NCBI RefSeq assembly: GCF_003609605.1
Contig: NZ_MCHY01000006.1
Coordinates: forward strand, 372,001 to 436,000
Source of the DNA: Ammoniphilus oxalaticus
GTDB lineage: Bacteria; Bacillota; Bacilli; Aneurinibacillales; RAOX-1
Length of the DNA: 64,000 bases
Direction of reading: 5' to 3'
This document shows, in pieces, positions 1 through 64,000 of the stretch. The position numbers and the translations under genes were made by a program. Each line of letters begins with the position of its first letter. Within the stretch, counting starts at the first letter, position 1. A model generated the notes under the pieces. The model did not search any database, was not told the origin of the DNA, and worked only from the letters and a program-made list of their open reading frames with translations.

Positions 1-396
1 CTAATCATCCGCGACGAATCGATCCACGGTGTCTATGTCGGTTTGCTGGCCCAGGAACTGTATGGAAAATTCTCCGCGGAAAAGCAAGAGGAATTGAAAG
101 ACTTCGTATTCCGTTCGTTGCAGGAATTATATGAAAATGAAGTCGAGTATACGAGTGATGTTTACGATCCGGTCGGCCTATCTAGCGATGTTAAAGTTTT
201 CGTAAGGTACAACGCCAATAAGGCATTGGCGAACCTTGGATTCGATTCTTACTTTGAAGACGAAGAAGTGAATCCTGTTGTGTTAAACGGGCTATCCACA
301 GAAACGAAATCACACGACTTTTTTAGCCAAAAGGGGAACGGATATAAGAAAGCGAACATTGAGCCGATTAAGGATGAAGATTTTATATTTGAGTAA
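1..396 (+). CDS. nrdF: Class Ib ribonucleotide reductase beta subunit, C-terminal part (partial)
   Basis: The window opens in frame inside this gene; 131 C-terminal residues are visible and the start lies upstream. The product would be the diiron or dimanganese radical subunit that, with NrdE, reduces ribonucleotides to deoxyribonucleotides in the cytoplasm. The segment [11 protein letters not shown] matches the last metal-binding helix, where the His is a metal ligand in this family. The chain ends in an acidic and aromatic tail (DEDFIFE), as expected for the peptide that docks on the large subunit. nrdI and nrdE would normally lie upstream, outside the window. Stop at 394-396, followed by a repeat region. 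Family assignment is firm; the rest of the gene cannot be judged. Confidence 0.93.
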
Positions 397-490
397 CACG
401 AGAAAAAATAGGCAGCGATGGGTTGGCGCGATCCGCTTCGGCGGATCGGTCTCCTGTCGCTGTTTGCTTTACTGATGATCGAAGGCGCGC

Positions 491-676
491 GCAACGGTCA
501 AAATTCCCGCTAGAGATCGGGTGGACAACCCGACGCGGCTGTAAGGGTAGATACTCCCGTTGGAGAGGGATCAACCGCAGAAATCCAGCGAATATGGAAT
601 GTAACGGTCTGGAAGACCGTTACAAAGGTGGGTGATGTGCGAGAAGACGTTCCAACGGTCAAAATTCCCGTTACAG
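491..676. repeat. Intergenic repeat cluster, 50/61-bp family, four degenerate units
   Basis: Four related units begin near 493, 543, 603 and 654 (spacing 50, 60, 51). Each carries a variant of AACGGTCAAAATTCCCG followed by CTAG or TTAC. The same motif and the same alternating 50/61 spacing recur at 63045-63225, and a two-unit copy sits near 28975. The 384-base gap after nrdF holds this cluster and no convincing gene; the ORFs through it have no coding look. Confidence 0.7.
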
Positions 677-780
677 TGAGGTCTGCCGCATCGGCTCGTT
701 AGAATGATATAATTGAAGAATATTGTCGAAAGAAAGAAGAGTGGACGTTTTAAATGATGGAAGAAAATTAGGCGGGGGTC

Positions 781-1635
781 GTGAGATTGAAAAAATGGAT
801 GGGGATTTTTGCGCTACTGGCGCTTGCAGCGGGTGTCTTTTATTTTCCGAAAAAGGAACAGAGTGAACAACCGCGGGCAGCTGAAGCCAAAGGGAGCGAG
901 GCGACGTCTGAGGAGTCGGAAGCGTTAGATTATCAGGCGGTGGAGGCAATGGTAAAGCCCTCCATTGTGTTTGCTCGAATAGATGCTTCCACCCCTTTTT
1001 ATGAGAAAGAAAGAGAGAAAGATGAGCAGGCGGCAATCGGTGTTTTAGAGGCTGGCAAACAGGTTGAGATTTTAGAAGATCGTTCTTATGAGTGGTATCG
1101 TGTCCGTCCAAAAGGGACAAGCGGGGATGGCGTATGGATCAAAGCGAACGTGGATGGAATCAAAACGCTAAACATCCCGCAAGATCCGAAAACGAATGTA
1201 ACGCCGCTGCTTGAGAAGCAGTTAGAAACGTATGTGAACGGAAAAGGGTTGGCAAGCGAGACCTCGTACCTCATCTGGGTCGATTTGGACAGGCAACTGA
1301 CAAATGTGTTTGTTGGAACGCAGGGAGACTGGAAATTAGAGCGTTCAATTCTTGTTTCGACGGGTGTAAATGAAGCCCCGACGAGTAGGGGATTGTTTAA
1401 AATCGGAGCAAGAGGCGACTTTTTTTATAATCCAAAATTAGAGGGCGGGGGTTTAAACTGGGTGCGATTCAACGGGTCCTATTTGTTTCACAGTGTGACA
1501 ACAGACCGGCATGGCAATGTAATCGACGATCGCTTGGGAGCGCGTGGTTCAAGCGGGTGTATTCGGATGGGCATGGAAGAAAGCGAATGGTTCTATAAAC
1601 AGATTCCCGAAAACACAACGGTGTTTGTGCATTAG
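781..1635 (+). CDS. L,D-transpeptidase (YkuD domain) with N-terminal membrane anchor and SH3-like region
   Basis: A 284-residue cell-wall enzyme expected to act outside the membrane. Residues about 5-24 form a hydrophobic signal/anchor. Residues about 60-125 look like a bacterial SH3-type wall-binding region. The C-terminal half is a YkuD domain with the catalytic signature: His in LFHSV, then Asp, then SSGCIRM with the nucleophile Cys near residue 260. YkuD enzymes make 3-3 crosslinks or attach proteins to peptidoglycan stem peptides. GTG at 781 is only two bases from a GGGGG ribosome site; TTG at 787 is better spaced and may be the real start. It stands alone, with a terminator at 1681-1708. 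Confidence 0.85.
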   Translation: MRLKKWMGIFALLALAAGVFYFPKKEQSEQPRAAEAKGSEATSEESEALDYQAVEAMVKPSIVFARIDASTPFYEKEREKDEQAAIGVLEAGKQVEILEDRSYEWYRVRPKGTSGDGVWIKANVDGIKTLNIPQDPKTNVTPLLEKQLETYVNGKGLASETSYLIWVDLDRQLTNVFVGTQGDWKLERSILVSTGVNEAPTSRGLFKIGARGDFFYNPKLEGGGLNWVRFNGSYLFHSVTTDRHGNVIDDRLGARGSSGCIRMGMEESEWFYKQIPENTTVFVH

Positions 1636-1680
1636 CCGTCGGCATGCGGCTGCGGAATGAGATGAGTTAGTAATGACAGA

Positions 1681-1708
1681 AAAGCGCTTGAACCGGCGCT
1701 TTTTTTGT
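1681..1708 (+). terminator. Intrinsic terminator after the L,D-transpeptidase gene
   Basis: AAAAGCGC and GCGCTTTT arms around an 8-base loop, followed by a T run. Confidence 0.75.
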
Positions 1709-1802
1709 TTTCCAAATCCCGCTGTACAAACATCAGCGATTTTCGCAGATCACCTCCCATCACTTCGCCTTAAATGTGACTATTTTATGACACCACTGCA
1801 TC

Positions 1803-1818
1803 TGTGACGCATCTCACT
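1803..1818 (+). promoter_or_regulatory. Fnr/Crp-family operator upstream of hcp
   Basis: TGTGACGCATCTCACT fits the TGTGA-N6-TCACA pattern of the Crp/Fnr family, with one mismatch at the last base. A possible -10 (TAGTAT, 1837-1842) puts the likely start of transcription near 1849, so the box centres close to -40, the usual position for activation. Hcp genes are commonly switched on by anaerobic or nitrosative regulators; which regulator acts here is inference. Confidence 0.5.
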
Positions 1819-1890
1819 TAACCATTTCCGTTACGGTAGTATCCTAAGGATAAGAAAAACAACCGATTACCAACAGGGGGGAAAACAAAG

Positions 1891-3546
1891 ATGAGTATGT
1901 TTTGTCATCAGTGCCAAGAGGCATTAAAAAATGTGGGGTGCAATGTACGGGTTGGGGTATGTGGAAAAACAAGTGAGGTAGCGAATCTTCAAGATTTACT
2001 AATTTATATATTAAAAGGTGTAGCAGAATACAATCAACAAGCGCGTAAGGCGGGCTTAAATCAGCCAAAAACAGATCGGATCATTTGGGATGGTCTATTC
2101 TCAACGATTACCAATGCCAACTTTAGCGATGAATCGATTTGTAACCGCATCGAACAAGCGTTGGAGGAACGTGACGCGATTAAACAGATGTTGGTAGAAA
2201 AAGGTCTGTTAGCTGATCGCGCTTACCCTGATTTTGCAACATGGGCAGGACAGCACAGCGATTTCTTAACGAAATCTGTTGATCAGCAGGTTGGAATTTT
2301 AGCGACTGAAAATGAAGATGTGCGCAGCTTGCGCTCCCTCGTTTTATTTGGATTAAAAGGGATGGCGGCATACGCTGAACATGCTTTGAATTTAGAGTTC
2401 AAGAGTGATGAGATTGCAGACTTTACAGAGCGGGCCTTGCTTGCGATCGAAGACGACTCTTTGTCAGTCGATGACCTTATTAATTTAGTGTTGGAAACAG
2501 GGAAATATGGGGTTGACGTGATGGCATTGCTAGATGAAGCGAACACGACTTCATACGGGCACCCTGAAATGACAGAAGTGGAAATTGGCGTTCGTGATAA
2601 TCCAGCTATTTTAGTCAGTGGACATGACTTGAAAGACTTTGAAGAACTATTGGAACAAACAGAGGGAACAGGGGTTGATGTGTACACCCACTCGGAAATG
2701 CTTCCGGCAAACTACTATCCCGCTTTTAAAAAGTATGAACATTTCTATGGAAACTACGGGAATGCCTGGTGGGAACAAAGATCAGAGTTTGATAGTTTTA
2801 ATGGACCGATCCTATTCACGACGAACTGCATTGTGCCACCAAGAGAAAGCTATGCGGATCGTGTGTATACGACAGGGGCCACAGGGTACCCAGGGTTCAA
2901 GCACATTCCAGATCGCGCAGAGGGGCAGAAAAAAGACTTTTCTGCAATTATCGAACACGCGAAAAGGTTGCCAGCGCCGACAGAAATCGAAACAGGGAAG
3001 ATTGTTGGCGGATTTGCTCACAATCAAGTGACACAGCTTGCCGATCAAATTGTTGACGCGGTCAAAACTGGGGCCATTAAAAAGTTCTTTGTGATGGCTG
3101 GATGCGATGGAAGAATGAAATCACGCGGTTACTATTCGGAATTTGCGGAACAACTTCCACAAGATACCGTTATTTTAACGGCAGGTTGCGCAAAATATCG
3201 CTACAACAAGCTTCCGCTTGGTGATATTAATGGCATCCCACGTATGTTGGATGCGGGTCAATGCAATGACTCCTACTCCTTGGCTGTGATTGCCATGAAA
3301 TTGAAAGAAATTTTTAACTTGAACGATATTAACGAGCTGCCGATTGAATACAACTTGGCTTGGTACGAACAAAAAGCGGTGATCGTGCTATTGGCTTTAT
3401 TGTATCTTGGCGTAAAAGATATTAAACTTGGGCCAACGTTGCCGGCATTCTTATCGCCAAACGTGGCCAAAGTACTCGTCGATAACTTTGGAATTAGCGG
3501 CATCACAACAGTGGAACAAGACATGAGCGCGTATATGGCTCAGTAA
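1891..3546 (+). CDS. hcp: Hydroxylamine reductase / hybrid cluster protein (Hcp)
   Basis: A 551-residue cytoplasmic Fe-S protein. Family members reduce hydroxylamine in vitro and act as NO reductases or protein S-nitrosylases in nitrosative stress. The N-terminus has the proximal cluster cysteines C5, C8, C16 and C22 (MFCHQC ... GVCGK). Later cysteines for the hybrid cluster are in [20 protein letters not shown] and [10 protein letters not shown], so the cofactor set looks complete. Length is normal for the family. The start ATG follows a CAGGGGGG-type ribosome site. No hcr reductase gene is adjacent. Regulation is suggested by the Fnr/Crp-like box at 1803-1818. It is a single-gene unit with a strong terminator. 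Confidence 0.95.
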
Positions 3547-3552
3547 TATGAA

Positions 3553-3591
3553 CAGGGGATAAGGGAAAAAACCTTATCCCCTTTCTTTTCG
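3553..3591 (+). terminator. Intrinsic terminator after hcp
   Basis: AGGGGATAAGG and CCTTATCCCCT arms with a short A-rich loop and a following T-rich tract. Confidence 0.85.
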
Positions 3592-3729
3592 TTTTTCTTG
3601 AATCGTATTATAATGAATTTTAAACTTGCGCTTAAATAGTCTTAAACCCTTTATTGTGATTGGTTGCTAAGGGTGATTCCCGTTGATGATTTATTCACTA
3701 AACGGTGTAATATGCAATTTTTATACATG

Positions 3730-3754
3730 GAACGGAACAATACGGAATCCGTTC
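3730..3754. promoter_or_regulatory. Inverted repeat upstream of the ATP-sulfurylase-like gene
   Basis: GAACGGA and TCCGTTC are perfect inverted arms 11 bases apart. They lie about 130 bases before the start codon in a 337-base gap that otherwise shows only AT-rich, promoter-like sequence. Operator function is a guess. Confidence 0.25.
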
Positions 3755-3883
3755 TTTCGACATTATTTCTGATTTATCTAAAGACAGATGAGTCAGCTTG
3801 TAGTAAAATCTAAAAAAGTAGCAGGAATAAGCGTGGAATAGATGGAATATTAAATGGTAGGAGATTTCGAAAGGGTGAGAGGG

Positions 3884-5608
3884 ATGAATAAAGATACATA
3901 CGTGTTGGATAAAGAGACATTTGCGCGTTACCCACAACAGCCGCATGGCGGGAAATTGGTGAATCGTGTCTTAACGGGAACCGAACGCGATGAAGCGATG
4001 GAACGAGCGAAACAGCTCCCAACGATTATGGTAGATTTAGAGGCTGTGATTACACTTGAAATGATCGCAACAGGTGTTTTGTCGCCAAATGAAGGTTTTA
4101 TGGTCGAAGAGGACTACGTGTCCGTGCTGACAGACGGTCGTTTAAGCAACGGGGTTGTGTGGCCAGTGCCGTTAAGTTTTGCCCCGATTGGCGAACGTAA
4201 CAGTGAGACGATCAAGACGCTTTCGGTTGGGGATGAAGTGGCGCTTGTCGATACAACAAGAGAGCCTGTCGCGATTCTAAAATTAGATGATATCTTTGAA
4301 TATGATCGAGAATTCCGCGCGATGCATTTGTTCGGCACGAATGATCGCGAGCATCCGGGTGTTGACGCGATTTACCGCCGAATGGGGGACACCGCTTTAG
4401 GCGGACCGATTCAATTGTTGCGTCGGGTCCATTGGGGTCCGTTTGAAAGTTTGCGGATGGAACCAAAGGATACATGGAAACTATTTTATGAAGATAAGAA
4501 GTTTAACTCCGTGGGCGGATTTATTACAGGAGCCAACCCGCTGCACCGCGGACATGAATATATTCATAGAAATGCGTTAGAAGAGTTGGATGGCTTGTTC
4601 GTCCAGCCGTTAGTAGAGATGGCGAAGCGTGAATATACGCGTCACGAGTTTCGCATGCTGTCTTATCGAAGTGTGCTTGAAACGTATTATCCACAGGAGA
4701 GAACACTACTCGCTCCATTACGGGTGACGTATATTTTTGCGGGCCCGCGCGAGGCCGTGTTACATGCGCTCATTATGAAAAACTATGGTTGCACACATGC
4801 GCTGATCGGTCGTGATCATGCGGGGGTTGGCGATTACTATGAACAATATGCGTGTCATAATATTTTTGATGTTTACACAGCGGAAGAACTAGGCATCGAT
4901 ATTCGCTTGTTCCATGAAGTTTATTATTGTACGCGTTGCGATAGTCTAGCGACGGAGCAAACGTGTCCGCATGATCGACAATACCATTTAAGAATTTCGG
5001 GCACGGGTATTCGGGAAATGCTGCGCTACGGCCTATTGCCGCCTAAGGAAATTGTGCGTCCAGAATCTGCGCGGATTGCAATGCAAGGGGTACAACCGAA
5101 AGGATTGGATGAGAATAATCAGTCTATCTTACCTCTCGGTCAAACGGTCAATAGTATTTTTCCTTACTACTTAACTCACTCAAGATTGGGCGGACCGAAA
5201 CGTAGAACGCCGCTTGAGCCGCAGCAATTAACGATCGAAGATTTAGAGACAGCGATTATGGATGCTCGATCGAATGCGGACCAGGTTTACAAAGGAATTT
5301 TTGATGAGTACAGCTATGTCACCGATACGCTTCGAACAACACAGCCAGATTGGGTCGCGGCCGCGCGTGAAGCGATCTATAAGCAACAAGAAATGGTCGT
5401 GGAGAATTTGGAAGAAAAGGTAAATCAAGCGCCAGATGAGGCTTCTGATGAATTCATGTATCAAGATAAATCGGAAGCCGAGCGAGAGTTGGAAGTGGCC
5501 CGAAAAATATTTGAAGATATTCCATCGCCGTTACGGAGCGAAGATCTTAAATATCGCACTTGGAACCCGCTGCCATATAACCGTTATCGGGCAAGTGATG
5601 AGGAGTAA
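3884..5608 (+). CDS. sat: ATP-sulfurylase-like protein (sulfate adenylyltransferase family) with C-terminal extension
   Basis: 574 residues from ATG 3884, chosen because AAAGGG lies 8 bases upstream; the in-frame ATG at 3854 has no ribosome site. Residues to about 390 follow the ATP-sulfurylase fold: NPLHRGHEY (the HxGH nucleotidyl-transfer motif), FAGPREA, GRDHAGVGDYY, a possible zinc site (YYCTRCD ... TCPH) and ISGTGIR. The usual QTRNP sulfate-binding motif reads ITGANP, so the Gln and Arg that contact sulfate are replaced. The last ~180 residues are an acidic, helical extension that I cannot assign. No APS kinase, APS reductase or PAPS reductase gene is in the window. The fold is clear; the substrate and direction of reaction are not. 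Confidence 0.75.
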   Translation: MNKDTYVLDKETFARYPQQPHGGKLVNRVLTGTERDEAMERAKQLPTIMVDLEAVITLEMIATGVLSPNEGFMVEEDYVSVLTDGRLSNGVVWPVPLSFAPIGERNSETIKTLSVGDEVALVDTTREPVAILKLDDIFEYDREFRAMHLFGTNDREHPGVDAIYRRMGDTALGGPIQLLRRVHWGPFESLRMEPKDTWKLFYEDKKFNSVGGFITGANPLHRGHEYIHRNALEELDGLFVQPLVEMAKREYTRHEFRMLSYRSVLETYYPQERTLLAPLRVTYIFAGPREAVLHALIMKNYGCTHALIGRDHAGVGDYYEQYACHNIFDVYTAEELGIDIRLFHEVYYCTRCDSLATEQTCPHDRQYHLRISGTGIREMLRYGLLPPKEIVRPESARIAMQGVQPKGLDENNQSILPLGQTVNSIFPYYLTHSRLGGPKRRTPLEPQQLTIEDLETAIMDARSNADQVYKGIFDEYSYVTDTLRTTQPDWVAAAREAIYKQQEMVVENLEEKVNQAPDEASDEFMYQDKSEAERELEVARKIFEDIPSPLRSEDLKYRTWNPLPYNRYRASDEE

Positions 5609-5637
5609 AGTGGAGCGATTTTTCGCGAATGAACATA

Positions 5638-5677
5638 AAGAGGGGATAAGGAGGAAACCTTATCCCCTCTTTTTTTC
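5638..5677 (+). terminator. Intrinsic terminator after the sat-like gene
   Basis: AAAGAGGGGATAAGG and CCTTATCCCCTCTTT arms, six-base loop, then a T run. The core resembles the hcp terminator. Confidence 0.9.
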
Positions 5678-5862
5678 ATCGTTGGTGCGCGGATATCGTT
5701 TGAAGCCAAAGACTGACGCGATCGCGCTGCTCTCTCCAAGCTTCAAAGAATGGGGAGTTTATGTAGATTGAATAAAAACTTTATGACTATTTTGTTAATC
5801 GGGTTTTAAAAAAAGTGATTTCAAGGTAAAATTATTTAATATTGTTGAAAGTGGGGGATAGG

Positions 5863-6762
5863 ATGTTAAAAAAATTAGGGGGATTTGTTTCTATTGTGGC
5901 CTTATTGGCTATTTTTGCGGGGTGTTCTGCTAACGAGCAAGGCGCAACGAAAGAGCCTGAGCACAATCCGCCATTGATGGCGGACTTAGATCCGAACGAT
6001 CCAATGACTGCGGTAATTCAATATGGTGAAGAAGTGTTTAATGAAACGAATACGGTTCTACCCGAAAAGGTTGGTAACGAACTATCCTGTATGAGTTGCC
6101 ATGCTGACGGAGGATTATCTTTGAGTTCTTCCATGGTCGGGGTTACAACGCAATATCCGCAATACATCCCGCGCGCGGGACATGCCGTGACGCTTGAAGA
6201 TCGAATTAATGGTTGCATGGTACGCAGTATGAATGGGGAAAAGTTAGAAGCAGACAGCGATGAGATGCGCGCGATGATTTCTTATTTAACGTATATCTCT
6301 GAAGGAATTGAAGTGGGAGCGGATTTACCGTGGCGTATGTTAAACACGATGGATGAGATTCCAGAGCCGAGTATTGAAAGAGGAGAAAGTTTATATTCTG
6401 AAAAGAGTTGTATTGCTTGCCATGCGGTAGATGGCTCTGGTACAGGCGCGAATAGTGGTCCGGCTCTCTGGGGAGACAACTCATTTAATGATGGCGCGGG
6501 GTTAGGACGTTTAACGAAAATGGCGGGATATATTAAAAACAACATGCCGATTGGCGCGTCTGAACCATTAACGGATCAGGAAGCCGCAGACTTAGCTGCT
6601 TATTTACTATCTCATGACCGACCAATTTGGAAAGGACATGACACGGATTGGCCAAATGGGGGACGGCCGACGGATATTATTGATCAGCAACGCAGAGAAA
6701 AAATTCGAGAAGGTACATTCGACTGGAGCGAGATTAAAAACGTGACCTCGGTCAACAAATAA
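5863..6762 (+). CDS. tsdA: Diheme cytochrome c lipoprotein, thiosulfate dehydrogenase (TsdA) type
   Basis: 299 residues from ATG 5863 (GGGGG site upstream; the TTG at 5842 is less likely). A signal peptide ends in the lipobox IFAGC (Cys 21), so the protein should be lipid-anchored outside the membrane. Two c-type heme sites are present: CMSCH (76-80) and CIACH (183-187). Between them lies LEDRINGCMVRSMNG, the TsdA signature in which the Cys (118) is the unusual axial ligand of the first heme. TsdA enzymes interconvert thiosulfate and tetrathionate. The neighbours are an ATP-sulfurylase homologue upstream and cytochrome bd downstream, which fits a sulfur/electron-transfer setting, though it is transcribed alone. 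Catalytic direction is unknown. Confidence 0.82.
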   Translation: MLKKLGGFVSIVALLAIFAGCSANEQGATKEPEHNPPLMADLDPNDPMTAVIQYGEEVFNETNTVLPEKVGNELSCMSCHADGGLSLSSSMVGVTTQYPQYIPRAGHAVTLEDRINGCMVRSMNGEKLEADSDEMRAMISYLTYISEGIEVGADLPWRMLNTMDEIPEPSIERGESLYSEKSCIACHAVDGSGTGANSGPALWGDNSFNDGAGLGRLTKMAGYIKNNMPIGASEPLTDQEAADLAAYLLSHDRPIWKGHDTDWPNGGRPTDIIDQQRREKIREGTFDWSEIKNVTSVNK

Positions 6763-6769
6763 GGACGTC

Positions 6770-6799
6770 AGGACAGGGAGAAATCCTTGTCCTTTTTTT
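6770..6799 (+). terminator. Intrinsic terminator after tsdA
   Basis: AGGACAGGGA and TCCTTGTCCT arms, GAAA loop and a T run. Confidence 0.85.
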
Positions 6800-7035
6800 A
6801 GTTATAGGAAGCTAACTTAATCTGATTGTCCGACAAAATACTACCTTCGAGTCCCCTACCATCATAAAAAGTGGCCCGCAAATGTATATATCTCACTCTG
6901 TTTCTAGATCCATACATTTACCCCTGTTTTTGCCTATCCCTGTCATAAATCTGTCACCTCTTCGTCAATCAATCGTAACAAAGCTCGCGTTTTTAGCTCC
7001 CTTTTTAAAGATATAATGGGTAGTAACAGCAGGTT

Positions 7036-7095
7036 ATTTACTATGGCATGGTTGAAACATGGTAAATGACGGTCATGTTCAGATCCGACCGTCAT
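7036..7095 (+). promoter_or_regulatory. Two adjacent inverted repeats in the region before cydA
   Basis: ATTTACTATG (7036) and CATGGTAAAT (7058) form a near-perfect hairpin. Next to it, ATGACGGTC (7066) and GACCGTCAT (7087) form a perfect 9-bp hairpin. Neither has a T run, so they are not simple terminators. GTGATATCAC (7142-7151) is a further small palindrome close to the cydA start. They may be operators or leader structure; no known box (Rex, ResD) is matched well. The rest of the 422-base gap shows nothing clear. Confidence 0.35.
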
Positions 7096-7184
7096 CCATC
7101 GGCTGCCATCTGGTAGCTTGAAGTAGATGCTGCTTTCCATTGTGATATCACGTACATGACTTTTCTATTAAAGGAGCGAAGCAA

Positions 7185-8585
7185 ATGGATGTTCTTGAAT
7201 TAGCGCGGATTCAGTTTGCATCAACGACGATCTTTCACTACTTCTTTGTCCCGGTTTCCATTGGGATGGCGCTGATCATCGCGGTTATGCAAACAATGTA
7301 CGTTGTTAAAGACGAAGAGATTTATAAAAAGATGACAAAGTTTTGGGGTACGCTATTTCTCATCAACTTTGCGGTTGGTGTTGTGACAGGGATTTTACAG
7401 GAATTTCAATTTGGTATGAACTGGTCAACGTATTCACGGTTTGTTGGTGACGTGTTCGGTCCATCGCTAGCGATTGAAGGATTATTGGCCTTTTTCTTGG
7501 AATCTACCTTTATCGGTATTTGGCTATTCGGATGGGATCGTCTCTCCAAACGTGTCCACTTGTTATCGATTTGGCTCGTGGCGATTGGTACGATGTTATC
7601 GGCTTTCTGGATTTTAACGGCGAATTCCTTTATGCAAAATCCAGTTGGTTATGAATTTGTCGACGGGCGGGCGCAGATGAATAGTATAGGTGAAATCTTA
7701 ACGAATCCTCATCTATGGTCGCAGTTCCCGCACGTTTTGTTTACTGCTTTTGTAACGGGCGCCTTTTTAGTGGCGGGGATTAGCGCGTGGAAGATTACCC
7801 GCAGGCAGAACTTAGATATGTTTAAACGCTCATTTAATATTGCGATCTCAATCGGGTTGGCCGCGTCTGTTGTAATGCTATTTACAGGTCATAAACAAGC
7901 GCAATATATCGTTGAATCTCAACCGATGAAACTGGCGGCAGCCGAAGCGCAATGGGAAACGAGTCAGGATCCCGCGCCGTTTACGTTGGTTGCGAGCATT
8001 GATCCTGAGGCGAAAGAGAATCGTTTTTCTATTGAAGTTCCGGGGATGTTAAGTTTCTTAGCTTATAACAAGTTTAGCGGAACACTTGAAGGTATGAATC
8101 AATTGCAAGAACATTATGTCGAAAAATACGGACCTGGAAACTACATTCCTCCCGTTCGCGTCGTGTTTTGGAGTTTTCGAGCAATGGTAGGCGCGGGGAC
8201 AATCATGTTGTTACTCGGTCTATACGGTTGGTATGCGGCGCGTAAGGATACACTGGTAGATAAAACCCGTTATTTAAAGTGGATGGTCTTTGCGATTGCA
8301 TTGCCGTTCATCGCGAATTCAACAGGGTGGATGATGACGGAAATGGGTCGTCAGCCGTGGGTTGTGTTTGGCTTAATGAAAACGGAAGACGCGGTGTCGC
8401 CGTCCGTTACATTTAATGAGGTGCTCTTTTCACTCATTTCGTTTACAATGATTTACACGCTTTTAGGGTGCGTTAGTGTTTATTTATTCGTGAGACATAT
8501 TAAAAAAGAGGATCATGACGAACAGACAGACGAGAGCCAGTCACAAGATCCGTTTGATCAGGAGGAACCAGCCATTGTCTCTTAA
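7185..8585 (+). CDS. cydA: Cytochrome bd quinol oxidase subunit I
   Basis: A 466-residue multi-pass membrane protein that oxidises quinol and reduces oxygen with high affinity. The first segment has the heme-ligand His in IFHYFFVP; GRQPW lies near residue 390. The periplasmic Q loop is short, as in Bacillus rather than E. coli enzymes. The ribosome site AAAGGAG is well placed before ATG 7185. It heads cydABDC, overlapping cydB by 11 bases. Hairpins upstream may take part in control. Confidence 0.96.
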   Translation: MDVLELARIQFASTTIFHYFFVPVSIGMALIIAVMQTMYVVKDEEIYKKMTKFWGTLFLINFAVGVVTGILQEFQFGMNWSTYSRFVGDVFGPSLAIEGLLAFFLESTFIGIWLFGWDRLSKRVHLLSIWLVAIGTMLSAFWILTANSFMQNPVGYEFVDGRAQMNSIGEILTNPHLWSQFPHVLFTAFVTGAFLVAGISAWKITRRQNLDMFKRSFNIAISIGLAASVVMLFTGHKQAQYIVESQPMKLAAAEAQWETSQDPAPFTLVASIDPEAKENRFSIEVPGMLSFLAYNKFSGTLEGMNQLQEHYVEKYGPGNYIPPVRVVFWSFRAMVGAGTIMLLLGLYGWYAARKDTLVDKTRYLKWMVFAIALPFIANSTGWMMTEMGRQPWVVFGLMKTEDAVSPSVTFNEVLFSLISFTMIYTLLGCVSVYLFVRHIKKEDHDEQTDESQSQDPFDQEEPAIVS

Positions 8586-9591
8586 TGAATTATGGTTTAT
8601 ACTCATTGCCATTTTGTTCATCGGTTTCTTTGTTCTGGAAGGGTTCGACTTCGGTGTTGGCGCCGTCGTTCGTTTTCTTGGAAAAAATGATCATGAAAAA
8701 CGCGCCTACATCGAAACGATTGGTCCGTTTTGGGATGCCAATGAAGTGTGGTTAATTACCGCAGGGGGAGCGATGTTTGCCGCGTTCCCGCACTGGTATG
8801 CCACGATGTTTAGCGGATTTTACATTCCACTAGTGTTTATGTTGCTCGCTCTCATTATACGAGGGGTGTCATTTGAGTTTCGCGGACAGCTTCAAGCGAC
8901 AAAATGGCGCAACACTTGGGACTGGGCGCTCTTTATTGGAAGTTTCTTGCCTCCGATCCTGTGGGGCGTTGTGCTTGCTAATTTTATGACGGGGATGCCG
9001 ATTGATCAAAACAAAGAAATGGTCGGCGGATTCATTCAGTTTCTCCATCCCTTTGCGCTATTAGGCGGCGTGATGTTCTTGTTCTTATGCCTGACGCATG
9101 GCTTGCAATTTATTACGATTCGCACGACAGGGACATTGCAAGAACGGGCGAGAACGGCGGCGAAAAGAATTGCTCCCTTTACAATTGCGCTCACACTTGC
9201 TTTTGTCGGGTTCGGGTGGAAAATGACAGATATTTTCACAAATCATGGAGCGAGTTGGATTCTCCTCCCGTTGCTTGCTTGGGTCGCGTTATTGGCTGCT
9301 AGCTTTTTAAATGTGAAACAAAGAGATGGTTGGGCGTTTGCGATGACCAGTTTAACGATTGTTTTCTTAACGGCTAGCATCTTCATCGGGATGTTCCCGC
9401 GGATTATGATTAGCACAATTAGCAGCGCTTACGATTTAACGATTTATAATGCCGCATCAGGGGCTTATACGTTAAAAATGATGTCTTACTTTTCTCTTAC
9501 GTTACTCCCATTCGTGCTTGGTTACCAAGGGTGGAGTTACTATGTGTTTCGTCAGCGCGTTCAACAAGATGGAGGTAAAGGATATTCATGA
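8575..9591 (+). CDS. cydB: Cytochrome bd quinol oxidase subunit II
   Basis: 338 residues from TTG 8575, giving the typical N-terminus SLNELWFILIAILFIGFF. AGGAGGA about nine bases upstream inside cydA supports this start over the earlier in-frame ATG at 8515, which would give an untypical polar extension. The sequence has the family signature GFDFGVG after the first helix and about eight to nine membrane segments. It overlaps cydA by 11 bases and cydD by 4 (ATGA), consistent with coupled translation. Confidence 0.95.
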   Translation: MSLNELWFILIAILFIGFFVLEGFDFGVGAVVRFLGKNDHEKRAYIETIGPFWDANEVWLITAGGAMFAAFPHWYATMFSGFYIPLVFMLLALIIRGVSFEFRGQLQATKWRNTWDWALFIGSFLPPILWGVVLANFMTGMPIDQNKEMVGGFIQFLHPFALLGGVMFLFLCLTHGLQFITIRTTGTLQERARTAAKRIAPFTIALTLAFVGFGWKMTDIFTNHGASWILLPLLAWVALLAASFLNVKQRDGWAFAMTSLTIVFLTASIFIGMFPRIMISTISSAYDLTIYNAASGAYTLKMMSYFSLTLLPFVLGYQGWSYYVFRQRVQQDGGKGYS

Positions 9592-11321
9592 GTCGACGCA
9601 AAAAAGGCTTGCCATCCTACCCGGGAAGCCGTCAAGTCTACATTTTGCTCGGATTTATAACGGTTATTGAAGCCGTTGCAATCATTGCCCAAGCGATTTT
9701 TCTCGCTCGGGCAATTACCTTTTTATTTGAAGGGGTCGGGCTTTCCATCGTTATCAACGACATTAGTTTCTTTTTTGGCGCCTTTTTGTTACGACATCTC
9801 TGTTCCCTTGTCCAGCGGGTAATCATTGAACGATTTGCGGAACGTTTGGGTAAAATGTTGCGCAAAAATTTAATTCGGGCTTATTTTGATCAGGGTCCAT
9901 CGTTCATTCAGGTGTATGGAACGGGACGGTTAGTGACGCTGGCGATGGAAGGGATCGACGATCTAAAAGCGTATATCGAATTGGCGATCCCCAAAATGAT
10001 TCGAACGTTCATCGTCCCTGCTTTTATTGGAATTTATGTGTTCACTATGGATAAAGCCTCCGCCGTGATCGTTGTTGTCGCTGTGCCGATTATTGTTATC
10101 TTCATGATCTTACTCGGTCTCGCCGCGCAAAAAATGGCGGATCGACAATATGAAACGTATCGTGTGCTTTCGAATCATTTTATTGATTCTTTAAAGGGGC
10201 TTGAAACGCTAACTTATCTTGGACAAAGTGTGGCGCACGGTAAAAAGATATCTCATGTGAGCCATGAATATCGCAAAGCGACAAACCAAACGTTGCGCTT
10301 TGCATTTTTATCTTCTTTTGCTCTTAATTTTTTTACCAGCTTGGCGATCGCGTTTGTTGCGGTTGGTTTAGGATTTCGATTGATCGACGGGGCGATTACG
10401 TTATTGCCTGCTTTAACGATTCTGATTTTAGCGCCCGAATATTTTCTGCCCATTCGTCAGGTCGGGCAAGATTTTCATGCGACATTGGATGGTCAAATCG
10501 CTTTAGCGGAAGTGGAAAAAGTGATTCAGATGGAAAACGTTTCGCAGCCGATCGATCCGCTACAACCGATGGAATGGAATGAAACAAGTGTCTTGCGCTT
10601 AGAAAATGTGACAGCGCAAAGGGAAGAGACGGTTATTTTAAAAAATATCTCGTTTTCGTGGCAAGGCAACGGGATGATTGGTTTGGTCGGCGCCAGCGGG
10701 GCGGGAAAATCAACGTTGCTGCATTTGCTCGCTGGATTTTTGAATCCAGTGGAAGGCGCGGTTGTCGTCAATGAGATTGCGTCTACCACTTTTAAACGGG
10801 AAGATTGGTTGGAACAAATTGCCTACATTCCGCAACATCCGTACATTTTTCCGACTTCACTCGCGAACAACATTCGATTTTATGAACCGAGCGCGACCGA
10901 TGAAGAGGTAGAAAAAGTAATTGAACAGATCGGTTTCGCGTCGTTTGTCAAAGAACTACCCAACGGGATTCATGAACTGATTGGCGAAGGGGGACGCTCG
11001 TTAAGCGGGGGACAAGAACAGCGCGTCGCGATTGCGAGAGCCTTGTTGAGTAAACGCCCGATTATTTTACTCGATGAGCCGACCGCTCATCTCGATATCG
11101 AGACGGAATATGAATTGAAACAAGAGATGATGGCGTTGTTCAAAAATAAACTCATCTTTTTTGCGACCCACCGTATGCACTGGATGAATGAGATGGATTA
11201 TTTACTCGTGTTAGAAGATGGTGAACTGGTCGAAACCGGTCAACCGCGCGACTTGTTAGCTAAAAATGGAACATACGCGAAATTAACGTCATCGTTTAAC
11301 GAAAGGAGGGGACAGCGATGA
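9588..11321 (+). CDS. cydD: Thiol reductant ABC exporter, CydD-type subunit
   Basis: 577-residue half transporter: six membrane helices (about residues 15-310), then an ATPase domain with Walker A GASGAGKST, signature LSGGQEQR and Walker B IILLDEP. With CydC it forms the heterodimer that exports cysteine/glutathione or binds heme and is needed to assemble cytochrome bd. In B. subtilis the two genes are named the other way round (first cydC, then cydD). ATGA overlap with cydB and with the next gene. Confidence 0.9.
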   Translation: MSRRKKGLPSYPGSRQVYILLGFITVIEAVAIIAQAIFLARAITFLFEGVGLSIVINDISFFFGAFLLRHLCSLVQRVIIERFAERLGKMLRKNLIRAYFDQGPSFIQVYGTGRLVTLAMEGIDDLKAYIELAIPKMIRTFIVPAFIGIYVFTMDKASAVIVVVAVPIIVIFMILLGLAAQKMADRQYETYRVLSNHFIDSLKGLETLTYLGQSVAHGKKISHVSHEYRKATNQTLRFAFLSSFALNFFTSLAIAFVAVGLGFRLIDGAITLLPALTILILAPEYFLPIRQVGQDFHATLDGQIALAEVEKVIQMENVSQPIDPLQPMEWNETSVLRLENVTAQREETVILKNISFSWQGNGMIGLVGASGAGKSTLLHLLAGFLNPVEGAVVVNEIASTTFKREDWLEQIAYIPQHPYIFPTSLANNIRFYEPSATDEEVEKVIEQIGFASFVKELPNGIHELIGEGGRSLSGGQEQRVAIARALLSKRPIILLDEPTAHLDIETEYELKQEMMALFKNKLIFFATHRMHWMNEMDYLLVLEDGELVETGQPRDLLAKNGTYAKLTSSFNERRGQR

Positions 11322-13051
11322 GGGAGTGGGTACTGCCTTATTTGAACACGAATCGAGGACGGATGCTCGTTTCCGTTTTGTTAGGTGTGTTAGGGATTGG
11401 CTCGGGGGCGATGCTTCTTTTTATTTCGGGGTACTTAATTTCAAAATCAGCCTTACAACCGGTCAATATCATGGTTGTCTACGTTCCGATTGTCGCTGTC
11501 CGCGCCTTTAGTATCGGTCGGGCTGTGTTTTTATACTTAGAAAGCCTTGTGAGCCACGATATCGTGTTGCGTATTTTAGAAAAAATGCGCAGGAAATTAT
11601 ATGACATTCTTGAACCCCAAGCTTTATTTTTACGCTCGCGCTATCAGACAGGGGATTTACTCAGTGTCTTATCGGACGATATTGAGCATTTGCAAAATCT
11701 GTATTTACGAACGATTTTCCCAAGCGTGATCGGGTTAGCGATTTATGCGATCGTCGTTGCCGTGTTCGGCTCATTTGAGCTGATCTTCGGCGTGATCATG
11801 GCTTTGGTTCTTGGTGTCGTTGTGTTCTTGATTCCATTTTTATCGTTCTTTTTCATGCGCAAACATCATCAAACACGCAAAAAAGAACGGCAGACATTGT
11901 ACGGAAAATTAACGGATGCTATTTTTGGTATGGCCGATTGGCAAGCGAGTGGTCGTACAACGGAGTTTCTAGATGAGGCGGTTGCGCAAGACGCAAAAAT
12001 GATGCGTACAGAACGGACGATTCAAGGATGGCATTATTTGCGCGATGCGCTGACGCAGCTCGTCATTGCGGTTGTTATTATCATGGTTGTCGTTTGGTCG
12101 GGGAAACAAGCGGAAATCAATGTGATCGCGCCAACGATTATTGCGGCCTTTGCCTTGATGATTTTCTCTGTCACCGATGCGTTAGCCCCGTTGTCGGAAG
12201 CGGTTGAGCGCATCCCGACGTACACCGATTCCGTTGAACGGATTCAAGCGATTGAGCGGACGGATTTGCCGAGAAATTATAGAAGCGGGCAAGCGTGGGC
12301 TGATAGCCGTTCCGCTAAAATAGAGATCGACAATATTTCTTACGCTTATCCGAATTCATCGCGCGACGTCATCGATCAGTTATCATTGACCATTGAATCG
12401 GGTGAAAAAATCGCTATTTTAGGACGTAGCGGAACGGGTAAATCAACGTTGCTCAAACTACTTGCAGGCGCGATTCAACCCGATTTCGGTTCGATCCGCG
12501 TCAACGGCCAAGAGATGCGCAGTGGGTTCCTTTCAAAAGCGGTGTCCGTTTTAAATCAAACACCGCATTTGTTTTCTACCTCTGTCGCCAACAATATTCG
12601 AATGGGCCGCCCAAGCGCGACAGATGAAGATGTGATGAAAGTAGCGGAACAAGCGCAACTCACCACGCTGATCGCCTCGTTGCCTGATGGTCTTCACACC
12701 CAAATGCGGGAAATGGGACATCGTTTTTCAGGCGGAGAAAGACAGCGGATCGCGTTTGCTAGAGTGTTACTTCAAGACACACCGATTATTTTAGTAGATG
12801 AAGCGACGATCGGGCTCGATCCGATTACAGAGAAAAACCTGATTGAAACGATGTTTGCCGCGGCGAAAGATAAAACAATCATTTGGGTTACTCATCATCT
12901 AGCGGGTGTTGATCAAATGGACAAAATTATCTTTATGAAAGAGGGCAATCTTTCAATGCAAGGCAGCCACCGCGAATTAATGGAAACCAATCAGCATTAC
13001 AAGCAATTGTATACAATGGACCAAGGGGATTCATTGCAGCCCTCAAAATAA
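11318..13051 (+). CDS. cydC: Thiol reductant ABC exporter, CydC-type subunit
   Basis: 577-residue partner half transporter. Residues about 15-310 are the six-helix membrane domain; the ATPase domain has Walker A GRSGTGKST, signature FSGGERQR and Walker B IILVDEA. The N-terminal motif with SGYLISKSA is typical of CydC. The start ATG overlaps the cydD stop, with AGGAGG a few bases upstream. It ends the cydABDC operon, 40 bases before a strong terminator. Confidence 0.9.
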   Translation: MREWVLPYLNTNRGRMLVSVLLGVLGIGSGAMLLFISGYLISKSALQPVNIMVVYVPIVAVRAFSIGRAVFLYLESLVSHDIVLRILEKMRRKLYDILEPQALFLRSRYQTGDLLSVLSDDIEHLQNLYLRTIFPSVIGLAIYAIVVAVFGSFELIFGVIMALVLGVVVFLIPFLSFFFMRKHHQTRKKERQTLYGKLTDAIFGMADWQASGRTTEFLDEAVAQDAKMMRTERTIQGWHYLRDALTQLVIAVVIIMVVVWSGKQAEINVIAPTIIAAFALMIFSVTDALAPLSEAVERIPTYTDSVERIQAIERTDLPRNYRSGQAWADSRSAKIEIDNISYAYPNSSRDVIDQLSLTIESGEKIAILGRSGTGKSTLLKLLAGAIQPDFGSIRVNGQEMRSGFLSKAVSVLNQTPHLFSTSVANNIRMGRPSATDEDVMKVAEQAQLTTLIASLPDGLHTQMREMGHRFSGGERQRIAFARVLLQDTPIILVDEATIGLDPITEKNLIETMFAAAKDKTIIWVTHHLAGVDQMDKIIFMKEGNLSMQGSHRELMETNQHYKQLYTMDQGDSLQPSK

Positions 13052-13092
13052 GCGCTTCATCATCGTTTGCTGGATATAATTGAGCCCAATTG

Positions 13093-13135
13093 AAAAAAAC
13101 CTGAGATCTGAAGCAAAAAGATCTCAGGTTTTTTG
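13093..13135 (+). terminator. Intrinsic terminator closing cydABDC
   Basis: AAAAAACCTGAGATCT and AGATCTCAGGTTTTTT arms flank a short A-rich loop. The symmetric A and T tracts would allow function on both strands. Confidence 0.9.
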
Positions 13136-13173
13136 TCGTTTTAAGGGAATGTTTGACGGATTACACATAACTG

Positions 13174-13201
13174 GATATAATTAGATCTAATTAGTTATAT
13201 C
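13174..13201. promoter_or_regulatory. Dyad-symmetric element with embedded -10 before the metal-uptake operon
   Basis: GATATAA (13174) and TTATATC (13195) are perfect inverted arms around the palindrome TTAGATCTAA. TATAAT (13176-13181) is embedded, so a bound repressor would cover the promoter. A related TGGATATAATTGAG stretch occurs about 100 bases upstream, near 13071. Regulator unknown. Confidence 0.4.
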
Positions 13202-13293
13202 TTGTTATAACTGTTGTAGTTGGAGGTATGTTAATTTACTTTTGACAAGGAGGTGAGCCGCGTACGAATTGATCGACTAAAAACGGAATATCG

Positions 13294-13446
13294 TTTTTTC
13301 TTCGAGCCTGGACTCCTAACAGGAAACTCATGGATAAAGGCCTGGGTAGCAATTACCCACGGGGTTATTTGGGAAACCGAATGGCCTATTCTCTCTATAA
13401 AGAAGAAAGGTTATTTAATCTAGCCTTCTTTGAGCTGGATTTTTTT
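13294..13446 (+). ncRNA. Structured 5' leader, candidate riboswitch with terminator/antiterminator
   Basis: A basal stem can form between TTTCTTC (13297-13303) and GAAGAAA (13402-13408). Inside it lie a bulged hairpin (GAG-CCTG ... CAGG-CTC, 13304-13327) and a GGCC/GGCC stem enclosing the hairpin GGGTA/TACCC and the hairpin ATTTGG-GAAA-CCGAAT with a GNRA loop. Downstream, ATCTAGC (13418) and GCTGGAT (13434) form a hairpin running straight into a T tract, a terminator. AAAGAAG (13399-13405) can pair with CTTCTTT (13425-13431), which disrupts the terminator, but part of it is taken by the basal stem. That is the layout of an OFF switch. The operon content makes a Moco/Tuco-type aptamer worth testing, but I cannot confirm a class. 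Confidence 0.5.
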
Positions 13447-13510
13447 AATTTTTAGAACAATCAGCGTAGTTGTGTGGAGAGTTATTTTATTTTTAAGAGA
13501 AGGAGATGCG

Positions 13511-14530
13511 ATGGATCGTTTAGATAGTAAAATTTCTTTCAAGTTTAGCGTGATGATTGTTTTGTTACTCATGTTGGCCATGGCGTCATTTGCGATTGGG
13601 CGGTATCCGATCCCCCCGGATCTTGTGCTTGGAATCATGTTTTCCAAATTTATACATGTTCAACAAACATGGTCGGATACGATGGAGACAGTTATTTTTA
13701 ATGTGAGGATTCCGCGAATTATCGCTGCCATTGTTGTCGGCGGAGTCTTGTCCGTAGCGGGCGCCGCTTTTCAGAATTTGACAAAAAATCCAATGGCTGC
13801 TCCTGATATTTTAGGTGTCTCAGCGGGCGCGGGCTTTGGCGCGGCAATGGCAATGACGCTTTCTTTTCCTTGGTTTGGGATTCAATTGTCAGCCTTTTTG
13901 TTTTCGCTGTTGGCGGTAGGTCTTGCAATTGGGATAAGCCGCATATTCGGTAAAAATTCGATTGTCGTCCTTATCTTAGGAGGACTTGTTATCTCCGCTT
14001 TTTTTCAAGCGTTGATTTCATTATTAAAGTATATCGCGGATCCAGAAGATACGTTGCCGGCCATTACTTTTTGGTTGATGGGCGGTTTATCTAAAGTAAG
14101 CAATCAGGACATGACGATCGCCCTGATCCCCATTTCCATTTCCTTGCTGGCGCTGTTTGTGATTCGTTGGCAAGTGAATGTTCTGTCTGTTGGGGATGAA
14201 GAAGCTAAAGCATTAGGAGTGAAAATTCGAGCGGTACGGATGATCGTCATTTTGTGCGCGACGTTGATGACGGCAGCTGCTGTTAGTATTAGCGGAGTTG
14301 TGGGCTGGATTGGATTGGTCATTCCGCATATGGCGCGCATGATCGTTGGTTCAAATTTCTACTATTTGCTTCCCGCTTCATTTTTAATCGGGGGATCCTT
14401 TCTGTTGCTTGTAGACAACGTGAGTCGATCCGCGAGTTCGATTGAAATTCCGCTCGGGATCTTAACTGCGTTGATCGGTACGCCATTTTTCGTTTTCTTA
14501 CTATCAAAGATTAAGAAAGGGTGGACCTGA
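13511..14530 (+). CDS. FecCD-family ABC transporter permease (siderophore/B12/metal-oxoanion type)
   Basis: 339 residues from ATG 13511, supported by AGAAGGAGA upstream; the ORF extends further upstream but without a ribosome site and into the leader terminator. About nine to ten membrane helices; family motifs include RIPRIIAAIVVG, NPMAAPDILGVSAGAG and GWIGLVIPHMAR. Such permeases import iron-siderophores, heme, cobalamin or, in MolBCA systems, molybdate/tungstate. The stop overlaps the ATPase start. Control is probably by the upstream leader RNA and dyad element. Confidence 0.9.
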   Translation: MDRLDSKISFKFSVMIVLLLMLAMASFAIGRYPIPPDLVLGIMFSKFIHVQQTWSDTMETVIFNVRIPRIIAAIVVGGVLSVAGAAFQNLTKNPMAAPDILGVSAGAGFGAAMAMTLSFPWFGIQLSAFLFSLLAVGLAIGISRIFGKNSIVVLILGGLVISAFFQALISLLKYIADPEDTLPAITFWLMGGLSKVSNQDMTIALIPISISLLALFVIRWQVNVLSVGDEEAKALGVKIRAVRMIVILCATLMTAAAVSISGVVGWIGLVIPHMARMIVGSNFYYLLPASFLIGGSFLLLVDNVSRSASSIEIPLGILTALIGTPFFVFLLSKIKKGWT

Positions 14531-15315
14531 TGTTAGAAGTGAAGGATTTATATTTTAGCCATTCCAAACAACGTCCTATCTTAAATGGTCTTTCGTTTTC
14601 TTTAGAAAAAGGGGATGTGCTCTGCATTTTGGGTCCGAATGGCGTAGGAAAGTCCACGTTGATTCGTTGCTTACTTGGCATCTATGATGTACAGTCTGGC
14701 GACGTTTATATCCATGGCTCGAATATGAAACAACTAGACGCGAGACAGGTAGCTCAAAAAGTTGCGTATGTTCCTCAATCGACAACCGTTGTTTTTCCGT
14801 ATTCCGTATTCGATATGGTCATCATGGGCAGAAACCCGCATATCGGTTATCTTTCCGCGCCATCAAAAAAAGACCAGCAAATTGCAAACGATATAATCAA
14901 GCAGATCGGTATTTCACATTTAAAACATCGCGTGTTCAGTGAGTTGAGCGGCGGTGAAAAGCAAATGGCGCTGGTCGCTCGAGCGCTTGTTCAACAAGCG
15001 GATATTATGATTATGGACGAGCCGACCGCGAGCTTAGATTACGGCAATGAAAGTAAAATCTTACGGTTGATTAAACAAATTTCTGAAACAGGCATTTCCA
15101 TTGTATTAATTACACATGCGCCGAATCACGCTTTTTTAGCAGGGAATAAAGTGGCGATTATGAAAGGCGGAAGAATTCAAGCGTATGGGTCCCCGAGCGA
15201 AGTCATAACGAGCGAACGATTAAGCGCATTGTACGCAACGCCAATTGAGGTGACAGCGGCTCCGATCTCAGGGGATAAAAAAGAGGAAGCGCGTGTCTGT
15301 GTTCCACTACTTTAA
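14530..15315 (+). CDS. ABC transporter ATP-binding protein (FecE/BtuD/MolC type)
   Basis: 261 residues from ATG 14530, overlapping the permease stop (TGATG) with AAAGGGTGG upstream; GTG 14521 is an alternative. Walker A is GPNGVGKST, signature LSGGEKQ, Walker B IMIMDEP, H-loop LITHAP. It energises the FecCD permease from the cytoplasmic face. The 22-base gap to the binding-protein gene keeps all three in one operon. Confidence 0.92.
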   Translation: MLEVKDLYFSHSKQRPILNGLSFSLEKGDVLCILGPNGVGKSTLIRCLLGIYDVQSGDVYIHGSNMKQLDARQVAQKVAYVPQSTTVVFPYSVFDMVIMGRNPHIGYLSAPSKKDQQIANDIIKQIGISHLKHRVFSELSGGEKQMALVARALVQQADIMIMDEPTASLDYGNESKILRLIKQISETGISIVLITHAPNHAFLAGNKVAIMKGGRIQAYGSPSEVITSERLSALYATPIEVTAAPISGDKKEEARVCVPLL

Positions 15316-15336
15316 GAGGAAAAAGGGAGTCATAAA

Positions 15337-16413
15337 ATGGTTAAGCATTCGAAACGATATTTTTTAACGTTCTTTATTTTAGTGTCCATGGTTGTATCCG
15401 CTTGTTCGGGAGGCGCAAAGCAAGCGGGAACAGATGCAGGTGAACAAGCAACGAAATCAGTTGAAACGACGCGTGAAATTGTAGATATGGCCGATCGAAC
15501 AGTGACGATCCCCGCTGAGATCAATAAAGTAGTTTTAATTGGTCCCGTTCCGGTGCTAAGCACGTTTGTCTTGGCAGTTGGTGAAGGGGATAAAATTATA
15601 AACGGACTACCCGAAAGTTTCGCCAAGCAAAATCGATGGAAATACTTGCCGAAATTCGCGCCAAATTTAGGAACGGAGCCGACGATGCAAGGGGAGTCGC
15701 GCGATCCGAATATCGAAGAAATCTTGCTTGCGGCCCCAGATATCGTCTTTTCAATGGACGATCAAGTGGTCAAGCAGTTGGAGGAAAATGGGCTGACGGC
15801 GATCTATTTAACATGGAAAGAGCCTGAGGAAGTGAAAGAAACGATTAAATTGGTTGGAGAAATCTTTAACAAGCAAGCGGAGGCGAAGGCTTACGCGACT
15901 TATTTCGATGAAACCATCGCAAAAATAAAAGCGGTAACGAATCAAATTCCAGAAAATGAGCGAGTAACAGCCTTGAATACGAACTTCACAAACTTGTCGC
16001 AGCCTCATGAGATTGCTGAATGGTGGATCGAGCAAGCCGGTGGAATAAGCGTAACCGATGAAAGCGCTGAAGTGGCGAATAAAGGATTCACCGTTGAGCA
16101 GTTGTTGCAATGGGATCCAGACGTGATCATTGTGGCTAAGCCAAGCGAGATCGAAGACTTAAAACAAGACGTCCGTTTCCAAACACTGAAAGCTGTTAAA
16201 AACGATCGCATCTACAGTACACCGTTAGGTGCGCACATATGGGCAAATCGAACGAGTGAACAACCGCTGATGGTGTTATTTGCGGCAAAACACATGTACC
16301 CTGATTTATTTGAAAATGTAGATTTGGAGCGGGAGGTTATGAATTTTTATCAGACCTTTTTCCAATATGATCTAACGGAAGAAGAAGCAAAAGAAATTTT
16401 GGCGGGGAAATAA
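15337..16413 (+). CDS. ABC transporter substrate-binding lipoprotein (FecB/BtuF/MolA type)
   Basis: 358 residues with signal peptide and lipobox VSAC. The mature part has the PBP-II helical-backbone fold signature: DMADRTVTIPAEINKVVLIG near the N-terminus, EEILLAAPDIVF in the middle and a C-terminal half ending in a helical segment. It captures the metal complex outside the membrane for the FecCD permease. AAAGGGAG upstream of ATG 15337. Ligand cannot be read from the sequence; DUF364 and a methyltransferase downstream are unlike ordinary siderophore operons. Confidence 0.9.
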   Translation: MVKHSKRYFLTFFILVSMVVSACSGGAKQAGTDAGEQATKSVETTREIVDMADRTVTIPAEINKVVLIGPVPVLSTFVLAVGEGDKIINGLPESFAKQNRWKYLPKFAPNLGTEPTMQGESRDPNIEEILLAAPDIVFSMDDQVVKQLEENGLTAIYLTWKEPEEVKETIKLVGEIFNKQAEAKAYATYFDETIAKIKAVTNQIPENERVTALNTNFTNLSQPHEIAEWWIEQAGGISVTDESAEVANKGFTVEQLLQWDPDVIIVAKPSEIEDLKQDVRFQTLKAVKNDRIYSTPLGAHIWANRTSEQPLMVLFAAKHMYPDLFENVDLEREVMNFYQTFFQYDLTEEEAKEILAGK

Positions 16414-17385
16414 ATGATGCGATTTGGATTGTCTGGAAGTAGTGGCGGCTTAGAGGCGTTGACAATTGAACGACAACAATCGATCATTCCACAGTTAGAA
16501 GCGTGGGGATATTCTTCTATTTGGATTAATGAAGAACATTTTTTACGGCCGAATGTGTTTAGTTATTCACCACTTATTTTAGGCGCGGCTTTTGCGTCCT
16601 TATCGTCTTAATTGCGCATCGGATTTTCAGCATTGATCGTTCCGCTCCATCAACCGTTAAGACTGGCTGAAGAAGTGGCTACATTGGATCAAATTTCGGG
16701 CGGAAGAGTCAACTTTGGGATTTCGAGAGGCCACGGTGGAAATTACTTTGAATGCTTCGGGATCGACGCTGCGCAACGGACTCAGCTTTTCCGCGATAAC
16801 TTAAGTGAGATTTTGAATTATTGGAAAAATGGGACGATTCAGATGGGGGAGACGGAGCTGGGGTTTTCTCCAAGACCTGTTCAATTGTCGGGTCCGCCCA
16901 TTTATGTTGCGGCTTATTCGGATGAGTCTGTCAAGTGGGTTGCGGAGTCAGGTTATCATTTACTTTTGCATGGGATTCAATCGATCGATAGTTTGCGAAG
17001 ATGCCTCCATATTTACAAACAATCAGGAGGGGCGGTAGATTCTGTTCCTGTGGGTCGTTTTGTGTATGTAGGAGAAAACGATGAGCAAGCGCGTGAAGAA
17101 ATTTGGCCTACGCTCCTTGATATTTCAGCCGTTTTTAAAAGGATTCGTACTGAACGATTTGCTCAGATAAATTCTGAACAGGATATCGAACCGGAGGGAC
17201 TTTTGCGACAGCTTGCGATTATTGGAGGTCCCGAAACGCGCGCAATGAAAATAGCTCAGTTAAGAGAGGAGCTAGGCATACAGCACTTAAATTTGTTGCC
17301 CTCTTTTTTCGGTCTGCTGCCAGGGCGGTTATTGGAACAATCGTTAGTAAGATTTTCCCAAGAGGTTATGCCTAGATTAAAATAA
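16414..17385 (+). pseudogene. Luciferase-like (LLM-class) flavin monooxygenase, interrupted by an in-frame stop
   Basis: Two open stretches in the same frame, 16414-16611 and 16612-17385, are separated only by TAA at 16609-16611. The first ends ...FASLSS and the second continues LRIGFSALIVPLHQPLRLAE, the normal run of an LLM-class enzyme (usually ...R LRIG). Later ATLDQISGGR and the glycine-rich ISRGHGG follow family pattern. One base change would restore about 323 residues. TTG at 16612 directly after the stop could reinitiate but would lack the first strand. In-operon position suggests a role tied to the transported ligand before it was broken. Confidence 0.75.
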
Positions 17386-17420
17386 TCAACTTTTATGGAG
17401 AGTGGAGAGGGGATAGAAAC

Positions 17421-18089
17421 ATGTCAGCTATGAAAGATCGTTTAAAAGGGGATCAGGTTCAAGCTACACGTTCAGAATCGGAGCTGGAGCTTCATGTGAA
17501 TGACCACCGTGAACTTGTAAACGCTGATTTACAGCAAATCATAACGAAAATAAAATATTGGAAAATCCTTACGCGTCCATGCAAAATGTTGGATTTGAGC
17601 CATCCATATGGATTGTACGCGTATGAATTTTCTCGATTATATACAAATGTTGACGCAACCGTTCTAATTGACCAAGCAGGCAGAACTTTTATGAATGAAT
17701 TAATAGGCAGGGATAAAAGCGCGCAAAAAATAACAGTCGTTAATGATGGATTATCCTCACTTGATCCGAAATCTTTTGATATCGTAATTTGCTCTCATAC
17801 ACTTTATCAACATCGGAAACAACTTGTGCCGACCTTAACTGAGATTTCAAACTATATACGATCGGGTGGGCTATTGATTTCCAATCATTATTTTTGCAGT
17901 CCGGATTGCGGGGAACAGGATAGCGGTCTCGATGAGCTCGGCCAATCTAAAAAATTATTTGATCATCCATTATGTGATGTTGAGCGGTTTAGGGAATTTA
18001 TTGAACGATCCAATTTTACGATTCACCGATCGGGTGTATATCCTAGTTTATTCGGTGATTGTCATTTTGAAATTGCAAAAAAGATATGA
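17421..18089 (+). CDS. Class I SAM-dependent methyltransferase-like protein
   Basis: 222 residues. Residues about 50-155 resemble a Rossmann methyltransferase: MLDLSHPYGLYAYEFSRLY takes the place of motif I, though it lacks the usual GxGxG. FDIVICSHTLYQH (motif IV) and IRSGGLLISNHYF (motif V/VI) follow. The weak motif I means SAM binding is not certain. GGAGAGGGG precedes ATG 17421. Position between the LLM gene and the DUF364 gene suggests a role in processing a metal or metallophore. Confidence 0.6.
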   Translation: MSAMKDRLKGDQVQATRSESELELHVNDHRELVNADLQQIITKIKYWKILTRPCKMLDLSHPYGLYAYEFSRLYTNVDATVLIDQAGRTFMNELIGRDKSAQKITVVNDGLSSLDPKSFDIVICSHTLYQHRKQLVPTLTEISNYIRSGGLLISNHYFCSPDCGEQDSGLDELGQSKKLFDHPLCDVERFREFIERSNFTIHRSGVYPSLFGDCHFEIAKKI

Positions 18090-18121
18090 GATGAGATTTC
18101 AGGGTTTAAGGGGGGATCAAT

Positions 18122-18967
18122 ATGTTGGATGTCATTGTGAAAGATGATATTTTACAAGCGAGTCTGAACGAGATTACCGAAATTCTCGGAGAAGAGCGAT
18201 TGGCATCGATTACGATTGAACGGGCAGTGATCGGATTGTTTTTCATCGGGGTAAAACTCAGCAATGGATATGGAGGTGTAAGTTATACACCGATCAAGTC
18301 GATTCCTGGGGCCGTTTGTTGTCCAAGCTCGGCTTCGGGATTTCCGATTCCTGGTAAAATACAAGGAGCGAGAGTAACGAACTATGTGAAGGATATTCAT
18401 TCACAGAGCGCTGTAAGAAAATCATTTGCGATCGCGGTGTTAAACGCGTTGTCTCATGCTTGTTTGGATGCTCGGGAACCACAAAATTTTGTCGTTGAAA
18501 AAGGTGTGGACCCACTCGATGTCATCGATATTCCTGGGGACGCTTTGGTTGTTGTGATCGGGGCTCTAGTTCCTTATTTGCGCCGTTTTAAAAAGAATAA
18601 GCAACCGTTTCTTGTGCTCGAATTGGACGCAAGAGCGTTAAAAGAGGAGGAAATGCCGTTTTTTAGACATGCCGATCAAGCGCGAGAAATCATTCCACAA
18701 GCGGATGTATTGATTACGACGGGGACAACCTTAATAAACGATACAATTCATAGTTTGCTATCCTACTGTAAAAGGGAGGCGCAGATTGTGATTGTCGGAC
18801 CAACAAGCAGTATGCGCCCTACGCCTTTCTTTCAACGAGACGTGGACGTTGTCGGCGGGGTTTTAGTCACAAAACCAGACGAACTTTTAGATACATTAAG
18901 CGAAGGGGGATCGGGCTATCACTTCTTTGGTAAAACCGCGGAGAAAGTGATTTACAGACCGATCTAG
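18122..18967 (+). CDS. DUF364 (putative heavy-metal chelation) domain protein
   Basis: 281 residues, cytoplasmic. The N-terminal part (to about 90) resembles DUF4213, with LSNGYGGVSYTP and AVCCPSSASGFP. The C-terminal part is DUF364: a Rossmann-like region with VVVIGALVPYL, ADVLITTGTTLINDTI and IVGPTSSMRPTPFF. Family members often lie with FecCD-type transporters and metalloenzyme genes and are suspected to bind metal. AAGGGGGG precedes ATG 18122. It is the last gene of the operon. Confidence 0.8.
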   Translation: MLDVIVKDDILQASLNEITEILGEERLASITIERAVIGLFFIGVKLSNGYGGVSYTPIKSIPGAVCCPSSASGFPIPGKIQGARVTNYVKDIHSQSAVRKSFAIAVLNALSHACLDAREPQNFVVEKGVDPLDVIDIPGDALVVVIGALVPYLRRFKKNKQPFLVLELDARALKEEEMPFFRHADQAREIIPQADVLITTGTTLINDTIHSLLSYCKREAQIVIVGPTSSMRPTPFFQRDVDVVGGVLVTKPDELLDTLSEGGSGYHFFGKTAEKVIYRPI

Positions 18968-19062
18968 TTATAATCATCGTAAGTGATGTACTTTTGGAGG
19001 AAAAAAGCTATCTTTGATCATCAGTTCGCTGATCTTCTTAGATGGCTTTTTTCAATTAGTAG

Positions 19063-19218
19063 ATCATGACGTTTATGCCAGCAAAATGCTCACGTTCTCG
19101 TCGTGATGCCCTTCATCATGACGTTTATGCCAGCCAAATGCTCGCGTTCTCGTCGTGATGCCCTTCATCATGACGTTTAGGATCGTGCTTCTCACTTGTT
19201 CACGTCCTGATGTCCTCG
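19063..19218. repeat. Tandem 52-bp repeat, three units
   Basis: Units start at 19063, 19115 and 19167, each with ATCATGACGTTTA at its head: exactly 52 bases apart. The first two are almost identical; the third has diverged. The phase and the conserved ATGCTC ... CGT ... GTGATGC order match the 52-bp units at 48909 and 54545. The array fills most of the gap between the convergent DUF364 and lipoprotein genes. Confidence 0.8.
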
Positions 19219-19239
19219 CCTACGAGACATGTCCGCCTC

Positions 19240-20079
19240 TCAATCTATGAATTCAGGTTCGCTTCCCACAATTTTATATTTTTCTTCTTCGACGATCGTT
19301 CCATCTTCTTTTTTCTTCTGAAAAATGAGGAGATCAGATCCATCACTCATTTTCCGTTGCGCGGTTTCATATATGTACCTTTCGCCATTTTCTATCCTTT
19401 CTTTAGTGCCGAGCCAGTAGGGGCAGCTATGGATTAAAGTACGATCTTTTGCCCATTCACCAAACAAACGATTGGAGGCTTCGACATGGATTGTCGGTAG
19501 TTCTTTCTCAACATATCTCGCGCTTACTTCGGCAGATCTTCCGATGCTTTTTAAATAGGCCCGCGCCTGTTCTTCTTGTTGTTTAACGAGCTCTGGATAT
19601 TCGTCGTGAGCGGCAAATAGTCTCGTGTGTAATTCGGGCGGAAACATTTCCTTTAGTGAATTGGCATAGAGTGAGCCATCCAACGGTTCCTTATATTCTA
19701 GCAATGTGTAACCGCCGTTTTCGTCTTTCGAAAAAGTCATGATCGTTGGGATCGAGCCAGTCCCGCCTACGATTGTAAAAATACCATTCTCAAAACCGAA
19801 GGCGCCATAGCTGGCGATCATATACACTTTCACCCCACCATTTATTCGCTCTGTATCAAGGATGATGTGTCCTTCCGTTGTTGTTTCTGCCTCGGCAGAG
19901 GAGTTGTATTGCGCTAGAATCGCTTGACTGACCGCTTCTTCGAGAGTTCCCTCATTTTCAGGCGCATCTTGGATGGCTCCATCGAGTGGCTCAGGCTGTG
20001 TAACTTTCGTTTGGGTTGAACAGGATGTTAAACTAAACGCTAGGAACAGCGTTAAACTTGCAAAGTATAATCGTTTCAT
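19240..20079 (-). CDS. Secreted lipoprotein resembling the extracellular C-terminal region of BlaR1-type proteins
   Basis: 279 residues from ATG 20079 (GAGGAG six bases upstream; the ATG at 20085 touches the ribosome site). Lipobox LTSC. No peptidase motif is present. The mature part (EAVSQAILAQ, EGHIILDTE, VYMIASYGAFGFENG, DGTIVEEEKYKIVGSEPE) resembles, from memory, a C-terminal extension found on some Bacillales BlaR1/MecR1 M56 membrane peptidases. Here it stands alone with its own lipid anchor. Function unknown. Its 3' end runs into the 52-bp repeat array. Confidence 0.6.
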   Translation of the reverse strand: MKRLYFASLTLFLAFSLTSCSTQTKVTQPEPLDGAIQDAPENEGTLEEAVSQAILAQYNSSAEAETTTEGHIILDTERINGGVKVYMIASYGAFGFENGIFTIVGGTGSIPTIMTFSKDENGGYTLLEYKEPLDGSLYANSLKEMFPPELHTRLFAAHDEYPELVKQQEEQARAYLKSIGRSAEVSARYVEKELPTIHVEASNRLFGEWAKDRTLIHSCPYWLGTKERIENGERYIYETAQRKMSDGSDLLIFQKKKEDGTIVEEEKYKIVGSEPEFID

Positions 20080-20217
20080 AGGCATCTCCTCATGTTAAAA
20101 CATTTCCTACCATTTCAATCATAAAAGGGGAGTGAGGGTCTGTCAACGATGTGTAGATATGGATTAGTATGGTATCCTTTTGGATGAAGCTCGTGAATAG
20201 AAGAAAGGAGCAGGTAC

Positions 20218-20871
20218 ATGAAAACGCTAATTATCGGGGCGAATGGCCAGATTGGGCAACTTCTTGTCCAAAAGATACAACAAACGAATGGACTGACAGC
20301 GGTGGCGATGGTTCGAAAAGAGGAGCAGGCCGCCACATTTAAAAAGCAAGGTGTGGAGACCGTTGTAGTTGATTTGGAGCATTCGGTTGATCAGATCGCC
20401 GCAGCGGCAAAAGGCGTCGATGCGATTGTGTTTACAGCCGGTTCGGGTGGACATACGGGCGCGGACAAAACGATGCTGGTCGACTTGGACGGAGCAATTA
20501 AATCGATGGAAGCGGCTCAGCAAGCGGGTGTGAAACGCTATATCATGGTAAGCGCGATCGGGGTTCATCATCGAGATAAATGGTTACCTCGCGCCCCGCA
20601 TTATAGCGCGGCCAAACATTACGCGGATCGTTGGTTGGAGCAAAGCGGGCTTGACTATACGATTGTTCGTCCAGGTCCTTTGACGAATGATCCGGGAACG
20701 GGGCAGGTGAGCATTGCGGTGGATCTAGAGCGAGCGTCGATTCCTCGCGAAGATGTTGCCGCAACCATTGTAGCCGCCCTAAAAAATAATCACACTATCG
20801 GCAAATCATTTGATCTGGTTGGCGGGGATACGCTAATTGAAGATGCGTTAAACAGGTTTATAGACCAGTAA
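20218..20871 (+). CDS. NAD(P)-binding SDR-family oxidoreductase (YhfK/YwnB type)
   Basis: 217 residues, cytoplasmic Rossmann protein of the atypical short-chain reductase group. The N-terminus has the dinucleotide motif GANGQIG; MVSAIGVH and the YSAAKHYAD stretch hold the usual active-site positions, and TIVRPGPLT follows the family pattern. Such proteins act as NAD(P)H-dependent reductases or nucleotide sensors; substrate unknown. GAAAGGAG precedes ATG 20218. Single-gene unit, divergent from the lipoprotein gene. Confidence 0.85.
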   Translation: MKTLIIGANGQIGQLLVQKIQQTNGLTAVAMVRKEEQAATFKKQGVETVVVDLEHSVDQIAAAAKGVDAIVFTAGSGGHTGADKTMLVDLDGAIKSMEAAQQAGVKRYIMVSAIGVHHRDKWLPRAPHYSAAKHYADRWLEQSGLDYTIVRPGPLTNDPGTGQVSIAVDLERASIPREDVAATIVAALKNNHTIGKSFDLVGGDTLIEDALNRFIDQ

Positions 20872-20889
20872 AATTTTTTGCTTATAAAA

Positions 20890-20932
20890 GCCAAAAATAG
20901 CCCTACACCATTTATGTAAAGAGGTGTAGGGC
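20890..20932 (-). terminator. Terminator for the small membrane-protein gene (minus strand)
   Basis: GCCCTACACC (20900) and GGTGTAGGGC (20923) form a perfect 10-bp stem. On the minus strand it is followed by TATTTTTGG, so it best serves the gene at 21008-21163; it may also stop the SDR transcript. Confidence 0.6.
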
Positions 20933-21007
20933 ATTCGGGCTCGTCTTGGAATATCACTAACTTTCTTCGGCAGCCCTTTTTTAGTTATCATATGTTAGCA
21001 ATCGGCC

Positions 21008-21163
21008 TTAAATCAGCTCTTTATTCTTAAACAAAAACTCCATCACACGATCAAATTCAGGTACATTCGGTGTAATCAAAAACACAGGAAGAAGCATGAT
21101 GACAAACAGAATGGCTAAATAGGACACGATAAACCTCCCAAACCACCTCGTAAGCGCTTTCAT
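21008..21163 (-). CDS. Small membrane protein, 51 residues
   Basis: The protein starts MKALTRWFGRF, has one strongly hydrophobic segment of about 22 residues (IVSYLAILFVIMLLPVFLI) and ends in a charged tail (FLFKNKELI). GAAAGGGG lies about 12 bases before the ATG, slightly far. It is flanked by its own candidate terminator. No family recognised. The basic N-terminus, single helix and short cytoplasmic or external tail fit small single-pass membrane proteins. Confidence 0.5.
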   Translation of the reverse strand: MKALTRWFGRFIVSYLAILFVIMLLPVFLITPNVPEFDRVMEFLFKNKELI

Positions 21164-21405
21164 GTGTCATCATCCCCTTTCTGAATTGTCTAAATATTCT
21201 AACACGTAAAGTTAATTGTGTCAAATGTGTGAACAAAATTTATTGTTTTGTCATGATTCAGCTTGCGGGAAGGGATTACCTGGGACGCGCCAGCGCTTTC
21301 GGTTTTGTAGCAAAATAAAAATCCCGGCAACGCTGCGCGAAGCAGGTTGAAGGGATTGGTGAATATGTATATAGAGCGATTTTCGATTGAATCTATCCTT
21401 TTCAA

Positions 21406-22506
21406 CTAACGATTCGTCATCATTTCTACTGTTCGTTCTTCTTCATTCCATTCGACCGAGGCGCCGAGGGATGTTGAAAAGAAGCTAAGCGGAACCATCG
21501 TTCGATTTTCAACAATTTTTGCGGGCGCATCGATTTCGGTCAGAACGCCATTCATTCGCGCGGACTTGGAATCAACTGTTAATTGGATGGTCGTGTGGTC
21601 TTTCGTGATCGTTACAGTACGCGTTATCGGTTCCCAATCGACTTGACCCTGCAAAACGTTAGCAATCCCAGCTAAAGGAACTAGAGTTCGACCGTTTTGT
21701 ATAAATGGCTGGACATCAAAGGTATGATATGCGCCGTTGATTTTAATCTTAATCGGTTGTTGGCTTCTTGGAACGACGACCAAGGCGTTGCTCAGTAAGC
21801 GACCAGGCGCGGTGATGTATTTGCCAGAGGCATACAGACCAGAGGATGCGCCGCCGTCCATATTAAGCGCAGAATCAAGTCCAAGTTGTTTACAGATTTG
21901 AGCCAGTTGAGGTAAGGTCACATTTGGAACAGTGCCCATGACTAGTTTTTTGTCTGCGGTGTAGCCAATAAAACTTCTTTGACCGCTTAACGTTGTTAGT
22001 TTAGGATCCGTCATGCCTTCGGCAAGTGGATTGAGGACGATCTGACCATTTTTCAACAGGGTCGGTCCCGCGCTTGTCATATGCTGAAAATCGTCGTGAT
22101 GTAAGTCCGTAATTCCGCCAATGCTCGGTGTGTTATCTTGCTTGAACCCGATTGAGGCCCCTGTCCACCCTTGATTTTTCAAGTCGCGATCGATTAAGAT
22201 CGTTCCCCAGGGCGGCTTAAAATCCCCTTTTTCATACGACATAAAAAAAGTTCCGTTCATAGCTGCGAAGGCGTTGGACCGTTTGGCCATACTTTCAAGG
22301 CTCTCTGTTGCCCCTATCTGATTCCGCGCCAGAACAGGTTTCACCTCGATATTTTTATTGTTTAAGTCAATGTATACGAGGGATACGTTTTTCCCATTGA
22401 TCCGTTTGGTTGCCTGGGCGACACTTGTTTGATGAGCATCCCCAGAATTGTATGGCAAAATTAACAACAGGATCGTAAAAGATAGGATGAATTTAAGTAG
22501 TTTCAA
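21406..22506 (-). CDS. Secreted phosphodiester glycosidase (NAGPA family) with C-terminal copper-amine-oxidase-type domain
   Basis: 366 residues from TTG 22506, preceded by AGGTGG; GTG 22518 is the longer alternative. A signal peptide is followed by an NAGPA-type domain (about 30-240) with AMNGTFF, GPTLLKNGQ and the hallmark NMDGGASSGLY near the active site. Residues about 250-366 are a copper-amine-oxidase N-terminal-like stalk domain (GRTLVPLAGIANVL, NRTMVPLSFFSTSLGA). In Bacillales these domains are common surface modules. The substrate is likely a cell-wall or teichoic sugar-phosphate diester; that is inference. Confidence 0.85.
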   Translation of the reverse strand: MKLLKFILSFTILLLILPYNSGDAHQTSVAQATKRINGKNVSLVYIDLNNKNIEVKPVLARNQIGATESLESMAKRSNAFAAMNGTFFMSYEKGDFKPPWGTILIDRDLKNQGWTGASIGFKQDNTPSIGGITDLHHDDFQHMTSAGPTLLKNGQIVLNPLAEGMTDPKLTTLSGQRSFIGYTADKKLVMGTVPNVTLPQLAQICKQLGLDSALNMDGGASSGLYASGKYITAPGRLLSNALVVVPRSQQPIKIKINGAYHTFDVQPFIQNGRTLVPLAGIANVLQGQVDWEPITRTVTITKDHTTIQLTVDSKSARMNGVLTEIDAPAKIVENRTMVPLSFFSTSLGASVEWNEEERTVEMMTNR

Positions 22507-23012
22507 AGCTATGACCACCTATTCGATAATTTAAATCATCTAGGACTAGTATAGCAGACCTAGGTGAAAAGTTGTGTGTTTTGTGGGTGAAAAGGGGATT
22601 GCGGGAAAGGGTAACGTTAAGATTTTGCAAGGGTCAGCACCCATTGAGCAATTACGGCAGGAAGCAACGCATGCTGTTCTAGAGGCGCGATTTAAAAATG
22701 GGGCATATCTTTGTCATCGGATACATACGTCTTTATAGAGAGCCTGCTTTAAAGTCATTGCGCAGCAAAACAAAAAACGTTGATTGCCGACTGATTCCGT
22801 TTGAAACGATCGAAAATCGCTTCAGAACGTCTTGGTCAATGAAATCGTTTGCAAATAGAAAGAAAATGCTCCCGCTTCATCAACTTCGTTTGATCTACTC
22901 TCAGATTTTTTCCTACATTGATATGTTCAATCCTTCACGAACTTATGTCTCTATTTGTGCTAGCTCCATCAATCATGCGCAGCCTCGTGGTGATTCATAT
23001 CATTCAAATGAA

Positions 23013-24632
23013 ATGGAGTTTTTTTATTTGAATACACTAACAATAATTGCGATCATCGTTTTGGCTATCTTACTTGTCATGTTTCTTACACCTGTCGTTT
23101 TTTTAATGTATGTTTATCGCCTGGACAGAAAACAAGAACAACACTCGATTCTTAAGAACTTTCCATTATTGGCGCGGGCCCGCTATTTTTTAGAACATAT
23201 TGGCCCTGAGCTGAGGCAGTACATCATGGATGGGGATAATGACGGCAAACCTTTTACCCGATTGGATTTTCAAACGATAGTAAAGTCGGGGAAGTATTTA
23301 AAAACCGTCATCGGCTTTGGATCAAAGCGAGATTTCGATCAAGCCGGTTATTATATTAAGAACACGTTGATTCCGAAACAAATGAATGAATTGCGGGTCG
23401 ATAACACCGAGAAAATTCAGACTAAAATGTATATTGAAAAAGATTATTTATTTTCACGCACGGATATTCCGACAGAAGATACGATCGATAAATGGCTGCT
23501 TGCTGATGAGGACGCTGTCGTGGTCGGTCCAAACTGTAAGCGCCCTTTTGTCGTAAAAGGGCAAATAGGGATGGGCGGGATGAGTTACGGAGCGTTAGGA
23601 GATCACGCGATCTCTGCCTTGTCGCAAGGATTGGGTATGGCGGGGGGAACGTGGATGAACACAGGAGAAGGCGGACTGTCTGAGTATCATTTGAGCGGTG
23701 GCGTAGATATTATGATGCAAATTGGCCCCGGGTTAAACGGGGTTCGCGAGTTGGACGGTACTTTTTCATGGGAAAAATTGAAAGAGCAAAGTTTAATTCC
23801 GCAGGTGAAAGCATTTGAACTCAAATTAGGGCAAGGGGCCAAAATTCGCGGCGGCCATTTGGACGGAAAAAAGGTAACGCCAAAGATTGCGCAAACACGC
23901 GGTGTTGAACCGTGGAAAACGATCAATAGTCCGAATCGCTTTAAGGAATTCCACGACATCCCGTCGATGCTAGATTTTGTGGATCAAATCAAACAACACA
24001 CGGGTAAACCCGTTGGCATTAAAATTGTGATCGGGGACCATAGCGACATGGAGGAACTGGCTAATCAGATGCTGGATCGCGCAAAATATCCCGATTTTAT
24101 TACGGTTGATGGGGGAGAAGGAGGGACGGGGGCAACCTACCGCGAAATGGCGGACTCTGTCGGGCTTCCTTTGCGAGCCGCATTACAAATTGTGGACCGA
24201 ACGTTGATCACTTACGGACTGCGGGATAAAATTAAAATTATTGCCTCTGGCAAATTATTTTCCGCGGACCGGATTGCGATTGCGCTTGGGATGGGCGCCG
24301 ATCTTATTAATATTGCGCGCGCGTTTATGATTACGGTTGGCTGTATTGGAACAGAAAAGTGCCATACGGGTGAATGCCCGGTCGGCGTTGCGACGACAGA
24401 TCCAAACCTGCAAAAAGCTTTAGTCGTGGAAGAAAAAAAGTACAGGGTACTGAATTATTTGGTCACCTTACGCCAGGGGCTGTATGCTTTATCCGCGGCG
24501 ACGGGACTGGATACGCCAACTCAATATAGTCAAGAACATATCGTTTATAAAACGAGCGATGATCAAGTTGTCAATTTGAGAACTTTAAATCAGGCCGCTA
24601 AAAGAGAACAGGATCCCCCGATTGAACGCTAA
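23013..24632 (+). CDS. FMN-binding glutamate-synthase-like protein (GltB domain 2 family), membrane-anchored
   Basis: 539 residues from ATG 23013, the usual family length. The ORF runs 315 bases further upstream, but that part has no family look. One membrane helix (about 8-30) is followed by the FMN/Fe-S barrel: GQIGMGGMSYGALG, GEGGLSEYHL, ITVDGGEGGTGATY, IIASGKL and the cluster motif CIGTEKCHTGECPVGV. Only the synthase domain is present, without glutaminase or NADPH subunit, as in YerD-type proteins whose reaction is not established. No strong ribosome site at the chosen start. Ends before a bidirectional terminator. Confidence 0.85.
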   Translation: MEFFYLNTLTIIAIIVLAILLVMFLTPVVFLMYVYRLDRKQEQHSILKNFPLLARARYFLEHIGPELRQYIMDGDNDGKPFTRLDFQTIVKSGKYLKTVIGFGSKRDFDQAGYYIKNTLIPKQMNELRVDNTEKIQTKMYIEKDYLFSRTDIPTEDTIDKWLLADEDAVVVGPNCKRPFVVKGQIGMGGMSYGALGDHAISALSQGLGMAGGTWMNTGEGGLSEYHLSGGVDIMMQIGPGLNGVRELDGTFSWEKLKEQSLIPQVKAFELKLGQGAKIRGGHLDGKKVTPKIAQTRGVEPWKTINSPNRFKEFHDIPSMLDFVDQIKQHTGKPVGIKIVIGDHSDMEELANQMLDRAKYPDFITVDGGEGGTGATYREMADSVGLPLRAALQIVDRTLITYGLRDKIKIIASGKLFSADRIAIALGMGADLINIARAFMITVGCIGTEKCHTGECPVGVATTDPNLQKALVVEEKKYRVLNYLVTLRQGLYALSAATGLDTPTQYSQEHIVYKTSDDQVVNLRTLNQAAKREQDPPIER

Positions 24633-24766
24633 AAGGGAGGGCCTTACGCTACTTGCTCTGGTGTCCTTATTTGCGCGGCGAATGAGAGGGAAGATCGGTC
24701 CTCGACCCGGGCAGTTATTTGGATTCAAGAAACCTCTGTCTAGTCATTAGCAGGGGATTAAAAAAG

Positions 24767-24799
24767 AAACAGTCACCTTAAGCATAAGGTGACTGTTTT
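24767..24799. terminator. Bidirectional terminator between convergent genes
   Basis: AAACAGTCACCTTA and TAAGGTGACTGTTTT arms with a four-base loop; A and T tracts on both sides fit termination from both strands. Confidence 0.85.
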
Positions 24800-24835
24800 G
24801 GTTTTCGAAATAACGGATCGGCCGCTATTTAAACG

Positions 24836-25143
24836 TTATTTATTTTTTAATTCTACCAATGATTCGTGAATTTTAAAAACAATAATTAGTAGCTCACACT
24901 GTACTCTTACGATAATAGGAGAAAATATTAATGTTAAAATACCGATAAATACTTGAACGCCGCCACCATACGCGGTTAGCCCCGCTAAGATCAAGCTTAA
25001 TGAGAATACAACACAAATGACAAGTCCAATCCAAAAAATAATCTTAATAATAGCTGGAGTAATCATCTTATCAAAGTTTAGAAATGTATTGAGAATGCCT
25101 TTTTTTTTTTCACATTTTCTAATTCCTGTTTTATCTCGTTCAT
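24836..25143 (-). CDS. DUF4282 membrane protein with an apparent frameshift at an A11 run
   Basis: From ATG 25143 (AGGAGG ten bases upstream) the frame reads MNEIKQELENVKKKK, then meets 11 A residues (25110 down to 25100) and shifts to a stop. In the next frame the protein continues GILNTFLNFDKMITPAIIKI and on to a normal DUF4282 end with two membrane helices. One more A would restore about 103 residues. The open TTG frame from 25165 bypasses the problem but gives an unlikely N-terminus (FRREKQNERDK). Sequencing error, true mutation or transcriptional slippage on the A run are all possible. Confidence 0.65.
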
Positions 25144-25396
25144 TCTGCTTTTCCCTCCTGAACAAACATTTTAAAGCTAACTAGACAAGTCTGGAATCTT
25201 CACTACTTTATACTTTAGTAACTTAGAAAGTTAAATATGCCTTTACTGGTCAAGGCACCCTTGTCTAATTTTGTCTAATTATAGCGCCCGTTCAAGTGAT
25301 TGTAAATAATGGGTTTAAAATGGGAATTTAAAGTGAGTACAAGTTGATCAAATCGAACAATCTTGCGTTCAGAGCTCAACCTGGCTTTAAGCCGAC

Positions 25397-25424
25397 TTGC
25401 GCTTTTGTGAAAGTTTCCTATAAT
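25397..25424 (+). promoter_or_regulatory. SigA-type promoter and leader before the PTS IIC-like gene
   Basis: TTGCGC, 16-base spacer, TATAAT. About 110 bases of leader follow (25431-25540), with AAGCGAT/ATCGCTT and GTGAAATGACTCAC able to form hairpins. No known riboswitch class is recognised. The rest of the 375-base gap shows nothing clear. Confidence 0.45.
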
Positions 25425-25540
25425 AGAACGTGAGTTTTTATATGAAAAAGGGGCGAGAAGCGATAACCTGAGGAAATCGCTTGAGAAGTCACGACACCTA
25501 TGTGAAATGACTCACAAATACTTTGTAAAGGGAAAAAAAG

Positions 25541-26569
25541 ATGCGAACATTTTTGAAAAAGCAAGGGGTGTTACTTTCTCCGCGAGAGTACATTATTACG
25601 GCGCTCAGTTATATGGCTTTGGGACTTTTTTCATCTTTAATTATTGGTTTGATTATTAAAACGATTGGCGAGCAAATTCCCAATCCAATGATCAGCGAAT
25701 TCCTGACTGAAATGGGTAAATTCGCTATGGATACGAAAATTATGGGCGGCGCGATTGGCGTGGCGATCGCTTATGGCTTGAAGGCTCCGCCGCTTGTTTT
25801 ATTCTCGGCGTTGTTCGCGGGGGCTTATGGGGCGGAGCTTGGCGGTCCGTCTGGGAGTTACGTGGCCGCTTTGTTTGCGACGGAGTGTGGTAAACTCGTT
25901 TACGGATTGACGCGAGTCGATATTTTAGTCACACCGTTTGTAACCATTTTCGTCGGATTCTTTACGGGGAAGCTAATTGGCATTCCAATCGACCAGTTCA
26001 TGACCTGGTTTGGCGGCGTCATCAATTGGTCTACGGAGCAAAGACCGTTTGTGATGGGCATCATCGTGGCGGTGTTAATGGGGTGGGCCTTGACGGCTCC
26101 GATATCGAGCGCGGCGATTGCTTTTATGCTTTCATTAGATGGGCTCGCGGCTGGGGCGGCGACGATTGGTTGTTCCGCGCAGATGGTCGGCTTCGCTGTC
26201 CAAAGTTATCGGGAAAACGGGGTCGGCGGATTTTTGGCGCAAGGCCTCGGAACATCAATGTTGCAAGTGCCGAACATCTTAAAAAAACCGCTGATCATCG
26301 TTCCACCCACGATTGCGGGAATGGTGTTGGCCCCGATTGGCACCGTCTGGCTGAAGTTGGAGAATAACGCGGCGGGGGCGGGGATGGGAACGAGTGGGTT
26401 TGTTGGACAGATTATGACGTTTGAAACGATGGGTTTTACGAGCGATGTGTTGATTGCGATTCTAGGCTTGCATTTTATTGCCCCCGCGTTGATTAGCTGG
26501 GTGATTATGGCCTATTTCAAAAAGCGTGGCTGGGTTAAGCATGAAGATTTGGTGATTCAATACGAATAG
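25541..26569 (+). CDS. PTS sugar-transporter IIC-like membrane protein (PTS_EIIC_2 type)
   Basis: 342 residues with about nine membrane helices. Glycine/alanine-rich segments (KIMGGAIGVAIAYGL, GAYGAELGGPSGSYVAAL, PISSAAIAFMLSL) and TSGFVGQIMTFE match the second IIC family found in Firmicutes. No IIA or IIB domain lies in the protein or beside it, so coupling to phosphotransfer is unproven; it could be a stand-alone transporter. AAAGGG precedes ATG 25541. A structured leader lies upstream. Convergent with the next gene across a terminator. Confidence 0.75.
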   Translation: MRTFLKKQGVLLSPREYIITALSYMALGLFSSLIIGLIIKTIGEQIPNPMISEFLTEMGKFAMDTKIMGGAIGVAIAYGLKAPPLVLFSALFAGAYGAELGGPSGSYVAALFATECGKLVYGLTRVDILVTPFVTIFVGFFTGKLIGIPIDQFMTWFGGVINWSTEQRPFVMGIIVAVLMGWALTAPISSAAIAFMLSLDGLAAGAATIGCSAQMVGFAVQSYRENGVGGFLAQGLGTSMLQVPNILKKPLIIVPPTIAGMVLAPIGTVWLKLENNAAGAGMGTSGFVGQIMTFETMGFTSDVLIAILGLHFIAPALISWVIMAYFKKRGWVKHEDLVIQYE

Positions 26570-26685
26570 AGGAATCTGCTCGCTTTTAAGCGCGTAAAAG
26601 GACAAGCTTAAGCGCGGTGGATCGTTCGCCTCGCGGAAAAGTGGAGGACCGCTGCTCATATTTTTCGAATGGAACGTTTAGAATG

Positions 26686-26728
26686 AAAAAAGCGGTTGCT
26701 CTCATTAAAATGAAAGCAACCGCTTTTT
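26686..26728. terminator. Bidirectional terminator between convergent genes
   Basis: AAAAAGCGGTTGCT and AGCAACCGCTTTTT arms around a 15-base loop. Confidence 0.85.
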
Positions 26729-26747
26729 ATTATGAATCTCCCGATCG

Positions 26748-27566
26748 CTAATTCATCTCCACAAATCGCCCTTGCTTGAACTCATACACATTTGTGGTCG
26801 TCCGGGCTTCGCCGATTTGTTTGTTGTTTTCTAGGGAAATGGTTTTTTCTGTTTGCCAGTAGTAGAGTTGTCCCTGATCATCGTTCAATTGGTAACCGCC
26901 CATGATGAGGTGTTGCTTGTTTTGAAAAATGGATCGATCCTTGAGTGTTCCGCTCCAAGACTCTATCCACTGACCTCGTTCATTCATAAACATGAGATGG
27001 GCCTCTCGAACATCGACCCCTGTTCCGCCTGAGCGCGTGGTTAGTTTATACATCGGAATTTCAACGCCATCTACAGAGAAATTTTTTATCCCCCAGGACT
27101 CAACGCGCCACGGTTGTTCATAGATCAGTTGATAGGAATCGTTGGCTTGTTCGTGAAAAACGAAGAAATTTCCGAGATGAACGGCGCCATCTATTTTTGC
27201 AAAGACGAAGGATTCGTGATTCAAATCATCCTTCACTTCCTCCACGGATAACCCATCGAAATAATAATCATCTTTCTCTTTTCCTTGTTGTCGGATCCAT
27301 TGTTCAACTTCATCTTTCCTTATTTCCGTTTGGATGTTGACGGACTGTGTTTTCGCGTCCCAATCCACGCGGCTTCCGATCGCTTCGGCTACGGCGCGAA
27401 CAGGCGCAACGACTCTGCCATTTTCAAATTTCGCTTCATTCGCTTGATTCAGTGGACTCCCATTGACGAATATCGTAACGGGACTTTTCGCTAAGGCGGT
27501 TCCCCCTAAAATCACACACGCTCCAAAAATGGGAAGCAATACGCGCAATCGCGTCTTGTTTTTCAT
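26748..27566 (-). CDS. Secreted protein with copper-amine-oxidase-type N-terminal (stalk) domain
   Basis: 272 residues from ATG 27566 (AAGGAG nine bases upstream); the ORF runs 132 bases further without support. A signal peptide (about 1-26) is followed by one stalk domain: VTIFVNGSPLNQ, GRVVAPVRAVAEAIGSRVDW and SVNIQ. The rest (about 95-272) is beta-rich with WESWSGTLKDRS-like repeats of Trp and Gly and no known family. It should act outside the membrane. It is the second of three proteins in the window with this domain. Confidence 0.75.
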   Translation of the reverse strand: MKNKTRLRVLLPIFGACVILGGTALAKSPVTIFVNGSPLNQANEAKFENGRVVAPVRAVAEAIGSRVDWDAKTQSVNIQTEIRKDEVEQWIRQQGKEKDDYYFDGLSVEEVKDDLNHESFVFAKIDGAVHLGNFFVFHEQANDSYQLIYEQPWRVESWGIKNFSVDGVEIPMYKLTTRSGGTGVDVREAHLMFMNERGQWIESWSGTLKDRSIFQNKQHLIMGGYQLNDDQGQLYYWQTEKTISLENNKQIGEARTTTNVYEFKQGRFVEMN

Positions 27567-27746
27567 GCCGCTCAGTCTCCTTTTCAAAGATCTACATTTA
27601 TTAGTCGATTTAAAGTAAATGAAAGTTACTGATCTCAAGGTAGTTATTCGACTTAACGTGAGGATTTCCTCCAAACTCCAAACTGGGCTCGAACACACCT
27701 TGATCCTACCTTATCGTTTAGGAACAACTTGTCTTAAAGTTTCGCG

Positions 27747-27775
27747 TTTATCATTTGGGCCTAACATCGTATAAT
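27747..27775 (+). promoter_or_regulatory. Promoter immediately before the MFS start codon
   Basis: Weak -35 TTTATC, 17-base spacer and perfect TATAAT ending six bases before ATG 27782. Transcription would begin at or next to the start codon, so the mRNA may be leaderless. Confidence 0.4.
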
Positions 27776-27781
27776 AGGAGC

Positions 27782-28945
27782 ATGACAATCTTCATTTATC
27801 TCATCATCATGATTTCGTTTGTGGATACATTTTCGCAATTACCGATTATGAGTCCATTTGCGCAAAGTTTAGGCGCGACTCCTTTTTTTATTGGAGTCGT
27901 TGTGGGTATGTATTCGTTGACGAATATGGTTGGAAATATATTCTCAGGATTTTGGATTGATAAGGAAGGAACGCGGCGCGTGTTGTTGTTCGGACTGGTT
28001 GCTTCTGGATTGGTGTTGTTCGCCTATGCGTTTGTGAACACTGTTCCACAGTTATTGGTTGCCCGTTTTCTCCATGGATTAAGCGGTGGTATTCTCGTGC
28101 CGGCGGCGTTTACATTTTTAGCGAATCGGGGTGATGGCGCGAAACGGGGGAAAACGATGGCTTTATCCGGCGCGGCGGTCGGTCTTGCTGCCGTGATTGG
28201 TCCTGCTTTTGGAGGAATAGTAACGAGTAAATTTGGGATCGAGTGGGTCTTTATCGTGATCGGTTCCTTAATGATCGTAACTGCAGGTGTTACTCGTTGG
28301 TTGCTCCCGCATACGCCTGCCCAGCTGACTGAAGTTAAACAGGCGGGTCAGCAAAACACGACTTCTTTTGTAGGCTTATTAAAAGTATTGCCGTTGCTGT
28401 ACGCTTATATTGGTTCATTTTCTTTAATGTTTGCCCAAGGCGTGTTAGCGTATATGTTGCCATTGAAGGTCGAAGCATTGAATTATGGCAGCGCATTAAG
28501 CGGCATGCTGTTCGGCGTATTTGGGATTACTGCAATCTTTATTTTCATTTTGCCGACCAATCGCTTGTTTGATCGTTTCCCGCACGAATATACGATGACC
28601 GTTGGGATGGTGATCATTGGGGCGGCTTTATTTTTGTTAAGCATGGTAACGGGTCAAACGGTCATGTATGGCATCATGATGCTTTATGGAACGGGTTTCG
28701 CGTTTATTTTCCCTTCGATCAACGCTTTGATCGTTCAACATACCAGCGCGGAGAACAGGGGAAAAGCGTTTGCTGTCTTTTATGCTCTCTTTTCTTTAGG
28801 AGTTGTTGTCGGTTCGTTCGTAACGGGTGTATTTGATTTGAGCGCGGATACCTCTTTTGTCGTAGGTTCAGCTGTTCTCATTGTCAATAGTATTGTGATT
28901 TGGACGCTCAGTTTACTCGCCTTGAAACGGGAGTCGCTTGTTTGA
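27782..28945 (+). CDS. MFS transporter
   Basis: 387 residues from ATG 27782, about twelve membrane helices. The N-terminal half has the MFS loop motif GNIFSGFWIDKEGTRRV and a drug-exporter-like stretch with LVPAAFTFLANRGDGAKRGK. Substrate unknown; multidrug or metabolite efflux is typical. AGGAG sits only one base before the ATG and TATAAT six bases before it, so translation may be leaderless. The longer TTG 27755 start would lie upstream of any transcript from this promoter. Confidence 0.85.
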   Translation: MTIFIYLIIMISFVDTFSQLPIMSPFAQSLGATPFFIGVVVGMYSLTNMVGNIFSGFWIDKEGTRRVLLFGLVASGLVLFAYAFVNTVPQLLVARFLHGLSGGILVPAAFTFLANRGDGAKRGKTMALSGAAVGLAAVIGPAFGGIVTSKFGIEWVFIVIGSLMIVTAGVTRWLLPHTPAQLTEVKQAGQQNTTSFVGLLKVLPLLYAYIGSFSLMFAQGVLAYMLPLKVEALNYGSALSGMLFGVFGITAIFIFILPTNRLFDRFPHEYTMTVGMVIIGAALFLLSMVTGQTVMYGIMMLYGTGFAFIFPSINALIVQHTSAENRGKAFAVFYALFSLGVVVGSFVTGVFDLSADTSFVVGSAVLIVNSIVIWTLSLLALKRESLV

Positions 28946-28974
28946 AAAGCTGGAAGGGGGGCGGCGTGTCGTGG

Positions 28975-29060
28975 CTCTAAGGGTCAAAAGCGCCACTGCA
29001 TCGGAGAAGATTCCTGCGCGTGCCTTGCAGTGGTCGAATGCGCCGTTACAGAATTGGTAA
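28975..29060. repeat. Two-unit copy of the 50/61-bp repeat family
   Basis: TAAGGGTCAAAAGCGCC (A at 28979) and CAGTGGTCGAATGCGCCGTTAC (A at 29029) lie 50 bases apart, the same spacing as in the 491-676 cluster. Divergence is higher. Confidence 0.45.
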
Positions 29061-29094
29061 TTGAGGTGTTAACGTCAAGAAAAAGGAAAAGAAG

Positions 29095-29140
29095 TGGCTC
29101 TAGAAAACGCTCATTGTCGATCGTTGCTAGAGCCATTTTC
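29095..29140. terminator. Terminator between MFS gene and NTF2-like gene
   Basis: TGGCTCTAG and CTAGAGCCA arms with a T run on the plus strand and a short A tract on the other side. Confidence 0.7.
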
Positions 29141-29150
29141 ATAAAGGAAG

Positions 29151-29537
29151 TTAAAGCTGCGGTTGGGCGCTGTCGCTCGGTCCGTGGTAAGCTTTCATGT
29201 CAATAATTTTCCCAGTGTTGTCAAATGTCATCACATCAATCGCTCGCGTGACCCGCTTTTGTCCATCGATGACCATATGAATGGTGAAGGCCATCGCCGC
29301 GTAGTTACTGTACGAACTTCGAATCGGTGTATCTAACTCCAATCTTTCGACAACCTTGACAGCGCCTTTGTAGAAGGTAGTAATTGCTTCTTTTCCTTGG
29401 ACGATTTGCTCACTGCCAACGGGATCTTCAATCCTCGCATTGTCTGCAAAAAGGGTAATGATCGCGTCCGCATCCTGTTGGTTAAACCCATCTAAATATT
29501 GTTGTAAAGCTGCTTTCATCTTTTGTTCGGTAAGCAC
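29151..29537 (-). CDS. NTF2-like / ketosteroid-isomerase-like (SnoaL) protein
   Basis: 128 residues from GTG 29537, nine bases after AAGGAG. The cone-shaped NTF2 fold is indicated by YLDGFNQQDADAIITLFADNARIEDPVG at the N-terminus and KIIDMKAYHGP at the end, as in steroid delta-isomerase relatives. Asp near DPVG and Tyr/Asp pocket residues are present, but the substrate is unknown. Cytoplasmic, single-gene unit. Confidence 0.82.
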   Translation of the reverse strand: MLTEQKMKAALQQYLDGFNQQDADAIITLFADNARIEDPVGSEQIVQGKEAITTFYKGAVKVVERLELDTPIRSSYSNYAAMAFTIHMVIDGQKRVTRAIDVMTFDNTGKIIDMKAYHGPSDSAQPQL

Positions 29538-29715
29538 ATCCAGCCACTCCTTTTAAAATGCCTATTTTGGGATCTCGTTTGTATCCTTTGTTTAACGCCC
29601 CTCTATTATTTCGACTTGATTACTTTAATTCAACGGAGTATTAAAGTAAAGGACGATCCGCCAAAAAATGATAAGATAATTGAGTAGTTCACATGCAAAA
29701 GAAAGGGGAACGACC

Positions 29716-30165
29716 ATGATTTTCAATTTGGACACAATTTATGAAAATATTCATCTGACAGATATTCCAAAAGGGTATGAACGAAACAGCATTGAAACAG
29801 CGATTAATCAAATCAAAACATTGGGATTGGAAGAGGGCTTGCTGCAACTATACCCGCAAGGGATTTACACAGAGGAAATGCTCAAGCTTTTGTTATTTCA
29901 CAAAAACAATTTCACAGTTGTTTCCATTGAATCGAAAGATAGTCGAACGAAACTACGTTTTGAAACGATAAAATATAAGGCGATCGTATCAATTGAGCTT
30001 GAGATGAGTGATAGAGGGAACAAATATCGCCAACTCTCTCTTGGCTTTGGGTTCGGTAATCCAATTAAATTGCACAGCTACGAAGATACCAATATGCATT
30101 GGTCAGACCCATTTATGGAGAAAATCGAACATATTTATAGAATTATACGAGCAGGCATCGAATGA
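29716..30165 (+). CDS. Hypothetical protein, 149 residues
   Basis: Start ATG 29716 is supported by GAAAGGGG eight bases upstream. The product is soluble and has no signal peptide. An N-terminal helical half (about 1-70, ending EEMLKLLLFHKNNF) precedes a beta-rich half with VVSIESKDSRTKL, KYKAIVSIELEM and LSLGFGFGNP. I do not recognise a family. It lies just upstream of a mobile-element remnant. Confidence 0.65.
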   Translation: MIFNLDTIYENIHLTDIPKGYERNSIETAINQIKTLGLEEGLLQLYPQGIYTEEMLKLLLFHKNNFTVVSIESKDSRTKLRFETIKYKAIVSIELEMSDRGNKYRQLSLGFGFGNPIKLHSYEDTNMHWSDPFMEKIEHIYRIIRAGIE

Positions 30166-30183
30166 GCATTTACCTGACCTCGT

Positions 30184-30228
30184 TTGAACTACTCGTGATT
30201 AAAATCACGAGATTCCTAAGTAAGAAGT
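30184..30228 (-). mobile_element. Solitary right end of an IS200/IS605-type element (remnant)
   Basis: On the minus strand GGAATCTCGTGATTTTAATC then CACGAGTAGTTCAAA: a perfect 9-bp hairpin (30192-30211) preceded by GGAAT and followed by TAGTTCAA. This resembles the 3' end of TnpB-carrying IS605/IS1341 elements, where cleavage falls at a TCAA-like site. No tnpA or tnpB is present; about 45 bases remain. The alcohol dehydrogenase remnant begins at 30230, directly on the element's inner side. Confidence 0.5.
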
Positions 30229-30229
30229 A

Positions 30230-30617
30230 GGGCCTGACGTAACAAAAGTGAAAAAAGGGGATCGCGTCGTCATTCCGTTCACAGTCGCTTGTAGCGTCTG
30301 CGTCTACTGTGAACAAGATTTGGAAAGTCAATGCGATAACTCGAATCCGCGCTATGATTCCGGCGGCTCTTTTGGTTTTTCTGAAAAATATGGCGATTAC
30401 CCCGATGGACTTTGCAGATCACCGGAATTTATGGCGGCCTGTACAATATGTTCCCGCTCGCCATTACATGCCTTATTTATATGAAGAGATTAAAAACGGT
30501 GATCTCGATCCGACAAAAATCATTACACACACGATGCCACTAGAAGAATCCGCGCTTGGCTATCGAATTTTTCAAAATAAAGAAGATAATTGCATTAAAG
30601 TTGTCCTCAAACCATAG
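30230..30617 (+). pseudogene. Remnant of a zinc-dependent alcohol/formaldehyde dehydrogenase
   Basis: Frame 1 (30230 to about 30415) encodes GPDVTKVKKGDRVVIPFTVA and the structural zinc region CSVCVYCEQDLESQCDNSN, then KYGDYPDGL. The coding then jumps to another frame ending YMPYLYEEIKNGDLDPTKI ... VVLKP, the C-terminus of the same family (up to 30617). The N-terminal third and most of the cofactor domain are missing. Truncation at 30230 coincides with the IS605-type end. No start codon or ribosome site for an intact product. Confidence 0.8.
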
Positions 30618-30682
30618 TTTGACGCTGTCGGCCTCGGATTCGAGGCCTTAAAAGTCTAAATAGGAAGTGGAGCTGTCGCTAG

Positions 30683-30883
30683 CTACCCTTCATTCATAAT
30701 TTCCTTCACTCTTCCAACGACGCCATCTTCAAGCATTACCTTTATTCCATGGGGGTGGGTTGCTGAGTTGGTCAAGATCCGCGCAACGATTCCATCTGTT
30801 AATTTCCCCGAACGCTGATCTTGCTTTTGCACAACTTTCACTTTCGTCCCCTTTTTTATTTGTCCGCGTTTTGTTCCTTGCAT
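30683..30883 (-). CDS. ywbE: YwbE family protein
   Basis: 66 residues, basic, cytoplasmic. The sequence GTKRGQIKKGTKVKVVQKQDQ, then GKLTDGIVARILTNSATHPHG and IKVMLEDGVVGRV, follows the conserved YwbE family from end to end at the usual length. The fold is likely a small beta barrel; function is unknown. AGGAG lies upstream of the ATG. Single-gene unit on the minus strand. Confidence 0.88.
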   Translation of the reverse strand: MQGTKRGQIKKGTKVKVVQKQDQRSGKLTDGIVARILTNSATHPHGIKVMLEDGVVGRVKEIMNEG

Positions 30884-31178
30884 TTTTCTGCTCCTTTACA
30901 CCGTAAATTTTAATTAGCACCATCATACCACAGTGGGAATCGGCGCTTAAAGGCATTTTCGATGCATAGAGATCTTTCCATCCTCTTACGTCGGTCTTTA
31001 TCCCAAGATAATTCATACAACTTTCATAATTTGACGTTTAAACGAACTTAATTGTCTCATTTTACCGGAAAAATGGCGGGAACAATTGTATAAAAACAAA
31101 CGTTTTGATACTTTGTAGGTAAAGCTTATTAACGCTTTTATGCGCAAAAGGGCGTGACAAATTGGGAGGGGAAATATC

Positions 31179-31518
31179 ATGAATAAAAAGGGTGAAAAGT
31201 GGCTAATGGGATTGTTCGGTGTCATGTTAGCTTTTTCTTTGACGGCGTGTGGGAGCGGCCCAACTTCCCGTCGTTGTAGGCGAAGTGGAACTGGTAAAAA
31301 ATAGAGCCCTCATCACGTACGGTATCGATTACTATGAACTTGGCAAACAAACGGGCGCGATGGCGCTAAAAATTTTAAATCAGGAGGCTCAACCGCAAAA
31401 CATGCCGATTGAGACACAAAAGGAATTAAAGCTAACGATCAACATGCAGGCCGCTGAGCGGTTTGGCGTGACGATTCCGCAAGTGTTGCTGGATAGAGCG
31501 GATGAAATTGTAGAATAA
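31179..31518 (+). pseudogene. ABC transporter substrate-binding lipoprotein (TrpX-like), internally deleted
   Basis: ATG 31179, after GGGAGGGG, encodes a good lipoprotein signal ending LTACGSG. The frame then breaks near 31255 and stops at TAG 31302-31304. In another frame (31249-31518) the C-terminal fifth of an ABC_sub_bind protein follows: LPVVVGEVELVKNRALITYG, YYELGKQTGAMALKIL and ELKLTINMQAAERFGV. The middle ~220 residues are gone and no permease or ATPase gene is beside it. A deletion has fused the two ends out of frame. Confidence 0.78.
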
Positions 31519-31617
31519 GGATAAACGTGATAACGGGAGGGTTCGTCGATAGCGGGCGGATAAAGAAAATCAGCGAGGGGGAAAATGTGGTTATTACGAT
31601 TCGTTCAGGAGGCAAAC

Positions 31618-32586
31618 ATGACAATTGTACGGCTTGGCTTTGTCGCGATGAGTCTCGAGTTGAAAAACGCGTCCCCTTCGCAAACAATGACATTTGCCCA
31701 ATTTCAAAAAATTGTGGATCGTCCCGCCGCCATTCGTAAATTAGAGCGTATTTCGCTGTCTAATTTGCAAAATACATTGCGAATACTTAGGCATGCCGCA
31801 GCATCTGAAATTTATTTTTACCGCATGACTTCACGTTTGATTCCGCTTGCGAGTCATGAGGCTGTCGCGGGGTGGGACTACTTGTCACCGCTTAAAGAGA
31901 ATTTGCGTGAGATTGGCGATTTTATAGTAGAAAAACGGATGCGTGTTGACTTCCATCCCGATCATTTTGTCATTTTAAATGCGAAAAAGGAAGAAGTTTT
32001 ACAACAGTCACTGCAAACGCTGGCGATCCATCTTGAATTGTTGCAGGCGATGGGATTGGATCCGACGCACCGTTGCGTGTTGCATGTTGGCGGCAACTAT
32101 AAGGCGACAGAAGCATCGCTCGAACGTTTTGCCGAGCATTGGGTTCGAGAGGTCCCAGAAGAAATTCAACGTTTGATCATTTTAGAAAATGACGATAAGT
32201 CATTTACGCTTGAAGACACGCTTTATTTGTGTGAAAAATTGAGCATCCCTTTGGTGTTTGATTACCATCATCACTTAGCCCATCATCGTGATCCAAATTG
32301 GACGCAGCATTGGGAGCGGGTGACGAAAACGTGGCGCGATTCTCCGCATCCGATCAAAATGCACATTTCCAGTCCGAAGAGCGCGCAAGCGTTTCGCAGT
32401 CACGCTGACTTTGTGGACGTAGAGTTGTTCTTTCAATTTTTAAAAGAGATCAAAGGTTCAGTTCCACAGATTGATTGTATGATAGAAGCTAAAAAGAAGG
32501 ATGCAGCATTATTCCGATTAATGGAAGAAACACGAGGGCGTGACGATGTCGAAATAATTGATGGCGCTTCGTTTCGTCTTGTGTAA
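31618..32586 (+). CDS. uvsE: UV damage endonuclease UvsE/UvdE
   Basis: 322 residues from ATG 31618, eight bases after AGGAGG. The enzyme is a TIM-barrel endonuclease that nicks DNA 5' of UV photoproducts, giving repair independent of UvrABC. Family motifs are RLGFVAMS at the start, MTSRLIPLASHE, VDFHPDHF, LHVGGNYK, ILENDD, VFDYHHHLAH and KMHISSPK; these hold the His, Glu and Asp ligands of the metal centre. Length is normal. It is not obviously operonic; an SOS-type box controls a YolD-like gene 1.2 kb away. Confidence 0.92.
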   Translation: MTIVRLGFVAMSLELKNASPSQTMTFAQFQKIVDRPAAIRKLERISLSNLQNTLRILRHAAASEIYFYRMTSRLIPLASHEAVAGWDYLSPLKENLREIGDFIVEKRMRVDFHPDHFVILNAKKEEVLQQSLQTLAIHLELLQAMGLDPTHRCVLHVGGNYKATEASLERFAEHWVREVPEEIQRLIILENDDKSFTLEDTLYLCEKLSIPLVFDYHHHLAHHRDPNWTQHWERVTKTWRDSPHPIKMHISSPKSAQAFRSHADFVDVELFFQFLKEIKGSVPQIDCMIEAKKKDAALFRLMEETRGRDDVEIIDGASFRLV

Positions 32587-32686
32587 AAGGGCAAGGTCGT
32601 GACGAAGGTGGGCGGTCTTTTGTTTCGTCGTGAGCGCCTGAGATCAGTTGAGCGCCCGATTTTGTCTGAGAAATGTAAAATTATAA

Positions 32687-32712
32687 AAAATCCCCACGCT
32701 GGTGGGGATTTT
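32687..32712. terminator. Bidirectional terminator between uvsE and the SurA-type gene
   Basis: AAAATCCCCAC and GTGGGGATTTT arms with a GCTG loop; on the minus strand a six-T run follows. Confidence 0.88.
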
Positions 32713-32742
32713 GTCTGCGTTGCGCGTTCTAGTTAAGCGCTC

Positions 32743-33489
32743 TTATAAAAAGATGGTGACATCTGCTGTTTCGTGTAGTTTCTCAACGAGTGTCTGGGTC
32801 GCTTCGGCTTCTTTTTGATACTTGACTTGTTCAACCAGCTCAGCTTTAATTTCCTCAAATGAAGGCAGCTCCTGTTCGCCGCCAAGTTGTTGTTGTTGAG
32901 TCTTTATCATTTCATATGCTTCTTCTAGTTCTGCTTCCGTTGGTTCGATGTCTCCTGCCTCTTCCGCAACAAGTTGATCGATTTTCACTTGCGTTTTAAC
33001 AAGCGAGCGGACGCGGGCTTCATCTAATCCTTGCTCGTTGAAGGCTTTCAATAGCTCTTTTCGATTCTCAACACCGCTTTGTGTAGCCAACTCGTCCAAT
33101 GTGGCGTTGATGCTTTCTTCGGATACGTCTGAATTACGTTTGTTTGCCTCTTGAGTGAGCAGTTGCTGACCAACCATTCCTTCAGCCACTTGTTTTTTCA
33201 ATTGTTCTTGATCGAGTTCTTGCCCAAGCATTTGGGATTGCAATGCTGCTTGTTGAAATTGTTGTTGATACGTCGTTTCAAATTCTGCTTTCGTGATTTC
33301 TACGTCATTTATTTTGGCCACAATGTCCGGAATTCCTTCTAAGTTCGCTTCAGGCATTTCGAAATTGAATTCTTGCTGACCATCTGCCCCTCCCGCGGAA
33401 CTTTCTTCTGCTTTTTGCCCACCTCCACAAGCGGTAAGGGCCATCATCGTTAAAATGAAGGATAGCATTAGCATCCATGGTTTTCTCAA
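32743..33489 (-). CDS. SurA N-terminal-like chaperone lipoprotein
   Basis: 248 residues with signal peptide and lipobox LTAC, so anchored outside the membrane. After an acidic linker, residues about 55-240 form a helical SurA-type domain: VAKINDVEITKAEFETTYQQ, a Gln-rich helix and EEINATLDEL-like repeats. There is no parvulin rotamase domain, so it is likely a holdase for secreted proteins rather than a PPIase. AGGAGG precedes ATG 33489. Confidence 0.82.
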   Translation of the reverse strand: MRKPWMLMLSFILTMMALTACGGGQKAEESSAGGADGQQEFNFEMPEANLEGIPDIVAKINDVEITKAEFETTYQQQFQQAALQSQMLGQELDQEQLKKQVAEGMVGQQLLTQEANKRNSDVSEESINATLDELATQSGVENRKELLKAFNEQGLDEARVRSLVKTQVKIDQLVAEEAGDIEPTEAELEEAYEMIKTQQQQLGGEQELPSFEEIKAELVEQVKYQKEAEATQTLVEKLHETADVTIFL

Positions 33490-33697
33490 AACGTTTCCTC
33501 CTTTTTTTCCAACTCGCCGTCATTCTAACATATTGAGCGACAATGTGAAAATGATCTGCTAAACTTTTTAAAGGGCGAAACCTTTTGAAAATTCCGTTTT
33601 ACTATTCATTGATGCTCTCAACCAACTACGCCGTGAAGTAGGACGGATCAATCGTGAGGATGAACGACTTTGACAAGGAGACAATGGCTTAGACCTC

Positions 33698-33741
33698 TTG
33701 CCACATGAAGGAATATCTGATAAAATAGGAACAGGTGTTCC
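33698..33741 (+). promoter_or_regulatory. SigA promoter with LexA/DinR-type SOS box
   Basis: TTGCCA, 17-base spacer and TAAAAT (33721-33726) are followed at 33728-33741 by GGAACAGGTGTTCC. This matches the B. subtilis DinR consensus CGAAC-RNRY-GTTYC at all but the first base. A repressor bound there would block initiation. Confidence 0.65.
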
Positions 33742-33785
33742 TGTTGGTTGGCGGATAAAAATATGAAGATCGAAGGGGGATTAAT

Positions 33786-34034
33786 ATGTCGGAATTTACA
33801 GAAATAAAAATGGCAGAAATGAATGAGATTTTAAGTGTGTCACAAGGACAAGAAAAGGCGGTTGAAGTTAGTTTTACGAGAGGGAAGATGACGGACACTT
33901 TCGTTGGGATTTATCGGGGGTTTGACGCGACAGAAGGGAAACTCAATTTTTATAATGAAGCAGAGCGATTTATGAGAGGCATTCCGCTCGATCGCATTGT
34001 CGATCTCACTTATGCGGGTTCAGATGATGATTAA
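33786..34034 (+). CDS. YolD-like small protein under an SOS-type operator
   Basis: 82 residues. The core VEVSFTRGKMTDTFVGIYRG ... GKLNFYNE ... IPLDRIVDL matches the beta-barrel pattern of YolD proteins, which usually partner Y-family DNA polymerases (UvrX/YqjW type) in SOS-induced operons. No polymerase gene adjoins; the next gene is a MATE pump with its own ribosome site and a 107-base gap. GAAGGGGG precedes ATG 33786. The SOS box at 33728 supports the assignment. Family resemblance is moderate. Confidence 0.6.
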   Translation: MSEFTEIKMAEMNEILSVSQGQEKAVEVSFTRGKMTDTFVGIYRGFDATEGKLNFYNEAERFMRGIPLDRIVDLTYAGSDDD

Positions 34035-34141
34035 CATGTTCTGTTAGTGATTTTGTTTGGCTTGTCAGTATTGTTGGTCTGTTTGTATTGGCCCTATAAT
34101 ATAGATAGAGTGCGCAAAACAACGAAAGGAAGCCGTTATAC

Positions 34142-35482
34142 ATGAGGCGACAAGACTTTACGAACGGGAATATTTGGAGTCAACTGCTCGTCTTTTCAGG
34201 GCCGATCCTTCTTACGAATCTTCTGCAAGTCTCTTACCAATTTATCGATAGCTTGTGGGTAGGAAATTTGTTAGGGGCAGAGGCGCTTGGCGCTGTGGCG
34301 GTTTCAAGCACGGTCATTTTTACCGTGTTATCTTTTATCCTTGGCGTTAACAATGCGACGTTAACAATTTTGTCTCAACTGATCGGAAAAGAAGATGACA
34401 AGCAACTCAAAAGTTATGTCAACGCGTTTACGGTCATCTTAACGACTATGGCGATTGCGTTAGGTGTATTAGGCTTTGTTTTTTCAACACAGATTCTTGG
34501 ATTGCTTGGTACGCCGCAGTCCATGCTAACCCAAGCGTCGAGTTATTTGAAAATCAACTTTTTAGGGATTATATTTCTATTTGGCTATAACTTTATTAGC
34601 ACCGTCTTTCGAGCGCTCGGCAACAGCAAAACACCGATCCGCTTTGTAATAATTGCGGTAGTTTTGAACACGATTTTGGACCCTTTATTCATTCACGTAT
34701 TCAACTGGGGGATCGAAGGGGCCGCCTATGCGACGGTCACCTCGCAAGGGACTGCTTTTATTTATGGATTGATCATCAGTTTGCGTCGAAACATGATTCC
34801 ATTTACACTTCCTTCAATCCCACAGAAAGCCGAAGTGAGCTTAATCTTGAAGCAAGGGCTTCCGTCCGGGTTACAAATGACCGTCATTTCGGCAGGATTA
34901 GCGGCGATTATGAGTGTGATCACGAGTTTTGGAGGTGAAGTCGTGGCGGGGTTCGGGGCTGCCCAACGATTGGATAGCTTGTTAATGCTACCTGCGCAGG
35001 CGCTAGGAACGGCTGTCAATAGTATGGCGGGACAAAACATTGCGGTGAAAAAGTGGGAACGGGTGAAGCAGATTACGATGTATGCCACTTTACTCAATCT
35101 CGTTTCAATGCTTTGTATCGCTACCCTCTTATTTATTTTTGCGCAACAAGGGATTCAGATGTTTACGACGGAAGCGGGAGCGGTCCAATTTGGAAGCCAA
35201 TACTTGAAAATCATGGCCTTCTTCTATCCGTTTTTAGGGTTTAACTTTGTGTGGAACGGTGTTGTTCGCGCATCAGGAGCGATGTTTCAAGTGCTTGTCC
35301 TCAACATTATCTCCTTTTGGATACTTCGATACCCACTCATTTTATTTTTCTCCAAACGGTTGGGGGGAAAAGGGATCGGAATTGGGATGGGGATCAGCTT
35401 TGTGATCAGTAGCTTGTTTGCCTATGGCTACTATCGTTTTGGAAAGTGGAGAACGAAGGAATTATTTAATAAGAGCGCCTAA
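34142..35482 (+). CDS. MATE-family efflux transporter
   Basis: 446 residues with twelve membrane helices in two similar halves (FSGPILLTNLLQVSYQFIDS and LKQGLPSGLQMTVISAGLAA). GNLLGAEALGAVAVSS and GFGAAQRLDSLLMLPAQALG are typical. It exports drugs or metabolites in exchange for Na+ or H+. GAAAGGAAG precedes ATG 34142. No regulator lies next to it. Confidence 0.92.
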   Translation: MRRQDFTNGNIWSQLLVFSGPILLTNLLQVSYQFIDSLWVGNLLGAEALGAVAVSSTVIFTVLSFILGVNNATLTILSQLIGKEDDKQLKSYVNAFTVILTTMAIALGVLGFVFSTQILGLLGTPQSMLTQASSYLKINFLGIIFLFGYNFISTVFRALGNSKTPIRFVIIAVVLNTILDPLFIHVFNWGIEGAAYATVTSQGTAFIYGLIISLRRNMIPFTLPSIPQKAEVSLILKQGLPSGLQMTVISAGLAAIMSVITSFGGEVVAGFGAAQRLDSLLMLPAQALGTAVNSMAGQNIAVKKWERVKQITMYATLLNLVSMLCIATLLFIFAQQGIQMFTTEAGAVQFGSQYLKIMAFFYPFLGFNFVWNGVVRASGAMFQVLVLNIISFWILRYPLILFFSKRLGGKGIGIGMGISFVISSLFAYGYYRFGKWRTKELFNKSA

Positions 35483-35701
35483 TTCTAATTGGTTGATTCG
35501 GTTCGTGGTTGAACTCTTGCCGCTCGTTCGGTTGAACATGAGGCGGAATTAAAGCGAAGGCAGTAATCCACGTTGAGAAGCCCCCGAAACATGTCCACGC
35601 AATTATATGATACTATCCATTGCAATTCAAAAGACTCATATGCCTTGCGTATGAGTGAGTATATTAAGTTTAAATTAAAACTAAAAAAGGAGATCATTCC
35701 A

Positions 35702-36571
35702 ATGGCGCAGGGCGTGTTTGTCGGTTTAGCTGGTTTTGATATTACGTACTACCAGAATGATTTTCCGGAGGAGAATCAAAAAAGCAAAACGAACAATTAT
35801 CAAACGTTTATTGGTGGTCCCGCTGGGAATGCAGCGATTACGTATGCGATATTAGGAGGGCGAGCAACGCTTGTTACCTGTCTCGGGGATTCGCCGATTG
35901 CCGATGCGATTAAGATTGAATTATCAGAAGTGTATCAAGTGGAAGTGATCGATTTAGCGGTAGGCTCGAACGTTTTGCCGAGTATTTCGAGTGTGCTCGT
36001 CCATACGGAAAAGGCCACGCGGACGATTTGGAGCGGGCAACAGCAATTTTTTGTCCCTGAACAACAAGGCTATACGGATTGGATTACTGGGGCGAGCTTT
36101 TGTTTTTCAGATTGCAATTTGCCCGAGGTGACTATTGAATGCCTAAAGCAAGCGAGCCAGCTTAATAATAAAATTGTGCTAGATCTAGGTTCCTGGAAGC
36201 CGCATTTTACGGACTGTCTTCCTTTAGCGAATGAGGTGATCGCCTCCGTCCATTGCAGGCCGCCAGCAGGTGAACTTGTTCCGTTATTACAAAAGCTAAA
36301 AATAAATAAGATTGCAACGACGGATGGTGAAAAGGCAACATGTTGGTTTGATCAGTCCCACTTGGAGCAAGGTGTGATTATGCCACCAATGGTAACAGCT
36401 GTCGATACGTTAGCCGCTGGGGATGTGTTGAGCGGCGCCTATTGCTTCTATCGTTTTAATGAAGGATTATCGTTCGTCGACGCTTTGGAAAAAGCAACGA
36501 TTGTTGCTTCAGAAAGCGTTAAATTTATTGGACCCCGCGAGGGTGTCTATAAAATAGCGAATCATATCTAG
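35702..36571 (+). CDS. PfkB-family carbohydrate/nucleoside kinase
   Basis: 289 residues from ATG 35702 (AAGGAGA eight bases upstream); the ORF opens earlier without support. The N-terminal GPAGNAAITYAILGG motif is the sugar-binding signature. The C-terminal catalytic motif is DTLAAGDVLSGAY, where DTxGAGD is usual; the base Asp is kept but the first Gly of the anion hole reads Ala. It phosphorylates a sugar or nucleoside; substrate unknown. No transporter or metabolic operon beside it. Confidence 0.82.
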   Translation: MAQGVFVGLAGFDITYYQNDFPEENQKSKTNNYQTFIGGPAGNAAITYAILGGRATLVTCLGDSPIADAIKIELSEVYQVEVIDLAVGSNVLPSISSVLVHTEKATRTIWSGQQQFFVPEQQGYTDWITGASFCFSDCNLPEVTIECLKQASQLNNKIVLDLGSWKPHFTDCLPLANEVIASVHCRPPAGELVPLLQKLKINKIATTDGEKATCWFDQSHLEQGVIMPPMVTAVDTLAAGDVLSGAYCFYRFNEGLSFVDALEKATIVASESVKFIGPREGVYKIANHI

Positions 36572-36628
36572 CGAAATATAAACACTATGGAAACCCTTTT
36601 TAGTATAATGTAGGAGGAATACTAAAAA

Positions 36629-36643
36629 ATGAAAAGATGGTGA
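36629..36643 (+). other. Four-codon upstream ORF before the universal stress gene
   Basis: ATG AAA AGA TGG TGA (MKRW) sits 11 bases after AGGAGG, the strongest ribosome site in this leader, and ends eight bases before the main ATG. TATAAT (36604-36609) lies just upstream. Confidence 0.3.
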
Positions 36644-36650
36644 ATACGAG

Positions 36651-37073
36651 ATGTCCAAAATCATAGTACCAATAGATGGTTCTCAACACGCAATTCGAGC
36701 GCTTGAATATGCGCTGGATCTAGCTCGAGCTTTCGGGGACGAGCTTATTCTCCTTAATGTTCAACTTAATCTAAATACGATCAATGTCAAACGGTTTTTC
36801 AGCAAACAAGAGATAGAGGAATTTCAACAACAACTCGGCGAAGAAGACTTGGAAGAAGCGATAAAGGTAGCAACGGGATCTGAGCTTCCTTTTACGAGTA
36901 AAATTCGAATCGGCATTCCAAAGGTTGAAATTTGTCAGGAGGCTGAACAAGAACAAGTTCGTTGCATTGTCATGGGATCTCGTGGCATGGGTCCTGTTGT
37001 CGGCAGGTTTCTAGGTAGTGTCAGCTATGGCGTCGTCCACGAGTCGCCCTGTCCGGTCACAATTGTTCCTTAA
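36651..37073 (+). CDS. Universal stress protein (UspA family)
   Basis: 140 residues, cytoplasmic. KIIVPIDGSQHAIRALEYALDLA opens the fold, and the ATP-binding motif GSRGMGPVVGRFLGSVS (G-2x-G-9x-G-S type) lies near the end, followed by SPCPVTIVP. It likely binds ATP and forms dimers; in Bacilli these proteins respond to energy or oxidative stress. Translation may be affected by the MKRW mini-ORF just upstream. Start ATG 36651 has only a weak GGTGA site of its own. Confidence 0.9.
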   Translation: MSKIIVPIDGSQHAIRALEYALDLARAFGDELILLNVQLNLNTINVKRFFSKQEIEEFQQQLGEEDLEEAIKVATGSELPFTSKIRIGIPKVEICQEAEQEQVRCIVMGSRGMGPVVGRFLGSVSYGVVHESPCPVTIVP

Positions 37074-37170
37074 ATTCGAGATTCTGTTATGTAGTTGGCG
37101 GGTACCATGAAAAGTGAGTACTATTTCTGATTCGACCGAACGATTACACTGTCCTTAGGAGGAGATTCTA

Positions 37171-38208
37171 ATGAAAAAAGGACGGCTGTTTTGGATCGGC
37201 GCATTTGTGGTGTTGATGATTGTCGCGCTCTTGTTGATGAACGGTTTAACGTTGGGCAAAGGAGGAAGTCCGAAAAGTTATGAGGGGTTAACGGGGCATT
37301 ATGATGTATCCTCGGAAGGAATGATTGCCTACGTCTTTGAGGGTTTAGATGGAAAGCATGGTCTTTACGTGACGGACGCCAAGCAATCGACGGGGCTCAA
37401 ATTGCTAGAGTTAGAAAGTGACAAAGCGCTCTTAGACCCGACGTTTTCAGCAGATGGCTCCACCTTATTTTATATCTCGATCAATCAAGATTTGGAAGCA
37501 AAACTACATAGTTCTGTACATCAAATTGACCTGGAAACAAAGCGAGATCGCCTTTTGTTTTCCGCTTCAGCTGCGATCACCGAAATAGAGTGCTCACCTA
37601 ACGGCAACTCCTTATTTTTTTTACAGGCTGATGTTTTTCAAAATTACTCACCGATCGCGAGTAAGCGACCGCATGACTATGATGTGTATGAATACAATTT
37701 TGGGCAAGATCGCCAGATTCAGCATACAAACCTCAAACAGTATTCGATGGATTCCCTCGTGGTCGCCGAAGATGCCCAATCCGTCTTTGTTCAAATGGGG
37801 GATGTTGCGGAAACAGCGGAAGAGATCTTTGATGTGAAATATCGTATTTTTCAATTTCCGTTGGATCAACCAAGCGATTATCGTGTTGTGAGTGATCCCG
37901 ATCGCCTAGTGGATATTTATACTTTTGATGTGGTTTCTGGGGAAGATGAGATTATCTTTCAATCGATCAGTAATCCGGACGCAGGGGCAACATATCAGTA
38001 CGAATTATATAGGTATAATCGGAACACGAACGAGGAACAGCAGCTTACCGTACTAAAAGCGTTCGCGACGAACCCGCTTGTTGGTCCCGATCAGCAAATT
38101 TACTTCATGCTGGATAGACGTTTTCCAGAAGAAGTTTCAGATTACCATCTCTATCGAATGAATGGGGACGGAAGTGGTTTGAGGGAAGTGGAACTGTTGA
38201 GTCAATGA
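37171..38208 (+). CDS. Membrane-anchored TolB/WD40-like beta-propeller protein
   Basis: 345 residues. One N-terminal membrane helix (about 7-26) anchors a secreted beta-rich domain. Blade-like repeats are visible: KHGLYVTDA, DPTFSADGSTLFYISI, ECSPNGNSLFFLQ, QFPLDQPSD and LYRMNGDGSGLREVE, as in TolB/PD40 repeats. No enzyme motif. AGGAGGAG precedes ATG 37171. Function unknown; may be a binding scaffold outside the membrane. Confidence 0.65.
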   Translation: MKKGRLFWIGAFVVLMIVALLLMNGLTLGKGGSPKSYEGLTGHYDVSSEGMIAYVFEGLDGKHGLYVTDAKQSTGLKLLELESDKALLDPTFSADGSTLFYISINQDLEAKLHSSVHQIDLETKRDRLLFSASAAITEIECSPNGNSLFFLQADVFQNYSPIASKRPHDYDVYEYNFGQDRQIQHTNLKQYSMDSLVVAEDAQSVFVQMGDVAETAEEIFDVKYRIFQFPLDQPSDYRVVSDPDRLVDIYTFDVVSGEDEIIFQSISNPDAGATYQYELYRYNRNTNEEQQLTVLKAFATNPLVGPDQQIYFMLDRRFPEEVSDYHLYRMNGDGSGLREVELLSQ

Positions 38209-38366
38209 GAGGGTTCGGTAAGGTATGATCGGGTTGATTGGAGAACAGTTTCTGTAATCGGATTCACTCCCTTTGTTGTCGCTAATTTCGGAAGTCGACC
38301 ACTGCAGTTAAGGTGGTTCGATGAAAACGCGCATTAGCGCATAGCTCATTACAATATGTCAAATGA

Positions 38367-38400
38367 CCTCCCCGCCAAACGAGGAGGCCATTTTTATTTT
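38367..38400. terminator. Terminator between convergent genes
   Basis: GACCTCCCC and the reverse GGAGGCC arms with a short loop (38367-38389), then ATTTTTATTTT. Confidence 0.7.
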
Positions 38401-38861
38401 ACTTCATTATTCTCTAAAGTAAATTCCTCCGTGTTTCCATCCCATTTTACAGTCACCCGAATGATAGAATCCTTGCTTTCCAGCGCGCCTCCTTTAACCT
38501 TGTCAATTTCAGTGAAGATGTTGTCTGTTGGTGGGGGATTGAATTCCTTACTCCAGCCTCTGCCGCTACCGATATTCGAAAGGTAGTCGTACTCTAGTTT
38601 TTTAATCGAGGTAAGATCTTCTAAAGAACCTTTATAAATGAGTTGGAATTTTGTTGCCTTTTCACTATCATGTTTTAATACGCCGTCTTCCTTATAAAAT
38701 ACCTGGGTTCCATTTACTTCATATACAGCAGACCAAAGCTCTCCTTCGCCCGTATAGGTAAAGTCATGTTTGATCGTTTCTCTTTCTTCTGAACAACCTG
38801 TTAAAGCGAATAATAAGACCATAAAGGCGCTCAAAATATATCCCTTTAAACTTTCCTTCAT
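38394..38861 (-). CDS. Small lipoprotein of unknown function
   Basis: 155 residues from ATG 38861, directly after AAGGAGG and a short spacer. Signal peptide with lipobox LTGC. The mature part is polar and beta-rich (FTYTGEGELWSAVYEVNG, KFQLIYKGSLEDL, IIRVTVKWDGNTEEF). It resembles small Bacillales lipoproteins with one or two beta-sandwich modules, but I cannot name a family. Confidence 0.7.
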   Translation of the reverse strand: MKESLKGYILSAFMVLLFALTGCSEERETIKHDFTYTGEGELWSAVYEVNGTQVFYKEDGVLKHDSEKATKFQLIYKGSLEDLTSIKKLEYDYLSNIGSGRGWSKEFNPPPTDNIFTEIDKVKGGALESKDSIIRVTVKWDGNTEEFTLENNEVK

Positions 38862-39161
38862 TCTCCATCCTCCTTTATAAGTAACGACCATCTTCTTTGA
38901 AGCGATTCTTCTGTTGGTCGATCGCCTTATGGAATCAACTTTTCTGATTTATGGTTAATGAACGCCAATTGCGCCACAATCTCCATCGCTCCATCACCTT
39001 TTCCACTTTATATCTACTCCATTACATCTAACGATAACATGAGAAACGATCGATTGGTAGGGGAGTATACGCAAAACAATACTGCGCCAATTTGACTCGT
39101 GGTACAATGATGAAAAATGTATAATGGGATTTGTGAGTTTTTTTGCAAGGGAGAGAATGAC

Positions 39162-39404
39162 ATGGAATTACTTTGCGGAGTCTGTTCGCAAACGAAAGGA
39201 TTATCATTAGAAGAACGGATGAAATTGGCTAAATCTCGAGAGACGAATGTCGTTTATGTTTGTCCTGATTGTGGGGAGGAGCATTCTTATAGGGGGATAG
39301 GGGGGAGTGGAGCGGCGCCGGTCGAACCGACAATTGAAGTGGAAGAGGAACCGATTAAAAATAAAGACAAGGATCAAAATTCTGATCAGTTGACCTTATT
39401 TTAA
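39162..39404 (+). CDS. Small zinc-ribbon protein, 80 residues
   Basis: ATG 39162 follows AAGGGAGA. Two CxxC knuckles (LLCGVCSQ at 4-8 and YVCPDCGEEH near 33-36) should form a zinc ribbon; the rest is a Gly/Ala/Pro linker and acidic, Lys-rich tail (IEVEEEPIKNKDKDQ). Cytoplasmic; partner or nucleic-acid binding is possible. The preceding in-frame 45 bases lack a ribosome site. Confidence 0.6.
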   Translation: MELLCGVCSQTKGLSLEERMKLAKSRETNVVYVCPDCGEEHSYRGIGGSGAAPVEPTIEVEEEPIKNKDKDQNSDQLTLF

Positions 39405-39471
39405 TAAGTGTGGTTCAGCTTGAGATTGATCCTGTCGTTTCGATATTTATAGCTATTCCCGTTGGATAAAT

Positions 39472-39512
39472 CAAGAGCGTATCTTGCACGGAAGCAGGCG
39501 CTCTTGTTTTTT
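39472..39512 (+). terminator. Intrinsic terminator after the zinc-ribbon gene
   Basis: CAAGAGCG and CGCTCTTG arms around a 19-base loop, followed by TTTTTT. Confidence 0.75.
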
Positions 39513-39667
39513 GTGAAATATCACTGCCTTGTAATCTAATCTATGAAAAATACACAGAATGTTTAAATCTATCGTGTATTGTAAAGGCGTGGTTATGTTA
39601 TAAATTAATAAGGTGTTGTTTTGTGAGGAAGTCGTTAATGTGTTGTTAATGTTAAGGAGCTATGGAT

Positions 39668-41014
39668 ATGAAGAATACGTTACCTAACAAAGAAATTGTG
39701 TTTGTTGGGCTGATGATTTTTTCGCTATTTTTTGGAGCGGGTAATTTAATTTTTCCGCCTGAACTCGGTCAGAAGGCCGGTGAAAATATGGGGTTTGCCC
39801 TCGGTGGTTTTTTGATCTCTGGTGTAGGCTTGCCTTTACTCGGTGTGCTGGCGATCGCTTACGCCAGCGGTGGAAGTTCAACTGAAGATTTAAGTAAAAA
39901 GGTCCATCCGTTATTTGCTGTTGTATTGACAGCTGTTACGTATTTAACGGTTGGTCCATTTTTTGCGGCGCCGAGAACGGGAGTGGTTTCGTACGAAATT
40001 GCTATCGTTCCTTTTTTGACTGATGGAGGAAATGCGTTTACGCTTGCGATCTTTACGTTCATTTATTTTGCGATTGCTTACGTTTTAGCGTTGAATCCAA
40101 GTAAATTTGTGGATCGAATCGGAAAAATGATTACACCCTTTTTACTCAGTGTGTTATTCATTTTAATTGCGGCCGTTATTTCTAGACCGATTGATGCGCC
40201 GCAGACCGCCACGGGTTCATTTGCGGAATATCCCTTTTTCAAAGGGATTACAGAAGGGTATTTAACGATGGATACGATTGTCTCGATTGTATTTGGGATG
40301 ATCATTATCAATGCGATTCAGGATAGAGGAGTCCATGATAAAAAGCAGATTCGGCGGATTATTTGGAAGGCAGGGATCATCGCCGTTGTTTGTTTAAGCG
40401 CAGTATATGTTGGCCTAGGTTATTTAGGAGCGACAAGTTCATCCATGTCATTTACGTCGGGCGCAGCCATTTTATCGGGGATTTCACAACAATATTTTGG
40501 AGTGTATGGCAATGTATTGCTTGGGATTGTGATCTTACTCGCGTGCATCCCAACAGCCGTTGGCCTGATTTCATCGTGCGCTCTCTATTTCAATAAACTA
40601 ATGCCGACGGTGTCGTATCAAGCGTTTATTTTATTTTTCTCCATTTTTAGCGGCCTCGTTGCGAATGTCGGGTTGGCGCAACTGATTCGCTTGTCTGTTC
40701 CCGTGTTAAATTTTATTTATCCGATTGTAATCACGTTGATTGCTTTGACCTTCTTGGATAAACTTTTTAAAGGACATTCATTTGTTTATCGAGGGGCGGT
40801 TCTTTTTACGCTGATTGTTAGTTTGAATGATGGACTCGTGGCGATGAATGAAAAATGGGATTTTATTGCGCCGATCCTAAATTTACCGCTTGCCGAAATA
40901 GGGTTTGGCTGGATTGTTCCCGCTCTTGTAGGGGGAGTGGCTGGTTGGCTGTTGTCGTTTGCGAAAAGAGCGGTTGCTGTTTTTTCTAAGAAGCCGAAAT
41001 TGAACGATGATTAA
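39668..41014 (+). CDS. brnQ: Branched-chain amino acid carrier BrnQ
   Basis: 448 residues from ATG 39668, eight bases after AAGGAG (ATG 39662 is too close). Twelve membrane helices. Family motifs: IFSLFFGAGNLIFPPELGQ at the N-terminus, TVGPFFAAPRTGVVSYE and INAIQDRG. It imports Leu, Ile and Val with Na+ or H+. No leader such as a T-box is seen. The next gene begins 39 bases later, so the two may be cotranscribed. Confidence 0.93.
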   Translation: MKNTLPNKEIVFVGLMIFSLFFGAGNLIFPPELGQKAGENMGFALGGFLISGVGLPLLGVLAIAYASGGSSTEDLSKKVHPLFAVVLTAVTYLTVGPFFAAPRTGVVSYEIAIVPFLTDGGNAFTLAIFTFIYFAIAYVLALNPSKFVDRIGKMITPFLLSVLFILIAAVISRPIDAPQTATGSFAEYPFFKGITEGYLTMDTIVSIVFGMIIINAIQDRGVHDKKQIRRIIWKAGIIAVVCLSAVYVGLGYLGATSSSMSFTSGAAILSGISQQYFGVYGNVLLGIVILLACIPTAVGLISSCALYFNKLMPTVSYQAFILFFSIFSGLVANVGLAQLIRLSVPVLNFIYPIVITLIALTFLDKLFKGHSFVYRGAVLFTLIVSLNDGLVAMNEKWDFIAPILNLPLAEIGFGWIVPALVGGVAGWLLSFAKRAVAVFSKKPKLNDD

Positions 41015-41053
41015 ATCGACCGCTGTATTGAGATTGATAGGAGGCATCGTGGT

Positions 41054-41932
41054 ATGAAATTGCTGCAATACAAACAGCATGGCAAAACTGGATTAGGAAT
41101 CTGGACTGAAAAAGGGATTTTAAACGTGGATTTGGCGGGGCATCGTTTAAACTTGAATGTCCCTCAAACGATGCAACAATTGATTGAACGTGGCACACAA
41201 GGGATTGAAATGTTAAAGGATTTGCTTTATTTTGCGGATTCATATCCTGAACGTCTATTTTTAAAAGAGGATGAACTTGAGTTTTTGCCAGTTGTAGATC
41301 AGCCCGAAAAAATTATTTGCGTCGGTTTGAATTACGAACCGCATGCGGAAGAAGCAAAGATGGAAGTGCCGGATTTCCCTGTGCTTTTTACCAAATTTAA
41401 TAATGCATTGGCTGGACACAAGGAGACGATTCAACTTCCAGATCGCGCGAAAGAGTATGATTATGAAGCGGAGTTGGTCATTGTCATGGGAAAAACGGCG
41501 AAAAACGTGAGTGAAAAGGATGCGTTGTCTTATGTGTACGGGTACAGTGTGGGAAACGATTTGTCTGCGCGAGATTTGCAAATGCGGACTAGCCAGTGGT
41601 TCCTGGGTAAATCGTTAGATCAATTTGCGCCTGTCGGGCCGTATCTCGTCACCGCGGATGAAGTGGACCCTGACCAACTAGATATCCAGTGCAAAGTAAA
41701 CGGGAGCATGCGTCAACATTCGAATACGAGCAAAATGATGTTCAATTGCGCTTATCTCGTCAGCTATATCTCCCAGTATATGACTTTGAAACCTGGCGAT
41801 CTCATTTTAACAGGCACGCCAGAGGGGGTCATTTTGGGGTATTCAGCGGATCGTCAACAATGGTTGCAAGCTGGCGATGTAGTGGAAGTGACCATTGAAA
41901 AAATAGGAACACTACGGAATTTGTTAGCTTAA
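41054..41932 (+). CDS. Fumarylacetoacetate hydrolase (FAH) family protein
   Basis: 292 residues. An N-terminal domain (about 1-75) precedes the FAH fold. PEKIICVGLNYEPHAEEA and the metal-binding set E-x-E ... D (DYEAELVIVMG, GYSVGNDLSARDLQ) are present, with GPYLVTADE, LTGTPEGV and GDVVEVTIEKIGTL later. Members act on 2-oxo acids: hydrolases, oxaloacetate decarboxylases or hydratases; substrate is not settled by sequence. AGGAGG precedes ATG 41054. Confidence 0.88.
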   Translation: MKLLQYKQHGKTGLGIWTEKGILNVDLAGHRLNLNVPQTMQQLIERGTQGIEMLKDLLYFADSYPERLFLKEDELEFLPVVDQPEKIICVGLNYEPHAEEAKMEVPDFPVLFTKFNNALAGHKETIQLPDRAKEYDYEAELVIVMGKTAKNVSEKDALSYVYGYSVGNDLSARDLQMRTSQWFLGKSLDQFAPVGPYLVTADEVDPDQLDIQCKVNGSMRQHSNTSKMMFNCAYLVSYISQYMTLKPGDLILTGTPEGVILGYSADRQQWLQAGDVVEVTIEKIGTLRNLLA

Positions 41933-41947
41933 TAATTCGTATAAAAG

Positions 41948-41987
41948 AAGCCCTGACTTTCCGTCTACCACGCGGAGGTCAGGGCTT
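41948..41987 (+). terminator. Intrinsic terminator after the FAH gene
   Basis: AAGCCCTGAC and GTCAGGGCTT arms (41948-41987) with a 19-base loop; short T tract. Confidence 0.8.
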
Positions 41988-42060
41988 TGCTATATTTGGT
42001 GAAGTGGATGACGTCTATTTTTTATCATTGTCTGGCGATTCCATTTGACCCTGCTTCCTT

Positions 42061-43422
42061 TTAGACCAACTTTAATGAAGCTTGCTCGATTTCCTGTAGC
42101 GTTTTTGTAATCTCCAATCCTAATGAATAGGCGAGCAGAGGCGGGATCGCATCGCCAATTTGTTCGTATTTATCTTGCTCAGGATCGCTGTGAAATTTTA
42201 CGTAGGGACCCGCGAAATGATACCAATCGGGAAATGATTGTAGGCGCGCCGCTTCGCGTGGGGTGATGCCGCGGTCTTCGATGGGATGGATCATCTCATC
42301 AAGACAATGGGAGGTGACGGTAAAACTGGGCTTGTCCAATTCAAGCCGACGATTACGGGCCGCATATAGTTTATTTGGGAAACACTCTTCTATTAAATGC
42401 TCGCGTCCCTCCTCGATCAGTCGGTTTGCCGCTTTAACCATCCCTTCTCCTTGTCTGATCAGGCTCATTCTTTGGATCATTCTTTTCGAATGATTGACCG
42501 CGCGGTGAAAGGTGACGATCGATGGATCAAAATCATGGTGGGGAAGCGTTTCGTATTCGCTCACTTCGCCTTTCATAATTGAAATGAAATGTTCGCCGCT
42601 CGGGGTTGGTTCGGTGATGTGGCGTTTATAGTCGGCAGGCAATTCATCGCCGCCTTCACCTGATTTTACTAAGGGGAGGTTGTTCAGAGCATCGCCAACT
42701 GTGACATAATCGTACTCGCGATCAGGTCCGTGGGTTTTTTTCGGATAATGGAATGTGGCGTCGTATTTTCGATTGATCCCGACTAAAATAATGCGTTCCC
42801 GCGCTTGCGGCACACCATATTCCATCGAATTCATCAGCACAACGTCGCGCTCCCGACTCGCGAGTTTATAGCTGACCCCACTTGGGTGTTCGTTCGATTC
42901 AAATTCATTGCAAATATCTTCAAACATTTTCCCCGCAATGCCCTCGCTTCTTTTGGAGAAAAGTCCTTTTACATTTTCAAATAAAAACATTTTGGCGTCG
43001 ATCGCTCGGGCGATGCGGATCACATTTAAAAAGAGGGTGTTGCGATCATCTTCTTCCGAACGGGTTCCCGCCATAGAAAAACTTTCGCAAGGCGCTCCTC
43101 CTGTAACAATGTCCACGCTGTCCACGCGAAAACGACGCGTTAGAATTTCTTTGACGAGCTGATTGCTTACTTTTCGGATATCGCCGTGGATCAGTAGCGT
43201 CTTCATTTTTTTGTTATAATCAAAGAGGTGATCAAAATGGTCGGGGGTTTGCAAGTAACTTTCCAAATGGAGCACATCGGCATCGTGAGAGATGCTGTAG
43301 GTTTCCACCGTCCGATCGCTCAACTCAACAGCAATCAAAGGTTGGATGCGCGCCCATTTGAACCCCGTGCAAATGCCACCGGGACCACTAAAAAGATCAA
43401 TAGAGTAATGAACGTCTTGCAT
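42061..43422 (-). CDS. DNA (cytosine-5) methyltransferase
   Basis: 453 residues from ATG 43422 (GGGGGAG nine bases upstream; ATG 43440 lies before that site). Motif I is IDLFSGPGGICTGF; the catalytic motif IV reads GGAPCESFSMAG, where GGPPCQ is usual; ENVKG (VI), QARERIILVG (VIII), and motifs IX/X near PSFTVTSH and QIGDAIPP follow. The product methylates cytosine C5 in a specific site. Target unknown. There is no restriction enzyme or Vsr gene next to it, so it may be a solitary methylase. Confidence 0.9.
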   Translation of the reverse strand: MQDVHYSIDLFSGPGGICTGFKWARIQPLIAVELSDRTVETYSISHDADVLHLESYLQTPDHFDHLFDYNKKMKTLLIHGDIRKVSNQLVKEILTRRFRVDSVDIVTGGAPCESFSMAGTRSEEDDRNTLFLNVIRIARAIDAKMFLFENVKGLFSKRSEGIAGKMFEDICNEFESNEHPSGVSYKLASRERDVVLMNSMEYGVPQARERIILVGINRKYDATFHYPKKTHGPDREYDYVTVGDALNNLPLVKSGEGGDELPADYKRHITEPTPSGEHFISIMKGEVSEYETLPHHDFDPSIVTFHRAVNHSKRMIQRMSLIRQGEGMVKAANRLIEEGREHLIEECFPNKLYAARNRRLELDKPSFTVTSHCLDEMIHPIEDRGITPREAARLQSFPDWYHFAGPYVKFHSDPEQDKYEQIGDAIPPLLAYSLGLEITKTLQEIEQASLKLV

Positions 43423-43735
43423 GGTTTTTAGCTCCCCCATTTCCTAATAAACGTGTATGTATTTCTGTATCTCTTTTTGTCTGTGTTCTCTTTTCTATTT
43501 TATCATACTAGTCTAGCGGACTCCATTCCTAACATACGATCTATGTAGGATGGCCTCCATAAAAGGTCGAAACAATCTTGCATGATCTCAGCTTGCGCGC
43601 CTATTGTTGGTTTTTCTCTCGGTGTTATTCTATAGAAAGGCAGACGATCAGAAGCAGGAAATCGTTTTTAAAAAAACACTTTTTCCAATAAGCATGTTAC
43701 AATCTGTTTGCAAGTTAAAAGATTGGAGAAAAGGG

Positions 43736-44338
43736 ATGATCGCGATGAATGCCGAGCAGTTGTGGTCAATTGTGTTGTCTAACATTAAAGAGAGCGGGAG
43801 ACTGGCCGTTCCGAGTTATGAAACATGGATTCAAAAGACATCAGTTCAAATGGAAAACGAAACACTTATTGTTTTTGCTCAAAGTGAATTCCAGAGAGAT
43901 TGGCTAGAAGTTAGATATGCGGAGTTGATTCGGGATGAGGTACTTCAGGTGGCGAATCAAGAAATTACGGATATCGTATACCGTTCCCTAAACCTTCCCG
44001 CAGATAAAAACGAAGATCCTCGAATTGAAGTAAAGATATCCTCCCATCATGAAACGGAAGATAACGATAGAAAAAAAGAACGTAAATTAGCTAGTTACCA
44101 TCAGGGCATTCGAGAACAAAAGGACAGTTGGGACAAAGAAAAAGAAGGCTTAGTGAATTTGGTTGTATCCAGGTTCCAAAGGAAATATGGCGCGATGCCT
44201 GATGAAGTGATCGATAGAATCATGAAGATAAACATTCGGACTTTCTTTATATATGTAAGTGAGATGATCCAGGATTTATCAGATTCGCGAGAAGAAGCAT
44301 TGGATTATATCGAGCAATATTTCAAGATTGTCGAATGA
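43736..44338 (+). CDS. Stand-alone DnaA N-terminal-domain protein
   Basis: 200 residues from ATG 43736; ATG 43745 is also possible (AAAAGGG lies between). The first ~85 residues match DnaA domain I: LWSIVLSNIKES, SYETWIQKTSVQ and FQRDWLEVRYAELIRDEVLQ. The AAA+ and DNA-binding domains are absent. Instead, a charged linker leads to a helical C-terminal domain (GLVNLVVSRFQRKYGAMPDE ... LDYIEQYF) of no known family. DnaA domain I binds helicase loader or regulators such as SirA, so this protein might compete for a partner. It overlaps the next gene by four bases (ATGA). Confidence 0.72.
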   Translation: MIAMNAEQLWSIVLSNIKESGRLAVPSYETWIQKTSVQMENETLIVFAQSEFQRDWLEVRYAELIRDEVLQVANQEITDIVYRSLNLPADKNEDPRIEVKISSHHETEDNDRKKERKLASYHQGIREQKDSWDKEKEGLVNLVVSRFQRKYGAMPDEVIDRIMKINIRTFFIYVSEMIQDLSDSREEALDYIEQYFKIVE

Positions 44339-44918
44339 GAATGAAACGATTACTTATTCTACTCATCATAGCCCCAATGTTATTTACAGCAACGGGTTGC
44401 GCGACGGAGCGCCCGTTAGATGAAGTAGGGGGTCTTCAGCACAAAATAAAGGATGAGTTTGGCGTTGAAGTACAGGCTCCTGAGATCCCCGATTTAGAAA
44501 TCACGAACGCTTTTATCTACTATAAAAATGATGAGCCGTATTATGTAACCGTTCAGTATGCTCAAAAACGAGGTCCCATTAATGAATATTTTCGCGCTGA
44601 GGATCATTCTTTAAATGAGGACCGTCTGAAAGAGTATGAACAGGAAATGAATAGTAAATTTCTATTGGGTCCATACGAATGGGTCCATACGAAGGGGACG
44701 TCATTTTCATGCTTACTTTTACGAAAGGTTCAGGGAGCGCGGCAGGGGAACAAATCGAGCTTGATGGTGTCACTGTCCACCTTGCAGAAACGAATTTCGG
44801 GCATATCCTAACGATTGAGACGGGGCAAGGATATTATTCATTGGATTACCGATTCGATGTTTATACGAAAGAAGAAGCATTTGAACACACACGATTTCTT
44901 ATAGGCCAATTAACCTAG
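44335..44918 (+). pseudogene. Lipoprotein gene broken by a 14-bp tandem duplication
   Basis: From ATG 44335 (or 44341) the protein has a signal peptide and lipobox ATGC, then beta/alpha sequence FIYYKNDEPYYVTVQYAQK. At 44666-44693 TGGGTCCATACGAA is repeated twice. With one copy, the frame reads SKFLLGPYEGDVIFMLTFTK and runs to the end at 44918 (VYTKEEAFEHTRFLIGQLT). With two copies it shifts and stops at 44811. The family is unknown. Translationally coupled to the DnaA-domain gene. Confidence 0.75.
44666..44693 (+). repeat. Exact 14-bp tandem duplication
   Basis: TGGGTCCATACGAA occurs at 44666-44679 and again at 44680-44693. Fourteen is not a multiple of three; removal of one copy restores a single reading frame for the lipoprotein. 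Confidence 0.95.
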
Positions 44919-45020
44919 TTTGATGAAAAATCCAATATTCCCGTCAACACTCTTAATTTCTATGTTAAGATAAAAAGATAGTTAAAAATACGCTAGTCGA
45001 AGGGAGAAAGAAACAACGTA

Positions 45021-46601
45021 ATGAGAAAATTTTCAATAATGGCCCTCGTGCTTGCCATGATGTTGGTCGTTTCTGCTTGCTCGTCTTCTTCAGGTCTTTT
45101 ATTGAAAGAAGCGACGTTAAAGCAACTCGATCTGGAATCATTCCAAGCCTCGTCTACCATCACGGTTGACATTGATTCCGCGTTATTTAAAAATGCTTTT
45201 AAAGTAGAAATGGACACGAAACAAGTAGATTACTGGAACACTTCCAGTGATATTAAACTTGATGCGAGCCTATTGGCTTTGGCGGGGGTTGATGTCGCTC
45301 CAGGACAAGAGACCGTAACGCTTTCGTTACTCACTCACAACGGGGATACGATCGTTACATCTTCGCAAGATCAAAAGGGGATCGTTCTTTCTAGTACATC
45401 CGAGCTTCTGGCAGATGAGTTTGGTGAGGGGAAAGAAGAACAATTCCAAGAGCTATTTTTATCGGTCAAAGATATTTTCACGGATTTGATCAAGGATTAT
45501 ATTGAGGATTATAGCTACTCTTTTGACCAAATTGAAAGCCACGGTAACGTGAATATTACATTGCCAAATAGCAAAACGGTAACAACAGAGCATATTGAAG
45601 TTCAGCTGTCTGTTGTGGACCTGATTGACATGTTGCAATACTCACTAACCTATTTCTTAGATAACAAAGAGATGCAAGATTCATTCTACGAAGCGATTGC
45701 GGCGCTGCCAGAGTTGGTTATGCCGCTTGTGGAAGGAACGGATGAGGAAATAAATCCGGCTGAGTTAAAAGATGCCTTAATCAATGAAGCTCGTCCTGAA
45801 ATCAATGCGGGCATCAAGGAATTTATTGCTCAATTAGAAGAGTTCAAGACAACGCCTCTACTTGCAAATGAAGAGGTTGCGAATAATTTTGCTCGTCTGT
45901 CGCTTCATTCGTACGTAGATCCAAAAGATAAAGAAACGTACCAAACGGAATTTGAACTTACATTGAAGTATACGGACGAACTTGCGCAATTGGATCTTGA
46001 AGGGATGAAGGGAGCGCCGTTTCTTCCTGGCGATTCCATTACAATTTCCGCAAAAGATCAATACTGGAACCACAATGGCAAAATCGATCCGATTAAAGTG
46101 CCAAATCAGTTGGTGTCGATGGAAGAATTGGTTGAGTTAGAGAGCGTGGAAGATGCAAAAGCTGTACTCGGTGAAAACTCCCTGTTAGCTCGTTTGGCTG
46201 AGCCGTTTATTAACATGGGCGCTCTTGATTTCGGATACATCGAACTGAAAGTGGATGAAAACAAAGCGGAAACAATGGATGGCGAGTTTGACCTATCGAT
46301 GTATATTAACAACGGTCAGACGATGGCTCCCATCGCGGCAATTGGCGAAAGATTAGGCGCTGACGTAACATGGGATCCTAACACGAAACAAATTACAGTT
46401 GCGGCAAACGACCATCTTGTTCAAGTTACGGTTGAGCAAGTCAAAAACAATGCCGTTACAGTTGACGGAGCTGTTCGTTCCGATTTATTCGTTGATGTTG
46501 AGAACGGTACAAGCTATGTTAATATTCGAGCTTTTGCGGAAGCATTAGACTGGGAAGTATTATGGGTAGAAGAAACAAGATCGATCCTACTTTTCCCATA
46601 G
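45021..46601 (+). CDS. Lipoprotein with C-terminal copper-amine-oxidase-type stalk domain
   Basis: 526 residues. Signal peptide with lipobox VSAC. The long middle (about 30-420) is beta/alpha sequence without known motif. The last ~100 residues are the stalk domain: MAPIAAIGERLGADVTWD, KQITVAAND and YVNIRAFAEALDWEVLW. Cell-surface attached. GAAGGGAG precedes ATG 45021. It is the third such domain protein in the window. Confidence 0.78.
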   Translation: MRKFSIMALVLAMMLVVSACSSSSGLLLKEATLKQLDLESFQASSTITVDIDSALFKNAFKVEMDTKQVDYWNTSSDIKLDASLLALAGVDVAPGQETVTLSLLTHNGDTIVTSSQDQKGIVLSSTSELLADEFGEGKEEQFQELFLSVKDIFTDLIKDYIEDYSYSFDQIESHGNVNITLPNSKTVTTEHIEVQLSVVDLIDMLQYSLTYFLDNKEMQDSFYEAIAALPELVMPLVEGTDEEINPAELKDALINEARPEINAGIKEFIAQLEEFKTTPLLANEEVANNFARLSLHSYVDPKDKETYQTEFELTLKYTDELAQLDLEGMKGAPFLPGDSITISAKDQYWNHNGKIDPIKVPNQLVSMEELVELESVEDAKAVLGENSLLARLAEPFINMGALDFGYIELKVDENKAETMDGEFDLSMYINNGQTMAPIAAIGERLGADVTWDPNTKQITVAANDHLVQVTVEQVKNNAVTVDGAVRSDLFVDVENGTSYVNIRAFAEALDWEVLWVEETRSILLFP

Positions 46602-46620
46602 TAATATATTAATTTATGAG

Positions 46621-46658
46621 AGCCATGGAGCCGAGAATATCGGTTTCCGTGGCTTTTT
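46621..46658 (+). terminator. Intrinsic terminator after the stalk-domain lipoprotein
   Basis: AGCCATGGAGCCGA and TCGGTTTCCGTGGCT arms with small mismatch, followed by TTTTTT. Confidence 0.8.
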
Positions 46659-46660
46659 TA

Positions 46661-46706
46661 TTGACAACTATTCTTTCAAACCCTTATAATGAATGACAGT
46701 CATTCA
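46661..46706 (+). promoter_or_regulatory. Promoter and palindromic operator of the TetR/SMR locus
   Basis: TTGACA, 18-base spacer, TATAAT (46685-46690), followed directly by the 17-bp palindrome TGAATGACAGTCATTCA (46690-46706). The operator overlaps the -10, fitting autorepression by the TetR protein encoded next. Confidence 0.75.
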
Positions 46707-46728
46707 ATATAAGGGTAAGGTGATTTTA

Positions 46729-47313
46729 TTGACAAATCCGACAGATGGTAAATTCGATGTCATTTTGAAAGCGGCGATTGAAGTCATTTCTGAAAAAGGG
46801 CTAGACAAATCGTCGATTTCTGAAATTGTAAAATTGGCGGGGGTAGCGCAAGGGACGTTTTATTTGTACTTTAAATCAAAAAAAGATCTGATCCCAGCGA
46901 TTGCGGATAAATTGTTGGCGATCACTTTAGCGGATGTGAAAGTGAAGACAGAACAGAAAGAGACCTTTTGGGAAAAGTTAGACGTGTTGATCGACGAGAC
47001 GTTTCAAACGACGAATACCCATCAAGATATTATTGTGCTTGTTTATTCTGGGCTTGCCGTTCATCATTCGTTGGAAAAATGGGAAGCGGTCTATCAACCT
47101 TATTATGATTGGTTTGAACAAGTCATGCGAGAAGCGATTGAAAACGAAGAAATTATCGATTCGATTCATGTCGGATGGACGGCGCGCTCGCTTATTAATA
47201 TGATTGAAAACGCAGCTGAACGCTACTACATCGGTTATGAACAAGACGAGGAACTGGCTGTCTATCGAGCTGAACTATTTCATTTTATCAAAAGGTCATT
47301 GGAGCGGCTCTAA
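46729..47313 (+). CDS. yvdT: TetR-family regulator, YvdT-like
   Basis: 194 residues from TTG 46729 with AAGGTGA five bases upstream; ATG 46693 lies inside the operator and is unlikely. The DNA-binding region is SSISEIVKLAGVAQGTFYLYFKSKKDL; the C-terminal ligand domain contains YIGYEQDEELAVYRAELF. Sequence follows B. subtilis YvdT, which sits with two SMR pump genes, as here. Both an operator at its promoter and one before the pumps indicate that it represses itself and them. Confidence 0.82.
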   Translation: MTNPTDGKFDVILKAAIEVISEKGLDKSSISEIVKLAGVAQGTFYLYFKSKKDLIPAIADKLLAITLADVKVKTEQKETFWEKLDVLIDETFQTTNTHQDIIVLVYSGLAVHHSLEKWEAVYQPYYDWFEQVMREAIENEEIIDSIHVGWTARSLINMIENAAERYYIGYEQDEELAVYRAELFHFIKRSLERL

Positions 47314-47329
47314 TTTTTTTGAACAGAAC

Positions 47330-47346
47330 TGACTGACAGTCATTCA
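47330..47346 (+). promoter_or_regulatory. Second TetR operator before the SMR genes
   Basis: TGACTGACAGTCATTCA differs from the first operator (46690-46706) at one position. It lies 22 bases before the first SMR start codon. Confidence 0.7.
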
Positions 47347-47367
47347 CATGTGTGAGGAGGTAATAGG

Positions 47368-47724
47368 ATGAAGTATAAACCATGGTTGTACGTGGCGTTA
47401 ACGTCGATTTTTGAGTTGCTATGGGTGTATGGTTTTAATGTGGCTGACAAAGCGTGGCATTGGGCGCTTGTTTTGATCCTGATCTTGATCGATTTTTATT
47501 ACCTTTCAAAAGCGTGTCTTTATTTGCCGACCGGAACGGTGTACGCTATTTTTGCCGCGGCGGGCACGGTTGGAACCGCGTTGATGGATATTTTCATTTT
47601 CAACCATTCGTTTAGCGCAGCAAAAGGTTTTTTCATCGGTGTGATCGTGGTTGGCGTTATTTTATTAAATCTATCAGACAATGCGGGAATGAAGAAGATA
47701 GAAATAGAAGGGGAGGGAAGCTAG
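47368..47724 (+). CDS. yvdS: SMR-family efflux subunit, YvdS-like
   Basis: 118 residues with four membrane helices. The membrane-embedded Glu of SMR pumps is in TSIFELLWVYGFNVAD; GTVYAIFAAAGTVGTALMD forms the dimer/packing segment. Paired unequal subunits like this and the next gene act as heterodimers. AGGAGG precedes ATG 47368. It precedes its partner by one base. Confidence 0.86.
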   Translation: MKYKPWLYVALTSIFELLWVYGFNVADKAWHWALVLILILIDFYYLSKACLYLPTGTVYAIFAAAGTVGTALMDIFIFNHSFSAAKGFFIGVIVVGVILLNLSDNAGMKKIEIEGEGS

Positions 47725-47725
47725 G

Positions 47726-48040
47726 ATGGGCTGGGCCTTTGTATTTTTTGCATCAATCTTTGAATTGGTTGGGGTCGTTGGGTTAAATAAATTCAATGAA
47801 CAAAAAACATGGCTTACTACGCTTTTATTCATTGGCGGATTTGGCACCGCGTTTGCATTTTTATATTCGTCTTTTCATTATCTCCAAGTGAGCATCGCCT
47901 ACGCCGTATGGATCGGTATTGGAACAGCGGCTGCGGTATTAGTGAACATGGTCTTTTTTAATGAATCGAAAAGCATTGGACGGCTCGTCAGCGTCGGTAT
48001 CATTATTTTCGGCGTCTGCGGATTAAAGTTGGTATCATAA
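47726..48040 (+). CDS. yvdR: SMR-family efflux subunit, YvdR-like
   Basis: 104 residues, four membrane helices, Glu in SIFELVGVVGLNKFNE and the packing motif IAYAVWIGIGTAAAVLVN. Starts one base after the stop of the partner subunit, with GGGAGG upstream. Probably pumps cationic drugs or guanidinium-like compounds; substrate is not shown. Confidence 0.86.
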   Translation: MGWAFVFFASIFELVGVVGLNKFNEQKTWLTTLLFIGGFGTAFAFLYSSFHYLQVSIAYAVWIGIGTAAAVLVNMVFFNESKSIGRLVSVGIIIFGVCGLKLVS

Positions 48041-48051
48041 GTAATGAATTT

Positions 48052-48090
48052 AACCGCGCTTGTTCCGATAGGGGGCAAGCGCGGTTATTA
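48052..48090 (+). terminator. Terminator after the SMR genes
   Basis: AACCGCGCTTG and CAAGCGCGGTT arms; weak T tract. Confidence 0.65.
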
Positions 48091-48315
48091 TCGGTATCAT
48101 GACATCATTTTTACAATGTCACCATATAATCGGTCATATTCAGCTATCCATAAAAATGTAAAGTTGACAAAGATTAAAACTTTCTCATGTTTTTCTCATC
48201 AAGAGGTCTGATCCTTACGCCCGACTGACGTAGCGAATTTTGTGGTAAATATTAGGGGAGCTTCCCTCTGTTATACTCTCTAAAAATACCAAAAAATCTT
48301 TAGGGGGAGTAACAG

Positions 48316-48834
48316 ATGAAAAAGATGATGAAGAAGAAATGGATGAAAAAATGGGTTGCGATCGGTCTTAGCGCGATGTTTATAGCGGGCTCATTCACAG
48401 CGCTTCCATTGTCGCCTATTCAAACGGCTTCCGCAGCGGCGCAAGTCTCAGGCAGCAAACTAATTGCGACGGGGAAAAAATACTTAGGTGTTCCTTATAA
48501 GCTTGGCGGAAAAACGCCAAAAGCTTTTGACTGTCAAGGATTTACAAGATATGTATTTAGTAAACAGGGCGTTAACTTACCATCAGGGGCGAGGAATCAG
48601 TCAAAGGTAGGGAAATATGTCAGTCGTAGCAATTTAAAAGTAGGGGATCTCGTCTTTTTCTCTACAAGCGCGACAAAAAAATATAGTTCATCTTCGATTA
48701 AAAGAATTGGTCATGTTGGTATTTATGCAGGCAATGGAAAAGTACTTCATACATATGGAAAAGGTGGAGTCAAGTTTTCGGACCTCAATTCAAAGTGGTG
48801 GAAGTCCCATTATGTGACAGCTCGCAGAGTGTAG
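48316..48834 (+). CDS. Secreted NlpC/P60 endopeptidase
   Basis: 172 residues. A basic N-terminus (MKKMMKKKWMKK) and signal peptide ending near TASAAA direct secretion. The NlpC/P60 domain has the nucleophile in FDCQGFTRYVF, catalytic His in GHVGIYAGNGKVLH and a polar third residue later. It should cut peptidoglycan stem peptides. No wall-binding repeats are attached. AGGGGGAG precedes ATG 48316. A 275-base promoter region upstream shows no known riboswitch. Confidence 0.9.
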   Translation: MKKMMKKKWMKKWVAIGLSAMFIAGSFTALPLSPIQTASAAAQVSGSKLIATGKKYLGVPYKLGGKTPKAFDCQGFTRYVFSKQGVNLPSGARNQSKVGKYVSRSNLKVGDLVFFSTSATKKYSSSSIKRIGHVGIYAGNGKVLHTYGKGGVKFSDLNSKWWKSHYVTARRV

Positions 48835-48874
48835 AACTTGGGTAGGCTTTAGCAAGCGCGATATTCATAAAAAG

Positions 48875-48900
48875 GAGGATGGTTGACAGCCATCCTCTTT
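48875..48900 (+). terminator. Weak terminator after the NlpC/P60 gene
   Basis: GAGGATGG and CCATCCTC arms, short T tract. Confidence 0.55.
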
Positions 48901-48908
48901 ATGCTGTT

Positions 48909-49064
48909 ATGACCGAATGTAAGGCGAATTGCTCGCGTATCGGTTGTGAATGCTGCGCTCATGACCAAATGTAAGGCGAATTGCTCGCGCGACGGTTGTG
49001 AATGCTGCGTTCATGATCGAATGTTAGGCTAATTGCTCGCGTATCGGTTGTGAATGCTGCTTTC
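48909..49064. repeat. Tandem 52-bp repeat, three units
   Basis: Units start at 48909, 48961 and 49013, each ATGACCGAATGTAAGGC-like, with GCTCGCG, TTGTGAATGCTGC and CTCAT/TTCAT at fixed places: exact 52-base period. Identity between units is high. The array ends at the 3' edge of spo0M. Confidence 0.88.
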
Positions 49065-49067
49065 ATC

Positions 49068-50003
49068 CTAAAAATCCCCGCCATCTCCATCAGAAATATC
49101 GAATCCGTCGTTATCGAATCGGGTTCTATCGTCAGTCGATTCCACTTCGTCTTCTCCAAACAGCAGTTCGTTCATCATCCACCCGCTAAACATGCCAGCG
49201 ACAAATCCGCCCATTGCCCCGCTCATCACATCATGGTGACGGTCAAAGTGTTCTGCTCCCGTTTGGTCTGGTGAAGCGTATTTTTGCGGATGATCGATCA
49301 TTTGCTGGACGACATCTACAATTTTGTTGGACATGGCATTGATATCTGTCAATTCTTCATTGCTTAAAAATAGTTCCCGTCGTAACCGTTGTTTGCCCGT
49401 TGGTAATAGGGACAGCGATTTTAGCTCCAATCGCAAGCGAATTCCTGAGTCCTCCAAGGCGGAAATAAAGGCGATCTCGTCCACTTGATTTTTAAAATGA
49501 CTCGTTGGCGCGAACGTAAACACCTGGCTTTGTCCGTTAAAAAAACCTGAATCGGCTTTTTCACGAAAGCCACTCTTTGCTAGAGCCTGAATCAGTTGAT
49601 TAAATCGCTGCGGAGGTAAAATGCGGATGTCATCTTGATCAAAATGATCCGCTCCTCCCGCAATGTCGAGTTGGGTTGTCATCGTATAAGATACCGTTTC
49701 CCGCGAAATGAGCAAAGTAAACGGGAGCTCGTATGTAAATGGAATGATTTTTCTCTCTTTTGCTCGCATGACAAATGAGGCGTGAACAGGAAGTGAGGCG
49801 ACGACTTGCGTGATCTCTTTTCCCATGATTCGAACCTTGAGGTTGAAGTCCACTGTGATTTTGTTAATTTGCTGATCAACAGCGCCTCCAGTGATTACAA
49901 ATTCGCCAATGACGGTCTCGCCTAATTCATAGGCGGGCTTTTTTAGGACAAAGTCAACTTTTGCCGCTCCAATTCCGAACTTGGCCATCATTCTTTTGAA
50001 CAC
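49068..50003 (-). CDS. spo0M: Sporulation-control protein Spo0M
   Basis: 311 residues from GTG 50003, eleven bases after AAAGGAGG. The N-terminal arrestin-like beta-sandwich (KVDFVLKKPAYELGETVIGEF, FVMRAKERKIIPFTYELPF) and RFNQLIQALAKSGFREK are typical of Spo0M, which acts in sporulation and cell division control. The C-terminal tail (ISDGDGGDF) is acidic and Gly-rich. Complete, usual length; cytoplasmic. Its 3' end touches the 52-bp repeat array. Confidence 0.9.
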   Translation of the reverse strand: MFKRMMAKFGIGAAKVDFVLKKPAYELGETVIGEFVITGGAVDQQINKITVDFNLKVRIMGKEITQVVASLPVHASFVMRAKERKIIPFTYELPFTLLISRETVSYTMTTQLDIAGGADHFDQDDIRILPPQRFNQLIQALAKSGFREKADSGFFNGQSQVFTFAPTSHFKNQVDEIAFISALEDSGIRLRLELKSLSLLPTGKQRLRRELFLSNEELTDINAMSNKIVDVVQQMIDHPQKYASPDQTGAEHFDRHHDVMSGAMGGFVAGMFSGWMMNELLFGEDEVESTDDRTRFDNDGFDISDGDGGDF

Positions 50004-50072
50004 CGCAATCTGCGCCTCCTTTATCTGAGTTTATTATGCGCGAAAATAACGGCGCGCGATCCTGTTTTTGTG

Positions 50073-50100
50073 TGTAACATTGTACGAAGCGAAACGTGTT
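50073..50100 (+). promoter_or_regulatory. ECF-type (SigM-like) autoregulatory promoter
   Basis: TGTAAC, 16-base spacer, CGTGTT. B. subtilis SigM promoters are TGAAAC-N16-CGTGTA or CGTCTA, so this is a near match. Start of transcription would fall near 50107, just before the sigma gene. Confidence 0.65.
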
Positions 50101-50117
50101 AAGTATGAGGGGGGAAA

Positions 50118-50657
50118 ATGAAAAAACGATCACTTCAATTAGAACAGTTATATAAACAATATGCAAAATCTCTTTATTATTATCTTGTTAAATTAGGCGG
50201 TTCGACCCATCTCGCGGAAGATTTAACGCAAGAAACATTTGTCCGCGCGACGATCCATCTTCATACATATGACGGAGAACATGCGCGGGCCTGGCTGTTT
50301 CGCGTCGCTCGCAATGTGTATTTAGACGAATGGCGAAAGCAAAAACGCAGGCAAACGATTCCCCTCATCTCTATTTTAGCGCCAAAAGCAGAAATGATCA
50401 GTCCTTACGGACTTCCGGAGGAATCGATGCTTGCCAGGGAACAAACAGAACAAATCGTAGACTTGTTATCGTATTTATCGGAACAATATCGTTCCATCCT
50501 GTATTTACGCGAATATGAACAGTTTAGTTACAAGGAAATTATGGACGCGATGCTGCTGACGGAAAACCAGGTGAAAGTGACTCTGCATCGAGCGAGAAAA
50601 CGCTTAGCCCAATTGGCGGAAAAAAAGGGGTGGAAACATGACGGAAGAATGGAATGA
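50118..50657 (+). CDS. ECF RNA polymerase sigma factor (SigM-like)
   Basis: 179 residues. Region 2 (about 15-85) has LAEDLTQETFVRATIHLHTY and ARAWLFRVARNVYLDEWRKQ; region 4 (about 115-170) has the helix-turn-helix LREYEQFSYKEIMDAMLLTENQVKVTLHRARKRL split over normal positions. It directs RNA polymerase to stress genes. GAGGGGGG precedes ATG 50118. The gene overlaps the anti-sigma gene by 20 bases and carries its own SigM-type promoter. Confidence 0.9.
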   Translation: MKKRSLQLEQLYKQYAKSLYYYLVKLGGSTHLAEDLTQETFVRATIHLHTYDGEHARAWLFRVARNVYLDEWRKQKRRQTIPLISILAPKAEMISPYGLPEESMLAREQTEQIVDLLSYLSEQYRSILYLREYEQFSYKEIMDAMLLTENQVKVTLHRARKRLAQLAEKKGWKHDGRME

Positions 50658-51645
50658 AGAATTAGAAAATAAAATATTACGAAAGTCGAGATTTACATTG
50701 ACGTGGCAGATCGTTCGGATCCTAATTATTGTGTATGTGTTGTATGCGATGTATATGTTAGCGTTGAATATCTTGTTTTCCCGTTCCGATTCCGGGGCGA
50801 AACACGCGTATTATTCGAATCTAGCGGTCGAGTGGACGACGCCAAATACGTATGCTGCCTTTCCAACACTTGTGGATTATCAGGTTTCCAAATTTGGAAC
50901 CCAAACCTTTTCCTATGATGTACTAAAAAAAATAGGTGACGAATCCAAAAAGATTGGGGAAGCTCAGGTTACAAAACGAATTTGGAATGATTTCTCAAGC
51001 ATTAGGTTGAGGACTCTAGACAATGCGCGATGGAGTCCATATGGATTTAGCTTGCCGACCGATCCGCGAACGGATAAGAAACTTAGCGGGGAGCGGAGTG
51101 ACCAGGTGTGGACGACATTGGAAAAATTACCGGAAGGAACGGTTGCTGAACTTTCTTTTTCAACGATGGATTTTATGTCGGCCGAGCAGCTGATGGCGTT
51201 GTTGGAACCATATGAATTGAAAGTCTTATGGTTGCCATTATATACGGGGGAATTTGAAAATTACGATCCACAGGGATATGTTGGCGGCGGGAACTCGTTA
51301 ATTCCAAATGGCGGCATTGGCTTGACGTGGGGACGGGAGCATAGCGCAGATTTTTTAAGCGGCGGAAGTATCGGTCTAAGTCACGAAATGTTGATGGAAA
51401 ACCAATCGATGATGTTAAAGAATATGGAGGAGTTATTAGAGGAATCCGACAGTTATCGCGAAAACTTTTTGGGATTATCACAACTTGAGGAAAAATATGA
51501 TTATTTGAAAAAAGAAGGATTTACCGTTTATGGGGCAGTTGTCACGGGACCTACCAAAGAGTTGTTGAAACTACAGGAAGCTGACTTTCTGTGGGGCGAA
51601 CATTTGGGCGAGATTGAGTGGTGGAACTGGTACCCAAGAAATTAA
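50638..51645 (+). CDS. Anti-sigma factor, YhdL-like (Sigma_reg_N and Sigma_reg_C)
   Basis: 335 residues. An N-terminal cytoplasmic segment (about 1-22) with KILRKSRFTLTWQIVR, one membrane helix (about 23-45), then an extracytoplasmic domain with GKHAYYSNLAVEW-like start and SFSTMDFMSAEQLMALLEPYEL. This layout matches B. subtilis YhdL, anti-SigM. Overlap of the start with the sigma gene shows coupling. It would hold the sigma factor until wall stress. Confidence 0.82.
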   Translation: MTEEWNEELENKILRKSRFTLTWQIVRILIIVYVLYAMYMLALNILFSRSDSGAKHAYYSNLAVEWTTPNTYAAFPTLVDYQVSKFGTQTFSYDVLKKIGDESKKIGEAQVTKRIWNDFSSIRLRTLDNARWSPYGFSLPTDPRTDKKLSGERSDQVWTTLEKLPEGTVAELSFSTMDFMSAEQLMALLEPYELKVLWLPLYTGEFENYDPQGYVGGGNSLIPNGGIGLTWGREHSADFLSGGSIGLSHEMLMENQSMMLKNMEELLEESDSYRENFLGLSQLEEKYDYLKKEGFTVYGAVVTGPTKELLKLQEADFLWGEHLGEIEWWNWYPRN

Positions 51646-51728
51646 GTAGTGGGAGGAAATTTTGCCAAAAAAGGTTAAGTGGTAGACTATAGAGGAATGA
51701 CTTATTTACTAAAGGAAGGGGGATCTAA

Positions 51729-52184
51729 ATGAACTCATTCATGAAACGAGCGGTCGAGTTAGCGATTGAAAATGTACGAGCGGGTGGCCAACCGTTTGGC
51801 GCGGTGTTAGTCAAAGGGAACGAGATTGTCGCCGAAGGGGTCAATGAGATTCACCAGAAGTTTGATGTAAGCGGACATGCGGAACTGTTAGCGGTTCGGC
51901 GCGCTCAAGAAAGATTTCAAACCAACGATCTATCCGACTTTGTCATGTACGCGAGCGGAGAGCCTTGCCCGATGTGTTTTGCGGCGATGAGCTTCGCTGG
52001 GATTGATCAAGTGTACTATTGCAATGCGGTGGAAGAAGCGGTGGCGGTTGGACTTGGGAAATCAAAAGAGATTTACGAGGATTTCGGCAAAGCGAAAGAT
52101 GAACGGACCCCTCCGATGCGGCGGATGCCGTTAGAAGCGGGGCAACTCGATCCGATGAAAGTGTGGCAAGAGGCGAACAAATAA
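51729..52184 (+). CDS. Nucleoside/guanine deaminase (cytidine-deaminase superfamily)
   Basis: 151 residues. Zinc motif HAELLAV (His, Glu) and PCPMC (two Cys) are complete, and GQPFGAVLVKGNEIVAEG opens the fold. The end (MPLEAGQLDPMKVWQ) resembles the C-terminal lid of GuaD-type guanine deaminases, but tRNA adenosine deaminase-like members exist. Cytoplasmic; likely purine salvage. AAGGAAGGGGG precedes ATG 51729. Short gap to a terminator. Confidence 0.87.
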   Translation: MNSFMKRAVELAIENVRAGGQPFGAVLVKGNEIVAEGVNEIHQKFDVSGHAELLAVRRAQERFQTNDLSDFVMYASGEPCPMCFAAMSFAGIDQVYYCNAVEEAVAVGLGKSKEIYEDFGKAKDERTPPMRRMPLEAGQLDPMKVWQEANK

Positions 52185-52185
52185 C

Positions 52186-52225
52186 AAAAGGTGAGAGAAA
52201 CGAAATCGTTTTTCTCACCTTTTTG
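52186..52225. terminator. Bidirectional terminator between convergent genes
   Basis: AAAAGGTGAGA and TCTCACCTTTTT arms with extended pairing around AAACG/CGTTT. Confidence 0.85.
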
Positions 52226-52238
52226 CTTGTTCGAACTA

Positions 52239-54071
52239 TTAAATTTCAATGCCTTCCAAACTAGCGCCTTTTACGAACAATCTTTCGATGTTCTTTTCCA
52301 CCGTTGGATCGGGAATTAATGGCGGCGCGTGATGTGGCTTAATGCGAGCGTCAATGATCACATTGTCGCACGACCAATGCTTGTGTTCGTAAAAACTGTT
52401 GACTCCATACATGTCATGCGACGGGTTGCTGCGGGTAAAGGTCGCCCAGAGGAAATTTTTGATCGTCGCGCTCAAAAACGTACTGTCATCGCACAAAATA
52501 ATCATCGGGCATGAATCAGGCGCTCCTTTTTCGGCAATTGCCTTGCTCAACCCTTGCAACTCTTGTTCAGCTTTTTCATAATCGACAAAGGCGGGTCCTT
52601 GAATCGAGACGATCCCTGGCATGACCAACCGCGCATTTTCAAAACCGCGTATTTCTTTTAACGCGTCGGGGACTTCGCGGCATAATTCACGCTTTTTATC
52701 CCCATAGGCAGCGAATACGACTTTACTGCCGCTATTTAAACCTGGCCCGGTGTAATCCAATGTATCGATCGTTGTATTCGTGTGAAAATGGAGATCGCGT
52801 CGCAGGTCGATTCGTTCCAATATATACGTTAGAAAATCCACTTCCTGATTCGTGTCTAACGGTCGCATATCCTCAGCTGTGATGAACAGGTATTTGGCCA
52901 AGCTGAGTTGCCCCGTTCCTAAAATCCGATTCGCCAACGTGAGCAATTCGCTTGGTTGCTTCACTTCCTCAAAAGGGGTGTAGCGTTCGCTTCCAATCGC
53001 AAATAGCAACGGATGTACACCAGCCGCATCAACGGCATGCACTTCTTTCACTCCTGGAATATCTTGTCTGATCGCATCACCCGTCATCTCATGGATGAGC
53101 GCTCCAAACGAGGTGTCTTCTTGCGGCGGTCTGCCCACGACGGTAAATGGCCAAATCGCATTCGGTTTGGCATACACTTTTTTTACTCTCATTAGCGGGA
53201 AGTTGTGTGTCAAGCTGTAATAGCCTAAATGGTCGCCGAACGGACCTTCGGGTTTGACTTCATCAGGATAAATATCGCCCGTGATCACAAAATCGGCATC
53301 ATTGCTAATGCAGTAGCCATCGACATAACTGTAACGGAACCGACGTCCCGCCAGTAATCCCGCAAAAGTAATTTCGCTCATCCCTTCGGGCAACGGCATA
53401 ATCGACGCTAACGTATGGGCGGGTGGACCCCCGACAAAAATACTTGCCTTGAGCGGTTCGCCGCGTTTGTTCGCTTTGTCTTGGTGGATCCCAATGCCAC
53501 GGTGAATCTGGTAGTGCATCCCAATTTCTTGATCCAACTCGTACTCATTGCCATTCATTTGGGCGCGGTACATCCCCAAGTTTGAATTCATAATTCCAGG
53601 TTTATCTGGATCTTCTGTATACACTTGGGGCAAGGTCATGAACGCGCCGCCATCCATCGGCCAGTGGTGTATCAGCGGTAGGTCGGAAATGTTGACTTCA
53701 TGTTCGGTAACGGGTAGACCACCTGTTCTTTTTAAAGGCAACGCTTTTAGGGCCGCAAATCCATTTGGAATATGGGCAAGCGGTTTTTTGAACGCTTTGA
53801 CTGGATCGTTGCGCAACTTGATCACTTTCTGCACCGCATCCAACGTATGCCGAAAAATAAATTTACTGCGCTCCATCGTTCCAAACAAGTTCGATGCGGC
53901 TCGAAATTTCGACCCTTTTACATTTTCAAACAACAATGCCGGACCGCCAGCCTCATATACTTTGAGGTGAATCGCAGCCATTTCAAGATAAGGATCCACT
54001 TCCTCGCGAATCCGAACCAAATGTCCATTTTCTTCTAAGTCCGCAATGCATTCTTCTAAACTGCGATACAT
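52239..54071 (-). CDS. UbiD-family decarboxylase
   Basis: 610 residues. YRSLEECIADLEENGHLVRI opens the family; PEGPFGDHLGYYS holds the catalytic Glu and Asp positions, with GMHYQIHRGIGIHQ in the prFMN-binding domain. The C-terminal ~120 residues extend beyond the shortest family members. UbiD enzymes decarboxylate aromatic or unsaturated acids using prenylated FMN from a UbiX partner, which is not beside it. Candidates include quinone biosynthesis or aromatic acid breakdown; the sequence does not decide. Confidence 0.88.
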   Translation of the reverse strand: MYRSLEECIADLEENGHLVRIREEVDPYLEMAAIHLKVYEAGGPALLFENVKGSKFRAASNLFGTMERSKFIFRHTLDAVQKVIKLRNDPVKAFKKPLAHIPNGFAALKALPLKRTGGLPVTEHEVNISDLPLIHHWPMDGGAFMTLPQVYTEDPDKPGIMNSNLGMYRAQMNGNEYELDQEIGMHYQIHRGIGIHQDKANKRGEPLKASIFVGGPPAHTLASIMPLPEGMSEITFAGLLAGRRFRYSYVDGYCISNDADFVITGDIYPDEVKPEGPFGDHLGYYSLTHNFPLMRVKKVYAKPNAIWPFTVVGRPPQEDTSFGALIHEMTGDAIRQDIPGVKEVHAVDAAGVHPLLFAIGSERYTPFEEVKQPSELLTLANRILGTGQLSLAKYLFITAEDMRPLDTNQEVDFLTYILERIDLRRDLHFHTNTTIDTLDYTGPGLNSGSKVVFAAYGDKKRELCREVPDALKEIRGFENARLVMPGIVSIQGPAFVDYEKAEQELQGLSKAIAEKGAPDSCPMIILCDDSTFLSATIKNFLWATFTRSNPSHDMYGVNSFYEHKHWSCDNVIIDARIKPHHAPPLIPDPTVEKNIERLFVKGASLEGIEI

Positions 54072-54379
54072 CTTCTATATACCCCATTCTATTCTCTTTA
54101 TAGTTGTTAGTAGATTCTCAATTACAAGTTAAAACGAAATCAAAGTCGTTGTCAAACAAAGCAATTTTATGGATGCTTTTTGGATGGAAAAGTCGATTTT
54201 TGGTGAGAAGGAGGGAGGTATCTGATTATTAATTGGAAGGGCCCTATAATAAAAACATGATTTGAATGCTAGTTTTGTTTTGTCCTGTCGCCCTGACTGT
54301 ATCCCGAAAAGAATGATCCGATCCTAGGAATTCGTCATATGGTCAAAAATAGGGTCAGATCTGAGGAAATTCTTTGCAG

Positions 54380-54480
54380 AGTTCAAAAAATAGCGGTTAG
54401 GTCACAAAAAGTTGTCGTCAGGTTACAAAATTCCTGCGCTAGGTCCCAAAATTAGCCGCTAGCTCACAAAATCGCGCTGT
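54380..54480. repeat. Short tandem repeat, ~20-bp unit, five degenerate copies
   Basis: Units begin at 54380, 54399, 54420, 54441 and 54461, each a variant of AGGTCACAAAAT followed by eight variable bases rich in GC. Lengths are 19-21. The gap before ubiD (54072-54605) holds this array, a copy of the 52-bp repeat and otherwise no gene. Confidence 0.7.
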
Positions 54481-54544
54481 ATGCTCCTTTTGGAGGAATG
54501 ATTCTAAATAACCTTCATTTAAACACCAGATTCACAAGCGTTTC

Positions 54545-54606
54545 ATGACCGAATCTTGTGCGAACCGTTCGCGTATCAGTTGTGATTGATGCGTTCATGA
54601 CCGAAT
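54545..54606. repeat. One and a fraction units of the 52-bp repeat
   Basis: CATGACCGAAT occurs at 54544 and again at 54596, 52 bases apart; the full unit has GCGAACCGTTCGCGTATCAG and TTGTGATTGATGCG in the same order as at 48909. The second, partial unit runs into the stop codon of the membrane-protein gene. Confidence 0.8.
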
Positions 54607-55007
54607 TAATGACGTCGCGCTTGTCCCATCTGCCTGATCCATGTTGTAAGCAACAAATGAGTGATCCCAACCGCGGATCCAACGACAGCGACCACAATTG
54701 TAACGGGGAGTGGCCATCTTTCTATAACGATGAAGGAATACAAACCGATACTCAACGGATAAAAAAGTAAGCCTATTTTTACAAGTGATTCCAACTCGTA
54801 CTTTTTAAAAAGCAGAAAGATCGTTTGCGATGATACAGATAAGAACAGGATAAAGAAGAGAGGTGCAAACGTGAGAACCGTACAAATGTCATTAAATAGT
54901 ATGAATTCGTCATTGAATGTAGCTGGAGGCCAAAAACGAATCACGCCATAGAACGGAAGCAAGAGAGACACTATAAGCCATATACAATAGAACATCTCGT
55001 ACAACAC
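54606..55007 (-). CDS. Hypothetical four-helix membrane protein
   Basis: 133 residues with four hydrophobic segments (about 5-24, 40-65, 77-95, 100-122) and a short basic end (RQMGQARRH). No motif or family recognised. The stop codon lies where a 52-bp repeat unit begins, so the C-terminus may have been set by repeat insertion. It lies 29 bases after a broken methyltransferase gene on the same strand. Confidence 0.55.
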   Translation of the reverse strand: MLYEMFYCIWLIVSLLLPFYGVIRFWPPATFNDEFILFNDICTVLTFAPLFFILFLSVSSQTIFLLFKKYELESLVKIGLLFYPLSIGLYSFIVIERWPLPVTIVVAVVGSAVGITHLLLTTWIRQMGQARRH

Positions 55008-55036
55008 CCCATATCTTACTTATTGCTTGATCATCA

Positions 55037-55634
55037 TTATTTTTTGATACATACCATAAAAAACAAGGGTTCATCGCGAACAATGCGGACACTGTCAAGA
55101 TAGGGGTCAATTGTTTTTTCGAAAATTAACCCAGTATCTGTGTCAAGCATCGAAATCAAAGGTCTGATCAATCGCTTTTTAAATGATAAATGCCCCGATT
55201 TAGGAGCGAACTTGTCAAATATTAAAAAACCGCTATGACGCTTTTTCACACGAATCATTTCATGTATTGCTTGATCAGCCTTTGCGACAACGGATAAAAT
55301 GAGGCTCCCAATGACTCGATCAAAAAATTCGTCTTCAAATTGAAGGTGTTGGGCATCCATTTCCATGAAGGTAATGGAAGAAGCTTTGAATTTTTGTTCC
55401 GCCTTTTTAATTATATCTCTTGAAAAGTCGAAGGCGGTAATTTCAAAGTTTTGATGTTGGATCAGTTCCAGGTCCGCTCGGTCCCTATTCCAACGAACAA
55501 GCTTTTTTCCCGTGATCGGAGTGGATGTCTGAAACTAGTTCCTTTCTCTTTTTTAAAAAAGCTCCTGAATTAAAGAACAAATCATAATAAGGAGACCGTA
55601 CTTTGTAAATGATTTTATACTCTCTCCTGATCAT
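55037..55634 (-). pseudogene. SAM-dependent methyltransferase with two frameshifts
   Basis: From ATG 55634 the frame reads MIRREYKIIYKVRSPYYDLF to SDIHSDHGKK. It then shifts near the A6 run at about 55512; the next frame holds VGIGT (motif I). A second shift near 55482 leads to ADLELIQHQNFEITAFDFSR, and QHLQFEDEFFDRVIGSLILS, then KTIDPYLDSVRIVRDEP to 55037. Each shift is explained by loss of one base (598 bases against 600 expected). The gene would be about 199 residues, of the UbiE/phospholipid-N-methyltransferase-like group. Sequencing error cannot be excluded. Confidence 0.7.
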
Positions 55635-55814
55635 CTCTATATAAGTGAAGCCTTCGTATTTTATTGTATATTATATGCCATCTGATAGGGGAAAATGGAA
55701 GACAAAAAGAAGTAGCCCCCTTTTGAACGAGCAAGGAGTCTACTTCCACCGAGTGAAAGGTTTTTATCTAATAGATTGGGTACGAATCTTGGACCATCCC
55801 CTCCGCATCGCTTC

Positions 55815-58052
55815 TTAAATTCTGGACTTTTGCAATCGAAGCGCGTTGAGGACGACTGAGACAGAACTAAAAGCCATCACAGCCCCTGCCAACCAAGGGG
55901 CTAATAAGCCGAACATTGCAAAAGGGATGCAAATCAGATTATAGAGAAAGGCCCAGGCAAAGTTCTGCTTAATGTTGGTCATCGTTGCTTTGCTCAATTT
56001 GACGGCTTCTACCACTTTGCTTAAATCCCCTTTGATCACGGTGATGTCACCCGATTCGATCGCAATGTCGGAACCGGTTCCGATCGCAATCCCAACATCT
56101 GCCACGGTTAAGGCAGGCGCATCATTAATCCCGTCGCCAACCATCACCACTTTTCCCCTTTTTTTCTGCAACGTTTGAATGATTTCGGCCTTCCGCTGCG
56201 GAGGAACGTTCGCTTGAACTTTGTTAATTCCCGTTTTGCGAGCGATCGATTGGGCGGCGGCTTGATTATCGCCTGTCAGCATCATCACGTCGATGCCCAT
56301 TTTTCGTAAACGTGAAATAGCCGAGCACGACGAAGGTTTGAGTTCATCCGCAATGGCGATGATGCCCGCAAAACGCGACTGGATCGCGGCGACGACGACG
56401 GTTTTGCCCGCCCGTTCCAACTTGGTAATCATCCGCTTTGCGTCCCTTGGAATGTGAATCTTTTGTTCCATAAAATAAGTTGGATTCGAAATCAGCGTTT
56501 GTTGACCGTTCACTGTTGCTTGCATTCCATAGCCAGGAATTGCTTCCGCTTGATTCGCTTGCGGAAACTTGACGACTCGTTGTCTTGCAGCGCGCATGAT
56601 CGCATTTGCAATAGGGTGGCCCGAGGCGCTTTCGACGGCCCCGACGATTTCAAAAAAAGCTCGCTCATTTCCATCGTGAACATACGTGTCGGTGACCTGC
56701 GGTTCGCCTTTGGTGATTGTCCCCGTTTTATCCAAGACAATCGTGGTCGCCTTGCCTAACACCTCAAGAAATTTACCTTCTTTAAATAAGATGCCGACTT
56801 GGGCCGCTCGTCCGCTGCCAACCATCACCGAAGTAGGGGTGGCGAGGCCGAGCGCGCACGGACAGGCGATGATGAGGACAGCGATCATTTTTTCGAGAGC
56901 AGAGCTCAGCGTTGCGGGTTCGAGTAGTAGATACGACAGCGCGAAAGTAAGTAGAGCGATGCCGATAATAATCGGGACGAACACGCCCGTAATTTTATCG
57001 GCAATCTGCTGAATTGGCGCTTTCGACGTTTGCGCCTCTTCAACTATGCGAATGATTTGGGACAATGTCGTTTCGGAATCGCGCTTGGTCACTTCGATGA
57101 TCAACGTTCCATTTTGATTCACCGTTCCCGCGTAGACGGAACTGCCGTTCCCTTTTTCAATCGGAATGCTTTCCCCAGTCAACAAGGATTCATCGACCAT
57201 CGAATTCCCTTTCAGAACTTGTCCATCAATCGGTACTTTTTCACCTGATTTCACGATGATCACGTGACCAGGAGCAAGTTGATCGACAGCCAACGGAGAT
57301 TCCGTTCCATCCATTGCGTATAATGTAGCGGTCTTCGTTTGCAGTTGGTACAGTTTTTTGATCGCCTCGGTTGTTTTCATTTTTGCGCGGGCTTCCAATA
57401 ATTTTCCAAGCAAAATAAAAGTAATAATAAAGGCGCTTGTTTCATAAAACAACACGATCGTCTGCGGATCGATTGGTGTATGTAGGGTCGTAAAGGTTAA
57501 ATAATGGCTGTAAAAAAAAGCGGCGGATGTGCTAAGCACGACGAGTGTATCCATGTTGGCGCTGCCACTTTTGAGCGCGAGCCAAGCGCGTTCATAAAAT
57601 TGAAAACCGATGATCAACTGGATCGGAATCGTGATCGCAAATTGGAATAGGGGGTTGAGCAGCAAGGCAGGGATCGTAACAAACGAAGCCCATTGAAAGT
57701 GACTCAACATCGCCCAAGCCAACGGAATGGTTAGCAATGCGGAAACGATGAACTGCCATTTGAGAACAGTCAGTTCATGATGTTTTGTATTGGCTTGTTG
57801 CTCGCCCGCAATGCTCGCTTTGAATCCGATCGACATGATTTTTTGGATGACGTCCTGAATGCTGACGACTTGTTTGTCAAAGGTGATTCGTCCTTTTTCC
57901 GTTGTCAAATTAACTTGAACGCCTTGTACACCGTCCATTTTTGAAACAATTCGTTCGATTCGTGTGGCGCATGCGGCGCAATGCATGCCACTGATCTGGA
58001 TTTGGTCCGTTTCTTTCATGCTCCTTTGTTCACCGCTTTCTACTCCGTTCAT
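55815..58052 (-). CDS. copA: Copper-exporting P1B-type ATPase CopA
   Basis: 745 residues. One N-terminal heavy-metal domain with GMHCAACATR (Cys 25 and 28), eight membrane helices, TGES actuator motif, CPC in ACPCALGLATPTS, phosphorylation site DKTGT, HP motif SGHPIANAI and hinge GDGINDAP. Single heavy-metal domain, shorter than many Bacilli. It exports Cu(I). ATG 58052 is taken; ATG 58019 lies one base after AGGAG, too close. No copZ or csoR adjoins, but ctaG follows directly upstream in transcription order. Confidence 0.93.
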   Translation of the reverse strand: MNGVESGEQRSMKETDQIQISGMHCAACATRIERIVSKMDGVQGVQVNLTTEKGRITFDKQVVSIQDVIQKIMSIGFKASIAGEQQANTKHHELTVLKWQFIVSALLTIPLAWAMLSHFQWASFVTIPALLLNPLFQFAITIPIQLIIGFQFYERAWLALKSGSANMDTLVVLSTSAAFFYSHYLTFTTLHTPIDPQTIVLFYETSAFIITFILLGKLLEARAKMKTTEAIKKLYQLQTKTATLYAMDGTESPLAVDQLAPGHVIIVKSGEKVPIDGQVLKGNSMVDESLLTGESIPIEKGNGSSVYAGTVNQNGTLIIEVTKRDSETTLSQIIRIVEEAQTSKAPIQQIADKITGVFVPIIIGIALLTFALSYLLLEPATLSSALEKMIAVLIIACPCALGLATPTSVMVGSGRAAQVGILFKEGKFLEVLGKATTIVLDKTGTITKGEPQVTDTYVHDGNERAFFEIVGAVESASGHPIANAIMRAARQRVVKFPQANQAEAIPGYGMQATVNGQQTLISNPTYFMEQKIHIPRDAKRMITKLERAGKTVVVAAIQSRFAGIIAIADELKPSSCSAISRLRKMGIDVMMLTGDNQAAAQSIARKTGINKVQANVPPQRKAEIIQTLQKKRGKVVMVGDGINDAPALTVADVGIAIGTGSDIAIESGDITVIKGDLSKVVEAVKLSKATMTNIKQNFAWAFLYNLICIPFAMFGLLAPWLAGAVMAFSSVSVVLNALRLQKSRI

Positions 58053-58111
58053 TTACTAACATCCCTATTAGTAGCAAACGAGCTTTAGAACAAAACGGAC
58101 AAAGCCAAACC

Positions 58112-58930
58112 TCAGCTACCAGTTGAAGTTTGGCCTTTTTTATCCTGATCACGGATCCGTCCCGTCGCCAGCAAGGCGCATTTATGGATTCCGAGCATGA
58201 AAAAACCGGCTGCGATCTGGTCTGTTTTTGTATTAAAAGGAGAAGGAAGGATTCCCATCAACGTCCCGTCTGGTCCACAAAGATGAGCGGTTAATTGAGC
58301 AAGTAAAGGGTTACTCGTTCCGTCAAGAAACGCGCTGAAAATGAACAAGGAACAGGCAGGCATCAACAGCATCCCACTTAAAAAAGCATATCGTTTTCTG
58401 CGATCAGGACAAAGACGTTGAGCTGGATCCGGGGTAACAATCGGCCACCACATCCCTACGGCTAAGCAAAACAACAGTGTCGTGTAGCTTTTGTGGAACA
58501 AGGGATGTTGGAGGATGAAAGTTAACACAATCGGAAAATGGTAGATAAATAGCAAGATGGAGAAGATAACTAAGGAATTGCGCGCTGTACTCATTTTATT
58601 GATGGAAGGATGGATGAATCGAATTTTGGGTCGGAATTGAAACAACGCGTTTGGGATGCCTAGTAAAAAGAGTGGGGGAATCACAAAGTAAAAGATGCTC
58701 ATTTGGATCATGTGTAAACTAAAGGACAGGTGACTGATCTTTGTTAGCGGGCTGCCGATCGTGATGTAGAGTAGGCCGAGACTAAGCAAAAAGAAGAGGG
58801 GTTGTTTTGATAAAAGGGAGCCGTCTGTAAATCGCAGAACGAGCAAACCATAGAAGGCGGCGATCCCAATTAAACCAAATAGTAGGGGGAGGTTCCAGAC
58901 TAATTGGCCGATGAGCAACGACTGGATCAT
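58112..58930 (-). CDS. ctaG: Cytochrome c oxidase assembly factor CtaG
   Basis: 272 residues with about seven membrane helices. ISHLSFSLHMIQMSIFYFV and the PPLFLLGIPNALFQ region follow the CtaG_BACSU family, with HKCALLATG near the end. In B. subtilis it is needed for caa3 oxidase CuA assembly. AAGGAGGAG precedes ATG 58930. Gap to copA is 59 bases on the same strand, so both may be one copper unit: supply for oxidase and export. Confidence 0.88.
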   Translation of the reverse strand: MIQSLLIGQLVWNLPLLFGLIGIAAFYGLLVLRFTDGSLLSKQPLFFLLSLGLLYITIGSPLTKISHLSFSLHMIQMSIFYFVIPPLFLLGIPNALFQFRPKIRFIHPSINKMSTARNSLVIFSILLFIYHFPIVLTFILQHPLFHKSYTTLLFCLAVGMWWPIVTPDPAQRLCPDRRKRYAFLSGMLLMPACSLFIFSAFLDGTSNPLLAQLTAHLCGPDGTLMGILPSPFNTKTDQIAAGFFMLGIHKCALLATGRIRDQDKKGQTSTGS

Positions 58931-59072
58931 GTTAAACTCCTCCTTTTCGAGCTAGACGTTACATGCTTATGATGAAGCAAGAGAAATATAACAAGAGATT
59001 TTGCCAAAAAGGGATTTGACGTTTAGTATGGAGGAGAAGGTATGCGGGTAAAAAAGGAAAAGGAGCATGACA

Positions 59073-59753
59073 ATGACAGAACGAACAATAACGAGCAAAG
59101 AAATTGTGAATGCGTTTCGTTTTAGACACGCGACAAAGGAATTCGATCCGACCCGAACGATTTCCGACGATGATTTTAACACCATTTTAGAAGCGGCTCG
59201 GCTTTCGCCAAGTTCGTGCGGTTATGAGGCATGGAAATTCCTCGTGGTCCAAAACCGTGAATTCAGAGAAGAATTGAAAGAAATTTCATGGGGAGCCCAG
59301 GGCCAGTTGCCAACGGCAAGCCATTTTGTCATTATTTTGGCAAGAACGATGGAAGATACAAAATACGATTCAGACTATGTGCGCAATCAGATGATTAACG
59401 TGCAAGGCTACCCAGAAGAAGTATTTGAGCAAATTAAAGGAAGCTACAAGGCGTTTCAAGAGGAAGGTCTAAAATTGCTCGAAAATGAACGAACGATGCT
59501 CGATTGGGCAGGGAAGCAAACGTATATTGCTTTGGCAAATATGATGACCGTTGCGGCAATGCTTGGGATCGATTCGTGTCCGATCGAAGGATTCGATCTG
59601 GAAAAGGTTCAGCAGTTGCTTGCGGAAAAAGATTTGCTCGAAGGCGGCAAGTTGGCTGTGTCTGTGATGGTGGCGTTCGGTTATCGCGCGGGTGAGCCGA
59701 AAAGAGAGAAGAGACGAAAACTGATGGAAGAAATTGTACAATGGATTGAATAG
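59073..59753 (+). CDS. Nitroreductase-family NAD(P)H oxidoreductase
   Basis: 226 residues from ATG 59073, seven bases after AAGGAG (ATG 59067 is too close). FRHATKEFDPTRTISDDDF and EAARLSPSSCGYEAWKF (FMN contact) open the fold; ALANMMTVAAMLGIDSCPIEGFD and VMVAFGYRAG complete it. Binds FMN and reduces nitro compounds, quinones or flavin; homologous to YfkO/YodC type. Single-gene unit. Confidence 0.9.
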   Translation: MTERTITSKEIVNAFRFRHATKEFDPTRTISDDDFNTILEAARLSPSSCGYEAWKFLVVQNREFREELKEISWGAQGQLPTASHFVIILARTMEDTKYDSDYVRNQMINVQGYPEEVFEQIKGSYKAFQEEGLKLLENERTMLDWAGKQTYIALANMMTVAAMLGIDSCPIEGFDLEKVQQLLAEKDLLEGGKLAVSVMVAFGYRAGEPKREKRRKLMEEIVQWIE

Positions 59754-59757
59754 TCAA

Positions 59758-59788
59758 AACGAGGAGCCAAGCGCTCTTCGTTTTTTTA
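59758..59788 (+). terminator. Intrinsic terminator after the nitroreductase gene
   Basis: AACGAGGAGC and GCTCTTCGTT arms with a CAAGC loop, then a T run. Confidence 0.85.
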
Positions 59789-59903
59789 TTTTTTATTGGC
59801 GGTGGAGTGGACTGGCGTTTGTCGAAATGAAGCAGGTCTTGTGATAAGATGATTGCCACCCAATTTGGAACTTGTTACACTAAATACCAGGGGGGTGAAG
59901 AAG

Positions 59904-61031
59904 TTGGAGATGATTGAGCAATGGATTAAACCGTATTTGCAAGCGGCAAACGGATGGGAAAATGTAGTCATTGCGATCGGAGTGTTCCTTTTTTCGCTGT
60001 TACTGCGCAAGATCATCATAAAATATGTGTTTCAATTCATTTTAAAGCTGACACATAAAACCAAACAGGAGATCACCACGCAAGTATTCTTGGCCTTTGA
60101 AAAACCGTTACAAGTGATGATGGTGTTGATCGGGATTAAGATCTCACTATCTTTTATCGTTTTAGAACCTGCGACGAACGTGGTCATTACGCGCGCGTTT
60201 CGCTCGGCTATTATCTTGCTGATGACGTGGGGTGTGTTCACCTTAACGGGAGAATCGTCACAGTGGTTACAAGGTATCGCCCGTCGTTTTGACATCGATA
60301 TCGACAAAATTGTGATCCCCTTCTTTTCAAAAATCATCCGTTTTTTCGTGATCGCGTTGGCCATTAGCATTGTGGCTCAAGAGTGGGACTATGAGGTAAC
60401 GGGACTGATTACGGGACTTGGAATCGGTGGTTTGGCGTTTGCTTTTGCGGCCCAAGACGCGATCGGAAATATTTTTGGCGGATTGATCATCATTACGGAA
60501 AAACCGTTCGGGATCGGGGATTGGATCGAAACGCCGAGTGTGGAAGGGACAGTTGAAGACATTACGTTCCGCAGTACGCGGGTACGCACGTTCGGGCAGG
60601 CTTTGGTCACAGTGCCAAATTCAAAACTGGCGAATGAGCCAATTGTGAACTGGAGTAAAATGGGTAAACGCCGTGTTACGTTTACGCTTCGTGTGACGTA
60701 TACGACGCCGCGCGACAAACTGCGAAATTGTGTAGAAAAAATTCGAACGATGCTCCAAGAGCATCCTGAAGTGGACCAGGAAGTATTATTTGCTAACTTT
60801 GATGAATTTGACGACCATGGTTTAGCGATTATCCTCTACTTTTTTACAAAAACAACGAACTGGGGAGAATGGCTGCGCGTCAAAGAAGATTGCAACTTGA
60901 AAATTATGCAAATTCTAGAGGAGGAAGGAGTCACGATCGCATTGCCCAGTACGAGTGTGTACTATGGAAATAATTTGCAAAGTCCGCCTGCGATCGATTG
61001 GAATCCTGATCAGCAAAATAAAACAGGCTAG
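59904..61031 (+). CDS. Mechanosensitive channel of small conductance (MscS family)
   Basis: 375 residues from TTG 59904 with GGGGGTGA a few bases upstream; ATG 59910 is also possible. Four to five membrane helices precede the pore helix ITGLGIGGLAFAFAAQDAIGN and the MscS beta domain FGIGDWIETPSVEGTVEDI with RTFGQALVTVPNSKLANEPIVN. It releases solutes on hypoosmotic shock. The C-terminal tail is short. Confidence 0.9.
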   Translation: MEMIEQWIKPYLQAANGWENVVIAIGVFLFSLLLRKIIIKYVFQFILKLTHKTKQEITTQVFLAFEKPLQVMMVLIGIKISLSFIVLEPATNVVITRAFRSAIILLMTWGVFTLTGESSQWLQGIARRFDIDIDKIVIPFFSKIIRFFVIALAISIVAQEWDYEVTGLITGLGIGGLAFAFAAQDAIGNIFGGLIIITEKPFGIGDWIETPSVEGTVEDITFRSTRVRTFGQALVTVPNSKLANEPIVNWSKMGKRRVTFTLRVTYTTPRDKLRNCVEKIRTMLQEHPEVDQEVLFANFDEFDDHGLAIILYFFTKTTNWGEWLRVKEDCNLKIMQILEEEGVTIALPSTSVYYGNNLQSPPAIDWNPDQQNKTG

Positions 61032-61137
61032 TTATTTAAAAGGAGTGTTCGCATAATCCAGTGTCATGGAGGGAAAATAAACAACTAAAGGAAGTTATTT
61101 TCTTTTTCTCAGGATGGCATTGGAGGTGTGTACGCAA

Positions 61138-61776
61138 ATGGATTTGAGCTTAATTTGGAAAGCAGCGCTCGTTGTTGTCGGCGGCACTTTATTGTTACGG
61201 ATTGCGGGTAGAAAATCGATTTCTCAGATGACCCTCGTTCAAACGGTCATCATGATCGGGATCGGGTCGTTGTTAGTGCAGCCGATCGTTGGAAAAAATA
61301 TTTGGGCGACATTCGCGGTCGGTTTCGTGTTAGTGCTTACACAGATTGCGATGGAATACTTGGAAGTTAAATCGGACGCCTTTGAAAAACTGGTGACAGG
61401 TCAAGCGATTTCACTCATTGAAAACGGGCAAATTGTAGAAAAGAATTTAAAGAAGTTGAGGTTAACCGTTGATCAACTGGAAATGCAATTGAGGCAGGTC
61501 AATGTTGCGAAAGTGGGCGATGTGCAATGGGCAACGTTGGAGCCGAATGGTAAAATGGGTTACATGTTAAAAGAGAAAGCGCAGCCCGCGACCAAAGAGG
61601 ATATTCAAGACGTACTGAATTTGATCAACGAGAGATTGCCATATATTCGATTGGCTGACGAACAAAATCGGCTTGTTTCGAAGCCGATTGTTCCGCAAAG
61701 TGAATCAGGGGAAAACATCTTTACGGAAGTCGTTCACAAAGGGCATGATGAACCGCCTCCGCAACGATTGCAATAG
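61138..61776 (+). CDS. YetF/DUF421 family membrane protein
   Basis: 212 residues from ATG 61138 (GGAGGT ten bases upstream). Three membrane helices in the first 75 residues (with RIAGRKSISQMTLVQTVIMI), then a cytoplasmic domain LVTGQAISLIENGQIVEKNL and LKKLRLTVDQLEMQLRQ. Family length and order match DUF421 proteins, often linked to spore or membrane stress. Function is not known. Followed by a terminator. Confidence 0.88.
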   Translation: MDLSLIWKAALVVVGGTLLLRIAGRKSISQMTLVQTVIMIGIGSLLVQPIVGKNIWATFAVGFVLVLTQIAMEYLEVKSDAFEKLVTGQAISLIENGQIVEKNLKKLRLTVDQLEMQLRQVNVAKVGDVQWATLEPNGKMGYMLKEKAQPATKEDIQDVLNLINERLPYIRLADEQNRLVSKPIVPQSESGENIFTEVVHKGHDEPPPQRLQ

Positions 61777-61777
61777 T

Positions 61778-61815
61778 CAACGGTGAGCAGTTGAGCTGCT
61801 CCCGTTGCTTTTTTT
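61778..61815 (+). terminator. Intrinsic terminator after the YetF gene
   Basis: CAACGG-GAGCAG and CTGCTC-CCGTTG arms with TTGA loop and T run. Confidence 0.8.
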
Positions 61816-61872
61816 CGATCTTTTTCAGAAGCGCGCGGGTGAGAATGAATGGGTTGGGGGAGGGATAGAGGT

Positions 61873-62244
61873 TTGGCGTGGTTCTTTTTGACAAGTGCGA
61901 TTTTACTTGAGATTGCAGGCACCGTTTCTATGAAACTATCGGATGGATTTTCAAAATGGATTCCGTCTGCTTTGATGCTATTATTTTATTTACTGGCGTT
62001 TATTTGTTTGAGCTTTTCTTTTCGAACCATTTCTGTTAGTATCGCTTACGCGATTTGGTCGGGAGTCGGTACGGCGGCGATTGCGATTATTGGTTACTTT
62101 ATTTTTCAGGAGTCGTTAACAGTGACAAAGGTAACGGCTATTTTGTTGATCATCATCGGTGTCGTATTGTTAAATATCGGCGGCGATTCAAAGACGCAAC
62201 TAGAAGTGAGCTCACAAAACGACGTGGCGGTCGGGGATGAATGA
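61873..62244 (+). CDS. SMR-family multidrug efflux protein
   Basis: 123 residues from TTG 61873, which gives the family N-terminus AWFFLTSAILLEIAGTVSMKL; ATG 61849 adds residues not seen in the family. GGGAGGG lies eight bases upstream. Four helices, essential Glu in the first (LLEIAG), and IAYAIWSGVGTAAIAIIGY packing motif. Probable homodimer or partner of an undetected subunit; no second SMR gene adjoins here. Confidence 0.88.
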   Translation: MAWFFLTSAILLEIAGTVSMKLSDGFSKWIPSALMLLFYLLAFICLSFSFRTISVSIAYAIWSGVGTAAIAIIGYFIFQESLTVTKVTAILLIIIGVVLLNIGGDSKTQLEVSSQNDVAVGDE

Positions 62245-62377
62245 GCTCACGAGGGCAGGTGGATCCAGATTGACGGCATGATTGTTTTTCTCTATGATAT
62301 GAATTGAAAAGTTGGAGATTTATAAAAGTCGAAAGTTGATAGGGATAGAAAAAGTAGAGTAGAAGGGGTGTAGCGGT

Positions 62378-62938
62378 TTGCAAATCACGCAAAAAGAGGA
62401 GATGCCGCTGGAGGAACAACCGAGCGCGTTAATTCGTTATTTATCTAAAATGAAAGGGTCAGGGAGAAGCCCACTTAAAGTGAATGGAAAAGATGCGCTT
62501 ACGGGTCTTATTGGTGGATTTCTGACGATTCTTAGCTTGGTTTGGTTGACCGATGTGACGAACGCGACTTGGTTAATGGCGCCGTTTGGGGCTAGTTGCG
62601 TACTTGTTTTTGGCGTTTGGAACGCGCCTTTGTCACAACCACGCAACGTGATTGGCGGCCATTTTTTATCGGGACTGATCGGCTTGACGATGTATCATTT
62701 GTTTGGAAACCAACCCTGGTCGATCGCTTTAGCTGTTGGTTTGGCAATCATGGTCATGCTCGTTACCAAAACAACTCATCCGCCAGCGGGAGCGGACCCG
62801 ATTGTAGTCATGTTGGGCGGATACGGTTGGAGTTATTTAGTCGCTCCCGTGTTGATCGGCGCAGTGCTGATTGTGGCGCTTGGCTTGATTATTAACAATT
62901 TACGAAGCGCGCGTCAGTACCCGACCTTTTGGTTTTAA
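62378..62938 (+). CDS. HPP-family membrane protein
   Basis: 186 residues from TTG 62378, after AAGGGGTG. Four membrane helices; signature motifs MAPFGASCVLVFGVWNAPLS with QPRNVIGGH and KTTHPPAGADPIVVM are intact. HPP proteins in plants and cyanobacteria import nitrite; bacterial substrates are mostly untested. Gap of 133 bases after the SMR gene. Followed by a terminator and a repeat cluster. Confidence 0.88.
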   Translation: MQITQKEEMPLEEQPSALIRYLSKMKGSGRSPLKVNGKDALTGLIGGFLTILSLVWLTDVTNATWLMAPFGASCVLVFGVWNAPLSQPRNVIGGHFLSGLIGLTMYHLFGNQPWSIALAVGLAIMVMLVTKTTHPPAGADPIVVMLGGYGWSYLVAPVLIGAVLIVALGLIINNLRSARQYPTFWF

Positions 62939-62980
62939 CGGCGGCGTCGGATCGGCTTGGATGGGATGGATTGGGTAAAA

Positions 62981-63026
62981 CAAAAGCAGGTAAAGCAAAT
63001 CGCTTTACCTGCTTTTGTTGTTTTTG
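62981..63026. terminator. Bidirectional terminator between HPP and MFS genes
   Basis: CAAAAGCAGGTAAAGC and GCTTTACCTGCTTTTG arms with a short loop, then TTGTTTTT. Confidence 0.87.
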
Positions 63027-63044
63027 AGGAGGGCTTGCCTTTTT

Positions 63045-63225
63045 GTAAAGGTCAGAACTCCCGCTAGAACTCGATCACGTCGACGGATTCTAGTATCCAG
63101 GCGCTGTAATGGCCCCAACTCCCGTTACACTCGGATAATTTGGGACTTGTCGGCTGTAAAGGTCAGAACTCCCGCTAGATCTCGATTACGTCCACGGAAT
63201 CTAGTATCCAGGCGCTGCAATGGCC
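63045..63225. repeat. Intergenic repeat cluster, 50/61-bp family, four units
   Basis: Units (A at 63047, 63108, 63158, 63219) are spaced 61, 50 and 61. TGTAAAGGTCAGAACTCCCG with CTAGA and GATTCTAGTATCCAGGCGC occur twice. The motif CAAAATTCCCG/CAGAACTCCCG and the 50/61 alternation match the 491-676 cluster 62 kb away. Confidence 0.8.
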
Positions 63226-63242
63226 TCTTTTCCATCCTATTT

Positions 63243-64000
63243 TTACGAGGCAGCTTCTTGCATATCGGCGTTTGAGTTTTGAGACCGAATGACGGATATA
63301 AAGGTGAAGACAATGGCGATGCCTAAACCAACTGCGATCGCGCCATACTCAAAACGAATGGTAGGCATACCAACTAGGCGCCCGATTCCGTTCAATAAGA
63401 TAGGAGATAAAAATTGTCCAATAAATATCATACTGGAAGTGATTGCTATCGCTCGATCGCTTTGTTGCGGCTCGACCGCATTGATTACTTTAACTAAAAG
63501 AACCGGAAATAAAATCCCTTGCCCGAAACCGATTAAGCAAACGGAAATGAAAACGAGCGGCAGATTGTTCATTAGGGATAATATTGAAAATGCGATTCCC
63601 ATGACTAACAGTGTGATAGGAATAATATAGTTTTTCAATAAACCTTGCAATCGTACGAGGAGTATGCTGGTCGTCATACCGCCGACCGTTGTAAACGAAA
63701 TGACGGTTCCGGCTAAACCGGCGCCGCCTAAATTATTTTGTTCCATATACAAGGCCATGTTGGTCGCGATCGAATAATAAACAAGCATCACGCCGCCCAT
63801 CGATACAGCATAACCATACACTACCAATGGAATTTTTTTGCGCGGTTGATTGCCTGTTCGTTTTTCGACCGTACCTCTCGGTAGGAAAAAGAACACCAAA
63901 ATCATGATGATCAACCCGATAAAATACACGTTAAAAGGGACTCTCCAGCCAAACGTTGCGAGGTATCCCGCGAGCATCATCGTAACGATTCCGCCGAAAT
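63243..64000 (-). CDS. MFS transporter, C-terminal part (partial)
   Basis: The gene runs off the right edge; 252 C-terminal residues are visible, starting FGGIVTMMLAGYLATFG and ending QNSNADMQEAAS. Eight or so membrane helices: WRVPFNVYFIGLIIMILVFF, then the second MFS half with GFGQGILFPVLLVKVINAVE. Substrate unknown. The 3' end lies 17 bases after a repeat unit. Confidence 0.85.
   Translation of the reverse strand, partial: FGGIVTMMLAGYLATFGWRVPFNVYFIGLIIMILVFFFLPRGTVEKRTGNQPRKKIPLVVYGYAVSMGGVMLVYYSIATNMALYMEQNNLGGAGLAGTVISFTTVGGMTTSILLVRLQGLLKNYIIPITLLVMGIAFSILSLMNNLPLVFISVCLIGFGQGILFPVLLVKVINAVEPQQSDRAIAITSSMIFIGQFLSPILLNGIGRLVGMPTIRFEYGAIAVGLGIAIVFTFISVIRSQNSNADMQEAAS

Follow-up and report, generated by a model that had tools for sequence, protein, structure and literature searches.

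Genomic context of the leader

The window analysed here, meaning the whole stretch of 64,000 nucleotides, carries a leader RNA in the intergenic space that separates the cydDC genes (the upstream neighbours are named cydD and cydC by NCBIfam) from a FecCD-type operon beginning with the ATG at 13511. The intergenic signals and the genes of the operon are as follows.

13094-13134, forward strand: likely intrinsic terminator closing the upstream cydDC genes (16-bp inverted repeat, 100% complementary, with a T run at its end)
13153-13181, forward strand: promoter-like site TTGACG-17-TATAAT (11 of 12 consensus letters)
13500-13505, forward strand: ribosome-binding site AAGGAG, read from the sequence before ATG 13511
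13511-14530, forward strand: FecCD-type permease (PF01032, 288 bits; 2nq2, MolB, HI1471, E 1.8e-73)
14530-15315, forward strand: ABC ATPase (PF00005)
15337-16413, forward strand: substrate-binding lipoprotein, Peripla_BP_2 (PF01497; MolA, HI1472, 3psa, E 1e-18)
16414-17388, forward strand: luciferase-like (LLM) flavin oxidoreductase, with an in-frame TAA at 16609-16611 and the rest of the frame open
17421-18089, forward strand: methyltransferase-like protein, a weak assignment (PF08241, 21.4 bits, cut-off 21.2)
18122-18967, forward strand: DUF4213-DUF364 protein, putative heavy-metal chelation (PF04016, 140.8 bits; PF13938, 56.2 bits)

The earlier note had described an operon with a FecCD transporter and a DUF364 gene, a content that the PF01032 and PF04016/PF13938 matches bear out. 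Among eight solved structures matched by the permease, Haemophilus influenzae MolB (2nq2) ranks first, followed by FhuB at E 2.3e-52. The binding protein matches MolA (3psa) as the third of 16 solved structures, behind 4ovk and 4pag, and the best NCBIfam models for the permease are of the BtuC, F420-0, FhuB and Fec types, all 16 of 16 under their cut-offs. The DUF364 protein has a distant match to the solved chain 3npg (E 2.1e-8), and the methyltransferase-like protein had no match in NCBIfam. By sequence kinship the importer is MolBCA-like and would carry molybdenum or tungsten. In the parts of PMC4031551 that bear on this, MolBC-A is a type II molybdate importer that stands beside ModBC-A in H. 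influenzae, and MolA binds both molybdate and tungstate. The genome of the window also encodes a ModA, so the FecCD importer is not its sole molybdenum candidate. DUF364 genes are described in sections of PMC2954201 as adjoining transport genes for Mo, W, V and Fe. Just 3' of the DUF364 gene lies a 52-nt tandem repeat (19063-19218), two copies of which are 96% alike and a third 63%.

In the upstream flank, one promoter-like site was found against 1.4 expected in shuffles, and the site is therefore not evidence by itself. A perfect 16-bp palindrome, TAATTAGATCTAATTA at 13178-13193, overlaps its -10 end and belongs to a set of AT-rich inverted repeats (13167-13208) lying over the predicted promoter -10, a possible operator for an unspecified repressor. 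Such an AT-rich palindrome near a promoter suggests a ModE operator; this reading was rejected, the genome having no ModE-type match (TIGR00637, 0/1). The 12-nt sequence CTGGATATAATT occurs as an exact direct repeat at 13070-13081 and 13171-13182, flanking the upstream terminator.

Identity and secondary structure of the aptamer

By sequence and predicted fold, the leader is a member of an already named riboswitch class, the Moco/Tuco RNAs of Rfam family RF01055. The earlier note had suggested a covariance-model search of Rfam with the Moco motif included, and this search returned RF01055 at 71 bits against a gathering threshold of 36 (E 4e-15). The match exceeds a curated threshold over the full length of the model (1-135) and is the only one in the 3.3 Mb genome. 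A second cmscan match, to RF00101 (E 0.61, under gathering, opposite strand), was dismissed as chance. The elements of the aptamer are listed below.

13288-13421, forward strand: Moco riboswitch aptamer of the P3-containing type (RF01055, 71 bits)
13297-13303, forward strand: 5' strand of the basal stem P1, UUUCUUC, pairing with 13402-13408
13343-13359, forward strand: P3 hairpin, UGGGUA/UACCCA (13343-13348 with 13354-13359)
13362-13387, forward strand: P4 hairpin with the GAAA tetraloop at 13373-13376, from fold and sequence
13388-13398, forward strand: P5, with pairs A-U (13388/13398) and U-A (13389/13397); the commonest pairs at these places in 118 aligned rows are C-G (91) and C-G (114)
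13402-13408, forward strand: 3' strand of P1, GAAGAAA, common to P1 and the candidate antiterminator

The predicted fold of 13294-13446 has a minimum free energy (MFE) of -46.4 kcal/mol (z -2.77), an energy that 3 of 200 shuffles also reached. It agrees with the earlier description of a basal stem TTTCTTC/GAAGAAA closing three hairpins, one of them with a GNRA loop: P1 encloses P2, P3 and P4, and the GAAA tetraloop on P4 is present (GGGAAACC at 13371-13378). The P1, P2, P4 and P5 helices and the conserved junction are all in place, and one conserved unpaired base (13390) differs. Aligned with the canonical 11-nt tetraloop receptor, P2 keeps CCUAA and AUGG, and the flanking consensus G and U are each replaced by C.

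Covariation and divergent sites

Family alignments confirm the RF01055 structure and show the member in the window to be somewhat divergent. In an alignment of 39 Moco RNAs including that of the window (39 of 42; L009, L011 and L012 were dropped for long inserts or low scores), RNAalifold found 24 pairs, and 19 of these show double changes. A larger alignment of 118 rows from 99 sources, of which 114 are distinct, the window among them, excludes L009, L011, L012, L023 and L187-L208. In it, 93.8% of the cells of P1, P2, P4 and P5 are paired, whereas shuffles give 74.7% and slid versions 38-54% (maximum 53.8%); the alignment was fitted to a model made for this analysis without P5, so that the P1, P2 and P4 counts lean on the model and the P5 counts do not. 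The covariation score over the same 118 rows is 0.547, compared with 0.186 in shuffles, and none of 500 shuffles reached 0.547.

The RNA of the window departs from the family at five sites that are conserved in at least 85% of the 118 rows. Four of these form two compensatory pairs, 13302/13403 in P1 and 13389/13397 in P5, each changed from C-G to U-A. Near-invariant pairs of P1 and P5 have thus been exchanged for other Watson-Crick pairs, and the fold is preserved. At the fifth site, 13390, the RNA of the window has U where 111 of the 118 rows have an unpaired C. The double A-U composition of P5 occurs in the window alone among the 118 rows. Elsewhere in the family, the Moco RNAs of the FecCD operons of f72 (L089, L098, L107, L112 and L124) have an enlarged P5 loop in common and, in the alignment, lack the GG that normally precedes the A run.

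The expression platform

Two further elements follow the aptamer.

13402-13431, forward strand: candidate antiterminator, 13402-13407/13426-13431 with 13409-13413/13421-13425 (-7.9 kcal/mol)
13418-13446, forward strand: intrinsic terminator, stem 13418-13424 (AUCUAGC)/13434-13440 (GCUGGAU), U run 13440-13446

The terminator ATCTAGC/GCTGGAT with its T tract, already proposed in the earlier note, is present; the fold energy of 13411-13440 is -8.1, and 21 of 500 shuffles were as stable. The antiterminator proposed with it, AAAGAAG (13399-13405) pairing with CUUCUUU (13425-13431), fares less well: the complement exists, but when the downstream sequence is shuffled a 7-nt complement also arises in 445 of 2000 cases, so that it is not evidence by itself, and this register was set aside as the main one. 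The antiterminator listed above is the MFE structure of 13395-13433, with an ordinary energy that 76 of 500 shuffles also reach. Since it takes up the P1 3' strand together with some of the terminator 5' arm, neither P1 nor the terminator can form alongside it. On these computed folds, the true antiterminator register probably differs from that of the earlier note.

For an RNA ending at 13433, where the terminator is still incomplete, the candidate antiterminator is the MFE structure at -40.6, with -40.1 when the register of the earlier note is forced and -39.5 when P1 is forced. The antiterminator and P1 states thus lie about 1 kcal/mol apart before the terminator 3' arm is made. At full length, P1 with the terminator is the ground state (-47.0; -42.8 with the register of the earlier note forced), and unliganded RNA might therefore also terminate often. 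The computed states would be near enough for ligand to decide between them, although energies of such accuracy are no proof.

In the window alone, complementarity between the P1 3' strand and the downstream sequence is weak (z -0.87, 48 of 300 shuffles). In a set of 16 leaders from FecCD operons, complementarity between the P1 3' strand and the downstream sequence exceeds that in shuffles (Stouffer -4.07, compared with +1.27 for a control segment); five of these leaders come from one genus, and six have z above zero. Of 15 such leaders, 12 have a hairpin followed by a U-rich tract, as a raw count without shuffle control, the candidate in L098 being a weak one; none was found in L110, L112 or L118. 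Parts of PMC12121620 describe transcription termination as modulated by the E. coli Moco RNA.

Ligand type

The two subtypes of the class differ in P3. According to passages of Regulski et al. 2008 (PMC2408646), P3-bearing RNAs go with Moco genes and RNAs lacking P3 mostly with Tuco genes; the same passages report control of the E. coli member by Moco and terminators behind some members. The P3 stem at 13343-13359, a mark of the Moco subtype, is present in the RNA of the window. The genome has a MoaA match and four PF00384 molybdopterin oxidoreductase matches, and a search of it for AFOR_C (AOR) gave no match, a combination that fits Moco. Judged from P3 and genome content, Moco would be a likelier ligand than Tuco. 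A single in-frame TGA lies in each of two of the four oxidoreductase matches, G000:C11:121904-123175 and G000:C9:617977-619245 (L085 and L086), which is what selenocysteine formate dehydrogenases would show. Such enzymes are unusual in Bacilli.

Recurrence of Moco RNAs with FecCD operons

Of 398 Bacillota genomes sampled, 220 have RF01055 and 102 have PF04016 (DUF364). In 60 Bacillota stretches taken around DUF364 genes, with the window not counted, 34 FecCD copies were present in 30 of the 60. A same-strand Moco RNA lies at most 4.5 kb upstream of 14 of these 34 copies, compared with two copies having one downstream on the same strand, three upstream on the opposite strand and none downstream on the opposite strand; six of the 60 stretches were bounded with the RNA list in view, and three of these (L089, L107 and L135) are among the 14. 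The 14 cases come from 13 genomes of five families, and because five of them belong to one genus, the independent events are fewer. Starting from the RNA, a FecCD gene lies downstream in 7 of 60 loci (at most 4.5 kb) and 2 of 30 (about 1.5 kb), these loci having been drawn from the strongest matches rather than at random and one of the 1.5-kb cases being the same place as L117.

Between P2 and P4, eight of the 14 RNAs have 18-31 letters, room for a P3, and six have 3-4. When ModA alone was searched in 17 genomes (that of the window and 16 with such operons), four had no match at E 0.001 and a fifth had a sub-threshold fragment only. No paper linking Moco RNA with FecCD or DUF364 came up in the literature searched, which does not prove absence; an earlier listing may stand in PMC3766115, where one class of genes under RNA control is named "Molybdenum & tungsten transporters", or in the supplementary alignments of PMC2408646. 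Tandem Moco RNAs were seen at three loci, with three copies in L150 (3910-4660) and two each in L161 (101-469) and L149 (100-401). In L007, a c-di-AMP riboswitch (646-778) precedes a Moco RNA (1501-1621) on the same strand by about 720 bases.

Distribution and origin

Closer to the genome of the window, RF01055 is present in 9 of 61 sampled relatives, that genome included, and in none of the 14 other sampled members of its family and order. At E 1e-20, the DUF364 protein was found in none of the 398 sampled Bacilli except its own genome. Ten relatives of it from a wider genome search are all proteobacterial and 43-51% identical, and clostridial DUF364 loci reach 52% identity, so neither side is clearly closer. 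FecCD genes accompany DUF364 in seven of the ten proteobacterial loci, and in six of the ten there are matches to FecCD, ATPase, binding-protein and methyltransferase-like genes together. In none of these ten stretches does a Moco RNA head the FecCD genes; the lone Moco RNA among them, in L023, is encoded on the opposite strand, some 5 kb upstream of the FecCD gene. In the FecCD tree, the window groups with the long-branched L110 (support 95/77), inside none of the starred sets of the tree. The patchy distribution makes acquisition by transfer likely. Origin from a known donor was discarded as an explanation, since neither the FecCD tree nor the DUF364 identities single one out.

Proposed mechanism and alternatives

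The family membership and conserved fold of the leader, the terminator and competing pairing in its sequence, and the content of the operon behind it can be joined in one reading. The Moco-class riboswitch very probably acts as a transcriptional OFF switch for an operon encoding a MolBCA-like (FecCD, type II) molybdate or tungstate importer, the ligand, the direction and the ion being inferred. When Moco is plentiful, the aptamer would be bound and P1 held together; the terminator at 13418-13440 would then form, and the operon would be silenced. When Moco is scarce, the P1 3' strand would pair with 13421-13431, using up the terminator 5' arm, and RNA polymerase, with the terminator blocked, would read on into the transporter genes. 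The DUF364 and methyltransferase-like proteins may have a role in Mo/W uptake. The earlier note had guessed at an OFF switch sensing a Mo/W cofactor, and the RF01055 match, the operon content and the MolB-like permease speak for that guess, with ligand and OFF direction again at the level of prediction.

The most serious of the alternatives, though an improbable one, is that the operon imports another metal chelate (for example, a corrinoid, haem or an iron chelate) and that the Moco RNA is incidental. The NCBIfam models nearest to the permease would fit such a cargo, all of them under their cut-offs, as would the ten proteobacterial DUF364 loci, seven with FecCD genes, where no Moco RNA stands at the head in the stretches examined. 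Against it, MolB is the best solved relative of the permease by a wide margin (E 1.8e-73 vs 2.3e-52 for FhuB), and correctly oriented Moco RNAs are found repeatedly, in 13 genomes from five Bacillota families. Only a little less probable is that an RNA of the same family senses Tuco here and the importer serves for tungstate: MolA binds tungstate as well as molybdate (PMC4031551, in part), and six of the 14 RNAs at the head of Bacillota FecCD genes have just 3-4 letters between P2 and P4. The RNA of the window, however, has the P3 that goes with Moco in the passages of PMC2408646 cited above, and its genome is without an AFOR_C (AOR) match.

The remaining two alternatives concern the aptamer itself. 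The P5 exchange and C13390U might mark a variant core within the Moco class, one with an altered ligand preference, for another form of pterin-metal cofactor; the A-U/U-A composition of P5, confined to the window among the 118 rows, and the loss of the conserved C13390 would suit this. Yet the P5 changes keep the pairing, a single unpaired site conserved in at least 85% of rows differs, and as no second example with such a core was found, nothing signals a distinct clade; this reading is quite unlikely. Least probable is that the aptamer has decayed or no longer switches, leaving the leader a constitutive attenuator. Its ligand-free computed ground state is P1 with the terminator, and one of the genes further down the operon is interrupted (TAA at 16609); but the changes at conserved pairs are compensatory rather than one-sided, the aptamer scores 71 bits overall, and the permease, ATPase and binding-protein frames are open. 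The OFF switch sensing Moco is retained as the preferred reading.

Significance

The switch itself is ordinary, and its OFF reading is probable. The point worth following is the recurrent control by Moco RNAs of MolB-like FecCD operons, an importer type that has been little discussed. A survey published in 2018 and covering about 5,900 organisms (PMC6147048) counts, in the sections concerned, ModABC, WtpABC and TupABC as prokaryotic Mo/W transporters and reports 278 Mo-using bacteria without a known transporter. Because Moco RNAs repeatedly mark Bacillota FecCD operons, they offer a ligand clue for this transporter type and for DUF364. It is conceivable, if rather doubtful, that FecCD/MolB-like importers under Moco riboswitches, accompanied by DUF364 and in some cases by a methyltransferase-like gene, form a widespread and largely uncounted Bacillota class for uptake of Mo/W or Mo/W chelates, a main importer where ModA is absent, in which DUF364 handles or builds a metal-binding pterin-like compound.

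Comparison with known systems

The leader shares with the Moco RNA motif RF01055, as set out in part of PMC2408646, helices P1-P5 including P3, the GAAA loop on P4 and a full-length match; it also has a terminator-type platform, as reported there for some members, and a location 5' of a likely Mo/W importer. It departs from the family norm in its A-U/U-A pairs in P5, in the U at the place of C13390 and in an imperfect tetraloop receptor. Its importer is of the FecCD type, whereas the text of PMC2408646, in the part concerned, names ModABC and other molybdate transporters. With regard to DUF364, the window protein, which has both PF04016 and PF13938, can be set beside Dhaf4260 of Desulfitobacterium (PMC2954201, in part). 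The nearest described importer is MolBCA of H. influenzae (HI1470-1472; 2nq2 and 3psa; PMC4031551, in part), to which the permease and binding protein are sequence relatives. The presence of ModBC-A beside MolBC-A in H. influenzae is likewise paralleled by the ModA of the window genome. The binding protein scores higher with 4ovk and 4pag than with MolA, and unlike MolBCA, the operon in the window adds genes for an LLM oxidoreductase, a methyltransferase-like protein and a DUF364 protein and carries a Moco RNA at its head.
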